Position numbers and translations under genes: made by a program. Below the pieces are notes generated by a model that was not told the DNA's origin, did no database searches, and saw only the letters and a list, made by a program, of their open reading frames with translations. Positions 1 through 64,000 of a stretch of 64,000 nucleotides of DNA are shown one piece after another. The stretch is from NCBI GenBank assembly GCA_947259575.1, contig CAMYMU010000051.1:1-64000 (forward strand), in the 5' to 3' direction. Within the stretch, counting starts at the first letter, position 1, and every line of letters starts with the position of its first letter. This DNA comes from an uncultured Ectothiorhodospiraceae bacterium (GTDB lineage: Bacteria; Pseudomonadota; Gammaproteobacteria; UBA6429; Thiohalophilaceae).

Positions 1-100
1 ATTTTTTCGGACCTCGGTAGCGGCATTCTTTGTCTCTCGCTGTAGGATTTTTCTGATCTTTTTATTTTTGTGACCCTTTGCGAGCTTGAGTCAAATAACA

Positions 101-153
101 GTTATATAGACGAACGTTCGTAATTTACGGTATTAGGCGGCCGTTCGTATAAC
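101..153. repeat. Imperfect inverted repeat upstream of the integron integrase
   Basis: The left arm (101-116) reads GTTATA, three extra bases, then ACGAACG. The right arm (142-153) reads CGTTCGTATAAC. The arms pair apart from the TAG bulge. The left arm runs into CGAACGTTCG (111-120), itself a perfect 10-bp palindrome, and the loop contains ATTAGGC (133-139), one base from the GTTAGGC core of many integron sites. It lies on the side of the integrase gene where integron attachment sites are normally found. An attI-like site or a regulator site is possible. I could not fit a full attC consensus, so the role is unproven. Confidence 0.4.
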
Positions 154-227
154 CCCGCTTAAAGCTGTGAATTGCGTACGTTGGTTAATTTGTTGCCATT
201 TTTCCTGATCTGTTTAATAATCGCAAG

Positions 228-252
228 CGAGATATGGATATCTCGTTTTTTT
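228..252 (+). terminator. Hairpin plus T-run just upstream of the integrase
   Basis: CGAGATAT, GG, ATATCTCG forms a perfect 8-bp stem with a 2-base nominal loop (228-245), followed at once by seven T residues (246-252). This is the classic shape of an intrinsic terminator on the + strand. It ends 29 bases before the integrase start codon, so transcripts arriving from the left should stop before the gene unless read-through or an attenuation switch operates. Confidence 0.7.
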
Positions 253-281
253 AAAATTACATATTAGCTAAGGATGGCATT

Positions 282-1676
282 ATGACTGACGAAAAAATCG
301 CCCAGTTCTGGGACAATTATATTCGCAAATTAAAATATTATGATATCAAGCCAGGTGCGCTTCACTGGCATGTCAAGCATGTGGAACGCTATATCAAAAA
401 CCATGAGGGAGTGCGGCTCTCCCTACATACACAGCAGCACCTTGAAAACTATCTTGAGAAGCAGGCACACAATCCCCGAATTCAGGGCTGGCAACATCAA
501 CAGATCATACGTTCACTACAGGTATTATTTAGCGATTTGCTTGAGCTTGAGTGGGCGAGATCTTTCCCCTGGGAAACACGTATCGATGATGTGAAAGGTT
601 TATCGAACGAACATGCAACACTGGCACGTTCGAATATGGGTAACATTTCGCAACAGTTAGCAAAAAAGGCGGATTCTTCGAGTGGTCTGCTTGCTCACGT
701 CATTAAAGCGCATTCCAAACATATTGAGCGTGTCATTGTGGAAATACGCATGCGGCAATATTCTATTCGTACTGAAAAAAGCTACACTGAGTGGCTGGCG
801 AGATTTATTAAGTTCAATAATATGCAGGATCCGGAAAATATTCCTGCTTCCGAGATTGGCCGCTATCTGGAACATCTGGTTGTGAATCGAAACGTATCGA
901 GCAGCACTCAGTCACAGGCGCTGAACGCTTTGATCTTTTTCTATAAAAATGTGCTCGGTAAGGAAATCGGTGACATTGGCGTATTTCGACACTCAAAGAA
1001 ACCGAGAAAATTACCGGTCGTTCTAACCCGTGATGAAATATCAAACCTGATTGCTCATATTGAAATGCCTGAAAGAAACTTAATGGCATCGTTACTTTAT
1101 GGTTGTGGTATGCGCTTGATGGAGTGTGTCCGTTTACGTGTGCTTGATGTCGACTTTTCCTACCAGCAAATTATTGTGCGAAACACAAAAGGTGGTAAGG
1201 ACAGGGTGGTGCCCTTGCCAAATAATCTTAGTGACCGGTTACAGGCCCAAATCAACCAGGTTAAACAAACACACGATAGAGATCTGGAGAACGGTTATGG
1301 CCGTGTCTTTTTACCCGATGCACTGGCAAGAAAATATCCCAACGCACCAAAGGAGTTTCGTTGGCAATATGTTTTTCCTTCTACCACGATTGCTGAAGAT
1401 CCGCGTTCCGGTGAAGTCAGGCGTCATCATATTCATGAGCGGGCCTTACAGAAGCATGTCAAACGCGCCGTAGACAAATCAGGCATCGTAAAACGTGTTA
1501 CCTGCCATACCTTTCGTCATTCATTCGCCACACATTTGTTGGAGTCGGGTTATGACATTCGAACAGTACAGGAATTGCTGGGGCATGCGGATGTATCGAC
1601 GACCATGATTTACACTCATGTATTGAACAAACCGGGCATGTCAGTGACCAGTCCGTTTGATATGTTGCCTACCTGA
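282..1676 (+). CDS. intI: Integron-type tyrosine recombinase (IntI family) with a long N-terminal extension
   Basis: Site-specific tyrosine recombinase of the integron integrase family, expected to recombine attI and folded single-stranded attC sites. Catalytic residues are visible: R278 (GCGMRLMEC), H409 and R412 (HTFRHSF), H435 ([10 protein letters not shown]) and nucleophile Y444 (IYTHV). The extra segment that separates IntI from XerC/XerD is present around residues 344-367 ([10 protein letters not shown] through WQYVFPS). A SAM-like core-binding domain starts near residue 144. Residues 1-140 are additional: usual IntI proteins are about 320-340 aa and this one is 464. AAGGA at 270-274 supports the ATG at 282. 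A terminator lies just upstream and a palindrome just downstream. No cassette array is visible; if one exists it should lie to the left of the window. Confidence 0.9.
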
Positions 1677-1683
1677 GAGGGTA

Positions 1684-1711
1684 AACCACCCACGTTTAAA
1701 CGTGGGTGGTT
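1684..1711. terminator. Perfect 28-bp palindrome between convergent intI and acs
   Basis: AACCACCCACGTTT is followed directly by its exact reverse complement, giving a 14-bp stem when extruded. It lies 7 bases after the intI stop and 9 bases before the acs stop on the other strand, so it is well placed as a bidirectional terminator. There is no long T-run on either side, so termination strength is uncertain. Confidence 0.65.
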
Positions 1712-1720
1712 GTGATGTGT

Positions 1721-3667
1721 TTATCTATTCGCACGGTTTTCTACGAGTTCGTCAACCACACTTGGGTCGGCGAGGGTAGAGGTATCGCCCATGCTGTCAA
1801 TATCGTTCTCGGCGATCTTTCTTAAGATGCGGCGCATAATTTTACCGGAGCGTGTCTTGGGTAATCCCGGTGCCCATTGAATGACATCGGGTTTGGCAAT
1901 GGGGCCAATCTCGCTGCGACATAATTCAACCAGTTCTTTTTTTAATTCATCGCTGGGTTCAACTCCAATGATCGGGGTAACGTACGCATAGATACCCTGG
2001 CCTTTGATCTCATGGGGATAACCGACCACCGCCGCTTCTGCGATACTGTCGTGTAATACCAATGCACTCTCCACTTCGGCGGTGCCCATACGATGGCCGG
2101 AGACATTTAATACATCGTCCATGCGACCGGTGATCCAGTAGTAGCCGTCTTTGTCACGTTTGGCACCGTCACCAGAAAAGTAATAACCGGGGTATTGGCT
2201 AAAGTAGGTTTCAAAGAAGCGATCGTGATCACCATAGATGCTGCGCATCTGGCCTGGCCAGGGGCGGGTCATGATGAGTGCGCCTTCGGCCTCGGTCTCT
2301 TCGATAATTTTACCCGTCTCTGGGTTGACGATGGCGGGTACCACACCAAAGGTAGGTGTGGAAGCAGAGCCTGGTTTTAATTTTGTTGCGCCGGGTAGCG
2401 GTGTGATCATGTGGCCGCCGGTCTCGGTTTGCCACCAGGTATCAACGATTGGGCAGCGTTCGTCACCAACCACTTTGTGGTACCACTCCCAGGCCTCGGG
2501 ATTAATCGGTTCACCCACGGTACCGAGCAGACGAAGGGATGCACGTGATGTTTTCTTCACAGGTTCATCACCTTCACGCATGAGGGCTCGGATCGCGGTA
2601 GGTGCGGTATAGAAGACACTGACTTTGTGTTTATCGCAAACTTGCCAGAAGCGCGAGGCGTCGGGGTAGTTAGGGACACCTTCAAACGATATCGTCGTGC
2701 CACCATTGGCCAGCGGTCCATAAACTAAATAGGTATGTCCGGTAATCCAGCCTACATCGGCAGTACACCAGTAGATATCGCCTTCCTGTAAGTCAAAGGT
2801 GTATTTGGTGGTCATCGCGGCAAACAAAAGATAGCCACCTGTTGTGTGTAAGATACCCTTGGGTTTGCCAGTGGAACCCGAGGTATAAAGAATAAACATC
2901 GGGTCTTCAGCGCTCATGTGTTCCGGTTCGCAATCAGCCGAGGCGTCTGCCATGGCCTGGTGGTACCAGACATCATGTTTGTCATTCCAGTCGATGTTAG
3001 CGCCGGTGCGTTTAACCGTGAGGACCGTGTGCACGTTGGGGCAGTCGGCCACCGCTTTGTCGGTATTGGCTTTGAGCGGTACTGGTTTACCACCACGCAC
3101 ACCTTCGTCAGCGGTAATCACCACATGACAGTCCGAATCCAGGATCCGACCTTTTAATGACTCAGGTGAGAAACCACCAAATACCACTGAGTGCACCGCG
3201 CCAATCCGGGTGCAGGCCAACATCGCATAAGCGGCTTCCGGGATCATGGGCATATAGATACAGACCCGATCACCTTTTTTAACACCGCGATTCTTTAGTA
3301 CATTGGCAAGCTTGCAAACATGTTGATGTAGATCTTTGTAGCTGATGCTTTGACTGTCATTGGGATCGTCGCCTTCCCAGATTATCGCAGTTTGATCGCC
3401 GCGCGTTTCAAGATGACGATCGATGCAGTTATACGAAACGTTGAGTTCGGCACCTTCGAACCATTTAATGTGTAAGTCGGATTTGTCGTAACTCCAGTCT
3501 GAGACGGTGTCCCATTTTTTATACCAGCTAATAAATTTTTCAGCTTGTTCAGCCCAGAAGCCATCGGGATCATCGACCGAACGTTGATACATCTCCTGGT
3601 AGCTTTGCGCGGTAATGTTGGCGCTGCTCGCGAAGGCAGCGGGGACGTCATAAATTTTGTCTGACAT
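1721..3667 (-). CDS. acs: Acetyl-CoA synthetase
   Basis: AMP-forming acetate:CoA ligase, which activates acetate to acetyl-CoA through acetyl-AMP in the cytoplasm. Its 648 aa match the family length. Visible motifs: the adenylate-forming P-loop [11 protein letters not shown] near residue 265, [22 protein letters not shown] near 415, the hinge region [20 protein letters not shown], and [11 protein letters not shown] near 607, whose lysine is the conserved catalytic and acetylation-controlled residue. AGGAG lies just upstream of the ATG. It appears to be transcribed alone, converging with intI. Confidence 0.97.
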
Positions 3668-3869
3668 CGGAAAACTCCTGTTTTCAATTTTGTTCTGATT
3701 ATCTACACCTCAAGTTGCATGGGTGTTAACGCAGTCGCTCATTATGCTTACATTTTTAGGGGCGTGCCAATAGGCAGAATTATTAAAAGAGTGAGGTTTC
3801 TGTGGTCTGGATGTTGCATTGATTAAAGTATAAGCACATAACGCTGGGCACCCGGAACGAGATAACACT

Positions 3870-4217
3870 ATGTTTTTCAAAAGAAACACACCTATTGATG
3901 AAGATGCAGAGCAACTGGCTTACGTCACTTCTGTACTAAATGTGTCAGTATTCAGGCTCTTCGAATTAGCCTATGAAGACTGGTTTGGGGAGTCGGCGAA
4001 CGAGGGCTATTTAGAAGCGGTGTATATGCCGTATGTTGTATTTGGCACCATGCCTGTCTGGTTACGAAACTATGTGCGTAAAACGGCGCAACTCTGTGAT
4101 GAGGCCGGTATGTATGTGCCGCGCACAGCGGCATGGCCAAATCCATATGGCTTCCTGAATGTCGAAAATGCGATTATTACCCTGGGTCTAGTGCTGATAG
4201 TGCTGTTGATCGTTTAA
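3870..4217 (+). CDS. Small predicted tail-anchored membrane protein, unknown function
   Basis: I do not recognise this 115-aa protein. The N-terminal 95 residues are soluble in character, rich in aromatic and acidic residues (ELAYEDWFGES, VYMPYVVFG). The last 18 residues (AIITLGLVLIVLLIV and preceding) form a single hydrophobic segment ending at the C-terminus, as in tail-anchored inner-membrane proteins. It stands alone between the divergent acs and the convergent PilZ gene. Start choice is by ORF extent; no strong ribosome-binding site is seen. No overlapping alternative gene competes, so it is probably real. Confidence 0.6.
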   Translation: MFFKRNTPIDEDAEQLAYVTSVLNVSVFRLFELAYEDWFGESANEGYLEAVYMPYVVFGTMPVWLRNYVRKTAQLCDEAGMYVPRTAAWPNPYGFLNVENAIITLGLVLIVLLIV

Positions 4218-4242
4218 CTGAAACATTTATTTTTGGAGCCGG

Positions 4243-5004
4243 TTAATCTTCCAGTAGACGTCGTGCCGATTCAATCGAATTGATATAACGCTGTATAGTC
4301 GCGGCGAATGACATGCCAAGATTATTAAATTCACATCCAAATTTTCGTCCCACTTCTTGATTTCCCTGTCGATAGGGAAGGATGTTCCGTATCTCCAGGT
4401 TTACATTGCCGTGGCCATGCTCGGGTAATTCTAATTTACAGGCGCTGAGTACCACCCCCGTTTCAAGGTTTAGATCATTATATTCATCGTGCAGTGCAAT
4501 GCCGCCAGCGCTAATGTCCAGCACTTTGTATTTTCGAAAACTACCATCTTCCTGTTTGACTTCGCAGTAGGCTGGGACACCGAGGGGGATCCGGATACGG
4601 AAAAATTCACGGCGTTGTACCCACAAAATGCTGTCAGGGATGGGCACGGCAAAAACGGATTCGCCCTGATATTTAGCCTTGGTGATCGAGTTTGCGCTGA
4701 ATTGGCAATCCACACCCTCAACATCAGCTTTAAAGATAATGCGTTCAGCGGCCAGCAGTTTGACGTTAAGGCTTTCGGTGGGACCGTAATCCAGGGCTAA
4801 GAGATCCATATCCTTGATGACCTCGACCACCGAGGTATTCATCGAATCATTGCCATTGTTAAAGGTGGCCGTGACCATGGCATGGCTTTTCGCCAGCTGC
4901 TTGAGTTTAGCGACCACAGAAATGCGGTTCTCTAGCAGGTATTCCTGCTGGCCCTCAGCGTTATCCTGACGTCCTGGCTTGTTGTTAGGTTTTTGATTTT
5001 CCAT
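4243..5004 (-). CDS. ycgR: PilZ-domain flagellar-brake protein, YcgR type
   Basis: Cyclic-di-GMP receptor of the YcgR architecture: an N-terminal YcgR-type beta domain (roughly residues 25-120) followed by a PilZ domain (roughly 125-245). Both c-di-GMP-binding motifs are visible: the RxxxR element in QRREFFRIRIP and the D/NxSxxG element as DISAGGIAL. In other bacteria such proteins slow flagellar motors or alter motility when c-di-GMP is high. Last gene of a leftward run after the nitroreductase and gluQ, starting 39 bases after the gluQ stop. A diguanylate cyclase at 30.3-31.2 kb could supply the ligand. No flagellar genes lie in this window, so the output is inferred. Confidence 0.85.
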   Translation of the reverse strand: MENQKPNNKPGRQDNAEGQQEYLLENRISVVAKLKQLAKSHAMVTATFNNGNDSMNTSVVEVIKDMDLLALDYGPTESLNVKLLAAERIIFKADVEGVDCQFSANSITKAKYQGESVFAVPIPDSILWVQRREFFRIRIPLGVPAYCEVKQEDGSFRKYKVLDISAGGIALHDEYNDLNLETGVVLSACKLELPEHGHGNVNLEIRNILPYRQGNQEVGRKFGCEFNNLGMSFAATIQRYINSIESARRLLED

Positions 5005-5043
5005 GCGATTTTCTAGTGGCCTGATCCGTCTGCTTGTTGTCCC

Positions 5044-5997
5044 TTATTCCACTATAGCGGTCATTTTGTCTATTTCCTCAATACTTATGGCCATTTGCCG
5101 GGGGATTTTCGTCAGCGACCAGTTCTCTATTGACCATTGCCAGAGGCTGTCCCGATCGGCTTCCAATAAAGTCCTGGGAGGCTGCTGGCCGAGGAAGCTC
5201 AGTGCTCGATAGAGCTGCTCGACAACCTGTTGGAGGGGCAAGGCAGGGGCGAGCTTTTGTTTGCTCAGTTTTTCCCCCTGGGCGTCGGTCACCACAGGGT
5301 GATGGGCATAGTCGGGATGAGGGTGCCCTAGCATCTGTTGCCCCAATATCTGTTGCAGGTATAGCTGGCGCGGGGTGGAGTCCAGCAGGTCACTGCCCCT
5401 GACCACCTGGGTGATGCCCTGCAACGCATCATCAATACCAACGGCCAGCTGATAGGCAAACAGGCCATCGGCGCGTTTCAGGACGAAATCACCAATCTCA
5501 TTTTCCATGCTGAATTGCTGCGGACCCTGGATCGCATCCCTGAACGCGACATCTACAGACTCGGTCAACAAGCGCCAGCTGCGTGCCTCACGACCATTAG
5601 CCAGGCCCGTTCGGCAGGTGCCAGGGTATATACCTAAGCTATTGATTTTAGAGATCTCTTTGCGGCTACAGGCACAGGGATAGAGCAGGCCCAGGCCCTT
5701 TAAGGTCTCCAGGGCATCCAGATAGTATTCGCTGCGCTGGCTTTGGTAACTGATTTCTGCATCCCATTCAAACCCGAACTGCTCCAGGGTCCGAATAATC
5801 TCATCGCTGGCACCGGCGACTTCTCTCGGTGGATCGATGTCTTCGATGCGTAATAACCATTCCCCCTTCATGGCGCGGGCCTGGCAGTAACTGGCGACCG
5901 CAGCGATTAACGAGCCGAAATGCAGGGGGCCAGTGGGGGACGGTGCGAATCGACCACGATAGATGCTTGTCTGGCTATTGTTTTGTGTCTTACTCAC
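5044..5997 (-). CDS. gluQ: Glutamyl-Q tRNA(Asp) synthetase
   Basis: Truncated glutamyl-tRNA synthetase paralogue that attaches glutamate to the queuosine base at position 34 of tRNA-Asp instead of to a tRNA 3' end. The catalytic core is present: RGRFAPSPTGPLHFGS (HIGH-like) near residue 15, zinc ligands in PCACSRKEI followed by YPGTC, and a KLSKQ (KMSKS-like) motif near 245. At 317 aa it lacks the anticodon-binding domain, as expected. The start is GTG at 5997, 5 bases after the nitroreductase stop. The family is often next to dksA; here dksA is 1.2 kb upstream with two genes between. queF (12.8 kb) encodes a queuosine-precursor enzyme that feeds the same modification. Confidence 0.93.
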   Translation of the reverse strand: MSKTQNNSQTSIYRGRFAPSPTGPLHFGSLIAAVASYCQARAMKGEWLLRIEDIDPPREVAGASDEIIRTLEQFGFEWDAEISYQSQRSEYYLDALETLKGLGLLYPCACSRKEISKINSLGIYPGTCRTGLANGREARSWRLLTESVDVAFRDAIQGPQQFSMENEIGDFVLKRADGLFAYQLAVGIDDALQGITQVVRGSDLLDSTPRQLYLQQILGQQMLGHPHPDYAHHPVVTDAQGEKLSKQKLAPALPLQQVVEQLYRALSFLGQQPPRTLLEADRDSLWQWSIENWSLTKIPRQMAISIEEIDKMTAIVE

Positions 5998-6002
5998 GAT
6001 AA

Positions 6003-6668
6003 CTACTCAAACCAGTGGGTGAAATTCTCCTGGGGTGCTCTGTCGAGACGGTACTGATTGACGGGTTGGCTTGGGTCAGCATAGCCCAGCGCCATGCCGC
6101 AGATCAGTAAATATTGCTCATCCATGCCCAGGATATCGCGGACGATTTGCGGATACTCGGCGAGGGAGGCCTGTGGGCAGGTGGCCAGCCCGTGGCCGAT
6201 AGCCGCCAGCATCACATTCTGAATGAACATGCCCATATCCAGCCAGGAGCCTTTGTTCAGGTCACGGTCAATAAAGAAGAACAGGCCAACGGGGGCCCCA
6301 AAAAACTGATAATTGTTCTCCCAGGCTTGCAGCTGGCGAGTCTTATCCTCTTTGGAAATACCCAGGGCAGAGTAGAGGGCCTTGCCACAGGCAACTCGTC
6401 GCTGCTTATAGGGGTCTTTCCATACCGTGGGGTAATAGCTGTAATCCGGGTTCGATTCTGCACCCTCTTTACGCGCTGACAGCAAGGCGTCACTGATGCG
6501 CTGCTTGGTCTGGCCACGGGTCACGGCGACACGCCAGGGTTGGCTGTTAACCCCCGAGGGCGCGCGTGCAGCGCTGTTGAGGAGCTGCTCGATGTCGGTT
6601 TGCTCCACATTTCGCGGTTTAAAAGCCCGGGTAGACTGCCGTGCTTCCATAGCCTCTAAGACGTCCAT
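6003..6668 (-). CDS. Nitroreductase family flavoprotein
   Basis: FMN-dependent NAD(P)H oxidoreductase of the nitroreductase fold, 221 aa, cytoplasmic. Family signatures are the N-terminal RQSTRAFKPRNV (phosphate-binding arginines), ARAPSGVNSQPWR near residue 34, and the C-terminal GLATCPQASLAEYP and ICGMALGYADP segments around FMN and the dimer interface. The physiological substrate cannot be deduced. It is first in a leftward run with gluQ (5-base gap) and the PilZ gene. Confidence 0.88.
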   Translation of the reverse strand: MDVLEAMEARQSTRAFKPRNVEQTDIEQLLNSAARAPSGVNSQPWRVAVTRGQTKQRISDALLSARKEGAESNPDYSYYPTVWKDPYKQRRVACGKALYSALGISKEDKTRQLQAWENNYQFFGAPVGLFFFIDRDLNKGSWLDMGMFIQNVMLAAIGHGLATCPQASLAEYPQIVRDILGMDEQYLLICGMALGYADPSQPVNQYRLDRAPQENFTHWFE

Positions 6669-6788
6669 TCATAATCCTCTCTGGTAGTGGATATTTATTA
6701 AAGTAGCACACTCAATATGCCGATCTTTCAAGTACCTGCGAGAATTAGCCAGGTCTGATAACTCGAGCCAACTAAATTAAGGATTAGC

Positions 6789-7103
6789 ATGTCAGAACAA
6801 GATAGGGTCGTTATTCATGGTGTAAAAGAGGATGGGAGCAAATTGCGTCCCAGTGACTGGATTGAGCGGCTTTCCTCAACCCTGGCCAGTTTTGGAAAGG
6901 ATCAACGTCTTCAGTATTCGTCCAGTGTGAAACCCTGCATGATAGATGGTAAGAAATGCCTGGTTGTGGCGCGCTGTCTGGAAGACAGTAATCCGGAGGC
7001 TTATCAATACGTCATGTCATTCGCGCAGAGCAACCATCTGCAGATTCAGCTGGATCGTCGCGAGGGGGAACGTGCCTTGCCATGCCCCGTCGCAACAGGT
7101 TGA
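6789..7103 (+). CDS. DUF3579 family protein
   Basis: A 104-aa cytoplasmic protein matching my recollection of the DUF3579 family of beta- and gammaproteobacteria: VIHGVKEDGSKLRPSDWIERL at the start, YSSSVKPCMIDGKKCLVV in the middle, and AYQYVMSFAQSNHLQI near the end. The function is unknown. A TAAGGA stretch a few bases upstream fits the ATG at 6789. It converges with dksA, with 49 AT-rich bases between the stops and no clear terminator. Confidence 0.75.
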   Translation: MSEQDRVVIHGVKEDGSKLRPSDWIERLSSTLASFGKDQRLQYSSSVKPCMIDGKKCLVVARCLEDSNPEAYQYVMSFAQSNHLQIQLDRREGERALPCPVATG

Positions 7104-7152
7104 ATAATTAAAAAAACGCTTTTAAAACAATAAAATAGAGCAGATACTTAAA

Positions 7153-7794
7153 TTAATTTCTTTGACGTTCTCTAATCTCATCCAGGCTCTTACAATCGAT
7201 ACAGAGTGTCGCGGTTGGGCGGGCCTCTAAGCGTTTGACGCCGATCTCGATGCCACATTCTTCGCAGTAACCATATTCATGATTTTCCAGCATCTCCAGT
7301 GACTCATCGATCTTTTTGATCAATTTACGCTCACGGTCACGAGTACGTAATTCCATCGTAAATTCGGATTCCTGGGTGGCGCGGTCATTGGGATCAGGGA
7401 AGTTGGCCGCTTCATCTTTCATGTGGTTAACCGTACGGTCGACTTCTTCCATCAGTTCCTGTTTCCAGTTGAGGAGCAGCTCACGGAAGTGCTGGGACTG
7501 ATCTTCATTCATATAGTCTTCGCCGTGTTTCTCCTCATAAGGGATGAAATCACTGAATTCGCTACTTCTTTTGGCTGCTCTCGCTTTTGCGGCAGGCTTC
7601 TTTTTCGCCGCCGTCTTTTTAGCAGTCTTTTTAGTAGGGGCTTTTTTTGCTGCCGTCTTCTTCTTTGCCGTCTTCTTTTTAGCGACCTTTTTCTTCGCGA
7701 CTTTCTTTTTCGCGACCTTTTTCTTCGCTACTTTCTTCTTCGCGACCTTTTTCTTTGCAGCCTTCTTTTTTGAAGCCTTTTTCTTAGCGGCCAT
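7153..7794 (-). CDS. dksA: RNA polymerase-binding transcription factor DksA with lysine-repeat N-terminal tail
   Basis: DksA enters the RNA polymerase secondary channel and, with ppGpp, represses rRNA promoters and activates biosynthetic ones. The last 140 residues are canonical: a coiled-coil region from MNEDQSQHFRELL onward, the tip acidic residues in FPDPNDRATQE, and the Cys4 zinc finger (YCEECG ... LCIDC). The first 70 or so residues are not part of the minimal E. coli protein: they are almost all K and A, with five or six KKVAK/KKTAK repeats encoded by near-identical 15-bp units at about 7670-7780, resembling histone H1-like tails. The tail may add nonspecific DNA or RNA-polymerase affinity; this is inference. 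The gene is monocistronic by orientation. Confidence 0.95.
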   Translation of the reverse strand: MAAKKKASKKKAAKKKVAKKKVAKKKVAKKKVAKKKVAKKKTAKKKTAAKKAPTKKTAKKTAAKKKPAAKARAAKRSSEFSDFIPYEEKHGEDYMNEDQSQHFRELLLNWKQELMEEVDRTVNHMKDEAANFPDPNDRATQESEFTMELRTRDRERKLIKKIDESLEMLENHEYGYCEECGIEIGVKRLEARPTATLCIDCKSLDEIRERQRN

Positions 7795-8126
7795 TCAGCG
7801 CTCCTGCTTGTTTTGTGTTCGTGTTCGGGGCTGACCCCGGAATTTGGAAAGCCAGCTATCTTAATGCAATCTTTGTAAAAATCTAGCCTTTTTTACCCTA
7901 ATTTGACCGAAAATCGCCCATCCTGGTGATAGATTAGCCTGCCATCAACAGGGCGAGTCAGGCTGTTTACAAACATTCTTCCTTTGTCCAGCTAACCCCA
8001 CAATGGTTCAGTGCAGTCGATAATCTCCATGACCTGGGCCGCTGCTTTGGGCACAATAGCATGCTTTGCTAGACGGTCTGCATATTGGGATTTTTCTTAT
8101 TTGATTTGTTGTAAAGAGGGTGGGTT
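7795..8126. other. Intergenic region between divergent dksA and cbbY
   Basis: A 332-base gap that must hold the dksA promoter (leftward) and the promoter of the phosphatase gene (rightward). It contains a short GGGGCTGACCCC dyad near 7835. I see no convincing ORF, tRNA, terminator or well-matched sigma-70 promoter in it. Confidence 0.4.
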
Positions 8127-8891
8127 GTGAAATTAGAAGCGTTACTTTTTGATGTTGATGGGACTTTGGCGGATACAGAGCGTGATGGTCACCGCGTGGC
8201 ATTTAACCAGGCGTTTGCCGAAGCAGGCCTGGACTGGGAATGGTCGGTCGATCTATATGAACAGCTGCTGGCAGTGACCGGCGGCAAAGAACGAATCCTT
8301 CATTATCTGGATAACTACAACACGGAATTTGAACGGCCCCAACAGTTAAAAGAATTTATTGTGGATTTACATAAATCAAAAACCCGACACTACACCGATT
8401 TACTCAACACCGGTGCTATTCCACTGCGACCGGGTGTATTGCGATTATTAAAAGAAGCCAGGCAAGCTGGTTTGCGTCTGGCTATCGCCACTACCACGAC
8501 ACCGGCCAATGTGAGTGGGCTGCTAAAAAATACACTGGGCGAAGCTGGTGAGAGTTGGTTCGAAGTTATCGCCGCAGGGGACATCGTGCCTGCGAAAAAA
8601 CCGGCACCGGATATTTATACCTATGCAATGGAACAAATGAATCTACCCGCCGAGGCGTGTATTGCGTTTGAGGATTCTGAAAACGGTATTCTCGCTTCGC
8701 ATGGTGCAAATCTAAAAACGATTATCACGGTTAATGGTTATACTCTAGGACATGATTTTTCTGGTGCGGTGATCGTGCTGGATAGTTTCGGTGAACCGGA
8801 TCAGCCATTCAATGTGATTGCGGGTGATGCGTTTAACAAGACTTACCTTGATATAGAACTTGTAAAACAACTACACGAAAAAAGTAACTAA
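8127..8891 (+). CDS. cbbY: HAD-family phosphatase, CbbY type
   Basis: Haloacid-dehalogenase phosphatase of the CbbY group, which in Rubisco-containing organisms dephosphorylates the inhibitor xylulose-1,5-bisphosphate. Motifs: LFDVDGTLADTERDGHRVAFN at the N-terminus (nucleophile Asp plus the TE-D-H signature of CbbY), ATTTT near residue 112 (motif II), KKPAPDIYTYA (motif III lysine) and FEDSENGI (motif IV). Length is 254 aa. The start is GTG at 8127. It ends 2 bases before the following aminotransferase, so the two are co-transcribed. No Rubisco genes are in this window; the exact substrate is inferred. Confidence 0.82.
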   Translation: MKLEALLFDVDGTLADTERDGHRVAFNQAFAEAGLDWEWSVDLYEQLLAVTGGKERILHYLDNYNTEFERPQQLKEFIVDLHKSKTRHYTDLLNTGAIPLRPGVLRLLKEARQAGLRLAIATTTTPANVSGLLKNTLGEAGESWFEVIAAGDIVPAKKPAPDIYTYAMEQMNLPAEACIAFEDSENGILASHGANLKTIITVNGYTLGHDFSGAVIVLDSFGEPDQPFNVIAGDAFNKTYLDIELVKQLHEKSN

Positions 8892-8893
8892 CC

Positions 8894-10051
8894 ATGTCCT
8901 TCCATTCAAAGCGCTCGTCACAAATTCAACCCTTTCATGTGATGCGGTTGTTAGCCCGTGCCCGGGAGCTGGAGGCGCAAGGCCGTGATATTGTGCATAT
9001 GGAAGTCGGTGAACCAGACTTTGAAACACCGCAACCGGTTATTGATGCCGCGCAAGCCGTGATTGCGACAGGTGAAATGTTTTATACACCTGCAACCGGA
9101 TTAGCTGCGCTCAAACAAAAACTCTCAGCACACTATCAACAAACTTATCAGGCCGAGATTGACCCCAAACGGATTGTGATTACGCCCGGGTCATCGGGTG
9201 CGTTGTTATTGTCACTGGCTTGTGTGGTAGAGCCGGGTAAAAATATTTTGATGGCCGACCCCGGTTATCCATGTAACCGTAACTTCAGTTATTTCTTAAA
9301 TGGCGAGGTGCGTGCGATCAATGTTGATGAGACCACTAACTATCAATTAACCGCGGACTTAATTGAACAACATTGGGATGAGAATACGGTCGGCGTTATT
9401 ATTGCCTCGCCATCAAACCCAACGGGCACCCTGGTTTCTACAGAGCAACTAAAAGCGATGGTAAAGCTTGTGGATAGTAAAGATGGCGTAATCTTTATGG
9501 ACGAGATCTACCATGGACTCGTTTATGCCGAACAAAATGCCTACTCAATCCTGAACTTTACCGACAATGCATTTGTGATAAACAGCTTTTCAAAGTTTTA
9601 TGGAATGACCGGCTGGCGAGTAGGCTGGTGTGTAGTGCCAGAAGACTACCTGACCTATGTCGATAACTTTGCACAAAACATATTCCTCGCTGCACCGACA
9701 CCCGCACAACATGCCGCGCTAGCCGCATTTGAACCACAGACGCAAAACATCCTCCAACAACGGTGTCAGGCCTTTAAACAACGACGTGATTTTTTGTTAC
9801 CGGCTTTACGCGAACTAGGTTTTCAAATTAAATCAGAACCCCAGGGCGCCTTTTATATTTATGCCGACTGCAGTGACTTAACTGACGACAGCGAACAACT
9901 ATGTGAACAACTCCTTGAACAGGTCGGCGTAGCGATTACACCCGGCATGGACTTTGGGAATAACAGATATAAGCAACATGTCAGGTTTGCTTATACTACT
10001 TCGATTGAACGGTTGAAGATTGGGGTTGAAAGGATTGCTGGTTTTTTATAA
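8894..10051 (+). CDS. PLP-dependent aminotransferase, class I/II
   Basis: Fold-type I aminotransferase, 385 aa, cytoplasmic. It has the GEPDFETPQPV and SNPTGT substrate and PLP-site motifs, YHGLVYAEQ with the PLP-contacting tyrosine, and the Schiff-base lysine in NSFSKFYGMTGWRVGW near residue 234. The C-terminus carries the carboxylate-binding arginine in VRFAYTTS. It belongs to the aspartate/alanine aminotransferase superfamily; the specific donor and acceptor cannot be told from sequence. The ATG follows the cbbY stop by 2 bases, and the gene is followed directly by a multi-hairpin repeat element. Confidence 0.85.
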   Translation: MSFHSKRSSQIQPFHVMRLLARARELEAQGRDIVHMEVGEPDFETPQPVIDAAQAVIATGEMFYTPATGLAALKQKLSAHYQQTYQAEIDPKRIVITPGSSGALLLSLACVVEPGKNILMADPGYPCNRNFSYFLNGEVRAINVDETTNYQLTADLIEQHWDENTVGVIIASPSNPTGTLVSTEQLKAMVKLVDSKDGVIFMDEIYHGLVYAEQNAYSILNFTDNAFVINSFSKFYGMTGWRVGWCVVPEDYLTYVDNFAQNIFLAAPTPAQHAALAAFEPQTQNILQQRCQAFKQRRDFLLPALRELGFQIKSEPQGAFYIYADCSDLTDDSEQLCEQLLEQVGVAITPGMDFGNNRYKQHVRFAYTTSIERLKIGVERIAGFL

Positions 10052-10060
10052 TTGTATTTC

Positions 10061-10690
10061 TTTTTCGCTTCGCTGAGTTTGAATTTTTTCGCTCTCGCCG
10101 AGAGCGACCTACTTTCTTGTATCGACAAGAAAGTAGGCAAAGAAACTCTTCCCCTGCGCCAGCCAAACATTCGATTCTTATTGGCTTACTCAGTGAAACT
10201 TTGTGATTCGCCTTCCCTGGCTCATCACAAAGGCTCGGCGTCCTGCCTCGCCCCATTCGGGTTTCACTTGCGCTTAGCCAAACGCCTCTCATGGCGCGCA
10301 AGGGGATTTTTGCTCACACCAAGAATAGAGAGACTAACCAGTATTAATTTCTCTGTACTAACTCAGTGGATGGATCTCCATGCGCTGGCTGCGAGAAGAA
10401 ATTGGCTGCCACGCAAGTAAGGCCTGAAAGGGCGAGGCAGGGAAGCCGAGCCTGCGCGTTGAGGCAGGAGGCCGAATCGCGCAGCCTTACTGAGTACTGC
10501 CAATTTGCTTCGAGTGATTTGCCAGCGACGGAGTGTCTTTTTTCTTTCGTCTCTTTCTTTTTGGACAAGCAAAAAGAAAGGGACTCGCTTCAGCGAAGCG
10601 AAAAAGTAATAAATAGATTCCCATTTTCATGGGAATGACAATAGTTCTCTCGGCGAGAGCGAAAAAGCACTGAAAAACGCGAAGCGAAAT
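10061..10690. repeat. Multi-hairpin repeat element, copy 1
   Basis: This 630-base non-coding stretch is a chain of hairpins in two facing arms. Left arm: CGCTCTCG/CGAGAGCG, then CCTACTTTCTTGT/ACAAGAAAGTAGG (about 10108-10138), then nested stems AGTGAAA/TTTCACT (10192-10198 with 10262-10268) and CTTTGTGAT/ATCACAAAG (10199-10207 with 10224-10232). Right arm: GTAAGG/CCTTAC (10417-10422 with 10485-10490) around CTGCGCG/CGCGCAG (10452-10458 with 10478-10484), then CTTTCTTTTTG/CAAAAAGAAAG, then TCGCTTCAGCGAAGCGA. The two nested-stem modules share loop sequences (GGCGAGGCAG, CCGAGCC, GGCGAATC-like) but have different stems that still pair. About 220 bases (10088-10308) recur inverted in copy 2. Apparent ORFs here are by-products of the repeat. 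Confidence 0.85.
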
Positions 10691-10697
10691 TAAAAAA

Positions 10698-11441
10698 CTA
10701 CTTAGCCTCTAACATCGGAAACTGCTCAACTCTCATTGCGGTTGCTCCTGCAACGGCAACAGGCATGACGATAAAATTAAAAAACGGCATCATGGTACCG
10801 AGTGTCACGGCGCTGCCAAAGCCTAATGACATCATGCGCTTTTTGGAGACTTCTTTTCTGATGTCACTAAAGGTGAGTCCATAGTTGCCCATGGGATAGT
10901 CTGAATATTCAATGCTAAACATCCAGGCGCCAAAGATGAACCAGATCACGGCGATCAGGGGTGGAAAAATAAATAACAACACTAGTGAAATAATGGCGAG
11001 CGGGATGGCCCACATTAGGAAATAGAGCCATTTTTTTAATTCACCTAGCATAATGGCACCAAACTCGGCCATGATATTGCGATCGCTACCTGGTGGTATT
11101 TTTCCGGTGAGGTGTTCTTCAACTTTGGCGGCAAGAAAACCATTGAAAGGGGCGCCGACAATATTTGCCAGAAAGGTAAAGGTGTAAAACATAATGAGTA
11201 AGGCAAGTAGGTAATACATTATCTCCAGCACGACTTTAACCCAGGCTAGCCACTCGGGTAGATCGTCAGGGATATATTCTTTGATCAGATCTTGCATGTA
11301 ACCACCCAGTGTCATGATCAGTACCGCGAAGATGACGATATTGATTAGTAATGGGATAGCAACGTAGCGTTTAACACCGGGTTTAGTAATCAGTGATAGA
11401 CCTTGAATAAAATATTTAAATCCACTTGTCGTTGTTGCCAT
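10698..11441 (-). CDS. cysZ: CysZ-type membrane protein (EI24 domain)
   Basis: Inner-membrane protein of the CysZ/EI24 family; CysZ of E. coli takes up sulfate for cysteine synthesis. The 247 residues contain about four to six hydrophobic segments, including YVAIPLLINIVIFAVLIM near residue 27, a long segment around YYLLALLIMFYTFTFLANIV, and one around AIISLVLLFIFPPLIAVIW, plus the family signature GAPFNGFLAAKVEEHLTG. The start at 11441 is chosen because AAAGGA precedes it and homology begins there; the longer reading frame to 11693 lies inside the kinase gene. It starts 34 bases after the kinase stop, so it is probably the third gene of queF-kinase-cysZ. Confidence 0.87.
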   Translation of the reverse strand: MATTTSGFKYFIQGLSLITKPGVKRYVAIPLLINIVIFAVLIMTLGGYMQDLIKEYIPDDLPEWLAWVKVVLEIMYYLLALLIMFYTFTFLANIVGAPFNGFLAAKVEEHLTGKIPPGSDRNIMAEFGAIMLGELKKWLYFLMWAIPLAIISLVLLFIFPPLIAVIWFIFGAWMFSIEYSDYPMGNYGLTFSDIRKEVSKKRMMSLGFGSAVTLGTMMPFFNFIVMPVAVAGATAMRVEQFPMLEAK

Positions 11442-11475
11442 TCCTTTATCTCCCAACCAATTTTTTAAAAAAATA

Positions 11476-12780
11476 CTATTTTGATATGCCTTGCATCGCA
11501 AGTAAGGCGCTGCCATAGGCGGCTTCAGTATACTCGCTTTGCTGGATTTCTGTGTTGCAATATCGTTTCCGAATTTGTGTCCAGGCAGTATTTTTTGCCC
11601 CGCCTCCGACGGTACAGATCGAGGTTGGGTAGGGGGCGCCAAGCTCGGCGAGTCGTTGATAAGCCTGGTGTTCGATAGATGCGATTCCTTCAAGCAGGCC
11701 CTGGAAAAACGTTACATCGTCATCGGGGCGTGGGCTTAGCCGGGGAGCAAGGGCTGGATCGTTTATCGGAAACCGTTCACCGGTGTGAAGTAGTGGATAG
11801 TAGTCAAGGCCGGTGTCCTGTGTTGGATCGATAGCCTCGCTCATTGCCGACATTTCTTCATCGCTGAAGTAATGTCGTAGGACCGCGCCACCCGAATTTG
11901 AGCCACCGCCGACTAACCATCGACGTTCAGATGGAGGGCCAAAAGGCTGGCTGTAGATACCATAGCGTTCATCAAACACGGGTGACTCACTGATGACCTT
12001 CACCACCAGGGTGGACCCCAGTGAGGTGACGGCCTCACCAGGTTGCTGAATACCGGTTGCCAGTATCGCGGCGTGGGAGTCAGTGGTGCCTGCAACAAGT
12101 TGGCAGTGCTTAGCAAAACCATATTTGTCGATAGCCTCTGTCGAGATGGGGGCGATGACCTCACCTGGAGTGTGTACCGTGGGTAAACGTTGTCGAATAT
12201 TAGGTAATGCCCTTAACCAGTCGGGCCACTTGTTTTCAAAAGGGTCATAGCCTGTCTTCAGGCAGTTATTCACATCACTATGTCCGGCTTGTCCGGTTAG
12301 CAGAAAGCCAAGCCAATCGGCCTGGTGCATCGCAAAGCGAGCGTCTTGTGATTCATGTTCGTGTAACCACATCAGCTTGGGCAGGCCGGCGGCGAGGGAT
12401 TGCACGATGCTATTTACAGGGGTGTTGTCGGCGGCGAGTGCTTGCAGTTGCGTGACTTGCGCTTGCGAGCGAGCGTCGTTGTACATCAAGGCCGGACTGG
12501 TAGGTTGTCCCTGATCATCCGTAAACAAGACCGTGCCCGATGTGCCATCGATGGCAATCCGTTCGATATTTTGGAAATGGGCCTGTTGTGATAAGGCCGT
12601 TAGGACTTGGTCCAGCACTTCTGCCCAAACCTGCGGCGCCTGCGAAATTTGTTTACCTGTCACATCTGAAGGGGGTAAAGGACGCGATAACTCGGCCACG
12701 ACATTGGCTTGTTGGTCGATACAACAGGCGCGAATACCCGAGGTGCCGGCATCGATGCCCAAAAATAAGACCTTGCTCAA
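11476..12780 (-). CDS. FGGY-family carbohydrate kinase, probably pentulose (D-ribulose) kinase-like
   Basis: ATP-dependent sugar kinase of the FGGY family, 434 aa. It has the N-terminal phosphate-1 motif [12 protein letters not shown], the catalytic region [12 protein letters not shown] near residue 235, the phosphate-2 region [10 protein letters not shown], and the adenosine motif [12 protein letters not shown] near 395. The compact length and [18 protein letters not shown] segments resemble the cyanobacterial and plant D-ribulose kinase group as I recall it; the substrate is not proven. The start is TTG, whose last two bases overlap the queF stop (TTGA), indicating translational coupling with queF. 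Confidence 0.8.
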
Positions 12781-13178
12781 GGCAAACTGACAGGGGTCGG
12801 CGGTTGCCAGTCAGGGTTTCGGTGCTCACAGACAACCTTGGTGTAAATACCGCCTCGCACATTAAAGTCCGCGATCAATCGCATGAATCGAGGCTGGGTT
12901 GCTGCAACCAGGTCATCGAGGATACGGTTGGTGACGGCTTCGTGAAAGGCACCTTCATCTCTATATGACCAGACGTATAGTTTCAATGACTTAAGTTCTA
13001 CACACAGCTTGTCGGCAACATACTCGATTGTGAGCTCGGCAAAATCGGGTTGGCCGGTTTTTGGGCACAGGCAGGTGAATTCCGGCACGTCAATGCGGAT
13101 CGTGTAGTCCCGTTCCGGCATTGGGTTGTCGAAGGTCTCAAGCTCTTTACTTGGTTGGGTAGAGGTGTGTGTCGTCAT
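12777..13178 (-). CDS. queF: NADPH-dependent 7-cyano-7-deazaguanine reductase
   Basis: Reduces preQ0 to preQ1 in queuosine biosynthesis, using NADPH. This is the short single-domain form (133 aa) of the tunnelling fold: the catalytic cysteine lies in [16 protein letters not shown] near residue 37, the QueF signature is ELKSLKLY near 64, and conserved [13 protein letters not shown] follows. Its product pathway ends in queuosine tRNA, the substrate of the GluQ enzyme encoded 7 kb away. First gene of a leftward operon, overlapping the kinase start. It diverges from smc across 130 bases. Confidence 0.93.
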
Positions 13179-13308
13179 AGGCCGGAAAGATAACGGAATA
13201 GGTGGCCCAAGTACAAGTCATAATCGGGACACAAGTCTTAAAAATTTTACAAACTTGCGTAATGTCAATCTTGTATGATCGGCTAGCGATCGAGTACATT
13301 AGTCGCCC

Positions 13309-16300
13309 ATGCGATTACGTAAACTCAAGCTAGCCGGCTTCAAATCCTTCGTTGACCCCACCACGGTTCACTTTCCCAGTGATCGGATCGGTGTTGTGGG
13401 CCCCAATGGTTGTGGCAAATCCAATGTTATCGATGCCGTGCGCTGGGTGATGGGCGAATCCTCCGCCAAGCAGCTGCGTGGCGACTCCATGGCCGATGTT
13501 GTTTTTAATGGTTCAAATACCCGCAAGCCTGTTGGTCAGGCCTCCGTCGAGCTTGTTTTTGAAAATAAAGAAGGGCGCCTGGGCGGTCAGTGGGCGAATT
13601 ACAATGAGATATCAGTTAAACGCACAGTCAGTCGAGATGGTTCATCCAGTTACCACCTGAATGGCGCAAAATGCCGACGTCGCGATATCACTGATATTTT
13701 TCTGGGCACCGGCCTGGGCCCCAGAAGTTATGCGATCATTGAGCAGGGCACGATCTCTCGAATCATCGAAGCCAAACCGGAAGACTTAAGAGTATTCCTG
13801 GAAGAGGCTGCCGGTATCTCTAAATATAAAGAGCGCCGCCGTGAAACAGAAAACCGTATTCGCCATACCCGTGACAATCTCGATCGCCTTAACGACCTGC
13901 GCGAAGAACTCGATAAGCAGCTAAACCACTTGCAGCGCCAGGCCAAGGCAGCAGAAAAATATAAAATTCTGAAAGAAGAAGAGCGGATCTTAAGCGGCCA
14001 GTTACAGGCGCTACGTTGGCAGGGACAAAACGAAAAAGCACAAGGTATTGAATCCAAGATCCGCGACAAGGAAACCGAACTGGAAGCCTCTCGGGCAACA
14101 CAACGTAATATTGAAGCGGATATCGAAAAGCAACGTGAGGGATTGGCGGAAGCAAACGAACTCTTTAATAAAGTACAGAGTCGATTTTATAGTGTCGGTT
14201 CGGATATCGCGCGACTGGAACAGTCCATTCAGCATACTCGCGAGCGTAAGCAACAACAGCAAAATGATCTTTCACAATTAGAAAAAGATCTAAGTGAAGC
14301 GAAATCACATCTCAGCACGGATCAACAACGCATCACTGATTTGCAACAAGAGCTTGAGAATATCGGGCCAGCACTGGAACAAGCGGAATCTGCTGAGCAA
14401 GCTGCGGTGGATGCATTGAACCAGTCAGAACATGCCATGCAAACCTGGCAGCAGCAGTGGGAGCAGTTTACTCATCAGGCCGCAGAGCCTGCACGTGTGG
14501 TTGAAGTTGAGACGGCTCGGATTCAACAACTTGATATGCAAAAGGCGCATTTGTCTGAGCGCAAACAAAAACTTACTGAAGAACTTGAAAAACATCGCGA
14601 TCCAGAACTCGAAAAAGAACTATCAGAGCTAAATGTTGATCTAGATAGTAAAAAGAAAACGTTGGATGAGAAACAAACTAATTTAACCTCAACACAGGAA
14701 GAAATTACAAAACTGCGTGATTCATTAAGCGAAATTAATATTCGATATGATGATGAGCAGGAAAGCTTACAGGCGCTTCGATCAAAGCATGTCTCCCAGG
14801 TTGCGTTGCAGAAAGCTGCGCTGGGTAAGGAACACGAAGGCGTTAAGGACTGGTTGCAGAGCGAAGGTCTGGAACAGGCCAAGCGACTGGCAGAAGTGCT
14901 CGAAGTCGAGCCCGGCTGGGAAGTCGCTGTTGAGTGTGTATTAGGTATGCACCTTGAGGCGGTTTGCGTTGATAGTCTCGATTCTTTGTTTAATAAAGTA
15001 AAAGCCTTTGGTGAAGGTCAGTTAACCCTGATTGAAACCGCTCAATCCCATGAGCAAACAGCGCATAACAAAGCGCAGTCACTTAGCAGTAAAATTCTTT
15101 CCGGTGGCCCATCACTACCTCAGGTGGATGGTGTCTATGCGGTCGAGACTTTAAATGATGCGCTTGCCTTACGGCCGCGACTGATGCGAACAGAGTCGGT
15201 GGTCACGAAAGATGGCTTATGGCTTGGGATTGGCTGGTTGCGCGTCATTAAACAAGAAGAGTCGCATAAAGGTATTTTGCAGCGCGAACAGGAATTGAAA
15301 CAGCTTGAGAATAATATAGACAGCCTGGAAAAAGAATTTAGCAATCTGCAGTTAGAGCGAAATCAAGTCCAGGACAAACTCAAGCAGTATGAGCAACAGC
15401 GCGATGTTCTACAGCAGGCCTTGCAGCAAATTAATAGTGAATTTAATGAAGTCAATGCAAAAGTAAGTGCCTTGAATTCTCGTTACGAACAAGCCCTGGC
15501 GCGGATTAAGAATATTGAACACGATCTTTCCGAGCTTAGTACACAAATAGAAAGTGCTGAACATGCTGTTAGCCAGTCAAAACAGAAAATTAGTCAGGCT
15601 GAAAGTCTAATTAGCGGTCACGAAAAACAGCGCGAACAGCTAATCGAACAACGTGATACTTTACAGGCCGCGTTACAAGAGTCGCGTAACAAAGCTGAGT
15701 CATCACGGGCTAGTGCTCAGGAAGTTCGATTGCGCGCTGAAGCCATCCGTGCTGAATTGAATTCAATCCAAAAAGCGTTAGAGAGAACCGATAGCCAACA
15801 GAACCAGCTGACTTCACGTCGTGAAGAATTACACGGTGCAGTAGAAGCAGCAGAAGAGCCGTTGAAGAAGATGTCGGCGGAATTGGAAGAGTTTTTGGAA
15901 GCGCGCGTTAAGATTGAAGCTGAATTAAGTTCATCACGGGATAATGTTCAGGCGATTGAGAACAAACACCGTGAGCTGGATGATGCTCGTCTTAAGGCCG
16001 AAGAAGGTGTTCAACAGGTTCGAACTAAATTAGAAGAAACAAGAATCGGTTGGCAAGAGATAAAGGTTCGACGCCAGACTATTCAGGAATCGGTGCAGGC
16101 CGCAGGTTTTGAAGTTGAGACCCTGTTAAAAGAATTACCTGAAGGGGCAGAAGAAAAAAACTGGCAGGAATCGTTGCAATCGGTTGAACGCAAAATACAA
16201 CGTTTGGGTGCAATTAACCTGGCAGCGATTGATGAATATGATCAGCAGTCAGAGCGTAAGATTTATCTGGATGCACAGAATGAAGATCTGGTTAGTGCAC

Positions 16301-16818
16301 TAAAGACACTGGAAGATGCGATTGAAAAAATTGATCTGGAAACCAAGACCCGTTTCCAGGAGACGTTTGAAAAAGTAAATAACGGCTTTAAAGAGCTATT
16401 CCCAAGATTATTTGGTGGTGGTAAAGCTTATTTAGAAATGACGAGTGATAATATCCTGGATACAGGCATCACTGTTATGGCACGCCCACCTGGAAAACGG
16501 AATAGCACCATTCACTTGCTTTCAGGTGGTGAGAAGGCCTTAACCGCAGTTGCCTTAGTATTCTCTATCTTTGAGTTAAATCCAGCGCCATTCTGTATGC
16601 TTGATGAGGTGGACGCGCCGTTGGATGATGCCAATGTTGGCCGCTATTGCGATATGCTGAAGCATATGTCGGATCGCATTCAGTTTATATTTATTACGCA
16701 CAACAAGATCACAATGGAGATTGCCGATCATCTTACCGGTGTAACTATGCACGAACCGGGTGTATCGAGATTGGTTGCAGTCGATGTAGATGAAGCAGTT
16801 AAACTGGCAGCCGTATAA
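13309..16818 (+). CDS. smc: Chromosome segregation ATPase Smc
   Basis: Core of the Smc-ScpAB condensin that organises and segregates the chromosome. The 1169 aa have the complete SMC layout: N-terminal ATPase lobe with Walker A GPNGCGKSNVIDAVRW near residue 32, a coiled coil rich in E, Q, K and L (about 165-500), the hinge (about 505-650, containing VAVECVLGMHLEAVCVDS), the return coiled coil, and the C-terminal lobe with the signature LSGGEKALTAVAL and Walker B FCMLDEVDAPLDD near 1100. Its partners scpA and scpB lie at 24.9-26.5 kb. It is followed 42 bases later by zipA and then ligA, an order common in gammaproteobacteria. Confidence 0.97.
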   Translation: MRLRKLKLAGFKSFVDPTTVHFPSDRIGVVGPNGCGKSNVIDAVRWVMGESSAKQLRGDSMADVVFNGSNTRKPVGQASVELVFENKEGRLGGQWANYNEISVKRTVSRDGSSSYHLNGAKCRRRDITDIFLGTGLGPRSYAIIEQGTISRIIEAKPEDLRVFLEEAAGISKYKERRRETENRIRHTRDNLDRLNDLREELDKQLNHLQRQAKAAEKYKILKEEERILSGQLQALRWQGQNEKAQGIESKIRDKETELEASRATQRNIEADIEKQREGLAEANELFNKVQSRFYSVGSDIARLEQSIQHTRERKQQQQNDLSQLEKDLSEAKSHLSTDQQRITDLQQELENIGPALEQAESAEQAAVDALNQSEHAMQTWQQQWEQFTHQAAEPARVVEVETARIQQLDMQKAHLSERKQKLTEELEKHRDPELEKELSELNVDLDSKKKTLDEKQTNLTSTQEEITKLRDSLSEINIRYDDEQESLQALRSKHVSQVALQKAALGKEHEGVKDWLQSEGLEQAKRLAEVLEVEPGWEVAVECVLGMHLEAVCVDSLDSLFNKVKAFGEGQLTLIETAQSHEQTAHNKAQSLSSKILSGGPSLPQVDGVYAVETLNDALALRPRLMRTESVVTKDGLWLGIGWLRVIKQEESHKGILQREQELKQLENNIDSLEKEFSNLQLERNQVQDKLKQYEQQRDVLQQALQQINSEFNEVNAKVSALNSRYEQALARIKNIEHDLSELSTQIESAEHAVSQSKQKISQAESLISGHEKQREQLIEQRDTLQAALQESRNKAESSRASAQEVRLRAEAIRAELNSIQKALERTDSQQNQLTSRREELHGAVEAAEEPLKKMSAELEEFLEARVKIEAELSSSRDNVQAIENKHRELDDARLKAEEGVQQVRTKLEETRIGWQEIKVRRQTIQESVQAAGFEVETLLKELPEGAEEKNWQESLQSVERKIQRLGAINLAAIDEYDQQSERKIYLDAQNEDLVSALKTLEDAIEKIDLETKTRFQETFEKVNNGFKELFPRLFGGGKAYLEMTSDNILDTGITVMARPPGKRNSTIHLLSGGEKALTAVALVFSIFELNPAPFCMLDEVDAPLDDANVGRYCDMLKHMSDRIQFIFITHNKITMEIADHLTGVTMHEPGVSRLVAVDVDEAVKLAAV

Positions 16819-16860
16819 CTATAACCGGTAGCAACACACTTAATACTAAGAGCCGCTGCA

Positions 16861-17739
16861 ATGGACACGCTACGTGTATCACTACTGATCGTCGGGATTC
16901 TTATTATAGTTGGAATCTATTTTATAGGTCGCCGTCAACTTGACGCTGAAGATCGTCGTATTAAATTAAGTTCTGGCATCCCCTGGTCAAAACTATTCAG
17001 TAAATTAACTGCTGCCTTTTCAAAAGTCAGCTGGCCAAAAATATCAATCCCCCGATTCTCTTTATCCCGATTCTCATTAACCAGGTTCAGCTTGCCCAAG
17101 TTCAGCTTGCCAGGCAGAGAACGCCCCTTTTCGGATGAAACCACACCAACAGTTAACGAAAAATTGAGCGATGATGATCTTGATGGGATCGAGTCAATCG
17201 TTGCTGATCGAAAAGAAATTGTTTCGAATGCTGATGATGTGACTCTCATCGTTGAGTTAACCAGTGATCAGATTGCCCCAGGTGGAGAGCAGCTGTTTAT
17301 TCCGGTAACGATTGTTGGGCGGCATGGTCGTCGTTTTACCGGTGAAAATATTGTTTTTGCTATGAATGAGAGTGAATTTATACGCGATGACACTGGGATT
17401 TATTATCATGAAGTGGCCGATGCTCAGGGCTTTAAACAGAAGTGTCTCGGGCTCGCCAATATTGTTGAACCAGGCACCTTTGAAGAAAATCACCTGATGG
17501 GGACCTTTGATACACCAGGATTGGTTTTATATTTACATTTACCTGCACCTGTTGAGGCGCGAGAAGCCTTTTCAATCCTGATTGAAAAAGGACGAAAGTT
17601 GGCTGAGGTACTGGAAGGTGATCTTTGTGATGAAACCCGGAGTGTCTTAACTAATCAGACAATAGGTCATTTAAAAGAAAAGGTAGAGGCTTACCGTTTT
17701 AAACAGAAAATGACTCAACTCAAGCACCATCGAAAGTAA
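16861..17739 (+). CDS. zipA: Cell division protein ZipA
   Basis: Tethers FtsZ filaments to the inner membrane at the division site. The N-terminal transmembrane helix is visible (VSLLIVGILIIVGIYFIG, residues 6-23) and points the rest into the cytoplasm. Residues 120-292 form the ZipA C-terminal FtsZ-binding domain (TLIVELTSDQIAPGGEQL through FQIL-like strands). The linker is unusual: around residues 58-82 it repeats a K/RFSL unit (PRFSL, SRFSL, TRFSL, PKFSL). The gene sits between smc and ligA, its usual place, and its stop is 6 bases before the preferred ligA ATG. Confidence 0.92.
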   Translation: MDTLRVSLLIVGILIIVGIYFIGRRQLDAEDRRIKLSSGIPWSKLFSKLTAAFSKVSWPKISIPRFSLSRFSLTRFSLPKFSLPGRERPFSDETTPTVNEKLSDDDLDGIESIVADRKEIVSNADDVTLIVELTSDQIAPGGEQLFIPVTIVGRHGRRFTGENIVFAMNESEFIRDDTGIYYHEVADAQGFKQKCLGLANIVEPGTFEENHLMGTFDTPGLVLYLHLPAPVEAREAFSILIEKGRKLAEVLEGDLCDETRSVLTNQTIGHLKEKVEAYRFKQKMTQLKHHRK

Positions 17740-19779
<2,040 letters not shown>

Positions 19780-19818
19780 GAACAGTTTTCCTGATCGTGC
19801 AGGTATCTTTTTTGTGCG

Positions 19819-20643
19819 TTACTTTAATTTGATGTTAACTTTTGCTTTGTTGCGCAGGTTACTCACATAAGTTTGAATACGTGTTTGCTGGATGATGCGG
19901 GTCAGTTGTTTTTTAGTCTGTTCAAAAGTGGGTGGTTCTTTCTTTCTCGTATCATCCAGCTTGAGAATATGCCAGCCTGCACTCGACTTGACGGGGTTCT
20001 TACTGTACTTGCCTTTTTCCATCTCACCGATTGCCTGAGCGAGACCAGGTAGGCCTCTTAACTGTGCGAGGTTGAGCCAACCAATATCACCGCCTTTACT
20101 AGCAGATGGGTCTTGAGATTTTTCTTTTGCGACATCCTCAAATTTGTTTCCTTTGTCTAGCTCAGCAATGACTGCCTTTGCTTTATTCTCTCCATCAGGG
20201 TCAGAGCTTTTTATCAGGATGTGACGCACTTTATATTCCTTGAGATTGAGGCCTTTAATTTTTTGCGCATAAAGTTTTTTTAGCTCAGCATCTGAAACAG
20301 GTTTATTTACTTCAGATTTTTGCAACAGAGCCTTGTTAAATAGTTCCCGGCGTTGAAATTCGGCGATGTAGGCTAGATCTGGATCTTTATCTATTTTCTG
20401 TTTCTTAACTTCCTGATGAATGACTTCGCGATCAATTAAATCATCTAAGGCCTCAGATTGATTGTCAATTTTTTGCTGCGTCATGTTTTCTAGTAACTTG
20501 ATATGCTGGTCCAGTTGTTGGCGTGTGATTTTTGTGCCATTAACTGTAGCTACCACTTCGCTAGCGAATGCTGTTTCTGTCGTGACATTACTGACTAATA
20601 AGGTGGTTGACAGTAACAAGGCGATCTTAGTAAATGATTTCAT
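19819..20643 (-). CDS. Exported parvulin-type peptidyl-prolyl cis-trans isomerase
   Basis: Periplasmic folding factor of the PpiC/SurA type, 274 aa. The start at 20643 gives a clean signal peptide (MKSFTKIALLLSTTLLVSN with cleavage near AFA-S) and is preceded by GGGAAG; the longer frame to 20676 lacks these. A helical N-terminal SurA-like region (ATVNGTKITRQQLDQHIKLL) is followed by one parvulin domain from about residue 140: YKVRHILIKSS, SQDPSASKGGDIGWL, and VKSSAGWHILKLDD. Next to the yciB-yciI gene, 43 bases downstream of it on the same strand, a grouping seen in other gammaproteobacteria. Confidence 0.9.
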   Translation of the reverse strand: MKSFTKIALLLSTTLLVSNVTTETAFASEVVATVNGTKITRQQLDQHIKLLENMTQQKIDNQSEALDDLIDREVIHQEVKKQKIDKDPDLAYIAEFQRRELFNKALLQKSEVNKPVSDAELKKLYAQKIKGLNLKEYKVRHILIKSSDPDGENKAKAVIAELDKGNKFEDVAKEKSQDPSASKGGDIGWLNLAQLRGLPGLAQAIGEMEKGKYSKNPVKSSAGWHILKLDDTRKKEPPTFEQTKKQLTRIIQQTRIQTYVSNLRNKAKVNIKLK

Positions 20644-20685
20644 TTTTCTTCCCAGATATTGTGTGTAGTGCGCCAATTAAATAGG

Positions 20686-21531
20686 TTAGGGCAAAACACG
20701 TTTAAAAGGTTTAACCGTAACAGAATGATACACCCCTGCTTCGATATATGGATCAGAATCAGCCCACAGTTTGGCTTCTTCTTCAGAATTAAATTCAGCA
20801 ACAATCATTGAACCTGTGAACCCGGCGGTACCAGGATCATCGCTGTCAATGGCAGGAAACGGGCCTGCTATTACCAAACGCCCCTGGTTTTGCAATTCCT
20901 TGAGGCGTTCAAGATGGGCAGGGCGAACACTTAGACGTTTTTCAAGACTATTTTCATTGTCTTCACCAGTGATTTCCTTTACTTCTTTGACGTGCCGGGA
21001 TAAGTAAATAGTTTGTATGATCACAAACACCACAGTCAGACCCAACAGACCAAAGAGTTTAAAGTCGACCCAGGTATCGAAATCAAAGGTTTTTGCTACG
21101 ACTAAGTTTATGACGCCCAATGCAGCAAAAAACAAGATCCACATATAACTGAGTCTGTCCCATACAACTTCTGGTAGATCAACCGATTTTGACATCATGC
21201 GTTTAACGATGTGGCTATGGCCAATGAAGTGACTGCCAAAAAAGACAACTGCAAATAACCAGTTAACGATTGTTACTTTCCAGATAAGGTAGGCTTTGTC
21301 CTGGAAATAAATTGTTGCACCACCAAATATTAATGCCAGGATCAGGACGATGATATGCATTTTTTCAACTTTACGATTTTTAAACCAGTTAATTCCGACC
21401 TGTATAACAGTTGCAGCCATGAGTACTGCAGTGGCATAGATCATTGCCTGCACTTCACCTAGTGGCTCTTTGTAATAATTGAAAGTGATATAGAAAAAGA
21501 CAACAGGAAAAAAATCGAATAATAACTTCAT
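20686..21531 (-). CDS. yciB: YciB (septation/intracellular-septation protein A) fused to a YciI domain
   Basis: Residues 1-175 are YciB/IspA, a polytopic inner-membrane protein affecting envelope and septum formation: [16 protein letters not shown], then about five membrane segments, and [15 protein letters not shown]. Residues 185-281 are a YciI-like domain: [50 protein letters not shown] and VKPFKRVLP. YciB and YciI are normally separate adjacent genes. Here the frame runs straight through [19 protein letters not shown]-like sequence with no stop or new start, and the usual first strand of YciI (an M-x-Y-x-I segment) is replaced by VKEIT. The bolA-like gene sometimes found here is absent. 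Confidence 0.88.
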
Positions 21532-21542
21532 ATATATAATCT

Positions 21543-21890
21543 TTAATGTAGTTTGGGTTGATTGGTTAACGGATAATTAATTTGCATCTCAAACACTGAT
21601 TCCATACGCTTGGGATCATGTGAGCGGGTTGCGATTATGGCCTGGTTTAAATTCAAAGCATGCCAGGGGCACGCAGGCTCTGAATTCTCTAGACCTGCTT
21701 CAAGTTCAGCTGAAAACATATCAGTTTCGACATCGATCACATCTGTGAGTTCAGTCAGGCGTCCCATGCATGAACCTGCCGATATCTCATTTGCTGCCGC
21801 TTGATTTGCCCGGTTTTCCAGACAGCACTGCAACGCTGTCACGAATTGCTCGCGCTTGGTACCTACGTCAATGTCAAAATATCCACCCAT
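21543..21890 (-). CDS. Hypothetical 115-aa protein upstream of yciB
   Basis: I do not recognise this protein. It lies 11 bases upstream of the yciB fusion on the same strand and would be co-transcribed with it. It is soluble, acidic, and contains paired cysteines ([26 protein letters not shown]). No ribosome-binding site is evident before its ATG, and a shorter ORF exists on the other strand, so this may be leader sequence and not a gene. No transmembrane or signal segment is seen. Confidence 0.4.
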
Positions 21891-21991
21891 TAGGTGCGAG
21901 TCCGTCTGTCACAAAACTGAATGGTTTCGAAATGTAGCATAGACACCATTTCAAAGACAGATTGAATATATTCAGATACACTAGGCGCCTT

Positions 21992-22840
21992 ATGATGGAT
22001 TTGTATGACTTACACACGCATACCACGGCCTCGGATGGCTCCCTTTCTCCTACTGAGCTGGTGACCCACGCCTGTGAATGTGGCACTGAGGTTCTCGCGG
22101 TCACTGATCACGATATCACCGATGGTCTTTCTGAGGCGATTGCGGCGGCCAATGATGCTCAGCTCACGTTTGTGCCGGGTATTGAAGTTTCTGTGACCTG
22201 GGCACACCAGACTATTCATGTGGTTGGCCTCCATATCGATCCCGATAACGCAGAATTGCAAACCGGTATCCAGAAGTTGCAGGAATATCGCAACTGGCGG
22301 GCCGAAGAGATTTCTCGCAAGCTAGAAAAAGCCGGTATTCCCGGGGCATTGGATGCGGCTAAGCGAATTTCTAAGGGCAAAATTCTAAGCCGTACTCACT
22401 TTGCGCATTTTCTTGTCGAACAGGGTCATGCGCCGAGTATGAAACAGGTCTTTAAAAAATTCCTGGTACGCAATAAACCAGGTTATGTATCTGGGGACTG
22501 GGCAGAGCTGGAAGATGCGGTCGGCTGGATTCGTGCCGCAGGTGGCCTGGCGGTGATTGCCCATCCAGCTCGATACCAGCTTTCAGCCAACAAGATGCGG
22601 CAGATGTTGGCAGCCTTTCGCGACTGTGGTGGAGTCGGTATTGAAGTGGTCTCTGGCAGTCACGGCGCCAGTGATATCCAGCGATTTACCCATGTTGCAG
22701 AATATTTTGGCCTCTATGCCTCACGAGGCTCTGATTATCATGGTAAGGAAACGTCTTACGCGGACCCAAGACGCTTACCGGCTTTACCCGATGGATGTCG
22801 ACCCGTATGGACACACTCTGACTGGTACGCAGCAAGTTAA
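21992..22840 (+). CDS. rnm: PHP-domain phosphoesterase RNase AM (YciV/TrpH)
   Basis: Metal-dependent PHP-family phosphoesterase of the E. coli YciV type, shown there to be a 5'-3' exoribonuclease that trims rRNA 5' ends and to hydrolyse 3',5'-nucleoside bisphosphates. Metal-binding motifs: DLHTHTTASDGSLSP near residue 5, VTDHDITDG near 38, GIEVSVTW near 65, VIAHPARY near 192 and GSDYHGKE near 250. I place the start at the first of two adjacent ATGs (21992); the TTG at 21962 adds ten unconserved residues. yciO follows 20 bases later, the same neighbour as in E. coli. Confidence 0.9.
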   Translation: MMDLYDLHTHTTASDGSLSPTELVTHACECGTEVLAVTDHDITDGLSEAIAAANDAQLTFVPGIEVSVTWAHQTIHVVGLHIDPDNAELQTGIQKLQEYRNWRAEEISRKLEKAGIPGALDAAKRISKGKILSRTHFAHFLVEQGHAPSMKQVFKKFLVRNKPGYVSGDWAELEDAVGWIRAAGGLAVIAHPARYQLSANKMRQMLAAFRDCGGVGIEVVSGSHGASDIQRFTHVAEYFGLYASRGSDYHGKETSYADPRRLPALPDGCRPVWTHSDWYAAS

Positions 22841-22860
22841 GCCCGTTTACAGAGTACGTC

Positions 22861-23487
22861 ATGAGTCAGTTCTTTGAAATTCACCGAGAGAATCCACAGC
22901 CACGTCTGATACAGAAAGCCGTCGATCTTATTCGGGGTGGGGCGGTTGTGGCCTACCCAACGGATTCTGCTTATGCCCTGGGTTGCCATATTGGCGACAA
23001 AAAGGCACTGGAGAAAATTCAATCGATACGGCGGGTCGATGCCAAACACAACTTTACCCTTGTCTGTCGTGACTTATCTGAGATCGCGACATATGCAAAC
23101 GTCGATAATGCTGTTTACCGTTTCCTGAATGCCCATACCCCTGGGGCTTACACCTTTATATTAAAGGCCACCCGCGAAGTGCCACGCCGACTTTACCACC
23201 CCAAGCGCAGGACCATCGGTATTCGTGTACCCGACAACCGAATTGTGCAGGCACTGCTGGAGCAGCTTGGTGAGCCGTTGATGAGTTCAACTCTGATTTT
23301 GCCGAATGAGACTTTGCCGATGACTGAAGCCTACGACATACGCCAGGCACTTGAGCACCAGCTTGACCTTATTATTGATGGAGGCCACTGTGGCCTTGAC
23401 CCAACGACAGTGGTTGATTTAACTGAGCACACCCCCCGAGTGATACGCGAAGGTTGTGGCGATCCTACGCCATTTCTGGAAGATTAA
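22861..23487 (+). CDS. yciO: YciO, YrdC/Sua5-domain protein
   Basis: A member of the YrdC/Sua5/TsaC superfamily, 208 aa, soluble. The fold binds double-stranded RNA or nucleotides. The paralogue TsaC makes threonylcarbamoyl-AMP for tRNA t6A; YciO shares the chemistry only weakly, and its role is uncertain. Motifs: GGAVVAYPTDSAYALGC near residue 27, HNFTLVCRDLSEIA near 64, TPGAYTFILKAT near 92, and IGIRVPDN near 118. The RNase AM gene precedes it and trpS follows after 62 bases. Confidence 0.88.
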   Translation: MSQFFEIHRENPQPRLIQKAVDLIRGGAVVAYPTDSAYALGCHIGDKKALEKIQSIRRVDAKHNFTLVCRDLSEIATYANVDNAVYRFLNAHTPGAYTFILKATREVPRRLYHPKRRTIGIRVPDNRIVQALLEQLGEPLMSSTLILPNETLPMTEAYDIRQALEHQLDLIIDGGHCGLDPTTVVDLTEHTPRVIREGCGDPTPFLED

Positions 23488-23508
23488 GCGAAACAGGCAT
23501 TAGTTCGG

Positions 23509-23514
23509 TATAAT
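23509..23514 (+). promoter_or_regulatory. Candidate -10 element for trpS
   Basis: TATAAT matches the sigma-70 -10 consensus exactly and lies 35 bases before the trpS start, in the 62-base gap after yciO. The -35 region is poor (TTAAGC with a 19-base spacer), so activity is uncertain. Confidence 0.45.
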
Positions 23515-23549
23515 GCCCCCATCTGTACTAAATCATCACGGAGTTTTCA

Positions 23550-24764
23550 TTGGCTAACTTACCCAATCAACAACAAAGGGTACTCTCAGGTATGCGTCCG
23601 ACTGGCGCCTTGCATCTCGGTCACCATCATGGAGTATTAAAAAACTGGGTTAAACTTCAGCACGAGTATGAATGTTACTTTTTTGTGGCCGACTGGCATG
23701 CCCTGACCACACACTATGATGATGTTGCCGTTCTCGGCGAGAGTGTTTGGGACATGGTGATCGACTGGTTAGCGGTTGGCGTCAATCCCGGCTCGGCCTG
23801 CATGTTTTTGCAATCACAGGTGCCCGAGCATGCTGAGTTGCACTTGCTATTGTCGATGATCACTCCCCTGGGTTGGCTAGAGCGTGTCCCTAGCTACAAA
23901 GATCAGCAGGAAAAACTCAAAGAAAAGGACCTGGCGACCTATGGGTTTCTAGGTTATCCCTTATTGCAGAGTGCAGACATACTTATATATAAGGCCGGCC
24001 TGGTACCCGTAGGTGAAGATCAGGTCGCGCACGTTGAGATGACCCGTGAGGTAGCAAGACGCTTCAACCACATCTATGGACGTGAGCCCGGTTATGAAGA
24101 AAAGGCCCAGGCTGCAGTCAAAAAGATGGGTAAAAAGAATGCCAAACTCTATAACGAGTTACGTAAAAAATTCCAGGAACAAGGTGACGAACAGGCTCTT
24201 GAGACGGGGCGTGCGTTACTTGATTCACAGTCGAACATTACCGTGGCGGATAAAGAAAGACTTTATGGTTTTCTCGAAGGTGGCGGTCGTGTGATTTTGC
24301 CCGAGCCTGATTCTTTATTGACTAAATCATCAAAAATGCCGGGGTTGGATGGTCAGAAAATGTCCAAATCTTATCACAATACCATTCCGCTCAGAGAGTC
24401 ACCGGATGTGGTTGCTAAAAAACTCAAGACCATGCCGACTGACCCGGCCCGTGTTCGACGCAATGACCCTGGTGATCCTGAAAAGTGTCCGGTATGGCAG
24501 TTCCACCTGGTTTATTCCAATGATGACACCAAGGCCTGGGTCCAGGATGGTTGTAAATCGGCAGGAATAGGCTGCATCGACTGTAAGATGCCGGTCATCG
24601 ACGCTGTCCTCGAGGAATTAGCACCTATCCAGGAAAAGGCCCGAGAGTACGAAGCAGATAAGGGGCTGGTGCGTAATATCATCCACGAAGGCAATGAAAA
24701 AGCCCGTGATGTGACCCGTCAGACACTGGCAGAAGTGCGTGCGGCGATGGGCCTGGAGTATTGA
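23550..24764 (+). CDS. trpS: Tryptophan-tRNA ligase
   Basis: Charges tRNA-Trp. Class I synthetase signatures: SGMRPTGALHLGHHHG (HIGH type) near residue 13, SYKDQQ, VGEDQVAHVEMTREVARRFN near 155, and DGQKMSKSYHNTIPL (KMSKS) near 270. The protein is 404 aa, longer than the roughly 330-aa E. coli enzyme because of an insert of about 60-70 charged residues (YEEKAQAAVKKMGKKNAKL through FLEGGG, roughly 185-250) before the KMSKS loop. Longer TrpS forms occur in other proteobacteria. The start is TTG at 23550, preceded by ACGGAG. Confidence 0.95.
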   Translation: MANLPNQQQRVLSGMRPTGALHLGHHHGVLKNWVKLQHEYECYFFVADWHALTTHYDDVAVLGESVWDMVIDWLAVGVNPGSACMFLQSQVPEHAELHLLLSMITPLGWLERVPSYKDQQEKLKEKDLATYGFLGYPLLQSADILIYKAGLVPVGEDQVAHVEMTREVARRFNHIYGREPGYEEKAQAAVKKMGKKNAKLYNELRKKFQEQGDEQALETGRALLDSQSNITVADKERLYGFLEGGGRVILPEPDSLLTKSSKMPGLDGQKMSKSYHNTIPLRESPDVVAKKLKTMPTDPARVRRNDPGDPEKCPVWQFHLVYSNDDTKAWVQDGCKSAGIGCIDCKMPVIDAVLEELAPIQEKAREYEADKGLVRNIIHEGNEKARDVTRQTLAEVRAAMGLEY

Positions 24765-24865
24765 GCCAGGCATCACAGTAGCACCATAACCTATTGATAT
24801 TAAAGAAGTAAAAAAACCTCTAGCAAGTGGGACAAAGACGCCCAACTAGGGTAGCATAGGCTCAC

Positions 24866-25714
24866 ATGACAGAAATTGATCAGCAAAGCGCACCGGAACA
24901 ACAAGAAATGCCCTTTGCCGTAGTGCAGGGTGTTCCGTACACCAGTCTCCCAAAAGATCTCTATATTCCACCTGATGCCCTGGAAGTATTCTTATCCGAG
25001 GCCTTCGAAGGTCCGTTGGACTTGTTGCTGTATCTAATCAAGCGTCAGAACCTGGATATCCTCAATATACCCATTGCTGAAATTACAAAGCAGTATATTG
25101 AATACGTCGAACTCATGAAGGATCTTCATCTCGAGCTAGCGGCTGAATACCTGCTGATGGCAGCTATGTTGGCCGAAATCAAATCACGGATGTTATTACC
25201 GAGGCCGGTTGAAGAGGATGATGAAGGCGATCCGCGTGCGGAACTGGTCCGCCGCTTACAGGAATACGAACGTTTCAAGCAGGCCGCCGAAGATATGAAT
25301 GAGCTGCCGCGGGTAGAACGCGATCTCAATCCAGTCGAGCTGGTTGTACCTGATCGGAAAGTAGTGAAGCTACCGCCGAGAGTGGAAATGAAAGATCTAG
25401 TTTATGCCTTACGTGATGTTATGGTGCGTGCTGATAACTATGCGCATCATCACATCCAGATGGAACCTTTATCCGTGCGTGATCGCATGTCGATTGTGTT
25501 AAAGTCTTTGAATAGCGATAACTTCAGCGACTTCTCTGACTTGTTTAATCCCGAAGAAGGGCGTGCAGGTGTGGTAGTAACACTACTTGCTGTTCTAGAA
25601 TTAATAAAACAATCGTTAATAGAACTGGTTCAGGCCGAAGCGTTTGGACAAATACATGTCAAAGCAGCAGGTGGTAAGACAACTGTTGGTGAGACAACCA
25701 TAAGTGAATCTTAA
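24866..25714 (+). CDS. scpA: Segregation and condensation protein A
   Basis: Kleisin subunit that bridges the Smc head domains in the Smc-ScpAB complex. 282 aa. The conserved kleisin N-terminal region is FEGPLDLLLYLIKRQNLDILNIPIAEITKQY near residues 49-80, followed by AAEYLLMAAMLAEIKSRMLLPRP near 92-114; the C-terminal winged-helix region ends with VVVTLLAVLELIKQSLIELVQAEAFG. The first 40 residues are a variable extension. scpB follows 47 bases downstream; smc is 11 kb upstream. Confidence 0.95.
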   Translation: MTEIDQQSAPEQQEMPFAVVQGVPYTSLPKDLYIPPDALEVFLSEAFEGPLDLLLYLIKRQNLDILNIPIAEITKQYIEYVELMKDLHLELAAEYLLMAAMLAEIKSRMLLPRPVEEDDEGDPRAELVRRLQEYERFKQAAEDMNELPRVERDLNPVELVVPDRKVVKLPPRVEMKDLVYALRDVMVRADNYAHHHIQMEPLSVRDRMSIVLKSLNSDNFSDFSDLFNPEEGRAGVVVTLLAVLELIKQSLIELVQAEAFGQIHVKAAGGKTTVGETTISES

Positions 25715-25761
25715 AATATTGTTAGATTATTTAGTAAATTTTAATTAGCGTAGAAAATACA

Positions 25762-26511
25762 ATGGACGAGAAGAAGCTAAAACCTATTTTAGAAGCGTTG
25801 ATCATGGCATCGAGTAAACCGATGAGCCTGGACTTTATGCAATCTGTTTTTCCTGAGAACGATGTCCCTGATAAGAAGACACTGCGCAAGGCACTAAAAT
25901 TACTTGGTGCCGATTACGATAAGTCCAGCGTAGAGCTAAAAGAAGTGAGCACGGGCTTTCGCTTTCAAGTTCGTAAAGATTATTCTGAGTGGGTATCAAA
26001 ACTTTGGGAGGAGCGTCCGGCGCGTTATTCTCGAGCCTTATTGGAAACCCTGTCTCTGGTTGCTTATAAACAACCCATTACACGCGGTGAGATCGAAAAA
26101 ATTCGCGGTGTGAGTGTCAGTACCCAAATCATGAAAACCTTGCTTGAGCGAGAGTGGGTAACCATTGTTGGACACCGCGATGTTCCAGGTAAGCCAGCGA
26201 TATATGCTAGCACCAAACAGTTTTTAGATTATTTTAACTTAAAGTCATTGGATGAATTACCACCTTTGGCAGAGATTAGAGACATCGACAAGATTAATGG
26301 AGAGCTTGACCTGCCAGATCCTGAAGCAGAGAAGGATGGTGAGGCACAGGCTGAAACAAACGAACAAACCGCTGAAGGTGAAACGAACGTAGAGGCTTCA
26401 GCGACTGCGTCTACAAAAGAACAGAAAGAAGCAGTTGTTAATCTTGATGTAGAAGAAGAAAATCCATCTGGTGATGCTGATGTGGCTGAGGCCATGACTG
26501 CAGAACAATAG
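25762..26511 (+). CDS. scpB: Segregation and condensation protein B
   Basis: Winged-helix dimer partner of ScpA in the condensin complex. Residues 1-180 are the ScpB fold: LKPILEALIMASSKPMSLDF, STGFRFQVRKDYSEWVSKLW, LSLVAYKQPITRGEIEKIRGV, and HRDVPGKPAIYASTKQFLDYFNL. The last 65 residues are an acidic low-complexity tail rich in E, A, T and D, of no known function. It lies between scpA and rluB, the standard order. Confidence 0.95.
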   Translation: MDEKKLKPILEALIMASSKPMSLDFMQSVFPENDVPDKKTLRKALKLLGADYDKSSVELKEVSTGFRFQVRKDYSEWVSKLWEERPARYSRALLETLSLVAYKQPITRGEIEKIRGVSVSTQIMKTLLEREWVTIVGHRDVPGKPAIYASTKQFLDYFNLKSLDELPPLAEIRDIDKINGELDLPDPEAEKDGEAQAETNEQTAEGETNVEASATASTKEQKEAVVNLDVEEENPSGDADVAEAMTAEQ

Positions 26512-26520
26512 TGTTATAAT
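26512..26520 (+). promoter_or_regulatory. Extended -10 promoter candidate for rluB
   Basis: TG-T-TATAAT is a perfect extended -10 element. It begins on the last bases of scpB and lies 23 bases before the rluB ATG. No good -35 is seen, as is usual for extended -10 promoters. It would allow rluB to be transcribed independently of scpAB. Confidence 0.45.
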
Positions 26521-26543
26521 CTTGTTCCCCTGATCCATTTCCT

Positions 26544-27347
26544 ATGGACGAAAAACTCCAAAAAGTTCTGGCCAACCTTGGTTATGCCTCCCGGCGTGAG
26601 ATCGAACGCTGGATTAGCGCGGGTCGCATTAGTGTAAATGGGGAGCCAGCTACGCTTGGTGATCGTGTAACAGAGAATGATGAGATCGTGGTGGACGGCC
26701 GCCGTGTGCAACGCAAGGCAGAACAAAAAGCGACACGGGTTCTGGTGTTAAATAAACCCATCGATACGGTTTGTACCCGCGATGACCCTGAAGGGCGTCC
26801 AACGGTGTTTACATTATTACCTCGTCTTTATCATGATCGATGGATAGCGGTCGGTCGACTCGATATTAATAGTTCTGGTTTATTATTATTTACTAATAAT
26901 GGTGAGCTCGCGAATCGCTTAATGCATCCCAGTTATGAGATCGAAAGAGAGTATGCGGTGCGTGTTTTGGGTCAAGTTAGCCCGGATACGATAAAAAAGC
27001 TCGAAACAGGCGTAGAACTTGATGACGGGACAGCAAAATTTGTTACAATTTGTGACGCAGGAGGACAAGGGGCTAATCACTGGTATCACGTGACTTTAAA
27101 AGAAGGTCGCAATCGTGAAGTGAGACGCTTGTGGGAAGCTGTCGGTCATAAAGTAAGTCGCCTACACCGTATTCGTTACGGACCTGTTCAATTGCCGCGC
27201 TCGATAAAACCGGGTCGCCAGGAGGAGTTAGATTCAAGCACAACGGATTTGCTACTAGAGCTTGTTGGTTTACCAAAACAAGAGAAACAAAAGGTAGATA
27301 TCAGCAAGCAACGTCGTGGCAAGTATCAAAAAAAGCGACGAAAATAA
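26544..27347 (+). CDS. rluB: 23S rRNA pseudouridine(2605) synthase RluB
   Basis: Isomerises a uridine in the peptidyl-transferase centre of 23S rRNA to pseudouridine. N-terminal S4 RNA-binding domain: KVLANLGYASRREIERWI, RISVNGEPATLGD (residues 5-50). Catalytic domain of the RsuA/RluB/RluE/RluF family: the aspartate in VGRLDINSSGLLLFTNNGEL near residue 114, LNKPIDTVCT before it, and GRNREVRRLWEAVGH near 190. The basic C-terminal tail (KQRRGKYQKKRRK) is typical. It follows scpB, as in many genomes. Confidence 0.94.
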   Translation: MDEKLQKVLANLGYASRREIERWISAGRISVNGEPATLGDRVTENDEIVVDGRRVQRKAEQKATRVLVLNKPIDTVCTRDDPEGRPTVFTLLPRLYHDRWIAVGRLDINSSGLLLFTNNGELANRLMHPSYEIEREYAVRVLGQVSPDTIKKLETGVELDDGTAKFVTICDAGGQGANHWYHVTLKEGRNREVRRLWEAVGHKVSRLHRIRYGPVQLPRSIKPGRQEELDSSTTDLLLELVGLPKQEKQKVDISKQRRGKYQKKRRK

Positions 27348-27466
27348 AAACTAAAAAATGCTGAACGAAAGAGTCAGTGTCGTGACACGGAATCGTCAGA
27401 AAGTTTAAATTAAAAAAAAATGGAACCCGACGCTTGCATATTTGTGAAGTTAACAGGAGGTGTTCT

Positions 27467-28279
27467 ATGCGTATCTCTACGCTCGCTGTAGCCGCCTTCG
27501 TGTTGTTTATCGCCAGCGTACCGCTATATGCAGGTCAAACTGTTACTGAACAGGTTTCTGATGTTCAAGAGCAGTTCGTAAACTTACCAACACGCGAAGG
27601 TGTGACCGTACCGACCTGGGTGATTACACCCAGGTCGGCACGGGCTAGCGTTATTTTATTCGCAGGAGGTGGTGGTAAATTACAAATCTCCGAGGATGGC
27701 ATTCGCCGAAAAGGCAACTTCTTAATAAGAAGTCGTCATTTATTCACCGAACATGGTTATATGGTATTGATACCTGGTGTACCGACTGATCAAGGTGACT
27801 TGCATTTATTTAGAACTAGTTCTGAGCATGCACACGATATTAAAAGCATGATTAGCTGGTTGCGAAAGCATAATCCAAACAAACCTGTCTGGCTCGTCGG
27901 TACAAGTCGTGGTGTTCTTTCTGTAGCAGGTGTTGCTGCTAGACTCTCACCTGAGCATGGCCCAGATGGAATAATCTTATCTGCTAGCGTAACGCGACCA
28001 AGTAACGGAGGCGCGGATTCTTTACAAGATGTAGATCTTGAAAAGGTTATCGTGCCAACTTTACTTGTGCATCATGAGCAAGATGAATGCTATGTAACCC
28101 CTTTCGAAGATATTCCAGATCTATTGGGAGAGTTTAATCTGGTCAAACATAAAGAAATTAAATCTTATCAAGGTGGATTAAACAACGGACATGAATGTCG
28201 AGCAAAAAGTTATCATGGCTTTAATGGACTTGAAGACATGGTTGTCAAAGATATGAGTGACTGGATGCTCGCACACTGA
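27467..28279 (+). CDS. Exported alpha/beta-hydrolase family protein
   Basis: A 270-aa secreted protein. The start at 27467 is chosen because AGGAGG stands 6 bases before it and a signal peptide begins there (MRISTLAVAAFVLFIASV, cleavage probably after LYA). The mature part looks like a serine alpha/beta hydrolase: nucleophile elbow VGTSRGVLS (G-x-S-x-G) near residue 144, a candidate acid in HHEQDECYV near 206, and a candidate histidine in NNGHECRAKSYHGF near 245. The substrate is unknown. It is between rluB and the EndoIII-like gene, 28 bases upstream of the latter. Confidence 0.75.
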   Translation: MRISTLAVAAFVLFIASVPLYAGQTVTEQVSDVQEQFVNLPTREGVTVPTWVITPRSARASVILFAGGGGKLQISEDGIRRKGNFLIRSRHLFTEHGYMVLIPGVPTDQGDLHLFRTSSEHAHDIKSMISWLRKHNPNKPVWLVGTSRGVLSVAGVAARLSPEHGPDGIILSASVTRPSNGGADSLQDVDLEKVIVPTLLVHHEQDECYVTPFEDIPDLLGEFNLVKHKEIKSYQGGLNNGHECRAKSYHGFNGLEDMVVKDMSDWMLAH

Positions 28280-28307
28280 ATTAATGTGCTGAGTTTATAC
28301 TTTAGTC

Positions 28308-28964
28308 GTGCAAACTCCTTATCAGGTTTACCAAAGACTCTTTAAACAATACGGCCCACAACACTGGTGGCCAGCCGACACCGCCTTTGAAGTGATGGTC
28401 GGTGCTATCCTTACTCAAAACACTAGCTGGACAAACGTCGAAAAGGCAATCGTTAATTTAAAAAAAGAAAAAGCACTTAACTGTAATAAGATCGTGGCGA
28501 TGCAAGAAAAGCAACTTGCTTCATTGTTAAAACCAGTTGGCTATTTTAATGTCAAAGCACGACGCCTGAAAAACTTCTGTCATTGGTATCAGAATACTCG
28601 ACAGCCAGAAAAAAACGATACTGAAAAATTACGTAAACAACTGCTCGCGATAAATGGAGTAGGGCCAGAGACGGCTGATGATATGCTGTTATATGCATTT
28701 CATCGTCCGGTATTTGTCATTGATGCATATACACATCGATTATTTACACGCCTTGGCTTGATCGAAGGAGAACCTGATTATGAAGAACTACGGCAATGGT
28801 TTGAGAAAAAGCTACAGCGCGTCGATGATAAAGTTAAAGTGTTTAATGAATACCATGGATTGATCGTGCAACATGCTAAGCAACACTGTACGGCGAGGAA
28901 GCCCTTGTGTGAGACGTGTTGTCTCAAAAGGGTGTGTGTATTCCATTGTCATTCCCTTGGATAA
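28308..28964 (+). CDS. Endonuclease III-like HhH-GPD DNA glycosylase with Fe-S cluster
   Basis: DNA base-excision glycosylase of the HhH-GPD superfamily, 218 aa. Visible: the start of the fold FEVMVGAILTQNTSWTNVEKA near residue 27, the helix-hairpin-helix LLAINGVGPETADDMLL near 111, the catalytic aspartate in VFVIDAYTHRL near 137, and a C-x6-C-x2-C-x5-C iron-sulfur loop (HCTARKPLCETCCLKRVC) near 194-210. The E. coli Nth lysine (GVGRKTA) reads glutamate here (GVGPETA), so AP-lyase activity is unlikely; the protein resembles the EndoIII-related or MagIII-type alkyl-base glycosylases. The start is GTG. A repeat element follows. Confidence 0.83.
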   Translation: MQTPYQVYQRLFKQYGPQHWWPADTAFEVMVGAILTQNTSWTNVEKAIVNLKKEKALNCNKIVAMQEKQLASLLKPVGYFNVKARRLKNFCHWYQNTRQPEKNDTEKLRKQLLAINGVGPETADDMLLYAFHRPVFVIDAYTHRLFTRLGLIEGEPDYEELRQWFEKKLQRVDDKVKVFNEYHGLIVQHAKQHCTARKPLCETCCLKRVCVFHCHSLG

Positions 28965-28990
28965 TGGAAAACATGCTTTATTATTCATTT

Positions 28991-29615
28991 TTTTTCGCTT
29001 CGCTGAAGCGAGATACTTTTCTTTGCTTGTCCAAAGAAAAGTATCCAAAAGAAACGACACCCCGTTGCGGATGCAATCTGTGAGTTTTATTGTCTTTTGC
29101 CTTGTCCGGTTTTGATTCGCCTCCCTGCTCAACAAAACCGAGCTCGCCTTCCCTGGCTCGCGCTATTTTTATTTATCAAAAGCCGTAAAAACTCACGCAC
29201 CTACACATGGGGGCTTTCTGTTCACAACTAAAACAGAGATATCTACCGTGTTTATTAGCACTGTAGTAACTCAATGGATAATCCCCTTGCGCTGCCGTGA
29301 GAAGCGTTTGGCTAAGCGCAAGTGAAACCCGAATGGGGCGAGGCAGGACGCCGAGCCTTTGTGATGAGCCAAGGAGGGCGAATCACAAAGTTTCACTGAG
29401 TAATCCAATAAGCAGCGAACGCTTGGCATGTGCAGGGGAGGAGTTTCTTTGCCTACTTTCTTGTCGATACAAGAAAGTAGGTCGCTCTCGGTGAGAGCGA
29501 AAAAACACATTCATTTTTGGACAAGCAAAAAGATTTGCACATGGATGTGCTTATACTGCGAAGGCCATGGAAGGCCGAAAGCAGTGCAGGGACTCGCTTC
29601 AGCGAAGCGAAATAG
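28991..29615. repeat. Multi-hairpin repeat element, copy 2
   Basis: A 625-base non-coding element built like copy 1 at 10.06 kb. Left arm: TCGCTTCGCTGAAGCGA, then ATACTTTTCTTTG/CAAAGAAAAGTAT with loop CTTGTC, then nested stems GTGAGTTTT/AAAACTCAC (29080-29088 with 29188-29196) and CGGTTTTG/CAAAACCG (29107-29114 with 29133-29140). Right arm: AGTGAAA/TTTCACT (29321-29327 with 29391-29397), CTTTGTGAT/ATCACAAAG (29357-29365 with 29382-29390), then CCTACTTTCTTGT-type hairpin and CGCTCTCG/CGAGAGCG. Bases 29280-29503 are a near-identical inverted copy of 10088-10308. Relative to copy 1, about 55 bases of small hairpins are inserted near 29533-29588. The remainder to 29702 holds nothing recognisable. 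Confidence 0.85.
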
Positions 29616-29702
29616 GAATAAAAAATACGTAGCTCATCGCAGTGGGACGAAAAAGGAATACAAAAACTTGGAGTAAAGCTCAGTCAGAGCAAAAAATTAA
29701 AA

Positions 29703-30131
29703 CTACCCAGCTTGTCTCATTTGATGCTTGGAACGAAGCGTAAATGGTTTAAGCGCCTTGGGTAGGTTGATGAAATCACTAAGCAGCACGACAACTTTGT
29801 TTATGTCACCGGATGCAATCTTCATCAGGTACTGAATATTCTTTTCATCTTCGAGGGCGTCATTAAAGTCGCGTAAGATGTAAACACCAAAGTGCTTGCT
29901 ACCTTCGATATGGTTGAGCACTTCTTTGGAGGGACTGGTGCGTGGAATTTTAATGTGTGAAGCACCGATTCGATGCAGTCCTTCTTTGTCTTCCCACATG
30001 TAAAAGGCTTTGTTGCTAAATCGACTTAGCTGGGTAAACAGGTCTGTGACCCGATCCGGATCATAGGTCTCAATGCTGACAATGCGGAAGTTCGCATCAA
30101 GCATTTGATCAAGTTGGTCCAGATAATTCAT
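29703..30131 (-). CDS. Small protein resembling the N-terminal domain of Ycf46-type AAA ATPases
   Basis: A 142-aa soluble protein without the ATPase part. Its pattern, LDQMLDANFRIVSIETYDPDRVTDLF, then KAFYMWEDKEGLHRI, then FGVYILRDFNDALEDEKNIQYLMKIA, then KVVVLLSDFINLPKALK, follows that of the N-terminal domain in Ycf46-like AAA proteins (a strand ending in a W/E-rich turn, a Y-W-x-x-x-x-G-L segment, a VLKDFH-like strand and an ILLSP-x-x-IP-like strand). No Walker motifs are present. Similarity is from memory and weak, so function is unassigned. It follows the repeat element and lies 123 bases downstream of the diguanylate cyclase gene on the same strand. Confidence 0.55.
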   Translation of the reverse strand: MNYLDQLDQMLDANFRIVSIETYDPDRVTDLFTQLSRFSNKAFYMWEDKEGLHRIGASHIKIPRTSPSKEVLNHIEGSKHFGVYILRDFNDALEDEKNIQYLMKIASGDINKVVVLLSDFINLPKALKPFTLRSKHQMRQAG

Positions 30132-30254
30132 AGTTTTGCCTCGAAATGTGAGAATAACCTTACATTAGGTCGCATTCTAACCACAAAACTTGAGCCGATC
30201 TGCGAAATATGTGAAATATTTCAAAAATTTACAATTGGCTGATAATGCTAAATA

Positions 30255-31187
30255 TTACCCTTTTCTACCACCAGTTTGGCTATGTACTTGATTTCTACCG
30301 GCTTTTTTAGCTTGATAGAGGGCAGCGTCGGCGCGGTCAAAAAGACGGCTGGCACTATCACGACGGCCAAGATTGGCGACCCCGATACTGACTGACAAAT
30401 CTAGTTCTTTACCATCAAAAACAAAGGGATAGGTCTGAACCGCGTTACGAATGCGTTCACCGACCTGGCGGGCACCTTCGATGTCGGTTCCTGATAGCAA
30501 TAGGGCAAATTCTTCACCACCATAGCGGAATAACATGTCACTGGTGCGCATGGTTTCTTTAATGCAGTTGGCCATGGATTTCAAAACTGAGTCACCGGCG
30601 CTATGACCGAGTGTGTCATTGACGCGTTTGAAGTGATCGATGTCAATAATTAGGAGTGACAGAGCATTGTCGTGACGATGAGAAAGCTCTACTTCTCTTT
30701 CCAGGCAGCGATCCATCGCTGCACGATTGTTAATTCCAGTCAAAGAGTCCATTTGTGCAGCCTGGAGGGCTTTTTGATATGCAATCGCGTTACGAAGTGG
30801 ATATACCAGGTGATAAATAAGGTTCTCCAGCTCTTCCATTTCATCTTCGCTGAACTTTTTGTTGCGGGTAAATTTCATTTCACCGAGATTGTCACCTGCA
30901 ATACGTAGGCGGTATGCGCAACTATGGCGTTCCTTTTTACCGAAACTGTGTTCCAGCTCTAGCTCAGAGAAATTATATTCCACGCCACCAAAGGGCACCG
31001 TATCGCGCGCGGAGTCCACGAAATATTCGAGGATGCTGCCAACTTCGAGCGATGTTTGAAGCAGCCCAGCCAGCTTCAAAGTGCGTTGTAACTCAGGGAT
31101 ATCAAAATCCTTAATATCTACCGACGTCTCTGGAGCGGCACCTTTTGGTTGCGACTCTCTTCTATCTGTAAATGTGTGAATAGCCAT
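30255..31187 (-). CDS. Diguanylate cyclase (GGDEF domain) with N-terminal sensory region
   Basis: Makes cyclic-di-GMP from two GTP. The C-terminal GGDEF domain (about residues 140-305) has DSLTGINNRAAMDRCL, LLIIDIDHFKRVNDTLGH, the active-site loop as FRYGGEEFALLL, and an intact inhibitory I-site RTSD five residues before it, so product inhibition is expected. Residues 25-135 form a GAF-like or unnamed sensory region (LLQTSLEVGSILEYFVDSA) without membrane segments, so the enzyme is cytoplasmic. The YcgR-type PilZ protein at 4.2-5.0 kb is a possible effector in the same cell. Confidence 0.92.
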   Translation of the reverse strand: MAIHTFTDRRESQPKGAAPETSVDIKDFDIPELQRTLKLAGLLQTSLEVGSILEYFVDSARDTVPFGGVEYNFSELELEHSFGKKERHSCAYRLRIAGDNLGEMKFTRNKKFSEDEMEELENLIYHLVYPLRNAIAYQKALQAAQMDSLTGINNRAAMDRCLEREVELSHRHDNALSLLIIDIDHFKRVNDTLGHSAGDSVLKSMANCIKETMRTSDMLFRYGGEEFALLLSGTDIEGARQVGERIRNAVQTYPFVFDGKELDLSVSIGVANLGRRDSASRLFDRADAALYQAKKAGRNQVHSQTGGRKG

Positions 31188-31319
31188 ACTCGTACTCTTT
31201 GTGTTGTGTTAACACGACTATGCGAACTTTGTGCCAAAATTGACCAGCACTATAAAAAATTAAATAGCTTATAAAAACAATGAGTTATGTGAGCTAGTTC
31301 AAACTGTATGAGCAGATAG

Positions 31320-32108
31320 TCAATTTTCTGTCAGCATTTGGGCGGCAGAATCCCATGTGAAGTGTTTGCCGTTCGGCCAAGGATGGCCGGAATCCATCAT
31401 GTAGAGGAAGGGAAGCACCGCTGATTCTGGTGTGGGTTGCTCACCTGGATCGGCACCAGGAAAGGCCTGTCGACGCATGCCTGTGTTCATGGGGCCTGGG
31501 TCAATGCTGTTGAGGTGGATGTCGGTATTGGATTCCCACTCGTCCTGGGCAGTTTGCATTAGATTGAGACAGGCTGATTTAGTTGCTGCGTAAGCACCCC
31601 AGTATGCTCGGCTGTGAAGTGCGACCTGATCGCTGACAAAAACAATTGCTGAGCGTCCTGCCTGATTGAGCAAACCGGCGCAGTGTTTTAAAAACAGGAA
31701 GTTTGCGGTCAGGTTTATTTGCAGGCACCTGGTCCATTGTTCCAGGTCGGTGTGAACAATCGGGCCGTGCTGCCCGAGTATGGCCGCATTTAGCACCAGG
31801 CCATCAAGTTGCTTAAAATTTTCATGTATGGCAGACGCGAGTTGTTGGTAATTCTCTTCACCGGCTTTTTCCAGATCCATTGGCATAATGACGGCCTGCG
31901 GACTGCCTTGCTGTTCAATTTCATCATAGACGCTTTCGAGTTTTTTTTGAGTTTTACCAAGTAGGATAATGGTTGCACCATAACGTGCAAATTCCAGAGC
32001 AGTACTACGCCCTAAACCATCTCCGGCACCTGTCACCAGAATAATTTTATCCTGTAAGGCATTTTTTGTAGGTGTGTAATCAGCAATAGATATTGTTTCG
32101 TTTGGCAT
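31320..32108 (-). CDS. yciK: Short-chain dehydrogenase YciK
   Basis: NAD(P)-dependent short-chain dehydrogenase/reductase, 262 aa, close to E. coli YciK, of unknown substrate. Cofactor motif VTGAGDGLGRSTALEFA near residue 25, NAA in LVLNAAILG near 108, catalytic residues in VFVSDQVALHSRAYWGAYAATKSACLN-type order (Ser about 157, Tyr about 170, Lys about 174; given here as SDQVALHSRAYW then GAYAATK), and the C-terminal SIDPGPMNTGMRRQAFPG. In Pseudomonas it directly follows ubiG and mupP; here the hpn genes and rmuC lie between. It is last in the leftward series, 30 bases after hpnE. Confidence 0.92.
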   Translation of the reverse strand: MPNETISIADYTPTKNALQDKIILVTGAGDGLGRSTALEFARYGATIILLGKTQKKLESVYDEIEQQGSPQAVIMPMDLEKAGEENYQQLASAIHENFKQLDGLVLNAAILGQHGPIVHTDLEQWTRCLQINLTANFLFLKHCAGLLNQAGRSAIVFVSDQVALHSRAYWGAYAATKSACLNLMQTAQDEWESNTDIHLNSIDPGPMNTGMRRQAFPGADPGEQPTPESAVLPFLYMMDSGHPWPNGKHFTWDSAAQMLTEN

Positions 32109-32138
32109 TATTATTCTTTCTATATAATCATTTGTCTG

Positions 32139-33494
32139 TTAGTCAGTTTTATTTAGATCATTTTGATGAATGAGCTCTGCAGTATAGCGACCACTTATGA
32201 CTGCGGCTTCCAGCGTCGCGGGGTAAGCTGACTTAGTGTAGTCACCCGCTAACCATAGACCATTAATACTGGTATTGTTATCTGGGCGTAGCGCGTTGAC
32301 ACCAACTCGACTGCTAAATGTGGCGCGTTTTTCCTTGATCACCATCGCATCATCAGGACGCGGCCAATGTGGAAAACATTCAGCTAACTCTCCCTCGACA
32401 GTATTGCGTAATGTGTCGTTGTCTTGTTCCATATGTGGCCCGGGACCGCTGATGACCACCGCCATCAATCCTGGTTGCCCCGCCAGGCGCCTGTCAATTA
32501 CCCACTGTGATGTTGTACCGATTAAGGCTTGCACAGGTTGATCAAGTTTTACACTTTTAGGATATTTAATATAGACCGTAACGATGGGGTTATAGCTAAA
32601 GCCACTTAAGTTATAGGCAATGTCATGCAGGGCGGGGTGATTCTTGACTAAGGGCATACAGGCATGGGGTGGTATCGCGAGCACCACATGCCCTGCAGGA
32701 AATGCTTCAGAATCACAGAGAATGCCTGTTACGTGTCGTTGCTGAACAGTAATGTCTGTGACGCGTTTGCTTAGGTGTACGTTGCCACCATGTTGTTCGA
32801 TATAGTCCAGGGCTGGGTCAGGCAGTAAGGCACCAAGATCGATACTTGGCAAGATAAGGTCTGCATCACTTTGTGCGCGGCAGAATGTGTCGTGCAATAC
32901 TCGAACAAAGATACTGGCCGACGCTTCATCGATAGTCGTGTTGAGGCTGGCGAGGCATATGGGTTCCCAAAGTGCTCGAATGTTGGTTAGCGTCTGTTTT
33001 TCTTTTTTGAGCAAGTCGATGACACTAATATCATCATTACCTTTCCCTGTGCCAGCTGTAATAGCATTAACAAATAACTTAAAACCAAACACCAATGCAC
33101 GCCAGCGATCATAAAGTGTAAAACCCTTAGCTCGCAGTAGTCCAATAAACAGGTTTAAGGGTGTGATTAATGCCGGCAGGTGAAGGTTGTATTTATTTCC
33201 ATCGGTTGAGAGTAGGTGCAAGTTAAGACTTTGTCGGATTAACTTGTCGTTAAGTGAGATCCCCAGAATGTTGAACAAGGCTAGAGTATGACGATAGGCA
33301 CCCAGGAGTACATGTTGGCCATTATCAACAGCATAATCATTAAAAGCGACGCGGCGTGCACGTCCACCTAATTGGCGAGCAGACTCTAGCAGCGTAACAG
33401 GATAACCGATGCGACTTAATTCAACGGCACAACTTAGACCAGCCCAGCCGCCACCGACAACCACAACCGATTTCTTGTTAACTTGTTTGGGCAT
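32139..33494 (-). CDS. hpnE: Hydroxysqualene dehydroxylase HpnE
   Basis: FAD-dependent amine-oxidase-superfamily enzyme that reduces hydroxysqualene to squalene in the bacterial three-step route. 451 aa. FAD-binding Rossmann motif VVVVGGGWAGLSCAVELSR near residue 10, then ESARQLGGRARRVAF, DNGQHVLLGAYRHTL near 58 (typical of HpnE), and the C-terminal flavin motif LWLAGDYTKSAYPATLEAAVISG near 415. Its start overlaps the end of hpnD by 17 bases, and hpnD overlaps hpnC by 4, so the three are translationally coupled in the order hpnC-hpnD-hpnE. Confidence 0.93.
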   Translation of the reverse strand: MPKQVNKKSVVVVGGGWAGLSCAVELSRIGYPVTLLESARQLGGRARRVAFNDYAVDNGQHVLLGAYRHTLALFNILGISLNDKLIRQSLNLHLLSTDGNKYNLHLPALITPLNLFIGLLRAKGFTLYDRWRALVFGFKLFVNAITAGTGKGNDDISVIDLLKKEKQTLTNIRALWEPICLASLNTTIDEASASIFVRVLHDTFCRAQSDADLILPSIDLGALLPDPALDYIEQHGGNVHLSKRVTDITVQQRHVTGILCDSEAFPAGHVVLAIPPHACMPLVKNHPALHDIAYNLSGFSYNPIVTVYIKYPKSVKLDQPVQALIGTTSQWVIDRRLAGQPGLMAVVISGPGPHMEQDNDTLRNTVEGELAECFPHWPRPDDAMVIKEKRATFSSRVGVNALRPDNNTSINGLWLAGDYTKSAYPATLEAAVISGRYTAELIHQNDLNKTD

Positions 33495-34356
33495 GTTGTT
33501 TCAGCCAGCGCTTGTGGCGTTTGTTTTCTTTGCGTTTGGTCTTCCAGGCGATCCAGATTTTTCGTAGAAGTGGAAGGCTGATGCGTCTTGTCAGGACATG
33601 ACAACCATCATTAACAACTTCATTCAGCAGAGTGTGGTAGATTTCAGCCATGATAATGCCGGTTCGTTGGGTGAAACGGTCTGACTCAGGCAGTTGTTCA
33701 AAGGCCTTTTTGTAATATGATTCGGCTCGCTCAACCTGAAATGCCATCAGTTTCTGAAAAGCGTCGGTATGCTTTTGCTGGCGAAGGTCTTGTTCCGTGA
33801 CTCCAAACCGTTCAAGCTCATCTTGTGGTAAGTAAATCCTGTCATTCAATATGTCATCGTAAACATCTCGAATGATGTTGGTTAACTGAAACGCCATGCC
33901 CAGGTCATTTGCATACTTTAGAGTTTGCCTGTCCTGATAGCCAAAAATTTCAGCTGACATGAGCCCAACCACGCTGGCGACACGATAGCAATAAAGCCCT
34001 AATTCTTTAAAGTTGGCATAGCGTTTTTGGTGTAGATCCATTTCCATACCATCGAGTACTTCCTGAAAATATTCTTCAGGTAAATTGAATGAAGTCACGA
34101 TGGGTTTGAGTGCCTGAGTGATTGGGTGTTGGGGTTGTCCTGCGTATAGGTTTTTTATTTCTTGATGCCACCAGCTGATCTTGGTTTGTTTGATCGTAGG
34201 GTCGGCCCGTGAGTCGACAATATCATCAACCTCACGGCAAAAAGCATAAACAGCAATAATCGCATCACGTTTTTTTTCAGGTAAAGATAAAAAGCTGTAA
34301 TAAAAGCTAGAACCGCTCTTGGCAGCTTTGTCCTGGCAATATTCTTGAGGTGTCAT
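33478..34356 (-). CDS. hpnD: Presqualene diphosphate synthase HpnD
   Basis: Joins two farnesyl diphosphates head to head into presqualene diphosphate, step one of the HpnCDE route. 292 aa of the trans-isoprenyl diphosphate synthase fold. The two aspartate-rich Mg-binding motifs are visible: FCREVDDIVD near residue 41 and QLTNIIRDVYDDILNDRIYLP near 165; SFYYSFLSLPEKKRDAI is the conserved N-terminal region. The C-terminus is basic (KTKRKENKRHKRW). It overlaps hpnC by 4 bases (ATGA) and hpnE by 17. Confidence 0.93.
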   Translation of the reverse strand: MTPQEYCQDKAAKSGSSFYYSFLSLPEKKRDAIIAVYAFCREVDDIVDSRADPTIKQTKISWWHQEIKNLYAGQPQHPITQALKPIVTSFNLPEEYFQEVLDGMEMDLHQKRYANFKELGLYCYRVASVVGLMSAEIFGYQDRQTLKYANDLGMAFQLTNIIRDVYDDILNDRIYLPQDELERFGVTEQDLRQQKHTDAFQKLMAFQVERAESYYKKAFEQLPESDRFTQRTGIIMAEIYHTLLNEVVNDGCHVLTRRISLPLLRKIWIAWKTKRKENKRHKRWLKQHAQTS

Positions 34357-35276
34357 CGAGATGATCTGCTTTTAATAGTTGAGCTGATTTTAGCATGAGT
34401 CCTGTCTGGGCGAAAATAAATACTGCGTGTGGCAATTTTTAGCCAGTCCAGCTTGCTCAGGCTAGGGCGCGCAAAGACATTAGTTCTCATAGCAAGTTTT
34501 TCGCAAACTAGCAGCCCGCTGACAAGTGTGAGTTTAATCACCCATTTTATTTGGCCCTGTAAATGATTGAGTAACGGCGCACCTGCTACCAGCATGTTGG
34601 TAGCGCGTTGTAATTGAAAATTGACTAGCTGCTGGAGGTTTTCTGAGTTAATTTTTTGTTTAATACTTGTTTCATCAATACCAAATTCGTTCATTTCATC
34701 CAGTGGTATATAAATACGATTTCGTTGCTGAAAGTCATCGTGAATGTCTTGTAGAAAATTAATCAACTGAAGTGCAGAACAGATCGAATCTGATAGTGCT
34801 TGTGTGGTTTTGTTATAGCGGTCATGTAATCGTAATATTAACTCGCCAACTGGGTTGGCTGAATGCTGGCAATAAAAAAGCAGCTCATCGAAATTATTGA
34901 ATCGATTTTTATCGACGTCCATCTTAAATGCAGTAAGCAATTTTTCAAAAGGTAAGATCGGCAGGTGGTATTTGTAGATCGTATCTGCGAGGGCGATAAA
35001 CGTTGTATCTTCAACAGTTTTGTTGGCGGCAATGTCAGCGAGCATAGACGAAAATGTGTTTAAATCTGAGTGGCGTTGACTATCGGTAGCATCACCTTCA
35101 TCAGCAATATCGTCTGCTCGTCGTGCGAAACTATAAATAGCTGCAGTGGCATCACGGTGCCTTTTTTCAACGAGTCTTGATGCGGTCGGGAAATTTTCAT
35201 AGTGGGTGCGCGCCTGCTGTAAACAGGCTGAGTAGGCTGAACGAATTCTGTTATCCATGACGGCGTTATCTTGCAT
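34353..35276 (-). CDS. hpnC: Hydroxysqualene synthase HpnC
   Basis: Converts presqualene diphosphate to hydroxysqualene, second step of the HpnCDE route. 307 aa, a paralogue of HpnD: THYENFPTASRLVEKRHRDATAAIYSFARRADDIADEG carries motif one (given as FARRADDIADEG near residue 51), and INFLQDIHDDFQQRNRIYIPLDE near 172 carries motif two. The start at 35276 is the longest option; the ATG at 35258 is an alternative, and neither has a strong ribosome-binding site. First gene of the squalene operon. No squalene-hopene cyclase gene is in the window. Confidence 0.92.
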   Translation of the reverse strand: MQDNAVMDNRIRSAYSACLQQARTHYENFPTASRLVEKRHRDATAAIYSFARRADDIADEGDATDSQRHSDLNTFSSMLADIAANKTVEDTTFIALADTIYKYHLPILPFEKLLTAFKMDVDKNRFNNFDELLFYCQHSANPVGELILRLHDRYNKTTQALSDSICSALQLINFLQDIHDDFQQRNRIYIPLDEMNEFGIDETSIKQKINSENLQQLVNFQLQRATNMLVAGAPLLNHLQGQIKWVIKLTLVSGLLVCEKLAMRTNVFARPSLSKLDWLKIATRSIYFRPDRTHAKISSTIKSRSSR

Positions 35277-35341
35277 ATTACTTTATTGATGTATAGGCTT
35301 TGAGCATATAATTACACAGCTGACAGATTATAGGGGTCGCT

Positions 35342-35563
35342 ATGAAAAAGTTAAAAATATTCTTGTTTGGTATCATTATCGGTGTACTTGTTGGCTTATG
35401 GTTGGGCATTAATGTCGGTAAAGGTAAGCCCTGGTATAGCAATCCTCTTGAAGAGCGTAGTGTGACAGACAAGATCAAAACCAGCATTGGTGAGGGTGTC
35501 GAAAAGGCCGGTGAGAGTATCGAGCAAATGGGGGAAGACATAAAAGGCAAAATGGATAACTAA
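35342..35563 (+). CDS. Small single-span membrane protein, unknown function
   Basis: A 73-aa protein with an N-terminal membrane helix (IFLFGIIIGVLVGLWLGINVG, about residues 6-26) and a charged amphipathic tail (TDKIKTSIGEGVEKAGESIEQMGEDIKGKMDN, cited in part) resembling the tails of YtxH- or CsbD-like stress proteins. AGGGG lies about 6 bases before the ATG. It is divergent from hpnC and its stop overlaps that of rmuC on the other strand. No family is assigned. Confidence 0.55.
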   Translation: MKKLKIFLFGIIIGVLVGLWLGINVGKGKPWYSNPLEERSVTDKIKTSIGEGVEKAGESIEQMGEDIKGKMDN

Positions 35564-36861
35564 TGCTCTTCGACCGTTTCGTTTTCAGTTAAACCTGCTG
35601 ACTCAGTTTGTTTAACTGCAGTCTCAATTTGTTGAGGTTGTTCAAGTTCTTTGCGGGTGGAAATACCGAGTTCAGTGAATTTTCGTGCGCCGGGTAAGAC
35701 CCGCGAGTCAAATGAGCCGACTGCGCTATTATACGACTTGAGACTCCCTTCAAGACTGCGCCCCAGTTTTTGCAGATGCTCAGAAAAGGTGTTGAGTCTG
35801 GTGTAGAGGTCCTCACCTACCTTGCGGATGACTTCTGCATTTTTGGCTAACTGCTCTTGTCGCCAACCATAGGCAACGGCGCGTAATAGAGCAACAAAAC
35901 TTGTTGGGGTTGCCAGTATGACTTGTTGACGCAATGCATCTTCGAGTAAATTTTTATCATAGTCCAGGGCTGTACTCAAAAACTGATCCCCCGGGATAAA
36001 TAATACGATAAAATTGGGTGCATCTTTGAATTGTGCCCAATATGATTTCTGACTTAATTCGCTAACACGTTGTCTAACGTTTTTTGCATGTCGATTAAGA
36101 TGTGTTTTCCGAGACTCGTCATCTGTCGCTTCAATTGCGCTGAGGTAGGCATCCAACGGTGTTTTAACATCGACGACAATTTCACGCTGATCGGGCATCT
36201 TGACGATCATGTCAGGTCGTAAACGACCTTCGTCTGATTCAACATGTTGTTGTTCAAAGAAATCACAATATTCAACCATGCCAGCTAGTTCAGCGAGGCG
36301 TTTTAGCGTTAATTCACCCCATTGACCTCGTACTTCTGGCCGGCGTAAAGCGTTGACCAACTGTTGAGTTTGATCTTGCAGGTTTTGTTGGCTGCGGGCC
36401 ATGGATTCGAGGTGTGAGTTCAAGGCGCCATACGATTCCTTGCGTTCCTTTTCTATGTTTTGTATCTGTTTGTCAGTTTTTTCCAATGCATCACGGATCG
36501 GTTTCACTAAATTCTCAATCGCTTTTTCACGTTGTTCTAGATCGCCGGATGCCTTGGTTTGAAAATGTTTCAGGTTTTCCTGTGCCAGTTTCAAGAAGGT
36601 TTCATTGTTATGTTTGAGTGCCTGGTTTGAGAGGGTACTAAAAGAATCACTGAGTTGTTGGCGCGCCTGCTCGAAGGCCGCGAGTTTTTCCTGATGATTA
36701 CGCAGTTCAAGCACGAGTTTGGTTTTTAGCTCGGTGTTCAGATTATGCAGTCGTGAATTTTTACGTTGATAAACAATGATACTAATGAGGGCACCCAGCA
36801 CCATACCCCCAAGTGTTGCAAGAGTAAGATAGAGTTGTGTTTCAGTTAGCATGTTTTGCAT
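35560..36861 (-). CDS. rmuC: DNA recombination protein RmuC
   Basis: RmuC limits inversions between short inverted repeats in E. coli; the family has a PD-(D/E)xK nuclease-like core. 433 aa: an N-terminal membrane helix (TLATLGGMVLGALISIIVYQ), a long coiled coil (about 35-180), then the conserved core RRPEVRGQWGELTLKRLAELAGM near 187, EIVVDVKTPLDAYLSAIEA near 235 with the putative catalytic D/K, and FIPGDQFLSTALDYDKNL and ILATPTSFVALLRAVAYGWRQE. It overlaps the upstream phosphatase gene by 20 bases. Its proximity to the inverted repeat elements is coincidental as far as I can tell. Confidence 0.93.
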   Translation of the reverse strand: MQNMLTETQLYLTLATLGGMVLGALISIIVYQRKNSRLHNLNTELKTKLVLELRNHQEKLAAFEQARQQLSDSFSTLSNQALKHNNETFLKLAQENLKHFQTKASGDLEQREKAIENLVKPIRDALEKTDKQIQNIEKERKESYGALNSHLESMARSQQNLQDQTQQLVNALRRPEVRGQWGELTLKRLAELAGMVEYCDFFEQQHVESDEGRLRPDMIVKMPDQREIVVDVKTPLDAYLSAIEATDDESRKTHLNRHAKNVRQRVSELSQKSYWAQFKDAPNFIVLFIPGDQFLSTALDYDKNLLEDALRQQVILATPTSFVALLRAVAYGWRQEQLAKNAEVIRKVGEDLYTRLNTFSEHLQKLGRSLEGSLKSYNSAVGSFDSRVLPGARKFTELGISTRKELEQPQQIETAVKQTESAGLTENETVEEH

Positions 36862-37558
36862 TTATCGGGTTGTCACTATTTATTTGTTCGATCCAGTTTA
36901 GTATTTCATTTGGGTGGTCAACATAAACATCTGCTTTCCAGGCGGCAGGGTCATCGGTTGTTTCAATATAACCATAACGAGCGACCATTGTTCGCATCCC
37001 CGCATCTTTACCTGCGACAATATCACGTTCGGCATCACCTATATATAGGCAAGACTGTGGCTCTACTCCACACTGCCTGGCCGCATGTAGTAAGGGGGCA
37101 GGGTGCGGTTTACGTTGTTCCAGAGTATCTCCGCTGACAATACTGCATGCTCTGATAACAAGTTCTAATGACGACATGAGTGAATCCATTAGAGGATCGG
37201 TCAGCCAGCCTGGTTTGTTTGTTACTATGCCCCAGTTCATATTGTGTTGATGTAGTCCGGATATCAATGCTTCAATACCTTCAAATAACTGTGTGTGCAG
37301 AGCAATGTCTTGTAAATAAAAGGCAAGCAACTCTTGTCGTAGCGGTTCAAACTCGGGGTGGTTTTCATCCAGACCAAAACCAAGTTCAATCAGTGCCTTA
37401 CCGCCATGCGAAACGACAGGGCGAATTTGTTCCAAAGCGAGGGTTGCATGTTGGTGGGCAGCCAATGTCTGGTTTAAGGCATGTGCGAGATCAGGGGCGG
37501 TATCGGCAAAGGTACCATCTAAATCGAAAAGGACCGTTTTAATACTGCGGTTCGACAT
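36842..37558 (-). CDS. gph: HAD phosphatase of the Gph/MupP group
   Basis: Subfamily-IA HAD phosphatase: LFDLDGTFADTAPDL (nucleophile Asp) at the start, VTNKPGWL (motif II), KPHPAPLLHAARQCGV (motif III lysine) and YIGDAERDIVAGKDAGM (motif IV). Annotated families would call it phosphoglycolate phosphatase. Position between ubiG and yciK relatives, and the C-terminal YGYIETTDDPAAWKADVYV, resemble Pseudomonas MupP, which dephosphorylates MurNAc-6-phosphate in peptidoglycan recycling; I cannot decide between the two. The start is taken at the ATG at 37558; a GTG overlapping the ubiG stop and a TTG at 37591 are alternatives. Confidence 0.85.
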   Translation of the reverse strand: MSNRSIKTVLFDLDGTFADTAPDLAHALNQTLAAHQHATLALEQIRPVVSHGGKALIELGFGLDENHPEFEPLRQELLAFYLQDIALHTQLFEGIEALISGLHQHNMNWGIVTNKPGWLTDPLMDSLMSSLELVIRACSIVSGDTLEQRKPHPAPLLHAARQCGVEPQSCLYIGDAERDIVAGKDAGMRTMVARYGYIETTDDPAAWKADVYVDHPNEILNWIEQINSDNPINAKHAN

Positions 37559-37572
37559 CTTGGAATGGTATG

Positions 37573-38295
37573 TCACGCCACTCGCTGACAATGAACCAGG
37601 TAATTGACGTCAACGTCATAACCGAGGCTGTATGTTTTAGTGAAGGGGTTATAACTCATGCCGGTTATCTCATTGACATTTAAAGAGGACTGACGCGCCC
37701 AGGCAGAAAGCTCCGAGGGTTTAATGAATTTCTGGTATTCATGGGTACCCTTTGGCAATAAACGCAAAATATACTCAGCGCCGACAATCGCGAATAAAAA
37801 TGATTTGGGGTTACGGTTCAAGGTTGAGAAGAACACATGCCCACCGGGTTTAGCTAGCTTCATGCAGGCATTGATCACGGATGCCGGTTCAGGGACGTGC
37901 TCCAGCATTTCCATACAGGTCACGACATCAAATTGACCAGGGTGTTGTGCAGCAAAGTTCTCGGCAGTACTTCGCTGATAGTCGACTTCAACGCCAGATT
38001 CATGTTGATGCAGACGCGCAACGGCAAGGGGCGCTTCGCCCATATCAATACCCGTGACCGAAGCACCATGGCCAGCCATGCTTTCAGCCAGGATGCCACC
38101 ACCACAGCCAACATCAATGACTTTCTTGCCAGCCAGTTTGGCGCGCCGATCAATGTATTCAAGTCTTAGCGGATTGATCTCATGCAGTGGTTTGAATTCA
38201 CTATCGGCATCCCACCAACGTGAAGCCAGTGCTTCAAACTTGTTAATCTCCGCTGCGTCGACGTTGTGTTCGGTATTCTGTTGTTGTGCGTTCAT
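37573..38295 (-). CDS. ubiG: Ubiquinone biosynthesis O-methyltransferase UbiG
   Basis: SAM-dependent methyltransferase carrying out both O-methylations in ubiquinone synthesis. 240 aa: family N-terminus [29 protein letters not shown] (cited as [19 protein letters not shown]), SAM motif [17 protein letters not shown] near residue 60, [16 protein letters not shown] near 123, and the C-terminal [15 protein letters not shown]. Membrane-associated in other species. It lies 51 bases after mtaD on the same strand and just before the phosphatase gene, the standard ubiG-gph/mupP order. Confidence 0.95.
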
Positions 38296-38346
38296 AGGCT
38301 AAGGATAGCGAAATATGGCTCCCCATATAAGCAAAATATCGACGGA

Positions 38347-39657
38347 TCAGGGTTTGATTTTTTGCCGCCATTGGTTTGCAGATGAGATTAAGTCATTGAT
38401 ATCAAGGGTTAGTAGTTCGCGGTCTTTTAATAATTGCCGACCAGCCACCCACACATCTGAGACCTGTTGGCGGTTACTGGAGTAGACCAGGTGGGAGATG
38501 GGCTCATACATCGGCTGAGACTCTATATTATTTATTTCGATGGCGATTAAATCCGCAGATTTGTTTATTTCGAGAGAGCCGATTTGCTCATCTAACCCCA
38601 GAGCTTTGGCCCCATTCAAGGTGGCCATCTTTAATATGCTGGGCGCGTCCCCGGCCTGGGCATCGAGCGATACTCCTTTGGCTAGCAGTGCGGCTGTGCG
38701 CATTTCCCCAAACATATCGAGATCATTATTGCTGGCTACACCGTCGGTCCCGATCGCGACATTTACGCCCGCTTTCACCAGTTTTTGCAGCGGACAAAAG
38801 CCACTCGCGAGTTTCAGGTTTGATTCCGGACAGTGGACCACATGAGCACCGGCCGCGGCATAGCGTTGGATTTCATCATCCGTTAGGTGGGTCATGTGCG
38901 CGCTGACCAAGCGGGGTGTGATGAGCCCCAGTTTTTCAAGGCGTTCAATCGGACGCATTTTATACTGCTGCTGCGATTGCGCTATTTCATCGTCTGTTTC
39001 ATGCAAATGGATATGAATCGGGATATCCAGCTCTTCAGCAAAGGTGGCTATCTGGGTCAGTGGCTCATCACTGACGGTATAGGGTCCATGGGGGGCAAAC
39101 ATGGTTTTGATCAACGGGTGACCACGTAATTGGTCGTGCAGCTTGAGCCCTTTTTGTATGTATTCATTGGCGTCTTGTGCGTAGGCGGATGGGAAGTCGA
39201 TGCTAATCAGGCCTATTGATGCTCGCATGCCTGCTTGTTCCACGGCACGTGCGGTGCTTTCTGGGAAGAAGTACATATCGGCAAAACAGGTTGTGCCGCC
39301 ACGTAACATTTCAGCGCAAGCGAGCAGGACACCGTCGTGGACAAATTCATTACTGACCCATTTTTGTTCGGTTGGCCAGATGTATTCCTGTAACCAGGTC
39401 ATCAGTGGTAAATCATCTGCATAGCCGCGCAACAGATTCATCGCGGCATGGGTGTGGGTGTTCACGAGTCCGGCAGTGACGATATGATCTGGCAGATTCT
39501 GGCTTTGTCGCGGCTGGTATTTTTTATTTGCTTCAGCCGTCGGTAAGGTATCTAGTATTCGACCATCCTGTACCACAACACTGTAGTCTTGCCAGGCAGT
39601 CTGTTCAGGTATAACCGGGATTACCCAGGCAGCGTTGATTAGTAAATCGACATCCAT
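38347..39657 (-). CDS. mtaD: 5'-methylthioadenosine/adenosine deaminase, amidohydrolase family
   Basis: Zinc amidohydrolase of the TrzA/ATZ subgroup. MtaD deaminates methylthioadenosine to methylthioinosine in the alternative methionine-salvage route. 436 aa from the ATG at 39657. Metal ligands: VNTHTHAAMNLLRG near residue 68, HGPYTVSDE near 190, HIHLHETDDE near 218, VSAHMTHL near 255 and GTDGVASNNDLDMFGEM near 305. It diverges from mtnA, whose enzyme acts later in the same salvage pathway. The longer frame to 39693 overlaps the mtnA leader and is not favoured. Confidence 0.9.
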   Translation of the reverse strand: MDVDLLINAAWVIPVIPEQTAWQDYSVVVQDGRILDTLPTAEANKKYQPRQSQNLPDHIVTAGLVNTHTHAAMNLLRGYADDLPLMTWLQEYIWPTEQKWVSNEFVHDGVLLACAEMLRGGTTCFADMYFFPESTARAVEQAGMRASIGLISIDFPSAYAQDANEYIQKGLKLHDQLRGHPLIKTMFAPHGPYTVSDEPLTQIATFAEELDIPIHIHLHETDDEIAQSQQQYKMRPIERLEKLGLITPRLVSAHMTHLTDDEIQRYAAAGAHVVHCPESNLKLASGFCPLQKLVKAGVNVAIGTDGVASNNDLDMFGEMRTAALLAKGVSLDAQAGDAPSILKMATLNGAKALGLDEQIGSLEINKSADLIAIEINNIESQPMYEPISHLVYSSNRQQVSDVWVAGRQLLKDRELLTLDINDLISSANQWRQKIKP

Positions 39658-39722
39658 GAGCGGAAGTGTGTGATAACACATTTGCAGTTGCAAGTTTTTC
39701 TTCTATTAAACACAATCGGCGC

Positions 39723-40766
39723 ATGACTAAACGTTATGACTCCATTCGCCCCATCCGTTGGGAAAATGATCAACTGGTGTTAATTGATCAGCGAGTACTG
39801 CCTCAAAAAGAAGTACTGCTTCGCTACGATGATGTTGCCTCGGTTGCTCAGGCTATTACCGATATGGTGGTGAGAGGCGCCCCAGCGATTGGTATTACGG
39901 CGGCCTACGGCATCGTGCTTGCTGCACGCAATCACTATGCAAAGTCAGCGGACAATTGGAAAACAAATATTACTACTGATCTGGATCTACTGGCGGCGGC
40001 GCGTCCGACTGCGGTGAATTTGTTCTGGGCGATAAAACATATGTCGAGCATGTTCAAAGATATCGTGGGTGATCCAGAAGAAGTTCTATTGGAGGCAGCA
40101 CATGCTATTTTGCAGGAAGATATAGAAGCAAACTATGAAATGGGCAAGTTGGGAGCGAGCTTACTCGTCGGGAAAAACAAAGTCATTACGCATTGTAATG
40201 CGGGTGCCCTGGCAACAGGAGGCTATGGCACCGCGTTGGGTGTGATTCGCTCAGCCTATGAACAAGGTAAGATCTCCCAAGTTTATGCCGACGAGACTAG
40301 ACCCTGGATGCAGGGAGTGCGATTAACTGCATGGGAGCTACAAAAGGAAGGTATCCCCGTTACCTTAATGGCAGAAGGGGCTGCTGCGATGCTAATGCGT
40401 GCGGAAAAACCAGACTGGGTGATCGTGGGCTCTGATCGTATTGCGGCTAATGGCGATGTTGCGAATAAAATAGGTACCTATAGTCTGGCGGTTAATGCAA
40501 AACAGCATGGGGTGAAATTTATGGTGGCCGCCCCGACAACTACTATAGATATGGACACGGCCTGTGGCGAGGATATCCCCATAGAATTTCGCTCTGAAAG
40601 TGAGCTGCTTATGGTGGCGGGCCAAAATATGGCGCCGGCAGAAATTGATGCCTGGAACCCTGTTTTTGATGTCACGCCTGCTGAGTTGGTTGATGTCATA
40701 GTGACTCAGAAAGGGCTTATCTATGAGCCTGATTCATTAAAAATAAGTAATTTGTTGTCTACTTAA
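39723..40766 (+). CDS. mtnA: Methylthioribose-1-phosphate isomerase MtnA
   Basis: Isomerises methylthioribose-1-phosphate to methylthioribulose-1-phosphate in methionine salvage. 347 aa from the ATG at 39723, where homology begins (RYDSIRPIRWENDQLVLIDQR). Key motifs: VVRGAPAIGITAAYG near 46, the catalytic cysteine in THCNAGALATGGYGTALG near 158, DETRPWMQGVRLTAWEL near 192, and the catalytic aspartate in GSDRIAANGDVANKIGTY near 238. The family resembles eIF2B subunits. The later mtn genes are absent from the window. gyrA follows after 196 bases. Confidence 0.95.
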   Translation: MTKRYDSIRPIRWENDQLVLIDQRVLPQKEVLLRYDDVASVAQAITDMVVRGAPAIGITAAYGIVLAARNHYAKSADNWKTNITTDLDLLAAARPTAVNLFWAIKHMSSMFKDIVGDPEEVLLEAAHAILQEDIEANYEMGKLGASLLVGKNKVITHCNAGALATGGYGTALGVIRSAYEQGKISQVYADETRPWMQGVRLTAWELQKEGIPVTLMAEGAAAMLMRAEKPDWVIVGSDRIAANGDVANKIGTYSLAVNAKQHGVKFMVAAPTTTIDMDTACGEDIPIEFRSESELLMVAGQNMAPAEIDAWNPVFDVTPAELVDVIVTQKGLIYEPDSLKISNLLST

Positions 40767-40911
40767 GAAGGCCAATTTGGATACCGGTGACTATTTGCTG
40801 CATTTTCCCTCGTTAGCAATAAAATCGGATATTCTAAGCTTTAATTTTTGGCTAGAAATCCATAAATCCCGTCTCCCGGAAGATTTATTTGGTCCAGTGG
40901 GTCTCAGCCAT

Positions 40912-40919
40912 GATATAAT
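40912..40919 (+). promoter_or_regulatory. Extended -10 promoter candidate for gyrA
   Basis: TG-A-TATAAT gives a perfect extended -10 element 43 bases upstream of the gyrA ATG, in the 196-base gap after mtnA. A -35-like TTGGTC lies 19 bases upstream, a long spacer. This is the best promoter candidate for gyrA. Confidence 0.55.
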
Positions 40920-40962
40920 CGACGGTCTTATGGTCTCTGTGTGCGTCTGACGAAAATAACAA

Positions 40963-43509
40963 ATGACAGAATTTGCAAAAGAAGTTCTACCCATCAACAT
41001 CGAAGAGGAGATGAAGCAGTCCTATCTGGACTATGCGATGTCGGTGATTGTTGGGCGAGCGCTGCCTGATGTGCGTGATGGCTTAAAGCCAGTGCATCGC
41101 CGCGTACTGTTCGCGATGCGCGAGTTGGGTAACGACTGGAACAAGGCCTATAAAAAATCTGCCCGTGTCGTCGGTGATGTCATCGGTAAATATCACCCCC
41201 ATGGCGATTCTGCTGTATACGATACGATCGTCCGCATGGCCCAACCTTTTTCTCTGCGTTATATGCTGGTTGATGGCCAGGGTAACTTTGGTTCGGTGGA
41301 TGGTGATGCGCCTGCGGCGATGCGTTATACCGAAGTGCGCATGTCGAAGATTGCCCATGAGTTACTCGCTGATCTCGACCGTGAGACAGTTGATTTTGTC
41401 CCCAACTACGATGAATCAGAACACGAACCCGAAATTTTACCGGCACGGGTACCTAATCTATTAGTCAATGGCTCGACTGGTATTGCAGTGGGTATGGCGA
41501 CCAATATTCCTCCACATAACCTGTCGGAAATTATCGATGGTTGTCTGGCTTTGATCGATGATCCATCTACGTCGATTATTGATTTAATGCAAATTATTCC
41601 GGGACCCGATTTTCCAACCGCCGGCATTATTAATGGTGCGCGCGGTATTGCTGAAGCCTATGCGACTGGCCGTGGTCGTATCTATGTACGTGCGCGCACT
41701 GAAGTTGAAATTAATGAAAAGTCCGGCAAACAAAAAATCATTATTCATGAGTTGCCGTATCAGGTTAACAAGGCCCGTTTGCTAGAGCGGATTGCCGAGT
41801 TGGTCAAAGATAAAAAGATTGAAGGCATTACAGAATTACGCGACGAGTCTGACAAAGACGGTATGCGCGTGGTTATCGAGTTACGCCGTGGTGAAGTTGC
41901 AGAGGTTTTACTGAACAATCTATACCAACACACACAATTACAAAATGTATTTGGTATTAACATGGTTGCCCTGGTTGACGGTCAGCCCCGCCTACTAAAC
42001 ATCAAACAAATTCTGGAAGCCTTTATTCGTCATCGCCGTGAGGTGGTGACACGCAGAACGATTTATGACTTACGTAAGGCCAGAGAACGAGCACATATAT
42101 TAGAAGGCCTTGCCGTTGCGCTGGTCAATATCGATCCGATTATTGCCATGATTAAAGCAGCAGCATCACCTGCTGAGGCAAAGGAAAAATTAATCGCCTC
42201 TGCCTGGGAGCCCGGTGTTGTTGTGCAAATGCTTGAACGTGCTGGCGCTGAGGCATCGCGTCCTGAAGGGCTTGCCAGCGAATTTGGTTATATCGACAGC
42301 AAATACCATTTATCTGATGCACAGGCACAAGCCATCCTGGAGATGCGCCTACATCGATTAACTGGTCTTGAACAAGACAAGATTATAAAAGAGTACGAAG
42401 AATTTCTGGCTAAGATTGCTGACCTGCTGGATATCCTTGGTTCGGGTGATCGTCTGATGCAAGTTATTCGTGATGAGTTACTCGAGATTAAAGAGCAGTA
42501 TGGTGACGGACGGCGCACCGAAATCATCGCTAGCCAGGAAGACCTCTCCATAGAAGATTTAATCACGGAAGAAGATGTGGTGGTAACGCTGTCACATGAA
42601 GGCTATGCGAAATCACAACCAGTATCATCTTACTCTGCACAACGTCGTGGTGGTAAGGGTAAGGCAGCCACTTCGGTTAAAGAAGAAGACTTTATCGATA
42701 AATTATTTGTTGTGAACACGCATGATACGATTCTTTGTTTCTCTAACCTGGGTAAGGTCTACTGGCTGAAGGTCTATGAGTTACCACAGGCCGGGCGGAC
42801 AGCAAGAGGTAAACCTATTGTTAACTTGCTTCCACTTAGTGAAGGTGAGCGCATCAATGCAATGTTGCCGATACGTGAATATAGCGAAGATCGGTTTGTA
42901 TTCTTTGCAACACAGCAAGGTACTGTTAAGAAGACACCACTGAAAGATTTCTCACGTCCTCGTTCGTCGGGCATTATCGCTATTGAGATGCGAGAAGGCG
43001 ATCACCTGGTTGGTGTGGAAATTACTACAGGTAATCAAGACGTGATTCTATTTAGTAGTAGCGGTAAAGCTATTCGCTTCAATGAGAATGATGCACGTTC
43101 GATGGGACGCAATGCGGTTGGTGTGCGTGGTATTAAGCTCGGAGAAGGGCATAAAGTTATTTCGTTGATTCTGGCAGAAGAGGGTTATGTTCTGACAGCA
43201 ACAGAAAATGGCTTTGGTAAGCGCACCAATGTTGAAGATTATCCCATTCATGGACGTGGTGGTCTGGGTGTTATCTCTGTGCAGACTACAGATCGAAATG
43301 GTTTGGTCACAGGTGCCGAACGTGTCAGTGATGACGATGAAATTATGTTGATCACTAGTGGCGGAACACTGGTGCGTACACGCGTCGATGAAATTTCTGT
43401 AATGGGTCGAAACACGCAGGGCGTGAAACTTATTAGCCTTGATGAAGATGAGAAGTTGTCAGGTATTGAACGAATCGCCTACGTAGAAGATAGCAATGAA
43501 GATAACTGA
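40963..43509 (+). CDS. gyrA: DNA gyrase subunit A
   Basis: Breakage-reunion subunit of DNA gyrase, which introduces negative supercoils. 848 aa. The catalytic tyrosine is Y122 ([10 protein letters not shown]). The quinolone-resistance region reads [16 protein letters not shown] with S83 and D87, the same residues as susceptible E. coli. The C-terminal beta-pinwheel begins near 530 and carries the GyrA box QRRGGKG, needed to wrap DNA. The acidic tail (EDSNEDN) is typical. An extended -10 promoter candidate precedes it; serC follows after 83 bases. Confidence 0.98.
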
Positions 43510-43548
43510 CTTGGTTTGATTCTGCGTTTTATCCGTAACACTTACTCC

Positions 43549-43557
43549 TGTTATAAA
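43549..43557 (+). promoter_or_regulatory. Extended -10 promoter candidate for serC
   Basis: TG-T-TATAAA lies 36 bases before the preferred serC ATG in the gyrA-serC gap. No convincing -35 is visible. It may start the serC-to-rpsA transcript. Confidence 0.35.
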
Positions 43558-43592
43558 AATTTAAATAAAATAAGCTTAAGGAAGTGAACAGT

Positions 43593-44675
43593 ATGTCACG
43601 TTGTTTTAATTTTAGTGCGGGTCCTGCAATGTTGCCAACCGCAGTGTTGGAAAAAGCACAGCAGGAAATGTCTGACTGGGATGGTACTGGCATGTCCATC
43701 ATGGAGATGAGTCACCGCGGAAAAGAATTTATGAGTGTGGCCGCTGCAGCGGAAGCTGATCTTAGAGAGTTAATGAATATCTCTGATGATTATTCAGTAT
43801 TGTTTTTACAAGGCGGTGCGAGTGCGCAATTCGCGATGGTGCCCATGAACCTGGTTCAGGATAAGACATCGGTTGATTATGTCAATACTGGCGCATGGTC
43901 AAAGAAGGCCATTGCTGAGGCCAAGCAGTATGCCAATGTCAATCTCGTGGCAAGTAGTGAAGCTTCAAATTTTTCAGACATCCCTGCCTTTGATAGCTGG
44001 AATCTGGATTCAAATGCAGCATATTTTCATTACACCCCAAACGAAACTATTGGCGGTGTTGAATTCCATTGGGTGCCTGAGACAGGCAATGTTCCTATTG
44101 TTGCGGATATGTCCTCGACAATTCTGTCACGTCCGATAGATGTTAATAAGTTCGGGGTGATCTATGCCGGAGCTCAGAAAAATATTGGACCTGCGGGTTT
44201 AACGATTGCGATTGTTCGCAAGGACCTGATGGGAAAGACTCTCACGAATACGCCGAGTATATTTGACTACAAGAAACTTGCTGACAATGACTCAATGCTG
44301 AACACGCCTCCAACCTATGCCTGGTATTTAGCAGGTCTGGTTTTTGCCTGGTTAAAAGAACAGGGTGGACTTAGCGCGATGGCTGAGATCAACAAACGCA
44401 AGTCAGACAAACTCTATGCGGCAATTGATAACTCTGATTTTTATGCAAATCCAGTCGCAATAGATTGTCGTTCCTGGATGAATGTGCCGTTTACTCTGGC
44501 AGATGCGGAACTGGATAAGAAGTTTCTTGAGCTTGCCGAACAACGTGGTTTGAAGACGCTTAAAGGTCATCGTTCAGTCGGTGGTATGCGTGCAAGCATT
44601 TACAATGCAATGCCGGAAGAGGGTGTTGATGCGCTTGTTGAATTTATGGCTGAATTTGAAAAAGAAAACGGTTAA
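43593..44675 (+). CDS. serC: Phosphoserine aminotransferase SerC
   Basis: PLP enzyme converting 3-phosphohydroxypyruvate to phosphoserine in serine synthesis, and acting in pyridoxal phosphate synthesis in some bacteria. 360 aa from the ATG at 43593, which has AAGGAAG upstream. Motifs: [19 protein letters not shown] at the start, SHRGKEF near 40, [18 protein letters not shown] near 70, and the PLP lysine in [20 protein letters not shown] near 195. First of a run serC-serA-pheA-hisC-tyrA-aroA that shares glutamate-dependent transamination and aromatic synthesis. Confidence 0.96.
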
Positions 44676-44689
44676 GGGAAGACCAATAA

Positions 44690-45856
44690 ATGCATAAGAT
44701 TTTAACGCTTAATAATATTTCGGTAGCAGGTCTGGAAAAGCTACCGCGTGATAAGTACGAAGTTGCATCGGAGATAACGCATCCTGATGCCATCTTGCTA
44801 CGTTCTTTCAAAATGCATGACATGGAGATTCCCCCGACATTGAAAGCCGTTGGCCGCGCTGGTGCGGGAGTAAATAATATCCCGGTTGATAAAATGTCTA
44901 GCCTGGGTATTCCTGTTTTTAATGCGCCTGGTGCTAATGCTAATGCCGTGAAGGAACTCATTCTGGCGGGTATGTTACTTGGTTGTCGCAACATTGCCGC
45001 GGCCTGGGATTATGTCAGAAACCTTAAAGGTAATGATGCTGAGTTAAACAAACTCGTTGAAGCTGGTAAAAAACAATATGGTGGTTTTGAGCTACCGGGA
45101 CGAACACTTGGTGTGATTGGTCTAGGTGCGATTGGCAGAAGCGTTGCCAATATGGCACTCGATCTGGGTATGAAAGTGGTTGGTTTTGATCCTGGTATCA
45201 CAGTTGAAGGTGCCTGGCAGTTATCAGCTGACGTGGAAAAGGCGGCATCGGTGGAAGAAGTTTTGTCGAAAGCAGACTTTATTACCTTCCATGTACCATT
45301 AATTGATGCAACGCGTAATATGATTAATGCTGATAGAGTGAAGTTGTTAAAAGATAACGTTGTTATTTTAAACTTTGCCCGCGATGGCATTGTTGACAAT
45401 GATGCAGTTAGCGAAGGCATCAAATCGGGAAAGATTTATGCTTATGTCTGTGACTTTCCGAACAATATGCTCATTAAACATGAACGTGTTTATTGTTTAC
45501 CACACTTAGGGGCATCCACTGTTGAAGCGGAAGACAATTGTGCCATTATGGTGGCAGACCAGGTTAGAGAATACCTGGAAAATGGCAACATTCGTAACTC
45601 TGTGAATTTCCCAGAAGTCAGGATGGCAAGCAATGAGGGTGGTCATCGTTTGTGTATAGTGAATAGCAATGTACCGAATATGCTGGGCCAGATTTCTACA
45701 GCACTGGCAGATGCAAACCTTAATATTGTCGATATGTTAAATAAATCTAAAGGTGACATTGCTTATACCCTGGTTGATGTTGATCAAGTTGTGAGCGATG
45801 AGACAGTTGCCACGATTGCTGCGATTGATGGTATTCTAGGTGTAAGGGCAATCTAA
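44690..45856 (+). CDS. serA: D-3-phosphoglycerate dehydrogenase, short form with ACT domain
   Basis: NAD-dependent 2-hydroxyacid dehydrogenase making 3-phosphohydroxypyruvate, the substrate for SerC encoded just upstream (14-base gap). 388 aa. Substrate loop VGRAGAGVNNIPVDKMSSLGI near residue 53; Rossmann motif LGVIGLGAIGRSVANMAL near 138; the catalytic histidine in YCLPHLGASTVEAEDN near 268; and a C-terminal ACT domain from about 315 (RLCIVNSNVPNMLGQISTAL), a possible serine sensor. Compared with the longer SerA of E. coli, the intervening domain differs; this short form sits next to serC in several bacteria. Confidence 0.92.
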   Translation: MHKILTLNNISVAGLEKLPRDKYEVASEITHPDAILLRSFKMHDMEIPPTLKAVGRAGAGVNNIPVDKMSSLGIPVFNAPGANANAVKELILAGMLLGCRNIAAAWDYVRNLKGNDAELNKLVEAGKKQYGGFELPGRTLGVIGLGAIGRSVANMALDLGMKVVGFDPGITVEGAWQLSADVEKAASVEEVLSKADFITFHVPLIDATRNMINADRVKLLKDNVVILNFARDGIVDNDAVSEGIKSGKIYAYVCDFPNNMLIKHERVYCLPHLGASTVEAEDNCAIMVADQVREYLENGNIRNSVNFPEVRMASNEGGHRLCIVNSNVPNMLGQISTALADANLNIVDMLNKSKGDIAYTLVDVDQVVSDETVATIAAIDGILGVRAI

Positions 45857-45865
45857 AAGACGGCG

Positions 45866-46942
45866 ATGTCAGACAAACTCGTACAGCTCAGAGAAAAAAT
45901 AGATTCGCTGGATGAGCAAATCCAGACGCTGCTTAACGAACGTGCAAAAGTAGCGCAGGAAGTAGCGAGGGCAAAAAATAATTCTAATGACACGAATTTC
46001 TACCGTGCTGAACGCGAAGCACAGGTCCTTGATGTAGTAAAAAAACGTAATCAGGGGCCATTAAGTGATGAAGAAATAGCACGTCTCTTCCGTGAAATTA
46101 TGTCGGCCTGCCTTGCGCTTGAACAAGTTATGAACGTGGCCTTTCTCGGGCCAGCCGGGACTTTCACCCAGGCTGCTGCACTAAAACACTTCGGCCATTC
46201 TGTAAAAACTTTACCAATGGCCAGCATCTCTGATGTCTTTCGTGAAGTTGAGTCAGGTAATGCGTCTTATGGTGTGGTGCCGATCGAAAATTCAACTGAA
46301 GGCGTTGTTAATCACACGCTTGATCTGTTTATGAATTCAAATTTGAATATTTGTGGTGAAGTAGAGCTACGCATCCATCATCATTTGCTTAGTAATGAAA
46401 AATCAGCCGCAGATGTAAAACGCGTTTACTCACATCAACAGTCATTAGCTCAATGCCGCAAGTGGCTTGAGACTAATATGCCTAATCTTGAGCAGAAAAG
46501 TGTGAGTAGTAATGCAGAAGCTGCGCGTCTTGCTGCTACCGAAAAAGGTGCGGCGGCCATTGCCGGTGAGATGACTGCTGAAATCTATGACATCAATATT
46601 CTAGTTAGTAATATCGAAGATGAACCTGACAACACGACACGCTTTTTAGTAATTGGTAAACGTGCAACGCCTGCATGTGGCTCGGATAAAACATCGATGT
46701 TGGTTTCGACACATAATAAGTCAGGTGCCTTACATGGCATTCTTGCTCCCCTGGTAAATAATGACATCTCGATGACGCGAATTGAATCCAGACCATCGCG
46801 TCGTGGCATGTGGGACTACGTTTTCTTTATTGACTGCGAAGGTCATCGAGAAGACAAGCATGTCGCTGCCGCTATCAAGGAGCTTGAAAAAGAGGCCAGC
46901 TTTGTCAAAGTCCTGGGATCGTACCCACGAGCCGTTCTATAG
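45866..46942 (+). CDS. pheA: Bifunctional chorismate mutase / prephenate dehydratase
   Basis: Turns chorismate into prephenate and then phenylpyruvate for phenylalanine. 358 aa: AroQ chorismate mutase (residues 1-90, LREKIDSLDEQIQTLLNERA), prephenate dehydratase (about 92-270, AFLGPAGTFTQAAA, VPIENSTEGVVNHTLD, and the TTRF motif in DNTTRFLVIG), and an ACT regulatory domain (about 275-358) with the phenylalanine-binding GALHGIL and IESRPSRRGMWDYVFFID motifs, so feedback inhibition is expected. It lies 9 bases after serA and 10 bases before hisC. Confidence 0.97.
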   Translation: MSDKLVQLREKIDSLDEQIQTLLNERAKVAQEVARAKNNSNDTNFYRAEREAQVLDVVKKRNQGPLSDEEIARLFREIMSACLALEQVMNVAFLGPAGTFTQAAALKHFGHSVKTLPMASISDVFREVESGNASYGVVPIENSTEGVVNHTLDLFMNSNLNICGEVELRIHHHLLSNEKSAADVKRVYSHQQSLAQCRKWLETNMPNLEQKSVSSNAEAARLAATEKGAAAIAGEMTAEIYDINILVSNIEDEPDNTTRFLVIGKRATPACGSDKTSMLVSTHNKSGALHGILAPLVNNDISMTRIESRPSRRGMWDYVFFIDCEGHREDKHVAAAIKELEKEASFVKVLGSYPRAVL

Positions 46943-46952
46943 GTAAATTATA

Positions 46953-48068
46953 ATGGTCGATTACTGTGAACTCGCTGTGCCGGGTGTACGTTCCTTGCAA
47001 CCTTATCAACCAGGCAAACCCATTGAAGAGTTGCAACGTGAATATGGGCTTTCTGATATTGTTAAGCTCGCTTCAAATGAAAATCCGCTAGGACCTAGCC
47101 CACTGGCCGTAGCGGCGATTAAAAAGCAAGTTGATGAGTTGTCACGTTATCCTGATGGAAATGGTTTTGAGCTCAAAAGTAAACTAAGTCAGCACTTAAC
47201 CATTGATGCGAGTCAAATCACACTCGGCAATGGCTCAAATGATATTCTGGAGTTTGTTGCCCGCACCTTTGTGCAAGCCGGTGAAGAAATTATTTTTTCA
47301 GAATATTCGTTTGCAGTGTATCCACTCGTTACTCAGGCGATCGGTGCGAAAGCTCAGGTTGTGCCCGCAAAAAATTGGGGACATGATCTTGATAGCATGC
47401 TTACCAGGATCAATGAAAAAACCCGGCTAATATTTGTAGCCAATCCAAACAACCCAACAGGTACCTGGTTAACTGAGACCGAGCTAATTGCATTTCTCAA
47501 ACAGGTGCCTACCAATGTGATAGTCGTGTTGGATGAAGCCTACTTCGAGTATGCTCACCATCCTGAATTCGGTATTGCTGATTTTCCAGATGGTATGAAA
47601 TTGCTGGCACAGTTTGAAAACTTGCTTGTCACCAGGACCTTTTCAAAGGCTTACGGCCTGGCCGGCTTGCGTATTGGTTATGGTGTTTCTAGCCCTGTTA
47701 TAGCTGATTTGCTTAATCGGGTTCGTCAGCCTTTTAATGTCAACAGCCTGGCACTGGCGGGCGCGACGGCGGCGTTAGAAGATCAAGACCATTTGCAGAA
47801 ATCAATCAGACTAAATAAAGATGGTCTGCAGCAACTGATTGCAGCCTTTGATGAATTATCTCTTAAATATATACCGACAGCCGGTAATTTTATTAGCTTT
47901 GACCTGGGGCAACTGGCAGATCCTATAAATCTGGAGCTTTTAAAGCGTGGGGTAATCGTTCGTCCGGTCGCAAATTATTCGATGCCAAATCATTTGCGGG
48001 TTACAATCGGAACCAAGCAGGAAAATGAGGTTTTCATAAACGCGTTAAAAACTTGCTTGGGAAGATAA
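46953..48068 (+). CDS. hisC: Histidinol-phosphate aminotransferase HisC (aromatic-operon type)
   Basis: PLP-dependent aminotransferase, 371 aa. Members in this gene context (HisC2 in Pseudomonas) can transaminate both histidinol-phosphate and aromatic keto acids. Motifs: VKLASNENPLGPSPLAV near residue 38, RYPDGNGFELK, PNNPTGTWL near 163, VVLDEAYFEYA near 190, and the PLP lysine in TFSKAYGLAGLRIGYG near 230. Its stop overlaps the tyrA start by one base (TAATG), showing translational coupling within the aromatic series. Confidence 0.95.
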   Translation: MVDYCELAVPGVRSLQPYQPGKPIEELQREYGLSDIVKLASNENPLGPSPLAVAAIKKQVDELSRYPDGNGFELKSKLSQHLTIDASQITLGNGSNDILEFVARTFVQAGEEIIFSEYSFAVYPLVTQAIGAKAQVVPAKNWGHDLDSMLTRINEKTRLIFVANPNNPTGTWLTETELIAFLKQVPTNVIVVLDEAYFEYAHHPEFGIADFPDGMKLLAQFENLLVTRTFSKAYGLAGLRIGYGVSSPVIADLLNRVRQPFNVNSLALAGATAALEDQDHLQKSIRLNKDGLQQLIAAFDELSLKYIPTAGNFISFDLGQLADPINLELLKRGVIVRPVANYSMPNHLRVTIGTKQENEVFINALKTCLGR

Positions 48069-48937
48069 TGGCTGGATTTAAGATCAATAAGCTTTGTGTA
48101 ATTGGCATCGGTTCGATCGGTGGATCAGTTGCCTGTGCGCTACGTGCGGCCGGATCGGTGAAGACTATCATCGGTGTCGGGCGTAATATTGAAAATTTAA
48201 AACGCGCAAAGTCATTAAATGTGATTGATGACTACACTACTGATATTAAGTTAGCGGTAGCCGATTCAGATGTCGTGCTGATTGCTACGCCATTGGGAGC
48301 AATGCAAGACGTCTTGACTCAATTAGCATCTTCTATCCCCGATAGGTGTGTTTTAACCGACGTCGGCAGCGCCAAGCAACATGTCATTGACGCGGTGAAA
48401 AATGCTTTTGGTGAACTACCAAAAAACTTTGTACCTGGGCATCCTATCGCCGGTACAGAAAAGAGTGGAGTCGAGGCGGCTTATGCAGAGTTATTTAAGG
48501 AGCGGCGGGTTATCCTGACGCCTCTACCAGAGACTGATAAAGCTGCACTCGAGACGGTCAGACAGATGTGGCTTACCAGTGGCGCCGAGTTAGTTGAGAT
48601 GCAGGCCAAACATCATGATGAAGTGCTTGCCGATACAAGTCATTTGCCGCACATGTTGGCTTATGCTTTAGTGGATACGCTCGCACGAATGGATGATAGC
48701 CGCGAAATATTTGAGTTTGCTGCGGGTGGTTTTAGGGATTTCACCCGAATTGCCTCGAGTGATCCACAGATGTGGCATGATATCTGTATTGCCAATCGTG
48801 AACAGCTGGCTAATGCATTGCATGCCTTTAACGCGGACCTTCAACGTTTGACCAAAGCGGTTGAAGAGGGCGATAGTGACTTTTTGAAAGAGACATTTAC
48901 CCGAGCTAAAAAAGCGCGTGATCAATTTTGTGGATAG
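48068..48937 (+). CDS. tyrA: Prephenate dehydrogenase TyrA
   Basis: Oxidises prephenate to 4-hydroxyphenylpyruvate (or arogenate to tyrosine) with NAD(P). 289 aa from the ATG at 48068, which overlaps the hisC stop and has GGGAAG upstream. Rossmann motif VIGIGSIGGSVACALRAAG near residue 11; LTDVGSAKQHV near 97; PGHPIAGTEKSGVEAA near 122; and HHDEVLADTSHLPHMLAYALV near 178, all typical of the single-domain TyrA. In Pseudomonas tyrA is fused to aroA; here they are separate genes 4 bases apart. Confidence 0.95.
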   Translation: MAGFKINKLCVIGIGSIGGSVACALRAAGSVKTIIGVGRNIENLKRAKSLNVIDDYTTDIKLAVADSDVVLIATPLGAMQDVLTQLASSIPDRCVLTDVGSAKQHVIDAVKNAFGELPKNFVPGHPIAGTEKSGVEAAYAELFKERRVILTPLPETDKAALETVRQMWLTSGAELVEMQAKHHDEVLADTSHLPHMLAYALVDTLARMDDSREIFEFAAGGFRDFTRIASSDPQMWHDICIANREQLANALHAFNADLQRLTKAVEEGDSDFLKETFTRAKKARDQFCG

Positions 48938-48941
48938 TTAA

Positions 48942-50261
48942 ATGAGTGGTAGTCGTACAAAGTTTATTGTCTCCCCAGGTGGCCGATTAAAAGGCACGAT
49001 GCGTGTGCCGGGTGATAAATCGATTTCTCATCGAAGTATTATGTTGGGTTCGCTTGCTGATGGTGTCACCGAAGTTGAAGGCTTTTTAGAAGGCGAAGAT
49101 AATCTTGCCACCTTAAATGCCTTTCGCGCAATGGGCGTTAAGATTGAAGGCCCAGAAAAAGGTCGTGTGGTTATCCATGGCGTGGGTATTGATGGTTTGA
49201 AGGCATCATCAGAAGATATTTATCTTGGTAACTCAGGTACATCAATGCGCCTGTTGACAGGTCTATTTTCAGCGCAAAAATTTGATACAACCTTAGCGGG
49301 CGATTCTTCTTTAAACACACGGCCAATGCGCCGTGTGACTAACCCCTTATCGAAAATGGGCGCTAGCTTTAAAACGACTGAAGCCGGCACCCCTCCAGTG
49401 ACGATTATAGGCAACCAGCGTTTGACGGGCATTAATTACGACATGCCGGTGGCGAGTGCACAGGTAAAATCCAGCTTGTTGTTAGCGGGCCTTTATGCAG
49501 ATGGACAAACCTGTGTAACCGAACCTGCACCGACGCGCGACCATACTGAGCGGATGCTCAAAGGTTTTGGTTATCCAGTTCAACAAACCGGCAACAAAGT
49601 TTGCGTTCAGGGTGGGGGTAGATTAACGGCAACTAAGATTGACGTGCCTGCAGATATCTCATCGGCAACATTTTTTATGGTCGGCGCGAGCATTGCGGAA
49701 GGGTCAGACATTATACTTCGACATGTCGGTATTAATCCAACCCGAATCGGTGTGATCAACATATTAAAGTTGATGGGTGCTGATATTGAGCTAAGTAATG
49801 AATCAGAAATTGGCGGTGAACCTGTTGCCGATATCCGTGTAAGAAGTACGTCACTAAAGGGGATTAAAATTCCGGAAGATCAGGTGCCGTTGGCTATAGA
49901 TGAATTCCCGGCTATTTTCATTGCGGCAGCCTGTGCGCAAGGTGAGACAGTATTAACCGGGGCAAAAGAGCTACGTGTTAAGGAAAGTGATCGTATCCAG
50001 GCGATGGCCGATGGATTAATTAAGCTAGGTATTGATGCTGAAGCGAAAGAAGATGGTATTATCATCCAGGGTGGCCAAATGACCGGTGGGACAGTTGATA
50101 GCTGCGGCGATCATCGCATCGCCATGAGCTTTACTATTGCAGGATTAAGGGCAGCAGCGCCAATTACAATACTAGATTGTGCAAATGTGGATACTTCATT
50201 CCCTAGTTTTGCCAAGCTTGCAGAGCTATCGGGGCTTAAGATTTTGGTTGAAGACAACTAA
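48942..50261 (+). CDS. aroA: 3-phosphoshikimate 1-carboxyvinyltransferase (EPSP synthase), class II-like
   Basis: Makes 5-enolpyruvylshikimate-3-phosphate in the shikimate pathway. 439 aa, the usual double-domain length. Motifs: MRVPGDKSISHRSIMLGSLA near residue 19, YLGNSGTSMRLLTGLF near 91, TRDHTERMLKGFG near 195, VPLAIDEFPAIFIAAA near 305, and SCGDHRIAMSFTIAGL near 386. The leucine where E. coli has Pro101 (SMRLL) and the RDHTE block resemble class II enzymes, but the glycine equivalent to E. coli Gly96 is kept, so tolerance of glyphosate cannot be assumed either way. It follows tyrA by 4 bases. Confidence 0.96.
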   Translation: MSGSRTKFIVSPGGRLKGTMRVPGDKSISHRSIMLGSLADGVTEVEGFLEGEDNLATLNAFRAMGVKIEGPEKGRVVIHGVGIDGLKASSEDIYLGNSGTSMRLLTGLFSAQKFDTTLAGDSSLNTRPMRRVTNPLSKMGASFKTTEAGTPPVTIIGNQRLTGINYDMPVASAQVKSSLLLAGLYADGQTCVTEPAPTRDHTERMLKGFGYPVQQTGNKVCVQGGGRLTATKIDVPADISSATFFMVGASIAEGSDIILRHVGINPTRIGVINILKLMGADIELSNESEIGGEPVADIRVRSTSLKGIKIPEDQVPLAIDEFPAIFIAAACAQGETVLTGAKELRVKESDRIQAMADGLIKLGIDAEAKEDGIIIQGGQMTGGTVDSCGDHRIAMSFTIAGLRAAAPITILDCANVDTSFPSFAKLAELSGLKILVEDN

Positions 50262-50287
50262 TCGTAAATAAAGGAACGGCATTAAGC

Positions 50288-51724
50288 ATGAAAATTAAAC
50301 CAGTAATTATGTCCGGCGGTTCGGGAACTCGCTTATGGCCTTTGTCACGTAAGTTATATCCGAAACAATTATTGCCATTAGTAAATGACCAAACACTATT
50401 GCAAGACACAGTGCAACGTGTCAATGGTATGCCAGGAGTATCCAGGAGCGTATTAGTTGTCTGCAATGAAGAGCATCGTTTTCTTGTGGCGGAACAACTT
50501 AGGCAATTGGACGTTCCGAGTGATGCCATTCTTTTAGAACCCGAGGGTCGTAATACAGCACCAGCTCTTACTCTAGCCGCGCTTGCTCTGAGTAATCAAA
50601 ATGATGATGCTGTTATGTTGGTGATGCCAGCCGATCATGTGATTCGTGATGTAAAGGCGTTTGAGGCTGCCGTTACTGTCGGTGCAGAGTTGGCTATGCA
50701 AGATTATATTGTGACCTTTGGCGTTGTGCCCGATCGCGCTGAAACAGGTTATGGTTACATTCAAAAAGGAGAAAATCTCTCTGCTACGAATGCGAACAAG
50801 ATAGCACGCTTTGTCGAAAAACCAGATAGTGATACAGCGGAGAAGTACCTGGCCTCGGGGGAATACCTGTGGAATAGCGGTATGTTTATGCTCAAACCTT
50901 CTACCTGGTTAAAACATATGGCAACGCTGCAACCAGAAATTCTCGAAAAATGCGAGTCCGCCTACAAAAATGGTAGCCAAGATAATGATTTTTATCGGGT
51001 GGATAAAGATGCCTTTCTTTCCTCACCAAGTGATTCTATCGACTATGCCATTATGGAAAAGCTGACTGAACAGGAAGATGGTTTAGCAGCAGTGATACCG
51101 TTGGCTGCCGACTGGTCAGATGTAGGTGCCTTTGATGCACTTTGGGATATTGGCGAAAAGGATGGTTTAGGAAATGTGATTCGTGGTGATGTGTTCTCGG
51201 TTGATGCGACTGATTCTATGATGATCAGTGAGGAGCGACTGGTAGCAGCCATTGGCCTAAAAGATACCGTGATCATCGAAACAGCAGATGCAGTGCTTGT
51301 AGCAGACAAATCACGGGTTCAGAACGTTAAGCAAGTTGTCGATTGGCTGCATGAGCAAAAACGCGAAGAGCACCTTATCCATCGCCGCGTATTTAGACCT
51401 TGGGGTAGTTACGAAGGTATTGATATGGGACAGCGCCACCAGGTAAAACGCATCACGGTTAGCCCTGGTGCAGCACTATCTCTTCAGATGCACCATCATC
51501 GTGCGGAACACTGGATTGTCGTCAGCGGTACAGCACGTGTAACACGTGGCGACGAGACTTTCATCGTCTCAGAAAATGAGTCCACTTACATTCCTATTGG
51601 TACCAAGCATAGGCTTGAAAACCCAGGCACGATCCCCCTGGATATGATCGAAGTACAGTCAGGTAGCTATCTGGGGGAAGATGATATTGTCCGCTTTGAA
51701 GATCAGTACGGCCGAACCAAATAA
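50288..51724 (+). CDS. manC: Mannose-1-phosphate guanylyltransferase / mannose-6-phosphate isomerase
   Basis: Bifunctional AlgA/ManC/CpsB-type enzyme making GDP-mannose for polysaccharides. 478 aa: nucleotidyltransferase domain from IMSGGSGTRLWPLSRKLYPKQ near residue 9, LLEPEGRNTAPALTLAAL near 79, RFVEKPD near 174 and EYLWNSGMFMLK near 193; then a C-terminal type II phosphomannose-isomerase cupin (about 350-478) with PWGSYEGI, LQMHHHRAEHWIVVSGTA, and a YIPIGTKHRLENPG block. It sits between aroA and cmk, which are directly adjacent in many gammaproteobacteria, so it appears to be an insertion into that operon. Confidence 0.95.
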   Translation: MKIKPVIMSGGSGTRLWPLSRKLYPKQLLPLVNDQTLLQDTVQRVNGMPGVSRSVLVVCNEEHRFLVAEQLRQLDVPSDAILLEPEGRNTAPALTLAALALSNQNDDAVMLVMPADHVIRDVKAFEAAVTVGAELAMQDYIVTFGVVPDRAETGYGYIQKGENLSATNANKIARFVEKPDSDTAEKYLASGEYLWNSGMFMLKPSTWLKHMATLQPEILEKCESAYKNGSQDNDFYRVDKDAFLSSPSDSIDYAIMEKLTEQEDGLAAVIPLAADWSDVGAFDALWDIGEKDGLGNVIRGDVFSVDATDSMMISEERLVAAIGLKDTVIIETADAVLVADKSRVQNVKQVVDWLHEQKREEHLIHRRVFRPWGSYEGIDMGQRHQVKRITVSPGAALSLQMHHHRAEHWIVVSGTARVTRGDETFIVSENESTYIPIGTKHRLENPGTIPLDMIEVQSGSYLGEDDIVRFEDQYGRTK

Positions 51725-51732
51725 TACTCAGC

Positions 51733-52422
51733 ATGCAAGAAATTCCCGTTATCACCGTCGATGGCCCTAGTGGCTCGGGCAAGGGGACCATCAGTCGTCA
51801 GATTGCACATCAACTGCAGTGGCACTTTCTGGATAGTGGTGCACTTTATCGTTTGGTCGCGCTGGGGGCGATCCAGAATGGAATTGGGCTGGATGATGCT
51901 AAGGCTCTTGCTAAATATGCTAGAGAGCTCGATGTGCAGTTTGTTAGTCATGATCCGGCCGAAGAACCGGTTATTTTGCTTGATGATCAAGATGTTACCG
52001 GAGATATTCGGACCGAGACCTGTGGCAACGCCGCTTCCAAGGTGGCGGCCTTACCCGCGGTGCGCGAGGCGCTTTTACAACGCCAGCGCGATTTCCGGCA
52101 GCTCCCAGGTTTAGTCGCTGATGGCAGGGACATGGGAACGACGGTTTTTCCTAATGCGGAGCTGAAAATTTTCCTCACCGCCAGTGCCCAAGAGCGGGCC
52201 AAACGGCGCCATAAACAGTTGAAAGAAAAGGGAATTGATGTTAATCTCGCCGCCCTCGTGAAGGATATCACTGAGCGCGATGAGCGTGACGGGTCCAGGG
52301 CTTCATCCCCTTTAAAACCCGCAGACGATGCCGTTACATTAGACACCTCAGTAATGGGGATAGACGAAGTGATGGATAAGGTTAACGCATTAATCGCCAA
52401 TGTGGTTCCTGCAACGAGTTAG
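51733..52422 (+). CDS. cmk: Cytidylate kinase
   Basis: Phosphorylates CMP and dCMP for nucleic-acid and lipid precursors. 229 aa. P-loop ITVDGPSGSGKGTISRQIA near residue 8, YRLVALGA in the CMP-binding region, VADGRDMGTTVFPNAELKIFLTAS near 133, and the lid DITERDERDGSRASSPLKPADDA near 180, cited in part. It precedes rpsA, the conserved order, with 156 bases of leader between. Confidence 0.96.
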   Translation: MQEIPVITVDGPSGSGKGTISRQIAHQLQWHFLDSGALYRLVALGAIQNGIGLDDAKALAKYARELDVQFVSHDPAEEPVILLDDQDVTGDIRTETCGNAASKVAALPAVREALLQRQRDFRQLPGLVADGRDMGTTVFPNAELKIFLTASAQERAKRRHKQLKEKGIDVNLAALVKDITERDERDGSRASSPLKPADDAVTLDTSVMGIDEVMDKVNALIANVVPATS

Positions 52423-52436
52423 CGACGAACTAGGTG

Positions 52437-52538
52437 GTTCCAGTCCTGAACAAACAGGCGGAACTCAACATTAACTAAACTAACGGTCTGCGGGCCGTGA
52501 GAGATTGAATACTGACTCAGTATCCTACCTATCTCTCA
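52437..52538 (+). promoter_or_regulatory. Structured rpsA leader, probable S1 autoregulation site
   Basis: The cmk-rpsA gap holds two hairpins. The first (52437-52464) has GTTCC paired with GGAAC around CCTG paired with CAGG. The second (52498-52538) has TGAGAGAT paired with ATCTCTCA around ATACTGA/TCAGTAT. The rpsA ribosome-binding site (AAGG with a long spacer) is weak. In E. coli, S1 represses its own mRNA through a leader of hairpins with a weak ribosome-binding site; the resemblance is structural and inferred. Confidence 0.5.
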
Positions 52539-52578
52539 TCAACAGGTTGGGCTTGCCCTAACCAAGGTAAAGAAAATC

Positions 52579-54252
52579 ATGAGCGAAAGCTTTGCAGAAT
52601 TATTTGAAGAATCCCTGGTAAAAACCAAAATGGTCCCTGGGGCTATCATCACTGGTACGGTTGTTTCTGTTAACAATGACTTCGTCATTATCAATGCAGG
52701 ACTTAAATCGGAAGGCGTTATTCCCGTTGAGCAATTTAAAGATGACTCCGGTAACGTTAGCGTGGAAATCGGTGATGCGATCGATGTTGCATTAGATGCC
52801 GTTGAAGATGGTTTCGGTGAAACACGTTTATCACGTGAAAAAGCCAAGCGCGCTGAGGCGTGGACACGTCTTGAAGCGGCACATGAAGCTGGTGAGACTG
52901 TCATGGGTATCATCACTGATAAAGTTAAAGGTGGTTTCACTGTTGATCTGGGTGATGTGCGTGCATTTTTACCTGGTTCATTAGTCGATGTACGCCCGGT
53001 TCGAGATACCAGTTATCTTGAAGGCAAAGAATTAGAGTTTAAGGTTATCAAGCTTGATCAACGTCGTAACAACGTTGTTGTTTCACGCCGTGCAGTTGTT
53101 GAAGAAGAGAGTTCGGAAGAGCGCGAAGAGCTGATTTCAAACATGCAAGAAGGCAGCATGGTCAAGGGTATCGTGAAGAACCTGACAGACTATGGTGCAT
53201 TCGTAGACCTCGGTGGTGTTGATGGTCTATTGCACATCACTGATATGGCCTGGAAGCGTGTTAAGCATCCGAGCGAAATCGTTAACGTCGGTGATGAGAT
53301 CAACGTCAAGGTACTGAAGTTCGATAAAGAGCGTATGCGTGTTTCCCTTGGACTGAAACAAACCGGCGAAGATCCATGGGCAGATATTGCACGTCGTTAC
53401 CCAGAAGGCAAACGCCTGTTTGGTAAAGTTACCAATATTGCGGACTACGGCTGCTTTGTTGAGATTGAAGACGGCGTTGAAGGTCTGGTTCACGTCTCTG
53501 AGATGGATTGGACTAACAAGAACATTCACCCAAGCAAAGTTGTTCAGCTTGATGATGAAGTTGAAGTTATCGTACTGGACATCGACGAAGAGCGTCGCCG
53601 TATTTCACTGGGTATGAAACAGTGTCAGGACAATCCTTGGGAAGCATTCGCTGCATCACACAACAAGAGTGAAAAAGTCAGCGGTCAGATCAAATCGATC
53701 ACCGATTTTGGTATTTTCATCGGTCTGGATGGCGGTATCGATGGTTTAATCCACTTGTCTGATATCTCATGGAATGAAACTGGCGAAGAGGCTGTACGCA
53801 ACTACAAGAAAGGCCAGGAACTAGAGGCTGTGGTACTTGCGGTTGACCCAGAGCGCGAGCGTATTTCTCTGGGTATCAAGCAGCTTGAGTCTGACCCATT
53901 CACCAATTTTGTTGCCGCTAACCCGAAGGGCACGATAGTGAAGGGTACGGTTGTCGAAGTAGATGCTAAAGGTGCCACGATTGACCTGGGTGAAGAAATC
54001 GAAGGCTATCTGCGTGCCTCTGAGATCACTCGCGACCGTGTTGAAGATGCGCGTACTTTGCTAAACGTAGGTGATGATGTAGAAGCCAAGTTCATGGGTG
54101 TCGATAAGAAGAATCGCAGCATCAACCTGTCTATCAAGGCGAAGGACAATGCGGACGAAAAAGCAGCAGTTGATGACTTTAATCGTGCGGCAGCCCCTGC
54201 AACTACGACATTAGGTGATATACTAAAAGAACAGATGGATAGTAATGAGTAG
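52579..54252 (+). CDS. rpsA: 30S ribosomal protein S1
   Basis: Largest ribosomal protein, which binds and unfolds mRNA during initiation. 557 aa, matching the six-repeat gammaproteobacterial form. Six S1 OB-fold repeats can be followed: [21 protein letters not shown] (about 25), [21 protein letters not shown] (about 110), [21 protein letters not shown] (about 195), [21 protein letters not shown] (about 280), [21 protein letters not shown] (about 365) and [21 protein letters not shown] (about 455), each cited in part elsewhere. A hairpin-rich leader precedes it; ihfB follows. Confidence 0.97.
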
Positions 54253-54268
54253 TTAAATATCTCTGGTC

Positions 54269-54285
54269 GGGGGCAATTTGCCCCC
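54269..54285 (+). terminator. GC-rich hairpin between rpsA and ihfB
   Basis: GGGGGCAA is followed by TTTGCCCCC, giving a strong stem just 16 bases after the rpsA stop. There is no T-run, so it may act as an mRNA 3'-end stabiliser or a partial terminator that lowers ihfB expression relative to rpsA, not as a full terminator. Confidence 0.5.
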
Positions 54286-54333
54286 TCCGGTCACTAGACC
54301 AGGAAGCCAGTTGAGCAAGACGGAGACATAATT

Positions 54334-54639
54334 ATGACAAAATCCGAGCTTATTGAGCTCCTCTCTCAAAAGCAGAAGCAACTTGCCTATAAAGATGTAG
54401 AGCTAGCAGTCAAGACGATGCTGGAACACATGGCGCAGTGCCTTTCCAGTGGTGAGAGGATTGAAATACGCGGATTTGGCAGTTTTTCATTGCACTATCG
54501 CCCACCTCGGACTGGACGTAACCCTAAAACGGGTGACTCAGTCGAACTCGCGGCAAAATACGTTCCGCATTTCAAACCTGGTAAAGAGCTGCGTGAGCGG
54601 GTTAACGAAAGCATGAGTCGGGTCGAAATTACTCAATAA
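54334..54639 (+). CDS. ihfB: Integration host factor subunit beta
   Basis: DNA-bending nucleoid protein that acts as a heterodimer with IHF-alpha. 101 aa of the HU/IHF fold: [14 protein letters not shown] at the start, the beta-arm region [24 protein letters not shown] near residue 46-70 with the DNA-intercalating proline in RNPKTG, and [15 protein letters not shown] at the end. Its location immediately after rpsA is the conserved gammaproteobacterial position. A strong terminator follows. Confidence 0.96.
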
Positions 54640-54658
54640 ACAGGGTTCTAAGTATTGA

Positions 54659-54698
54659 TACACCGGCATGAGTGTCACATACTCATGTCGGTGTTTTT
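54659..54698 (+). terminator. Intrinsic terminator after ihfB
   Basis: ACACCGGCATGAGT pairs with ACTCATGTCGGTGT across a 7-base loop (one G-T wobble), followed by a TTTTTCGTTT tract. It closes the serC-ihfB transcription run before lapA. Confidence 0.85.
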
Positions 54699-54753
54699 CG
54701 TTTAAGGAAGCGAAAACTGGAAAAAGACCCAGATAAAGTACATGGAGAGGTCT

Positions 54754-55047
54754 ATGTCTAAAATACTATATGCCATTGCCATCGCACTGATTGCCCTGTT
54801 GGGCGTAATCTTTGCCATTCTCAATGCCGAAACCGTGCAGATTAACTATTATTTCGGTTCGAAAGATGCACCATTATCACTCGCTATCATTTTATCAATG
54901 TTACTGGGTGCGATATTAGGTCTGTTTGCCAGCCTTGGCTTGATTCTTAAAAGCAAAAGAGAAGTTTCAAAGTATAAACGTTTAGCGGAAACGGCCGAAA
55001 AAGAAATAGCGAATTTGCGCGCAATACCGATTAAAAATCAACACTGA
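54754..55047 (+). CDS. lapA: Lipopolysaccharide assembly protein A domain protein (LapA/YciS)
   Basis: Inner-membrane protein, 97 aa, working with LapB to control LPS synthesis through LpxC turnover. Two membrane helices: ILYAIAIALIALLGVIFAIL (about 3-22) and LSLAIILSMLLGAILGLFASLG (about 42-63, cited in part), with NAETVQINYYFGS between, the LapA signature. The short coiled coil at the end is cytoplasmic. I choose the ATG at 54754 because GGAGAGG lies just before it; the ATG at 54742 is the alternative. Its stop overlaps the lapB start (TGATG). Confidence 0.9.
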   Translation: MSKILYAIAIALIALLGVIFAILNAETVQINYYFGSKDAPLSLAIILSMLLGAILGLFASLGLILKSKREVSKYKRLAETAEKEIANLRAIPIKNQH

Positions 55048-56225
55048 TGTTATCTGATCCTGTTACCTATCTATTTTTGTTGTTGCCCATCGCGGCAATA
55101 TCTGGCTGGTTAATAGGTCGGCGAAATAAACCAAGTATACAGCCCGGTTCCACCAGCGAAATCCCCATAGATTATATTAAGGGTTTGAACTATCTGTTAA
55201 ATGAACAACCCGACAAAGCGATTGATGTTTTCATCCAGATGCTTGACGTTAATAGTGAGACGGTAGAGACCCACCTTGCCCTGGGGAGTCTTTTTCGCCG
55301 TCGTGGCGAAGTCGACCGTGCAATTCGCATCCACCAAAATCTGATAGCTCGTCCAACCCTGACGGCAGAGCAGCGTATGCAGGCCTTAAATGAGTTAGGT
55401 CAGGATTATATGCGAGCCGGCTTACTTGACCGGGCCGAAGCACTATTCAATGAATTGATCGAGTCAGGCCCCCATACGATTAATGCCTTGCAACAGTTAA
55501 TGGACATATACCAGCAGGAAAAGGACTGGGAGAAGGCTATTGATGCGGCACGAACACTGGCTTTTAAAACGAGCAGCTCGCAGGATAATGTGATTGCACA
55601 TTATTACTGTGAAATGGCAGAGCAGGACTTACGTAACAACGACCTGCAAAAAGTACTCAAGCTTATTAAAAAAGCACTCTCGACAGATAAAAATTGTGCC
55701 CGAGCCAGCCTACTTGAAGGTGACATAGAGACTAAGCAGGGAAATTATAAGGCTGCAATTAAAGCCTACCGGCGTGTCGACGATCAAGATCCTGACTACC
55801 TTCCTGAAATACTTGAGCCGCTAACACGCTGCTATCGACAACTAGATTCAATTGACGAGATGATCCAGTACCTGCGTGAGATTCTGAATCGACGGGGAGG
55901 CATATCTGTCATGTTATGTCTGGCTGAATTGTTGAGAGAACGGGAAGGTGATGCGCAGGCCGCAGAGTTTATTACCTCTTATCTTGAGCGCAAGCCTTCT
56001 TTACGTGGCATGGACAGACTCATCGACTTGGCTTTGTTGCACATAAAGGACCCTGCGCGTGACAAACTTGAAGCGCTGAAAAGCGTAACATCACAACTTC
56101 TCGTTAATAACCCGGTTTATAAATGTGAAGTTTGCGGATTCCACGGCAAAACACTCCACTGGCATTGTCCGAGTTGCAAACATTGGAACACAATTAAACC
56201 AATTTTAGGCGTGGAAGGGGAATAA
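55047..56225 (+). CDS. lapB: Lipopolysaccharide assembly protein LapB (YciM)
   Basis: Adaptor that presents LpxC to the FtsH protease and so balances LPS against phospholipid. 392 aa: one N-terminal membrane helix ([19 protein letters not shown]), a run of TPR repeats (about 45-340, e.g. [22 protein letters not shown] and [13 protein letters not shown], cited in part), and the C-terminal rubredoxin-like metal site [10 protein letters not shown] ... [13 protein letters not shown]. It is coupled to lapA by a one-base overlap and to pyrF by another (TAATG). Confidence 0.95.
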
Positions 56226-56920
56226 TGTCTGATTCGAAAGTGATAGTCGCACTTGATTACCCAGATGAAACTAGTGCACTAAGATTTGTCGATGCGATTG
56301 AGCCGGCAAGTTGCAGATTAAAAGTTGGTAAAGAGTTATTTACCCGTGCAGGCCCACAGTTTGTTTCGAAACTGGTCGACAGGCAGTTCGATGTATTCCT
56401 GGATCTAAAATTTCATGACATCCCCAATACGGTTAAGGCTGCTTGCCATGCCGCCGCTGACCTTGGGGTCTGGATGCTTAATGTGCATGCGCTGGGTGGC
56501 AGCGCAATGCTGAGTGCAGGCCTGGAAGGCATCGACAAATCGACTCACAATCCACTGTTAATAGCGGTGACGGTGCTTACCAGCATGGATGACCAGGCCT
56601 TGTCAGAAATAGGTATAAATAACAGTGCCGAACAACAGGTATCACTTCTGGCTGCCATGGTGCGTTCAGCCCATTTACATGGTGTAGTTTGTTCTGCCCA
56701 GGAGGCATCTCGTCTACGCTCAGAAAGTGGTGATGACTTCCTGCTTGTGACGCCGGGAATACGCCCAGCATCCGCTGCTGTTGGCGATCAGAAGCGTGTC
56801 ATGACGCCTGTGAAGGCAGTAGAGGCTGGCGCCAGTTATCTGGTGATAGGCCGCCCGATTACTCAGGCGACTGATCCTGTAGCGGTTTTGGCTGAAATTA
56901 ACCAAGCGCTAAATACGTAA
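56225..56920 (+). CDS. pyrF: Orotidine 5'-phosphate decarboxylase
   Basis: Last step of UMP synthesis. 231 aa TIM barrel. Motifs: [18 protein letters not shown] near residue 6, [15 protein letters not shown] near 31, the catalytic D-x-K-x-x-D block as [17 protein letters not shown] near 60, and [20 protein letters not shown] near 175 with [12 protein letters not shown] near 203. The start codon overlaps the lapB stop. lapA-lapB-pyrF is the same order as E. coli yciS-yciM-pyrF. Confidence 0.96.
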
Positions 56921-56932
56921 CCGATACAGATT

Positions 56933-56950
56933 TGTAGGAATATTCCTACA
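56933..56950. promoter_or_regulatory. Perfect 18-bp palindrome resembling an RcsAB box
   Basis: TGTAGGAAT is followed by its exact reverse complement ATTCCTACA. The central TAGGAATATTCCTA differs by one base from the enterobacterial RcsAB-box consensus TAAGAATATTCCTA, which is bound by LuxR-type regulators and controls capsule genes. It lies between pyrF and comEA, about 90 bases before the comEA start and 540 bases before the EPS regulator gene. It is too short and lacks a T-run to be a convincing terminator. Confidence 0.5.
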
Positions 56951-57039
56951 CGACTTTCAGATTTATCCGATAGCGAAATTGCCTCAAGGTGTCGATAATT
57001 ACAGCACCTTTTAACAACATGAACTATTAAGGAGACAAC

Positions 57040-57354
57040 ATGAAAGTCACAAAATTACTAGGGAAGGTAATCTTAATCGCTTCATTGCTATTTGCATCCG
57101 GTTGGGCAAGTGCTGCGCCTGTGAACGTTAATACCGCTGATGCGAAAACGCTAGCAAAGAACATTAATGGAATTGGACCCAAGAAGGCGCAAGCCATCGT
57201 GAGTTACCGCAAGTTGAACGGGCCATTCCGGTCTACTGCTGATTTAGTTAAAGTGAAGGGTATTGGTCAAAAAATAATCGACCGAAACAAAGATGACCTT
57301 CGCTTTAGTACTGCTTCAGCTAAGCAAAACAAAAAAAGCACTGCCAAAAACTAG
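57040..57354 (+). CDS. comEA: Exported ComEA-type helix-hairpin-helix protein
   Basis: Small secreted DNA-binding protein, 104 aa. A signal peptide (LLGKVILIASLLFASGWASA, cleavage after SAA or ASA) is followed by a double HhH region: VNVNTADAKTLAKNINGIGPKKAQAIVSYR and STADLVKVKGIGQKIIDRN, cited in part, then a lysine-rich tail. ComEA-like proteins bind incoming DNA in the periplasm during natural transformation; no other competence genes are in the window, so that role is unproven. AAGGAG lies before the ATG. A terminator follows. Confidence 0.88.
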   Translation: MKVTKLLGKVILIASLLFASGWASAAPVNVNTADAKTLAKNINGIGPKKAQAIVSYRKLNGPFRSTADLVKVKGIGQKIIDRNKDDLRFSTASAKQNKKSTAKN

Positions 57355-57376
57355 TTATTTGGTGAAGAGCTACGAG

Positions 57377-57402
57377 AAAGGCGCCGTTTGGCGCCTTTTT
57401 TG
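57377..57402 (+). terminator. Intrinsic terminator after comEA
   Basis: AAAGGCGCC, GTTT, GGCGCCTTT is a perfect stem followed by a T-run. It separates comEA from the EPS regulator promoter. Confidence 0.88.
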
Positions 57403-57411
57403 TGTGCGTTC

Positions 57412-57439
57412 TTGAATTGAACACCGGCTTTGCTAGACT
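57412..57439 (+). promoter_or_regulatory. Sigma-70-like promoter for the EPS regulator
   Basis: TTGAAT (57412-57417), a 16-base spacer, and TAGACT (57434-57439) preceded by TGC, which makes an extended -10. It lies directly after the comEA terminator and 35 bases before the regulator's ATG. Confidence 0.5.
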
Positions 57440-57474
57440 CATGAAAGTTGTTCAACGTATGAACGCATAATTCT

Positions 57475-57816
57475 ATGATAAATGATGAACTCAAATACCA
57501 TCTGTTGAAGTTGCTTGAGAGTGATCCAAACCTCAGTCAGCGAGCGATTTCAAAAGAAATGGGTATCAGTCTAGGCAAGGTCAACTATTGCCTGCATGCC
57601 TTGATTGACAAGGGCATCATTAAGGCCAAGAATTTTTATAAAAACAAGAATAAAACTGCATATACATATTATCTCACACCAAAGGGTTTTGAAGAAAAGG
57701 GCAAAATTACCTTCCGATTTTTACAGTCGAAGATCTCAGAATACGAAAATTTGAAATCAGAGATCGAGGAAATTAGAAAAGAAGCCTCGGCATTGAGTGA
57801 GAAAACAAATTCCTGA
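57475..57816 (+). CDS. MarR family EPS-associated transcriptional regulator
   Basis: A 113-aa winged-helix DNA-binding protein: LLKLLESDPNLSQRAISKEMGISLGKVNYCLHALIDKGIIKAKNF (cited in part as LSQRAISKEMGISLGKVNYC) is the helix-turn-helix, and the rest (YYLTPKGFEEKGKITFRFL, then a C-terminal coiled coil) matches the MarR-type family found beside exopolysaccharide clusters. It probably controls the surface-glycan genes that begin 1 kb downstream. It is followed by rfaH after 65 bases. Confidence 0.88.
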   Translation: MINDELKYHLLKLLESDPNLSQRAISKEMGISLGKVNYCLHALIDKGIIKAKNFYKNKNKTAYTYYLTPKGFEEKGKITFRFLQSKISEYENLKSEIEEIRKEASALSEKTNS

Positions 57817-57881
57817 ATTAATTAGACCAATATCCAGTATATATACTATCCCCAAATGTTTTAATGGGAGGAGCAAAAACG

Positions 57882-58415
57882 ATGAGCAGTGAAGATATGC
57901 AGAAAAATGCCAACCAGAAGTCCTGGTACCTGGTCTATACCAAGGCCAAAGGTGAAGATCTTGCTCAGCAGAACTTGAATAGACAGGGTTACACTACTTA
58001 TCTGCCATTGATAAAACGTAACAAACGGATACGCGGTAAGTACACGCCAGTAATCGAGGCCTTGTTCCCACGCTACCTGTTTATACAACTTGATTCCCAA
58101 TCCGATAACTGGATGCCGATTCGATCGACTATAGGTGTATCAAACATGGTACGATTTGGTGGCGCTGCAGCACAAGTTCCACAAACCCTGGTAGATGAAT
58201 TACAGCAGTTCACTGATGAAGATGGTGCTCGCCCCGAAATAGAGAGAAAGTTTGAAAGAGGTGAAGAGGTTGAGTTCCTGGAAGGTACCTTGTCAGGATA
58301 TCGCGCCATTTTTGAAAAATATGTGAGTACGGAGAGAATCTCGGTTTTACTAGATATCGTTGGCAAGCACACGCGAATGCTCGTATCGAGGCATGATGTT
58401 CAGATTGCCTCCTGA
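57882..58415 (+). CDS. rfaH: Transcription antiterminator RfaH (NusG paralogue)
   Basis: NusG-like factor that loads onto RNA polymerase at ops sites and carries it through long surface-polysaccharide operons. 177 aa: N-terminal NGN domain (SWYLVYTKAKGEDLAQQNLNRQGYTTYLP near residue 16, FPRYLFIQLD near 61) and C-terminal KOW domain (about 125-177, FERGEEVEFLEGTLSGYRAIFEK). I choose the ATG at 57882 because GGGAGGAGC precedes it; the ATG at 57864 lies upstream of that site. A 12-bp dyad AGTATATATACT lies 33 bases before the start. I found no ops-like GGCGGTAGC in the window. Confidence 0.9.
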   Translation: MSSEDMQKNANQKSWYLVYTKAKGEDLAQQNLNRQGYTTYLPLIKRNKRIRGKYTPVIEALFPRYLFIQLDSQSDNWMPIRSTIGVSNMVRFGGAAAQVPQTLVDELQQFTDEDGARPEIERKFERGEEVEFLEGTLSGYRAIFEKYVSTERISVLLDIVGKHTRMLVSRHDVQIAS

Positions 58416-58427
58416 TCCAACAATAAC

Positions 58428-58467
58428 ACCCGCATTATTACTTCGAATTACATGGTAAGATGCGGGT
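58428..58467 (+). terminator. Hairpin between rfaH and the glycan operon
   Basis: ACCCGCAT (58428-58435) pairs with ATGCGGGT (58460-58467), with TTAC/GTAA able to pair inside. Only two further T residues follow, so it is at best a weak terminator. It is the only strong structure between rfaH and the operon RfaH is likely to serve, so it may instead be a site of RfaH-dependent read-through. Confidence 0.4.
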
Positions 58468-58492
58468 TTCAATATACCTTATCTTATAATCA

Positions 58493-59920
58493 ATGAACGA
58501 TAAAAAATTACAACCACTCTGTGTTGATCTGGATGGTACGCTCGTACTTACTGATACATTGCATGAATCATTGATCTTGCTATTGAAGAATAATCTCCTT
58601 TTTATATTTTTGTTGCCGTGGTGGTTTCTAAAAGGGAAAGCCTTTTTTAAAGACCAAATAGCAAGACGAGTAAAATTGACACCCGAATTATTGCCTTATA
58701 ACAAGAATGTTCTGGATTATATAAAAGAGAAAAATCAGCAAGGTAGCAAATTGTATCTTGTTACCGCTAGTCATCAATCGGTTGCTGATGGTGTTGCGGA
58801 TCACCTGGGTATCTTTACTGGGCAATTTGGTAGTAATGAGAATGCGAATTATAAAGGCAATAAAAAGGCTGCGTTTCTAAACGATAAGTTTGGTCAGGGG
58901 CAATACGATTATATTGGAAATGATACAGCAGACTTACCAGTGTGGGCAGCTAGCGCGAATGCAATAGTGGCGTGTGCTAGTCAAAGGTTGATAAGAAAGG
59001 CAGCCGCGATAAATAAAAATGTTACCCAAATAAAAAATGAGACCGGAACAAAGCTATTTTCTTATTTGAAAATGATGCGCATGCATCAGTGGGTAAAAAA
59101 TCTTCTCATTTTCTTACCGCTGTTGTTATCACACACGGTCACGGATATCGATAAATTTTTTCAAGTCTGTTATGGCTTTATTTTATTTTCGTTTGCGGCC
59201 TCAGGCATCTATATTTTTAACGACTTGATCGATCTCAATAATGATCGTGCTCACCCGAAAAAGTCGAAACGACCACTAGCAACCGGCGAAGTACCTGTTT
59301 CGCACGGTTTTATTGTGGGGACATTACTATGGTCAATTTCGCTAGTTGTCTCTTTTATGTATTTTGATCTATTGTTTTTGTTAATCGTCGGTTATATCGT
59401 CCTTAATTTTCTTTATTCAACAACTCTCAAGAAGTTAGTGCTGATCGATGTAGTGGTGCTTGCGGGCTTTTACACTATCCGTATTATTATTGGTTCGGTC
59501 ATGGCGGTGGCTGATATATCTTTTTGGTTGTTGACATTCTCACTGTTTGTCTTTTTTAGTCTTGCCTTAGTAAAACGTTATTCTGAGATTGCGTTTCATA
59601 CCGAAGACAATACGGGTGTTAGAGGGCGCGGCTATCACAGCGAGGATGAACTGATCACGACGATTCTTGGTGTCGCCAGTGGTTTAATGTCAATACTCGT
59701 GATGGCGCTGTATATTCATGACCCCCACACACAACAACTTTATAGTAATTCCAACTGGCTGTGGTTGACGATTCCTGTTTTATTGTATTGGATGAGCCGC
59801 CTATGGTTATTAGCTCATCGAAGGCAGATTACAGATGATCCGATCCTGTTTGCACTCAAAGATGTAGAAAGTTATGTGACAGCAGTGCTGTTGATGTTCG
59901 GATTCTATATGGCTATCTAA
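58493..59920 (+). CDS. HAD phosphatase-UbiA prenyltransferase fusion (DPPR-synthase-like)
   Basis: Two-domain protein, 475 aa. Residues 1-190 are a HAD phosphatase: CVDLDGTLVLTDTLHESL (motif I), YLVTASHQSVADGVADHLG (motif II region) and YIGNDTADLPVWAASANAI (motif IV). Residues 195-475 are a UbiA-type membrane prenyltransferase with about eight or nine helices, FNDLIDLNNDRAHPKKSKRPLATG (first Asp motif, cited as FNDLIDLNNDRAHPKKSKRP) and YSEIAFHTEDNTGVRGRGY (second polar block). UbiA homologues of this group transfer phosphoribose from PRPP to polyprenyl phosphate; the HAD part could remove the 5'-phosphate. Its stop overlaps the next start by one base (TAATG). Confidence 0.88.
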   Translation: MNDKKLQPLCVDLDGTLVLTDTLHESLILLLKNNLLFIFLLPWWFLKGKAFFKDQIARRVKLTPELLPYNKNVLDYIKEKNQQGSKLYLVTASHQSVADGVADHLGIFTGQFGSNENANYKGNKKAAFLNDKFGQGQYDYIGNDTADLPVWAASANAIVACASQRLIRKAAAINKNVTQIKNETGTKLFSYLKMMRMHQWVKNLLIFLPLLLSHTVTDIDKFFQVCYGFILFSFAASGIYIFNDLIDLNNDRAHPKKSKRPLATGEVPVSHGFIVGTLLWSISLVVSFMYFDLLFLLIVGYIVLNFLYSTTLKKLVLIDVVVLAGFYTIRIIIGSVMAVADISFWLLTFSLFVFFSLALVKRYSEIAFHTEDNTGVRGRGYHSEDELITTILGVASGLMSILVMALYIHDPHTQQLYSNSNWLWLTIPVLLYWMSRLWLLAHRRQITDDPILFALKDVESYVTAVLLMFGFYMAI

Positions 59921-61233
59921 TGAAGCAAAATTATAAAAGCTGGGGCAATTTAAGCTCGACTCCACACCATTCAGTCAAACCAGGTGTAATGTTTACTGAT
60001 ATTTCTCATCTTGAGTGCAATGACTATGTCATCTATGGCAACGGGCGCAGTTATGGTGATGTTTGTCTTAATGCAGAATCAGGTTTAATTGACACAGGCG
60101 GACTTGATCGATTTATCGAGTACGATGATAAAGGTTCATTTGTGACGTGCCAGGCTGGTATGCTTTTAAATGATCTATTAGCGTTTATTGTTCCTCGTGG
60201 AAAGTTTGTTAATGTCACGCCGGGCACTGCCTATGTGAGTATTGGCGGCATGATTGCTAATGATGTGCATGGTAAAAATCATCACCTTGTTGGAAGCTTT
60301 GGTAATCATATCGAAAGCCTTCAACTATTGAGAAGTGATCGTGGCGTACTAACTTGCTCAGCAAATGAAAACAGTGAATTGTTTTATGCCACAATTGGCG
60401 GGCTTGGTTTAACGGGCATGATACTCTCAGCGACTTTACGGCTGAAAGATATCAATGGGGCATGTATTGATACGAAATCCGTCGCCACACAGGGTTTGAG
60501 CGACATGCTCAATCTATTTGATCAACCAAGCAATGATTTTGAATACACCGTAGCCTGGTTAGATCTTCAGTCGAAAAAAATAAATGGTATTTTTTCTTAT
60601 GGCAAACACAGTTCTGACCGAGTAAGCTGCGGAAAAAACCAATCGCCGAAAAAAGTAAATTTCACTGCGCCAAATTGGCTATTGAATAAATACAGCAATG
60701 GGGCGTTTAATAAATTTTATTTTACAAAAAACAAGCTTGCCACCAGTAGCAAACAAAACTATCAGGCATTTTTTCACCCTTTAGATAAACTAGAAGATTG
60801 GAATTTATTATATGGGCGACGAGGTTTTTACCAGTACCAGTTTGTTGTGCCATGTGATTCATTTGAGGATGTCTTTTTAGCGCTGATGAGCATAATGAAA
60901 CGCTATCGGCAACTATCATACTTATCTGTGTTGAAAAAATTCGGCGAGACTAAATCGCTTGGCCTGATGTCATTTCCACGCAGCGGCTATACGCTCGCGA
61001 TGGACTTCCCAAATCAGGGTGCAACTACGCTGAAGATGTTTGAGGAATTTGATACAATTGTGCTTTCTGCTGATGGCGCTATTTATCCCGCAAAAGATGC
61101 ACGAATGGGTAGCGAGGCATTTGAGAAGTCATTCCCGCAATTGGGGGAATTCATGGCATTCAAGGATAAAAAGCTCAATTCAGATTTTTGGCGCCGCGTA
61201 ACGGATAATACAGCTATGGTGGAAAATGAATAA
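59920..61233 (+). CDS. FAD-binding oxidoreductase, DprE1-like
   Basis: Flavoprotein of the VAO fold, 437 aa, like mycobacterial DprE1, which oxidises polyprenyl-phosphoribose at C2. FAD-binding domain: YGNGRSYGDVCLN near residue 38, LIDTGGLDRFIEYD, VTPGTAYVSIGGMIANDVHGKNHH near 198-220 region (cited in part), GSFGNHIESLQLL, and FYATIGGLGLTGMI near 154. The substrate domain ends with YTLAMDFPNQG and YPAKDARM. A cysteine at the inhibitor-sensitive DprE1 position could not be confirmed without alignment. It overlaps the upstream gene by 1 base and the SDR gene by 8. Confidence 0.88.
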   Translation: MKQNYKSWGNLSSTPHHSVKPGVMFTDISHLECNDYVIYGNGRSYGDVCLNAESGLIDTGGLDRFIEYDDKGSFVTCQAGMLLNDLLAFIVPRGKFVNVTPGTAYVSIGGMIANDVHGKNHHLVGSFGNHIESLQLLRSDRGVLTCSANENSELFYATIGGLGLTGMILSATLRLKDINGACIDTKSVATQGLSDMLNLFDQPSNDFEYTVAWLDLQSKKINGIFSYGKHSSDRVSCGKNQSPKKVNFTAPNWLLNKYSNGAFNKFYFTKNKLATSSKQNYQAFFHPLDKLEDWNLLYGRRGFYQYQFVVPCDSFEDVFLALMSIMKRYRQLSYLSVLKKFGETKSLGLMSFPRSGYTLAMDFPNQGATTLKMFEEFDTIVLSADGAIYPAKDARMGSEAFEKSFPQLGEFMAFKDKKLNSDFWRRVTDNTAMVENE

Positions 61234-61963
61234 TTTAGTCGTGCTCGGCGCTACTTCAGCGATTGCTGAACAAGTTGCAAGACTTTATGCAAAGCCGGAT
61301 CAACATATTCTATTGGTTGCACGAAACCAGGATGGATTGAACGTAATTAGCAAGGATTTGCTCGTTCGAGGTGCTGGAAAAGTAGATACATTAACCTACG
61401 ATTTCTCAAACCTTGATAGTATTCAGAGCTTGGTTGATAGCATTGCTGGCAAGATGGACAAGATCGATATTCTATTTGTAGCCTACGGCACATTACCGAA
61501 TCAGCAAGCCTGTGAGAAATATGTTGAGCAGGTGCAATCCGAGATTAATCTTAATTTTGTCAGCATAGTGTCCGTTATTACAGGACTTTCTCCATTAATG
61601 GTGCAAAAAGGAGCTGGGACAATTGCGGTTGTTACCTCGGTTGCAGGTGATCGTGGTAGAAAAAGCAACTATATAAATGGAACAGTGAAAGGTGCATTGA
61701 CCGTTTACTTGCAGGGTTTGCGAAACTCACTTTTTGCAAAAGGTGTGCATGTACTGACAATCAAGCCGGGTTTTGTTGATACACCCATGACGGTTGATTT
61801 CAAGAAGGGATTGCTTTGGGCAAAACCAGAGAAAATTGCGAAAGATATTGTTAACGCAATAACTAGAAAGAAAGATGTTATTTACACGCCGTGGTTTTGG
61901 CGCTGGATTATGTTGATTATCAAACTGATCCCGGAAAGAATATTTAAGAAAATGAATTTGTGA
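61226..61963 (+). CDS. Short-chain dehydrogenase, DprE2-like, with altered catalytic tyrosine site
   Basis: SDR-fold protein, 245 aa, partner of the DprE1-like enzyme; DprE2 reduces the 2-keto intermediate to the arabinose form with NADH. Cofactor motif VLGATSAIAEQVARLYA near residue 5; LFVAYGTLPNQ near 86; catalytic serine in VVTSVAGDRGRKSN near 135; and the C-terminal PWFWRWIMLIIKLIPERIFKK, as in DprE2. At the Y-x-x-x-K site the sequence reads SNYINGTVKG, so aligned with SNFVYGSTKA-type DprE2 the tyrosine is asparagine, with a tyrosine two residues earlier. It starts 8 bases inside the DprE1-like gene. Confidence 0.85.
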   Translation: MNNLVVLGATSAIAEQVARLYAKPDQHILLVARNQDGLNVISKDLLVRGAGKVDTLTYDFSNLDSIQSLVDSIAGKMDKIDILFVAYGTLPNQQACEKYVEQVQSEINLNFVSIVSVITGLSPLMVQKGAGTIAVVTSVAGDRGRKSNYINGTVKGALTVYLQGLRNSLFAKGVHVLTIKPGFVDTPMTVDFKKGLLWAKPEKIAKDIVNAITRKKDVIYTPWFWRWIMLIIKLIPERIFKKMNL

Positions 61964-61972
61964 AGGTTATAA

Positions 61973-62905
61973 ATGGAAAGAATTATTATCCCTGGTGCAG
62001 CCGGCCTGGTCGGGCAGAACTTGATTATCCTATTAAAGGAAGCAGGTTATACTGATATTGTGGCTATTGACAAGCATCCAACAAACACGCCAATTTTAAA
62101 AAAACTGCACCCAGATATTACTGTTATTCAGTCTAACTTAGCTAAGGATACAGATTGGCATAGCTCATTTAAAGAAGATGCCATTGTGGTTATGCTGCAG
62201 GCGCAGATTGGTTCAAAAGATAGCGAAGAATTCGTGTTAAACAATATAGTTTCAACAGAAAAAGTCTTAGCGCGTGCTAAAGAAGTTGGTCTGAAATATA
62301 TTGTTCATATAAGCTCATCTGTAGTTGAGTCGGTCGCAGACGATAATTACACCGATACAAAAAAGCAACAGGAGGCACTTGTTGCAGAGTCAGGGATTCC
62401 TCATTGTATTTTACGACCTACGCTGATGTTCGGTTGGTTTGATCGTAAACACCTGGGTTGGTTGTCCAGGTTCATGAATCGGGTTCCAGTATTTCCGATA
62501 CCGGGAAGTGGTAAGTACATGCGTCAACCCCTTTACGTTCTGGACTTCTGCCGAATTATTGTTTCAGCAATTAAGAAGCGACCTGAAAATCAAACCTATA
62601 ATATTACCGGTCGTGAAGAAGTGGATTATATTGATATTATTCGTGAGATTAAAAAGGCTACACGTTCCAAAACATGGATAATAAACATACCTTATTGGTT
62701 GTTTTGGGTGCTACTGAAAACGTATGGCTTATTTTCTGCAAACCCACCTTTTACAACGGCACAACTCAAGGCCCTGTTAGGGGGTGATGAGTTTGAGCTG
62801 ATTCCCTGGTGGGAGATATTTGAGATTGAGTCAACTAGCTTTAAGCAGGCGATTGATGAAACATTTAACCATCCTGAGTATTCAAAAGTCATCCTGGATT
62901 TCTAA
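61973..62905 (+). CDS. NAD-dependent epimerase/dehydratase family protein
   Basis: Extended SDR, 310 aa. N-terminal Rossmann motif IIIPGAAGLVGQNLIILL (G-x-x-G-x-x-G) near residue 6; IVHISSSVVESV near 105 supplies the serine; YTDTKKQQEAL near 122 supplies Y-x-x-x-K; and LRPTLMFG near 141 is the usual substrate region. A hydrophobic C-terminal stretch (WIINIPYWLFWVLLKTYGLF) may associate with membrane. It probably modifies a nucleotide or lipid-linked sugar. It lies 9 bases after the DprE2-like gene, and its stop overlaps the next start (TAATG). Confidence 0.83.
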   Translation: MERIIIPGAAGLVGQNLIILLKEAGYTDIVAIDKHPTNTPILKKLHPDITVIQSNLAKDTDWHSSFKEDAIVVMLQAQIGSKDSEEFVLNNIVSTEKVLARAKEVGLKYIVHISSSVVESVADDNYTDTKKQQEALVAESGIPHCILRPTLMFGWFDRKHLGWLSRFMNRVPVFPIPGSGKYMRQPLYVLDFCRIIVSAIKKRPENQTYNITGREEVDYIDIIREIKKATRSKTWIINIPYWLFWVLLKTYGLFSANPPFTTAQLKALLGGDEFELIPWWEIFEIESTSFKQAIDETFNHPEYSKVILDF

Positions 62906-64000
62906 TGAGTAAAGTAGCTGTCATTGGTGCCGGTCCAATGGGACTGGCATGTGCACATGAATTGCTTAAACGAGGTCATTCCGTCGAGATCTTTGAAGCG
63001 GACGATCGTGTTGGTGGTATGTCAGCACACTTTGACTTTAATGGTCTGAGTATTGAACGTTATTATCACTTTATATGTATGCCAGATAGCCCGCTTTTTG
63101 AGTTGCTCAGCGAACTGGATCTGGATGATAAGTTACGCTGGCAAGAAACAAAGATGGGATACTTTTATAATGGGAAACTGTATGACTGGGGAAATCCACT
63201 GGCACTATTAAGATTTTCTCCATTATCGCTAATTGAAAGACTGCGCTATGGCCTGCATATGTTTTACTGCACCAAAGTAAAAGACTGGTCGGGCTTAGAC
63301 AAACAAGAAGCAAGCGAATGGATTCACAAATGGGTAGGACCACGTGCCTATGATATTTTGTGGAAAAACCTCTTCAATCTTAAGTTTCATCATTTTACAG
63401 GTAATTTATCGGCGTCCTGGATATGGGCGCGCATTCGTAGGGTAGGTCAATCACGTAAGAGTATCTTTAAGGAGCAAATGGGATATCTGCATGGCGGCTC
63501 TGAAATATTATTAAAGGCATTTGAGGATTCGATTTTAAAAGAAGGTGGAAGAATTAATTTGTCTTGTCGAGTTGAAAAAGTCGTGGTCGAAGAAGGAAAA
63601 GCCCAGGGACTAATTGTGAATGGTGATGTTCAACATTATGACAGTATTGTTAGCACCATCCCCCTGCCATTTGTTCCAGACATGATTCCTGATCTTCCTG
63701 AGGACATCAAGGATAAATACAAGAGTATTGATAATATTGGTGTGGTCTGCGTGCTACTTAAACTGACAAAAAGGGTGAGCAAAAATTTCTGGTTGAATAT
63801 TAATGATGAAAATCTTGAGGTTCCAGGGTTGATTGAAATGTCAAACCTTCAGCCATTTGAGCATAACGTCGCTTATATCCCATTTTATCTACCGCGTGAC
63901 AAAGCTAAATTTCGCAACAGTGATGAAAGTTTTATCGCGGAGGCAAAAAATATTGTTCAAACAGTTAATCCTGATATCACGGACGAAGATATTGTTGATG
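62905..64000 (+). CDS. FAD/NAD(P)-dependent oxidoreductase (amine-oxidase superfamily), partial
   Basis: The gene runs off the right edge; 365 codons are visible. It starts with the dinucleotide-binding motif KVAVIGAGPMGLACAHELLKRGH, cited as VAVIGAGPMGLACAHELL, then IFEADDRVGGMSAHFDFNG, the Rossmann and GG motif pair of protoporphyrinogen-oxidase- and UDP-galactopyranose-mutase-like flavoproteins. YYHFICMPDSPLFELLSELDL and GYLHGGSEILLKAFED follow the same family pattern. In glycan clusters such enzymes can act on lipid-linked sugars; the substrate here is unknown. The ATG overlaps the preceding stop (TAATG). Confidence 0.82.
   Translation, partial: MSKVAVIGAGPMGLACAHELLKRGHSVEIFEADDRVGGMSAHFDFNGLSIERYYHFICMPDSPLFELLSELDLDDKLRWQETKMGYFYNGKLYDWGNPLALLRFSPLSLIERLRYGLHMFYCTKVKDWSGLDKQEASEWIHKWVGPRAYDILWKNLFNLKFHHFTGNLSASWIWARIRRVGQSRKSIFKEQMGYLHGGSEILLKAFEDSILKEGGRINLSCRVEKVVVEEGKAQGLIVNGDVQHYDSIVSTIPLPFVPDMIPDLPEDIKDKYKSIDNIGVVCVLLKLTKRVSKNFWLNINDENLEVPGLIEMSNLQPFEHNVAYIPFYLPRDKAKFRNSDESFIAEAKNIVQTVNPDITDEDIVD

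Follow-up and report, generated by a model that had tools for sequence, protein, structure and literature searches.

One reading frame for YciB and YciI in an uncultured Ectothiorhodospiraceae bacterium

YciB/IspA (PF04279) is an inner membrane protein family, and the YCII family (PF03795), to which YciI belongs, is a family of free small proteins that have their own start codon and a first strand with a conserved tyrosine at position 3. The two genes, yciB and yciI, lie near each other in many genomes of the class. To our knowledge, neither protein has a settled biochemical function. In E. coli, YciB is described as acting with DcrB in the maintenance of membrane fluidity (PMC9487459). The YciI family is characterised as not thoroughly studied in the account of PMC7641849, which describes YciI fused to a sigma-70 factor domain in Caulobacter vibrioides and to BolA in Coxiella burnetii. 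The case presented here resembles these two in that YciI is joined to another protein, but the partners differ, neither of them being a membrane protein as described in that account. It was found in a 64,000-nucleotide stretch of contig CAMYMU010000051.1 (the window), which belongs to a draft genome of 70 contigs. In the YciB-YciI protein two known domains are combined in a new way, by an ordinary mechanism; such a fusion was not found in the literature searched, and it may be catalogued in curated domain-architecture databases.

Two domains in one open reading frame

A sequence-only reading of the window had proposed that YciB and YciI are encoded in one reading frame without a stop between them, and the open reading frame and both Pfam domains confirm it. 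The frame runs from an ATG to a TAA over 281 codons, with no frameshift or internal stop (Table 1). PF04279 is matched at 199.4 bits (cut-off 28.7, E 6.7e-59) over profile positions 1-175 of 176, which is a whole-domain match, and PF03795 is matched at 92 bits (cut-off 24, E 3.4e-26; 1.3e-26 in the genome search) over profile positions 7-95, the first six profile positions being unmatched. The fused protein is like members of the YciB/IspA family in its whole-domain match and in its start, MKLLFDFFP, which is also that of the aligned relatives, but it adds an enzyme-like C-terminal domain where the family ends. Unlike other members of the YCII family, its YciI part is neither free nor provided with its own start, and no usable start or stop codon was seen ahead of this part when the frame was read by eye. 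No further close copy of YciI is found in the genome; beyond the fused gene, YCII hits only one distant paralog, which lies in a 110-residue frame (locus L088, C25:28213-28488).

Table 1. Features of the yciB-yciI locus and its upstream neighbour, in window coordinates
Feature	Position	Strand	Basis
Fused yciB-yciI ORF, 281 aa	20686..21531	-	ORF and translation
YciB/IspA part, residues 1-183, with membrane helices predicted as far as residue 178	20983..21531	-	PF04279 and AlphaFold
Deletion scar, where same-genus relatives have 18 extra nt	20973..20974	-	Junction alignments
AAAGGA, probable fossil yciI ribosome-binding site, now coding within VKEVKE	20975..20980	-	Sequence
YCII domain, residues 189-277	20701..20967	-	PF03795
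Predicted first beta strand, residues 183-191 (EVKEITGED)	20959..20985	-	AlphaFold (two models) and 1mwq alignment
Remnant of the upstream neighbour of yciB, 115 aa	21543..21890	-	Comparison with relatives

Structures were predicted with AlphaFold for the full protein (26-row alignment, mean pLDDT 84.6, pTM 0.64) and for the YciI part alone (57 sequences, mean pLDDT 91.4, with 73 over the first ten residues). In the full model the pLDDT is 69 at residues 181-190, 49-52 at residues 221-240, and 46 at the end. The predicted first strand takes EVKE from the tail of YciB and ITGED from the YciI part; it recurs in the YciI-only model (E7-15), and the models put it in its customary position. Both models align with HI0828 (1mwq), a YCII family protein, over 97 residues at an rmsd of 2.4 and from the first 1mwq residues on, with Z scores of 15.5 for the full model and 16.0 for the YciI-only model; HI0828 is also matched by Foldseek (E 5.2e-9) and by sequence (E 6.4e-30). 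The TftG dehydrochlorinase (4lbh, 4lbp), which served as the other comparison structure of the family, follows in the fold comparison (Z 11.9 and 12.9, respectively). In these models AlphaFold may have done no more than reproduce the fold of the family. The earlier suggestion that the first strand of YciI had been replaced holds for four of its nine residues, which are new, but the strand is still predicted and the rest of it is in register.

The joint and its occurrence among relatives

The genome was compared with three relatives of the same genus, of which two, G003 and G001, cover the joint, while the contig of the third, G002, begins inside yciI. Across the joint, G003 reads CAAAGAAGTGAAGGAA-ACTTAAGTGTTATACGCT-ATC, G001 reads CAAAGAAGTGAAGGAA-ACTTAAATGCTGTATGCT-ATT, and the window reads CAAAGAAGTAAAGGAA-ATC. 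The consensus of the two relatives is GAAGGAA-ACTTAA(A/G)TGYTRTAYGCT-AT, the middle 18 bases of which are absent from the window. These 18 nucleotides comprise the final YciB codon (Thr), the TAA, and the YciI start followed by Leu-Tyr-Ala, and their absence leaves an in-frame gap. With about one base in common between the two ends of the gap, no repeat accounts for it. The fusion had been put down to losing the stop together with the start of YciI, and both fall within this one gap relative to G001 and G003; the joint itself, placed near 20950, is real but lies exactly between bases 20974 and 20973. The sequence-only reading had also called for a comparison with relatives, and G001 and G003 do keep the stop and the start, with matching flanks and 18 extra nucleotides. 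As for the fusion being recent, it can be placed after this lineage diverged from G001 and G003, the latter being 71% identical over the protein, but it is not dated more closely than that.

In G003 and G001 the yciB-yciI pair is arranged stop-to-start, with the TAA followed directly by ATG or GTG, and the pair is probably translationally coupled in these relatives. Because the AAGGA of G001 and G003, to which the AAAGGA of the window is aligned, stands 7 nucleotides before their ATG or GTG, the AAAGGA is most likely a fossil yciI ribosome-binding site, ribosome binding being judged here from position. A resemblance of the AAAGGA in the VKEVKE codons to an old ribosome-binding site had been remarked on from the sequence, and its position matches that of the yciI site in the relatives.

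The YciB-YciI fusion is a singleton among the genomes examined. The fused protein is matched at E 1e-3 or better in 54 of 58 relative genomes, and in G003 and G019, the two closest matches spanning residues 1-281 (71% and 63% identity), yciB and yciI likewise share a frame and are separated by a single stop; the arrangement is thus not due to chance. One of 68 candidate stretches was confirmed as a relative (RI_92), and its joint is the same as that of G019. In the class survey, 109 of 369 genomes were matched at E 1e-50 or better, a threshold that would miss genomes with a more distant YciB. Both parts are spanned by 32 of the class matches (query start 1-29, end 279-281), and a count from the list gave no stop for the window and exactly one for all 31 others. 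The phylum survey (398 genomes, E 1e-60) matched one other genome, which has one stop, at a threshold too strict for much inference, and the order and family searches covered an identical set of 40 genomes. A YciI that passed the length filter was obtained from 40 of 44 distinct relative loci, and all 40 have a start codon at the position lost in the window (38 ATG, 2 GTG), with the YciI frame open upstream for at most 43 codons in each.

The YCII-side survey matched 244 of the 369 class genomes. Among the matches listed, 15 frames that extend upstream of YciI exceed 250 residues, and none of the 15 proved to be a fusion. For eight of these the coordinates place YciB in another frame, and inspection of the other seven sequences gave YciB in another frame for six and no YciB within 2.6 kb for one.

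Decay, artefact, and the state of the two domains

The reading that we favour, at a probability of roughly two in three, is that an in-frame deletion of 18 nucleotides joined yciB to yciI and that one membrane-tethered protein is made, with a cytoplasmic YciI domain. The main rival to such a functional fusion is relaxed selection on the operon, in which deletions would accumulate in the genus and the fused product would be without YciI function; we consider this somewhat unlikely, and the evidence for and against it comes from the neighbouring gene and from both parts of the fused frame.

The gene upstream of yciB has 250 residues in G001 and 261 in G003, and its remnant in the window has lost 297 and 99 nucleotides. 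In G001 this gene is whole, but yciB has shrunk to a frameshifted stub of some 70 bp (L032 1601-1673, C90), followed by an intact yciI. From the remnant in the window and the collapsed yciB of G001 it follows that the operon, consisting of the upstream gene, yciB, and yciI, loses pieces in the genus, and both observations favour decay. However, the G001 genome is a draft with 86% completeness and 7% contamination, in which the stub may be an assembly fault, and the two losses in the upstream gene are multiples of three, so that all three losses in the window are in frame. This state is consistent with selection to keep the operon translated throughout and counts against decay, as do the 281 codons free of any stop or frameshift. 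In the family, the upstream gene is an open frame of 241-294 residues in 24 of 40 genomes, has no match in 14, and is a remnant in the present genome and in G058; no Pfam match above the cut-off was obtained for the remnant or for the whole genes that correspond to it in G001 and G003.

The 40 relatives agree to at least 90% at 46 YciI positions, and the window keeps 44 of these, which is a point against decay. His 206, Asp 191, and Asp 260, each present in 40 of 40 relatives, are retained, as the conserved His and Asp of the YCII family, and the two aspartates are aligned with Asp residues of TftG. The two conserved positions that differ, Met1 and Tyr3, are both in the lost stretch, where Met-Leu-Tyr-Ala of the relatives is replaced by Glu-Val-Lys-Glu before Ile-Thr-Gly-Glu-Asp continues in register. 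The family's Tyr3 (40 of 40 relatives) is thereby Lys 185 and Ala4 is Glu 186; these substitutions could harm the sheet or the active site, and the replacement of Tyr3 is a point in favour of decay.

The rates of change bear on both sides. Counts of unique changes in YciI, window to G003, are 12:5, 11:7, 8:6, and 14:4 with four outgroups, of which only the last reaches a chi2 of 5.6, uncorrected; the mean identity to other relatives is 62.9% for the window and 68.3% for G003 with the first strand included, and the tip branches of the tree are 0.265 and 0.225. For YciB, the corresponding counts are near equal (21:18, 15:13, 11:11, and 12:11, four outgroups), as is the mean identity to other relatives (49.2 for each), but the tip branch of the window is 0.315 against 0.157 for G003, which disagrees with the equal counts. 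The weak excess of YciI changes and the longer window branches in both parts would be expected from decay, whereas the near-equal YciB counts would not, and our confidence in a functional fusion was set slightly lower because of the YciB branch length. On these sequence comparisons, the YciI domain has not decayed, but the window may be evolving somewhat faster. Since the age of the deletion is not fixed, conservation of YciI is no proof of selection on the fused form.

It is quite improbable that the 18 bases were dropped in assembly or consensus and that the organism has two ordinary genes. The draft state of the genome and the fact that the fusion is known from one genome of the species lend this some weight, but an in-frame gap of 18 nucleotides with about one shared base at its ends is atypical of sequencing errors, and three losses in the window that all preserve the frame are not what random assembly faults would be expected to leave. 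Furthermore, no frameshifts stand out in the ORFs collinear with G003. Such a counterpart exists for most ORFs between 1.7 and 22.8 kb. Where these align, and leaving aside the joint and the remnant of the upstream gene, the indels of at least three residues in the window are a single deletion of 11 residues and five insertions of 4 to 30 residues. At about 22.84 kb the collinearity with contig 29 of G003 stops, and the ORFs to the right are without a close counterpart in the 60 kb compared.

Production of a separate YciI from an internal start behind the fossil ribosome-binding site, to which the retained AAAGGA might point, is very improbable indeed and was rejected on reading the frame by eye: no in-frame ATG, GTG, or TTG occurs between the AAAGGA and Leu 213, a TTG codon that lies within the domain and past His 206, and a nearby ATG is out of frame.

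Predicted membrane topology and a proposed tethered YciI domain

The favoured fusion would begin with an in-frame deletion of 18 nucleotides in the stop-to-start neighbours yciB and yciI that turned them into one gene; the single ORF, its exact difference from the relatives, and the kept conserved positions are direct observations. One product would follow, which we infer is made, folds, and keeps both jobs, with YciB as its integral membrane part and the last helix about four residues from the ferredoxin-like domain of YciI and its predicted first strand. The YciI domain would then be cytoplasmic and tethered to the inner membrane, with one domain per YciB, as the C-terminus of YciB is predicted to be on the cytoplasmic side.

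This topology is itself a prediction. Six long helices are predicted up to residue 178, with best 17-residue hydropathy values of 1.49, 1.91, 2.62, 1.98, 2.42, and 2.42. Loops 2-3, 4-5, and the tail have 4, 3, and 3 Lys+Arg residues, whereas loops 3-4 and 5-6 have one each, in rough counts that depend on loop borders set by us, the tail having 3 acidic residues as well. A long YciB variant of about 226 residues or more, in which an insert separates the last two helices, occurs in 13 of 36 YciB proteins of the relative loci. The insert in loop 5-6 contains two cysteines in all four of the long proteins aligned (L036, L040, L049, and L025; four of the 13), which would fit a periplasmic loop. Together, the Lys+Arg counts and these cysteines suggest a cytoplasmic C-terminus for YciB, on the side where YciI is expected to act.

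The locus presents an operon fusion with readable steps, namely a fossil ribosome-binding site, a lost stop, and a lost start. The fusion is of mild interest in that it would pin YciI to the membrane. An unlikely further reading is that of a natural "Rosetta stone", in which YciB and YciI form one membrane-bound unit with YciI chemistry at the inner membrane face and YciB as its anchor or channel; if this were true, the fused form would only make an existing complex permanent. As a natural case, seen in a single genome, the fusion hints that YciB and YciI cooperate at the membrane, and it provides a testable construct.
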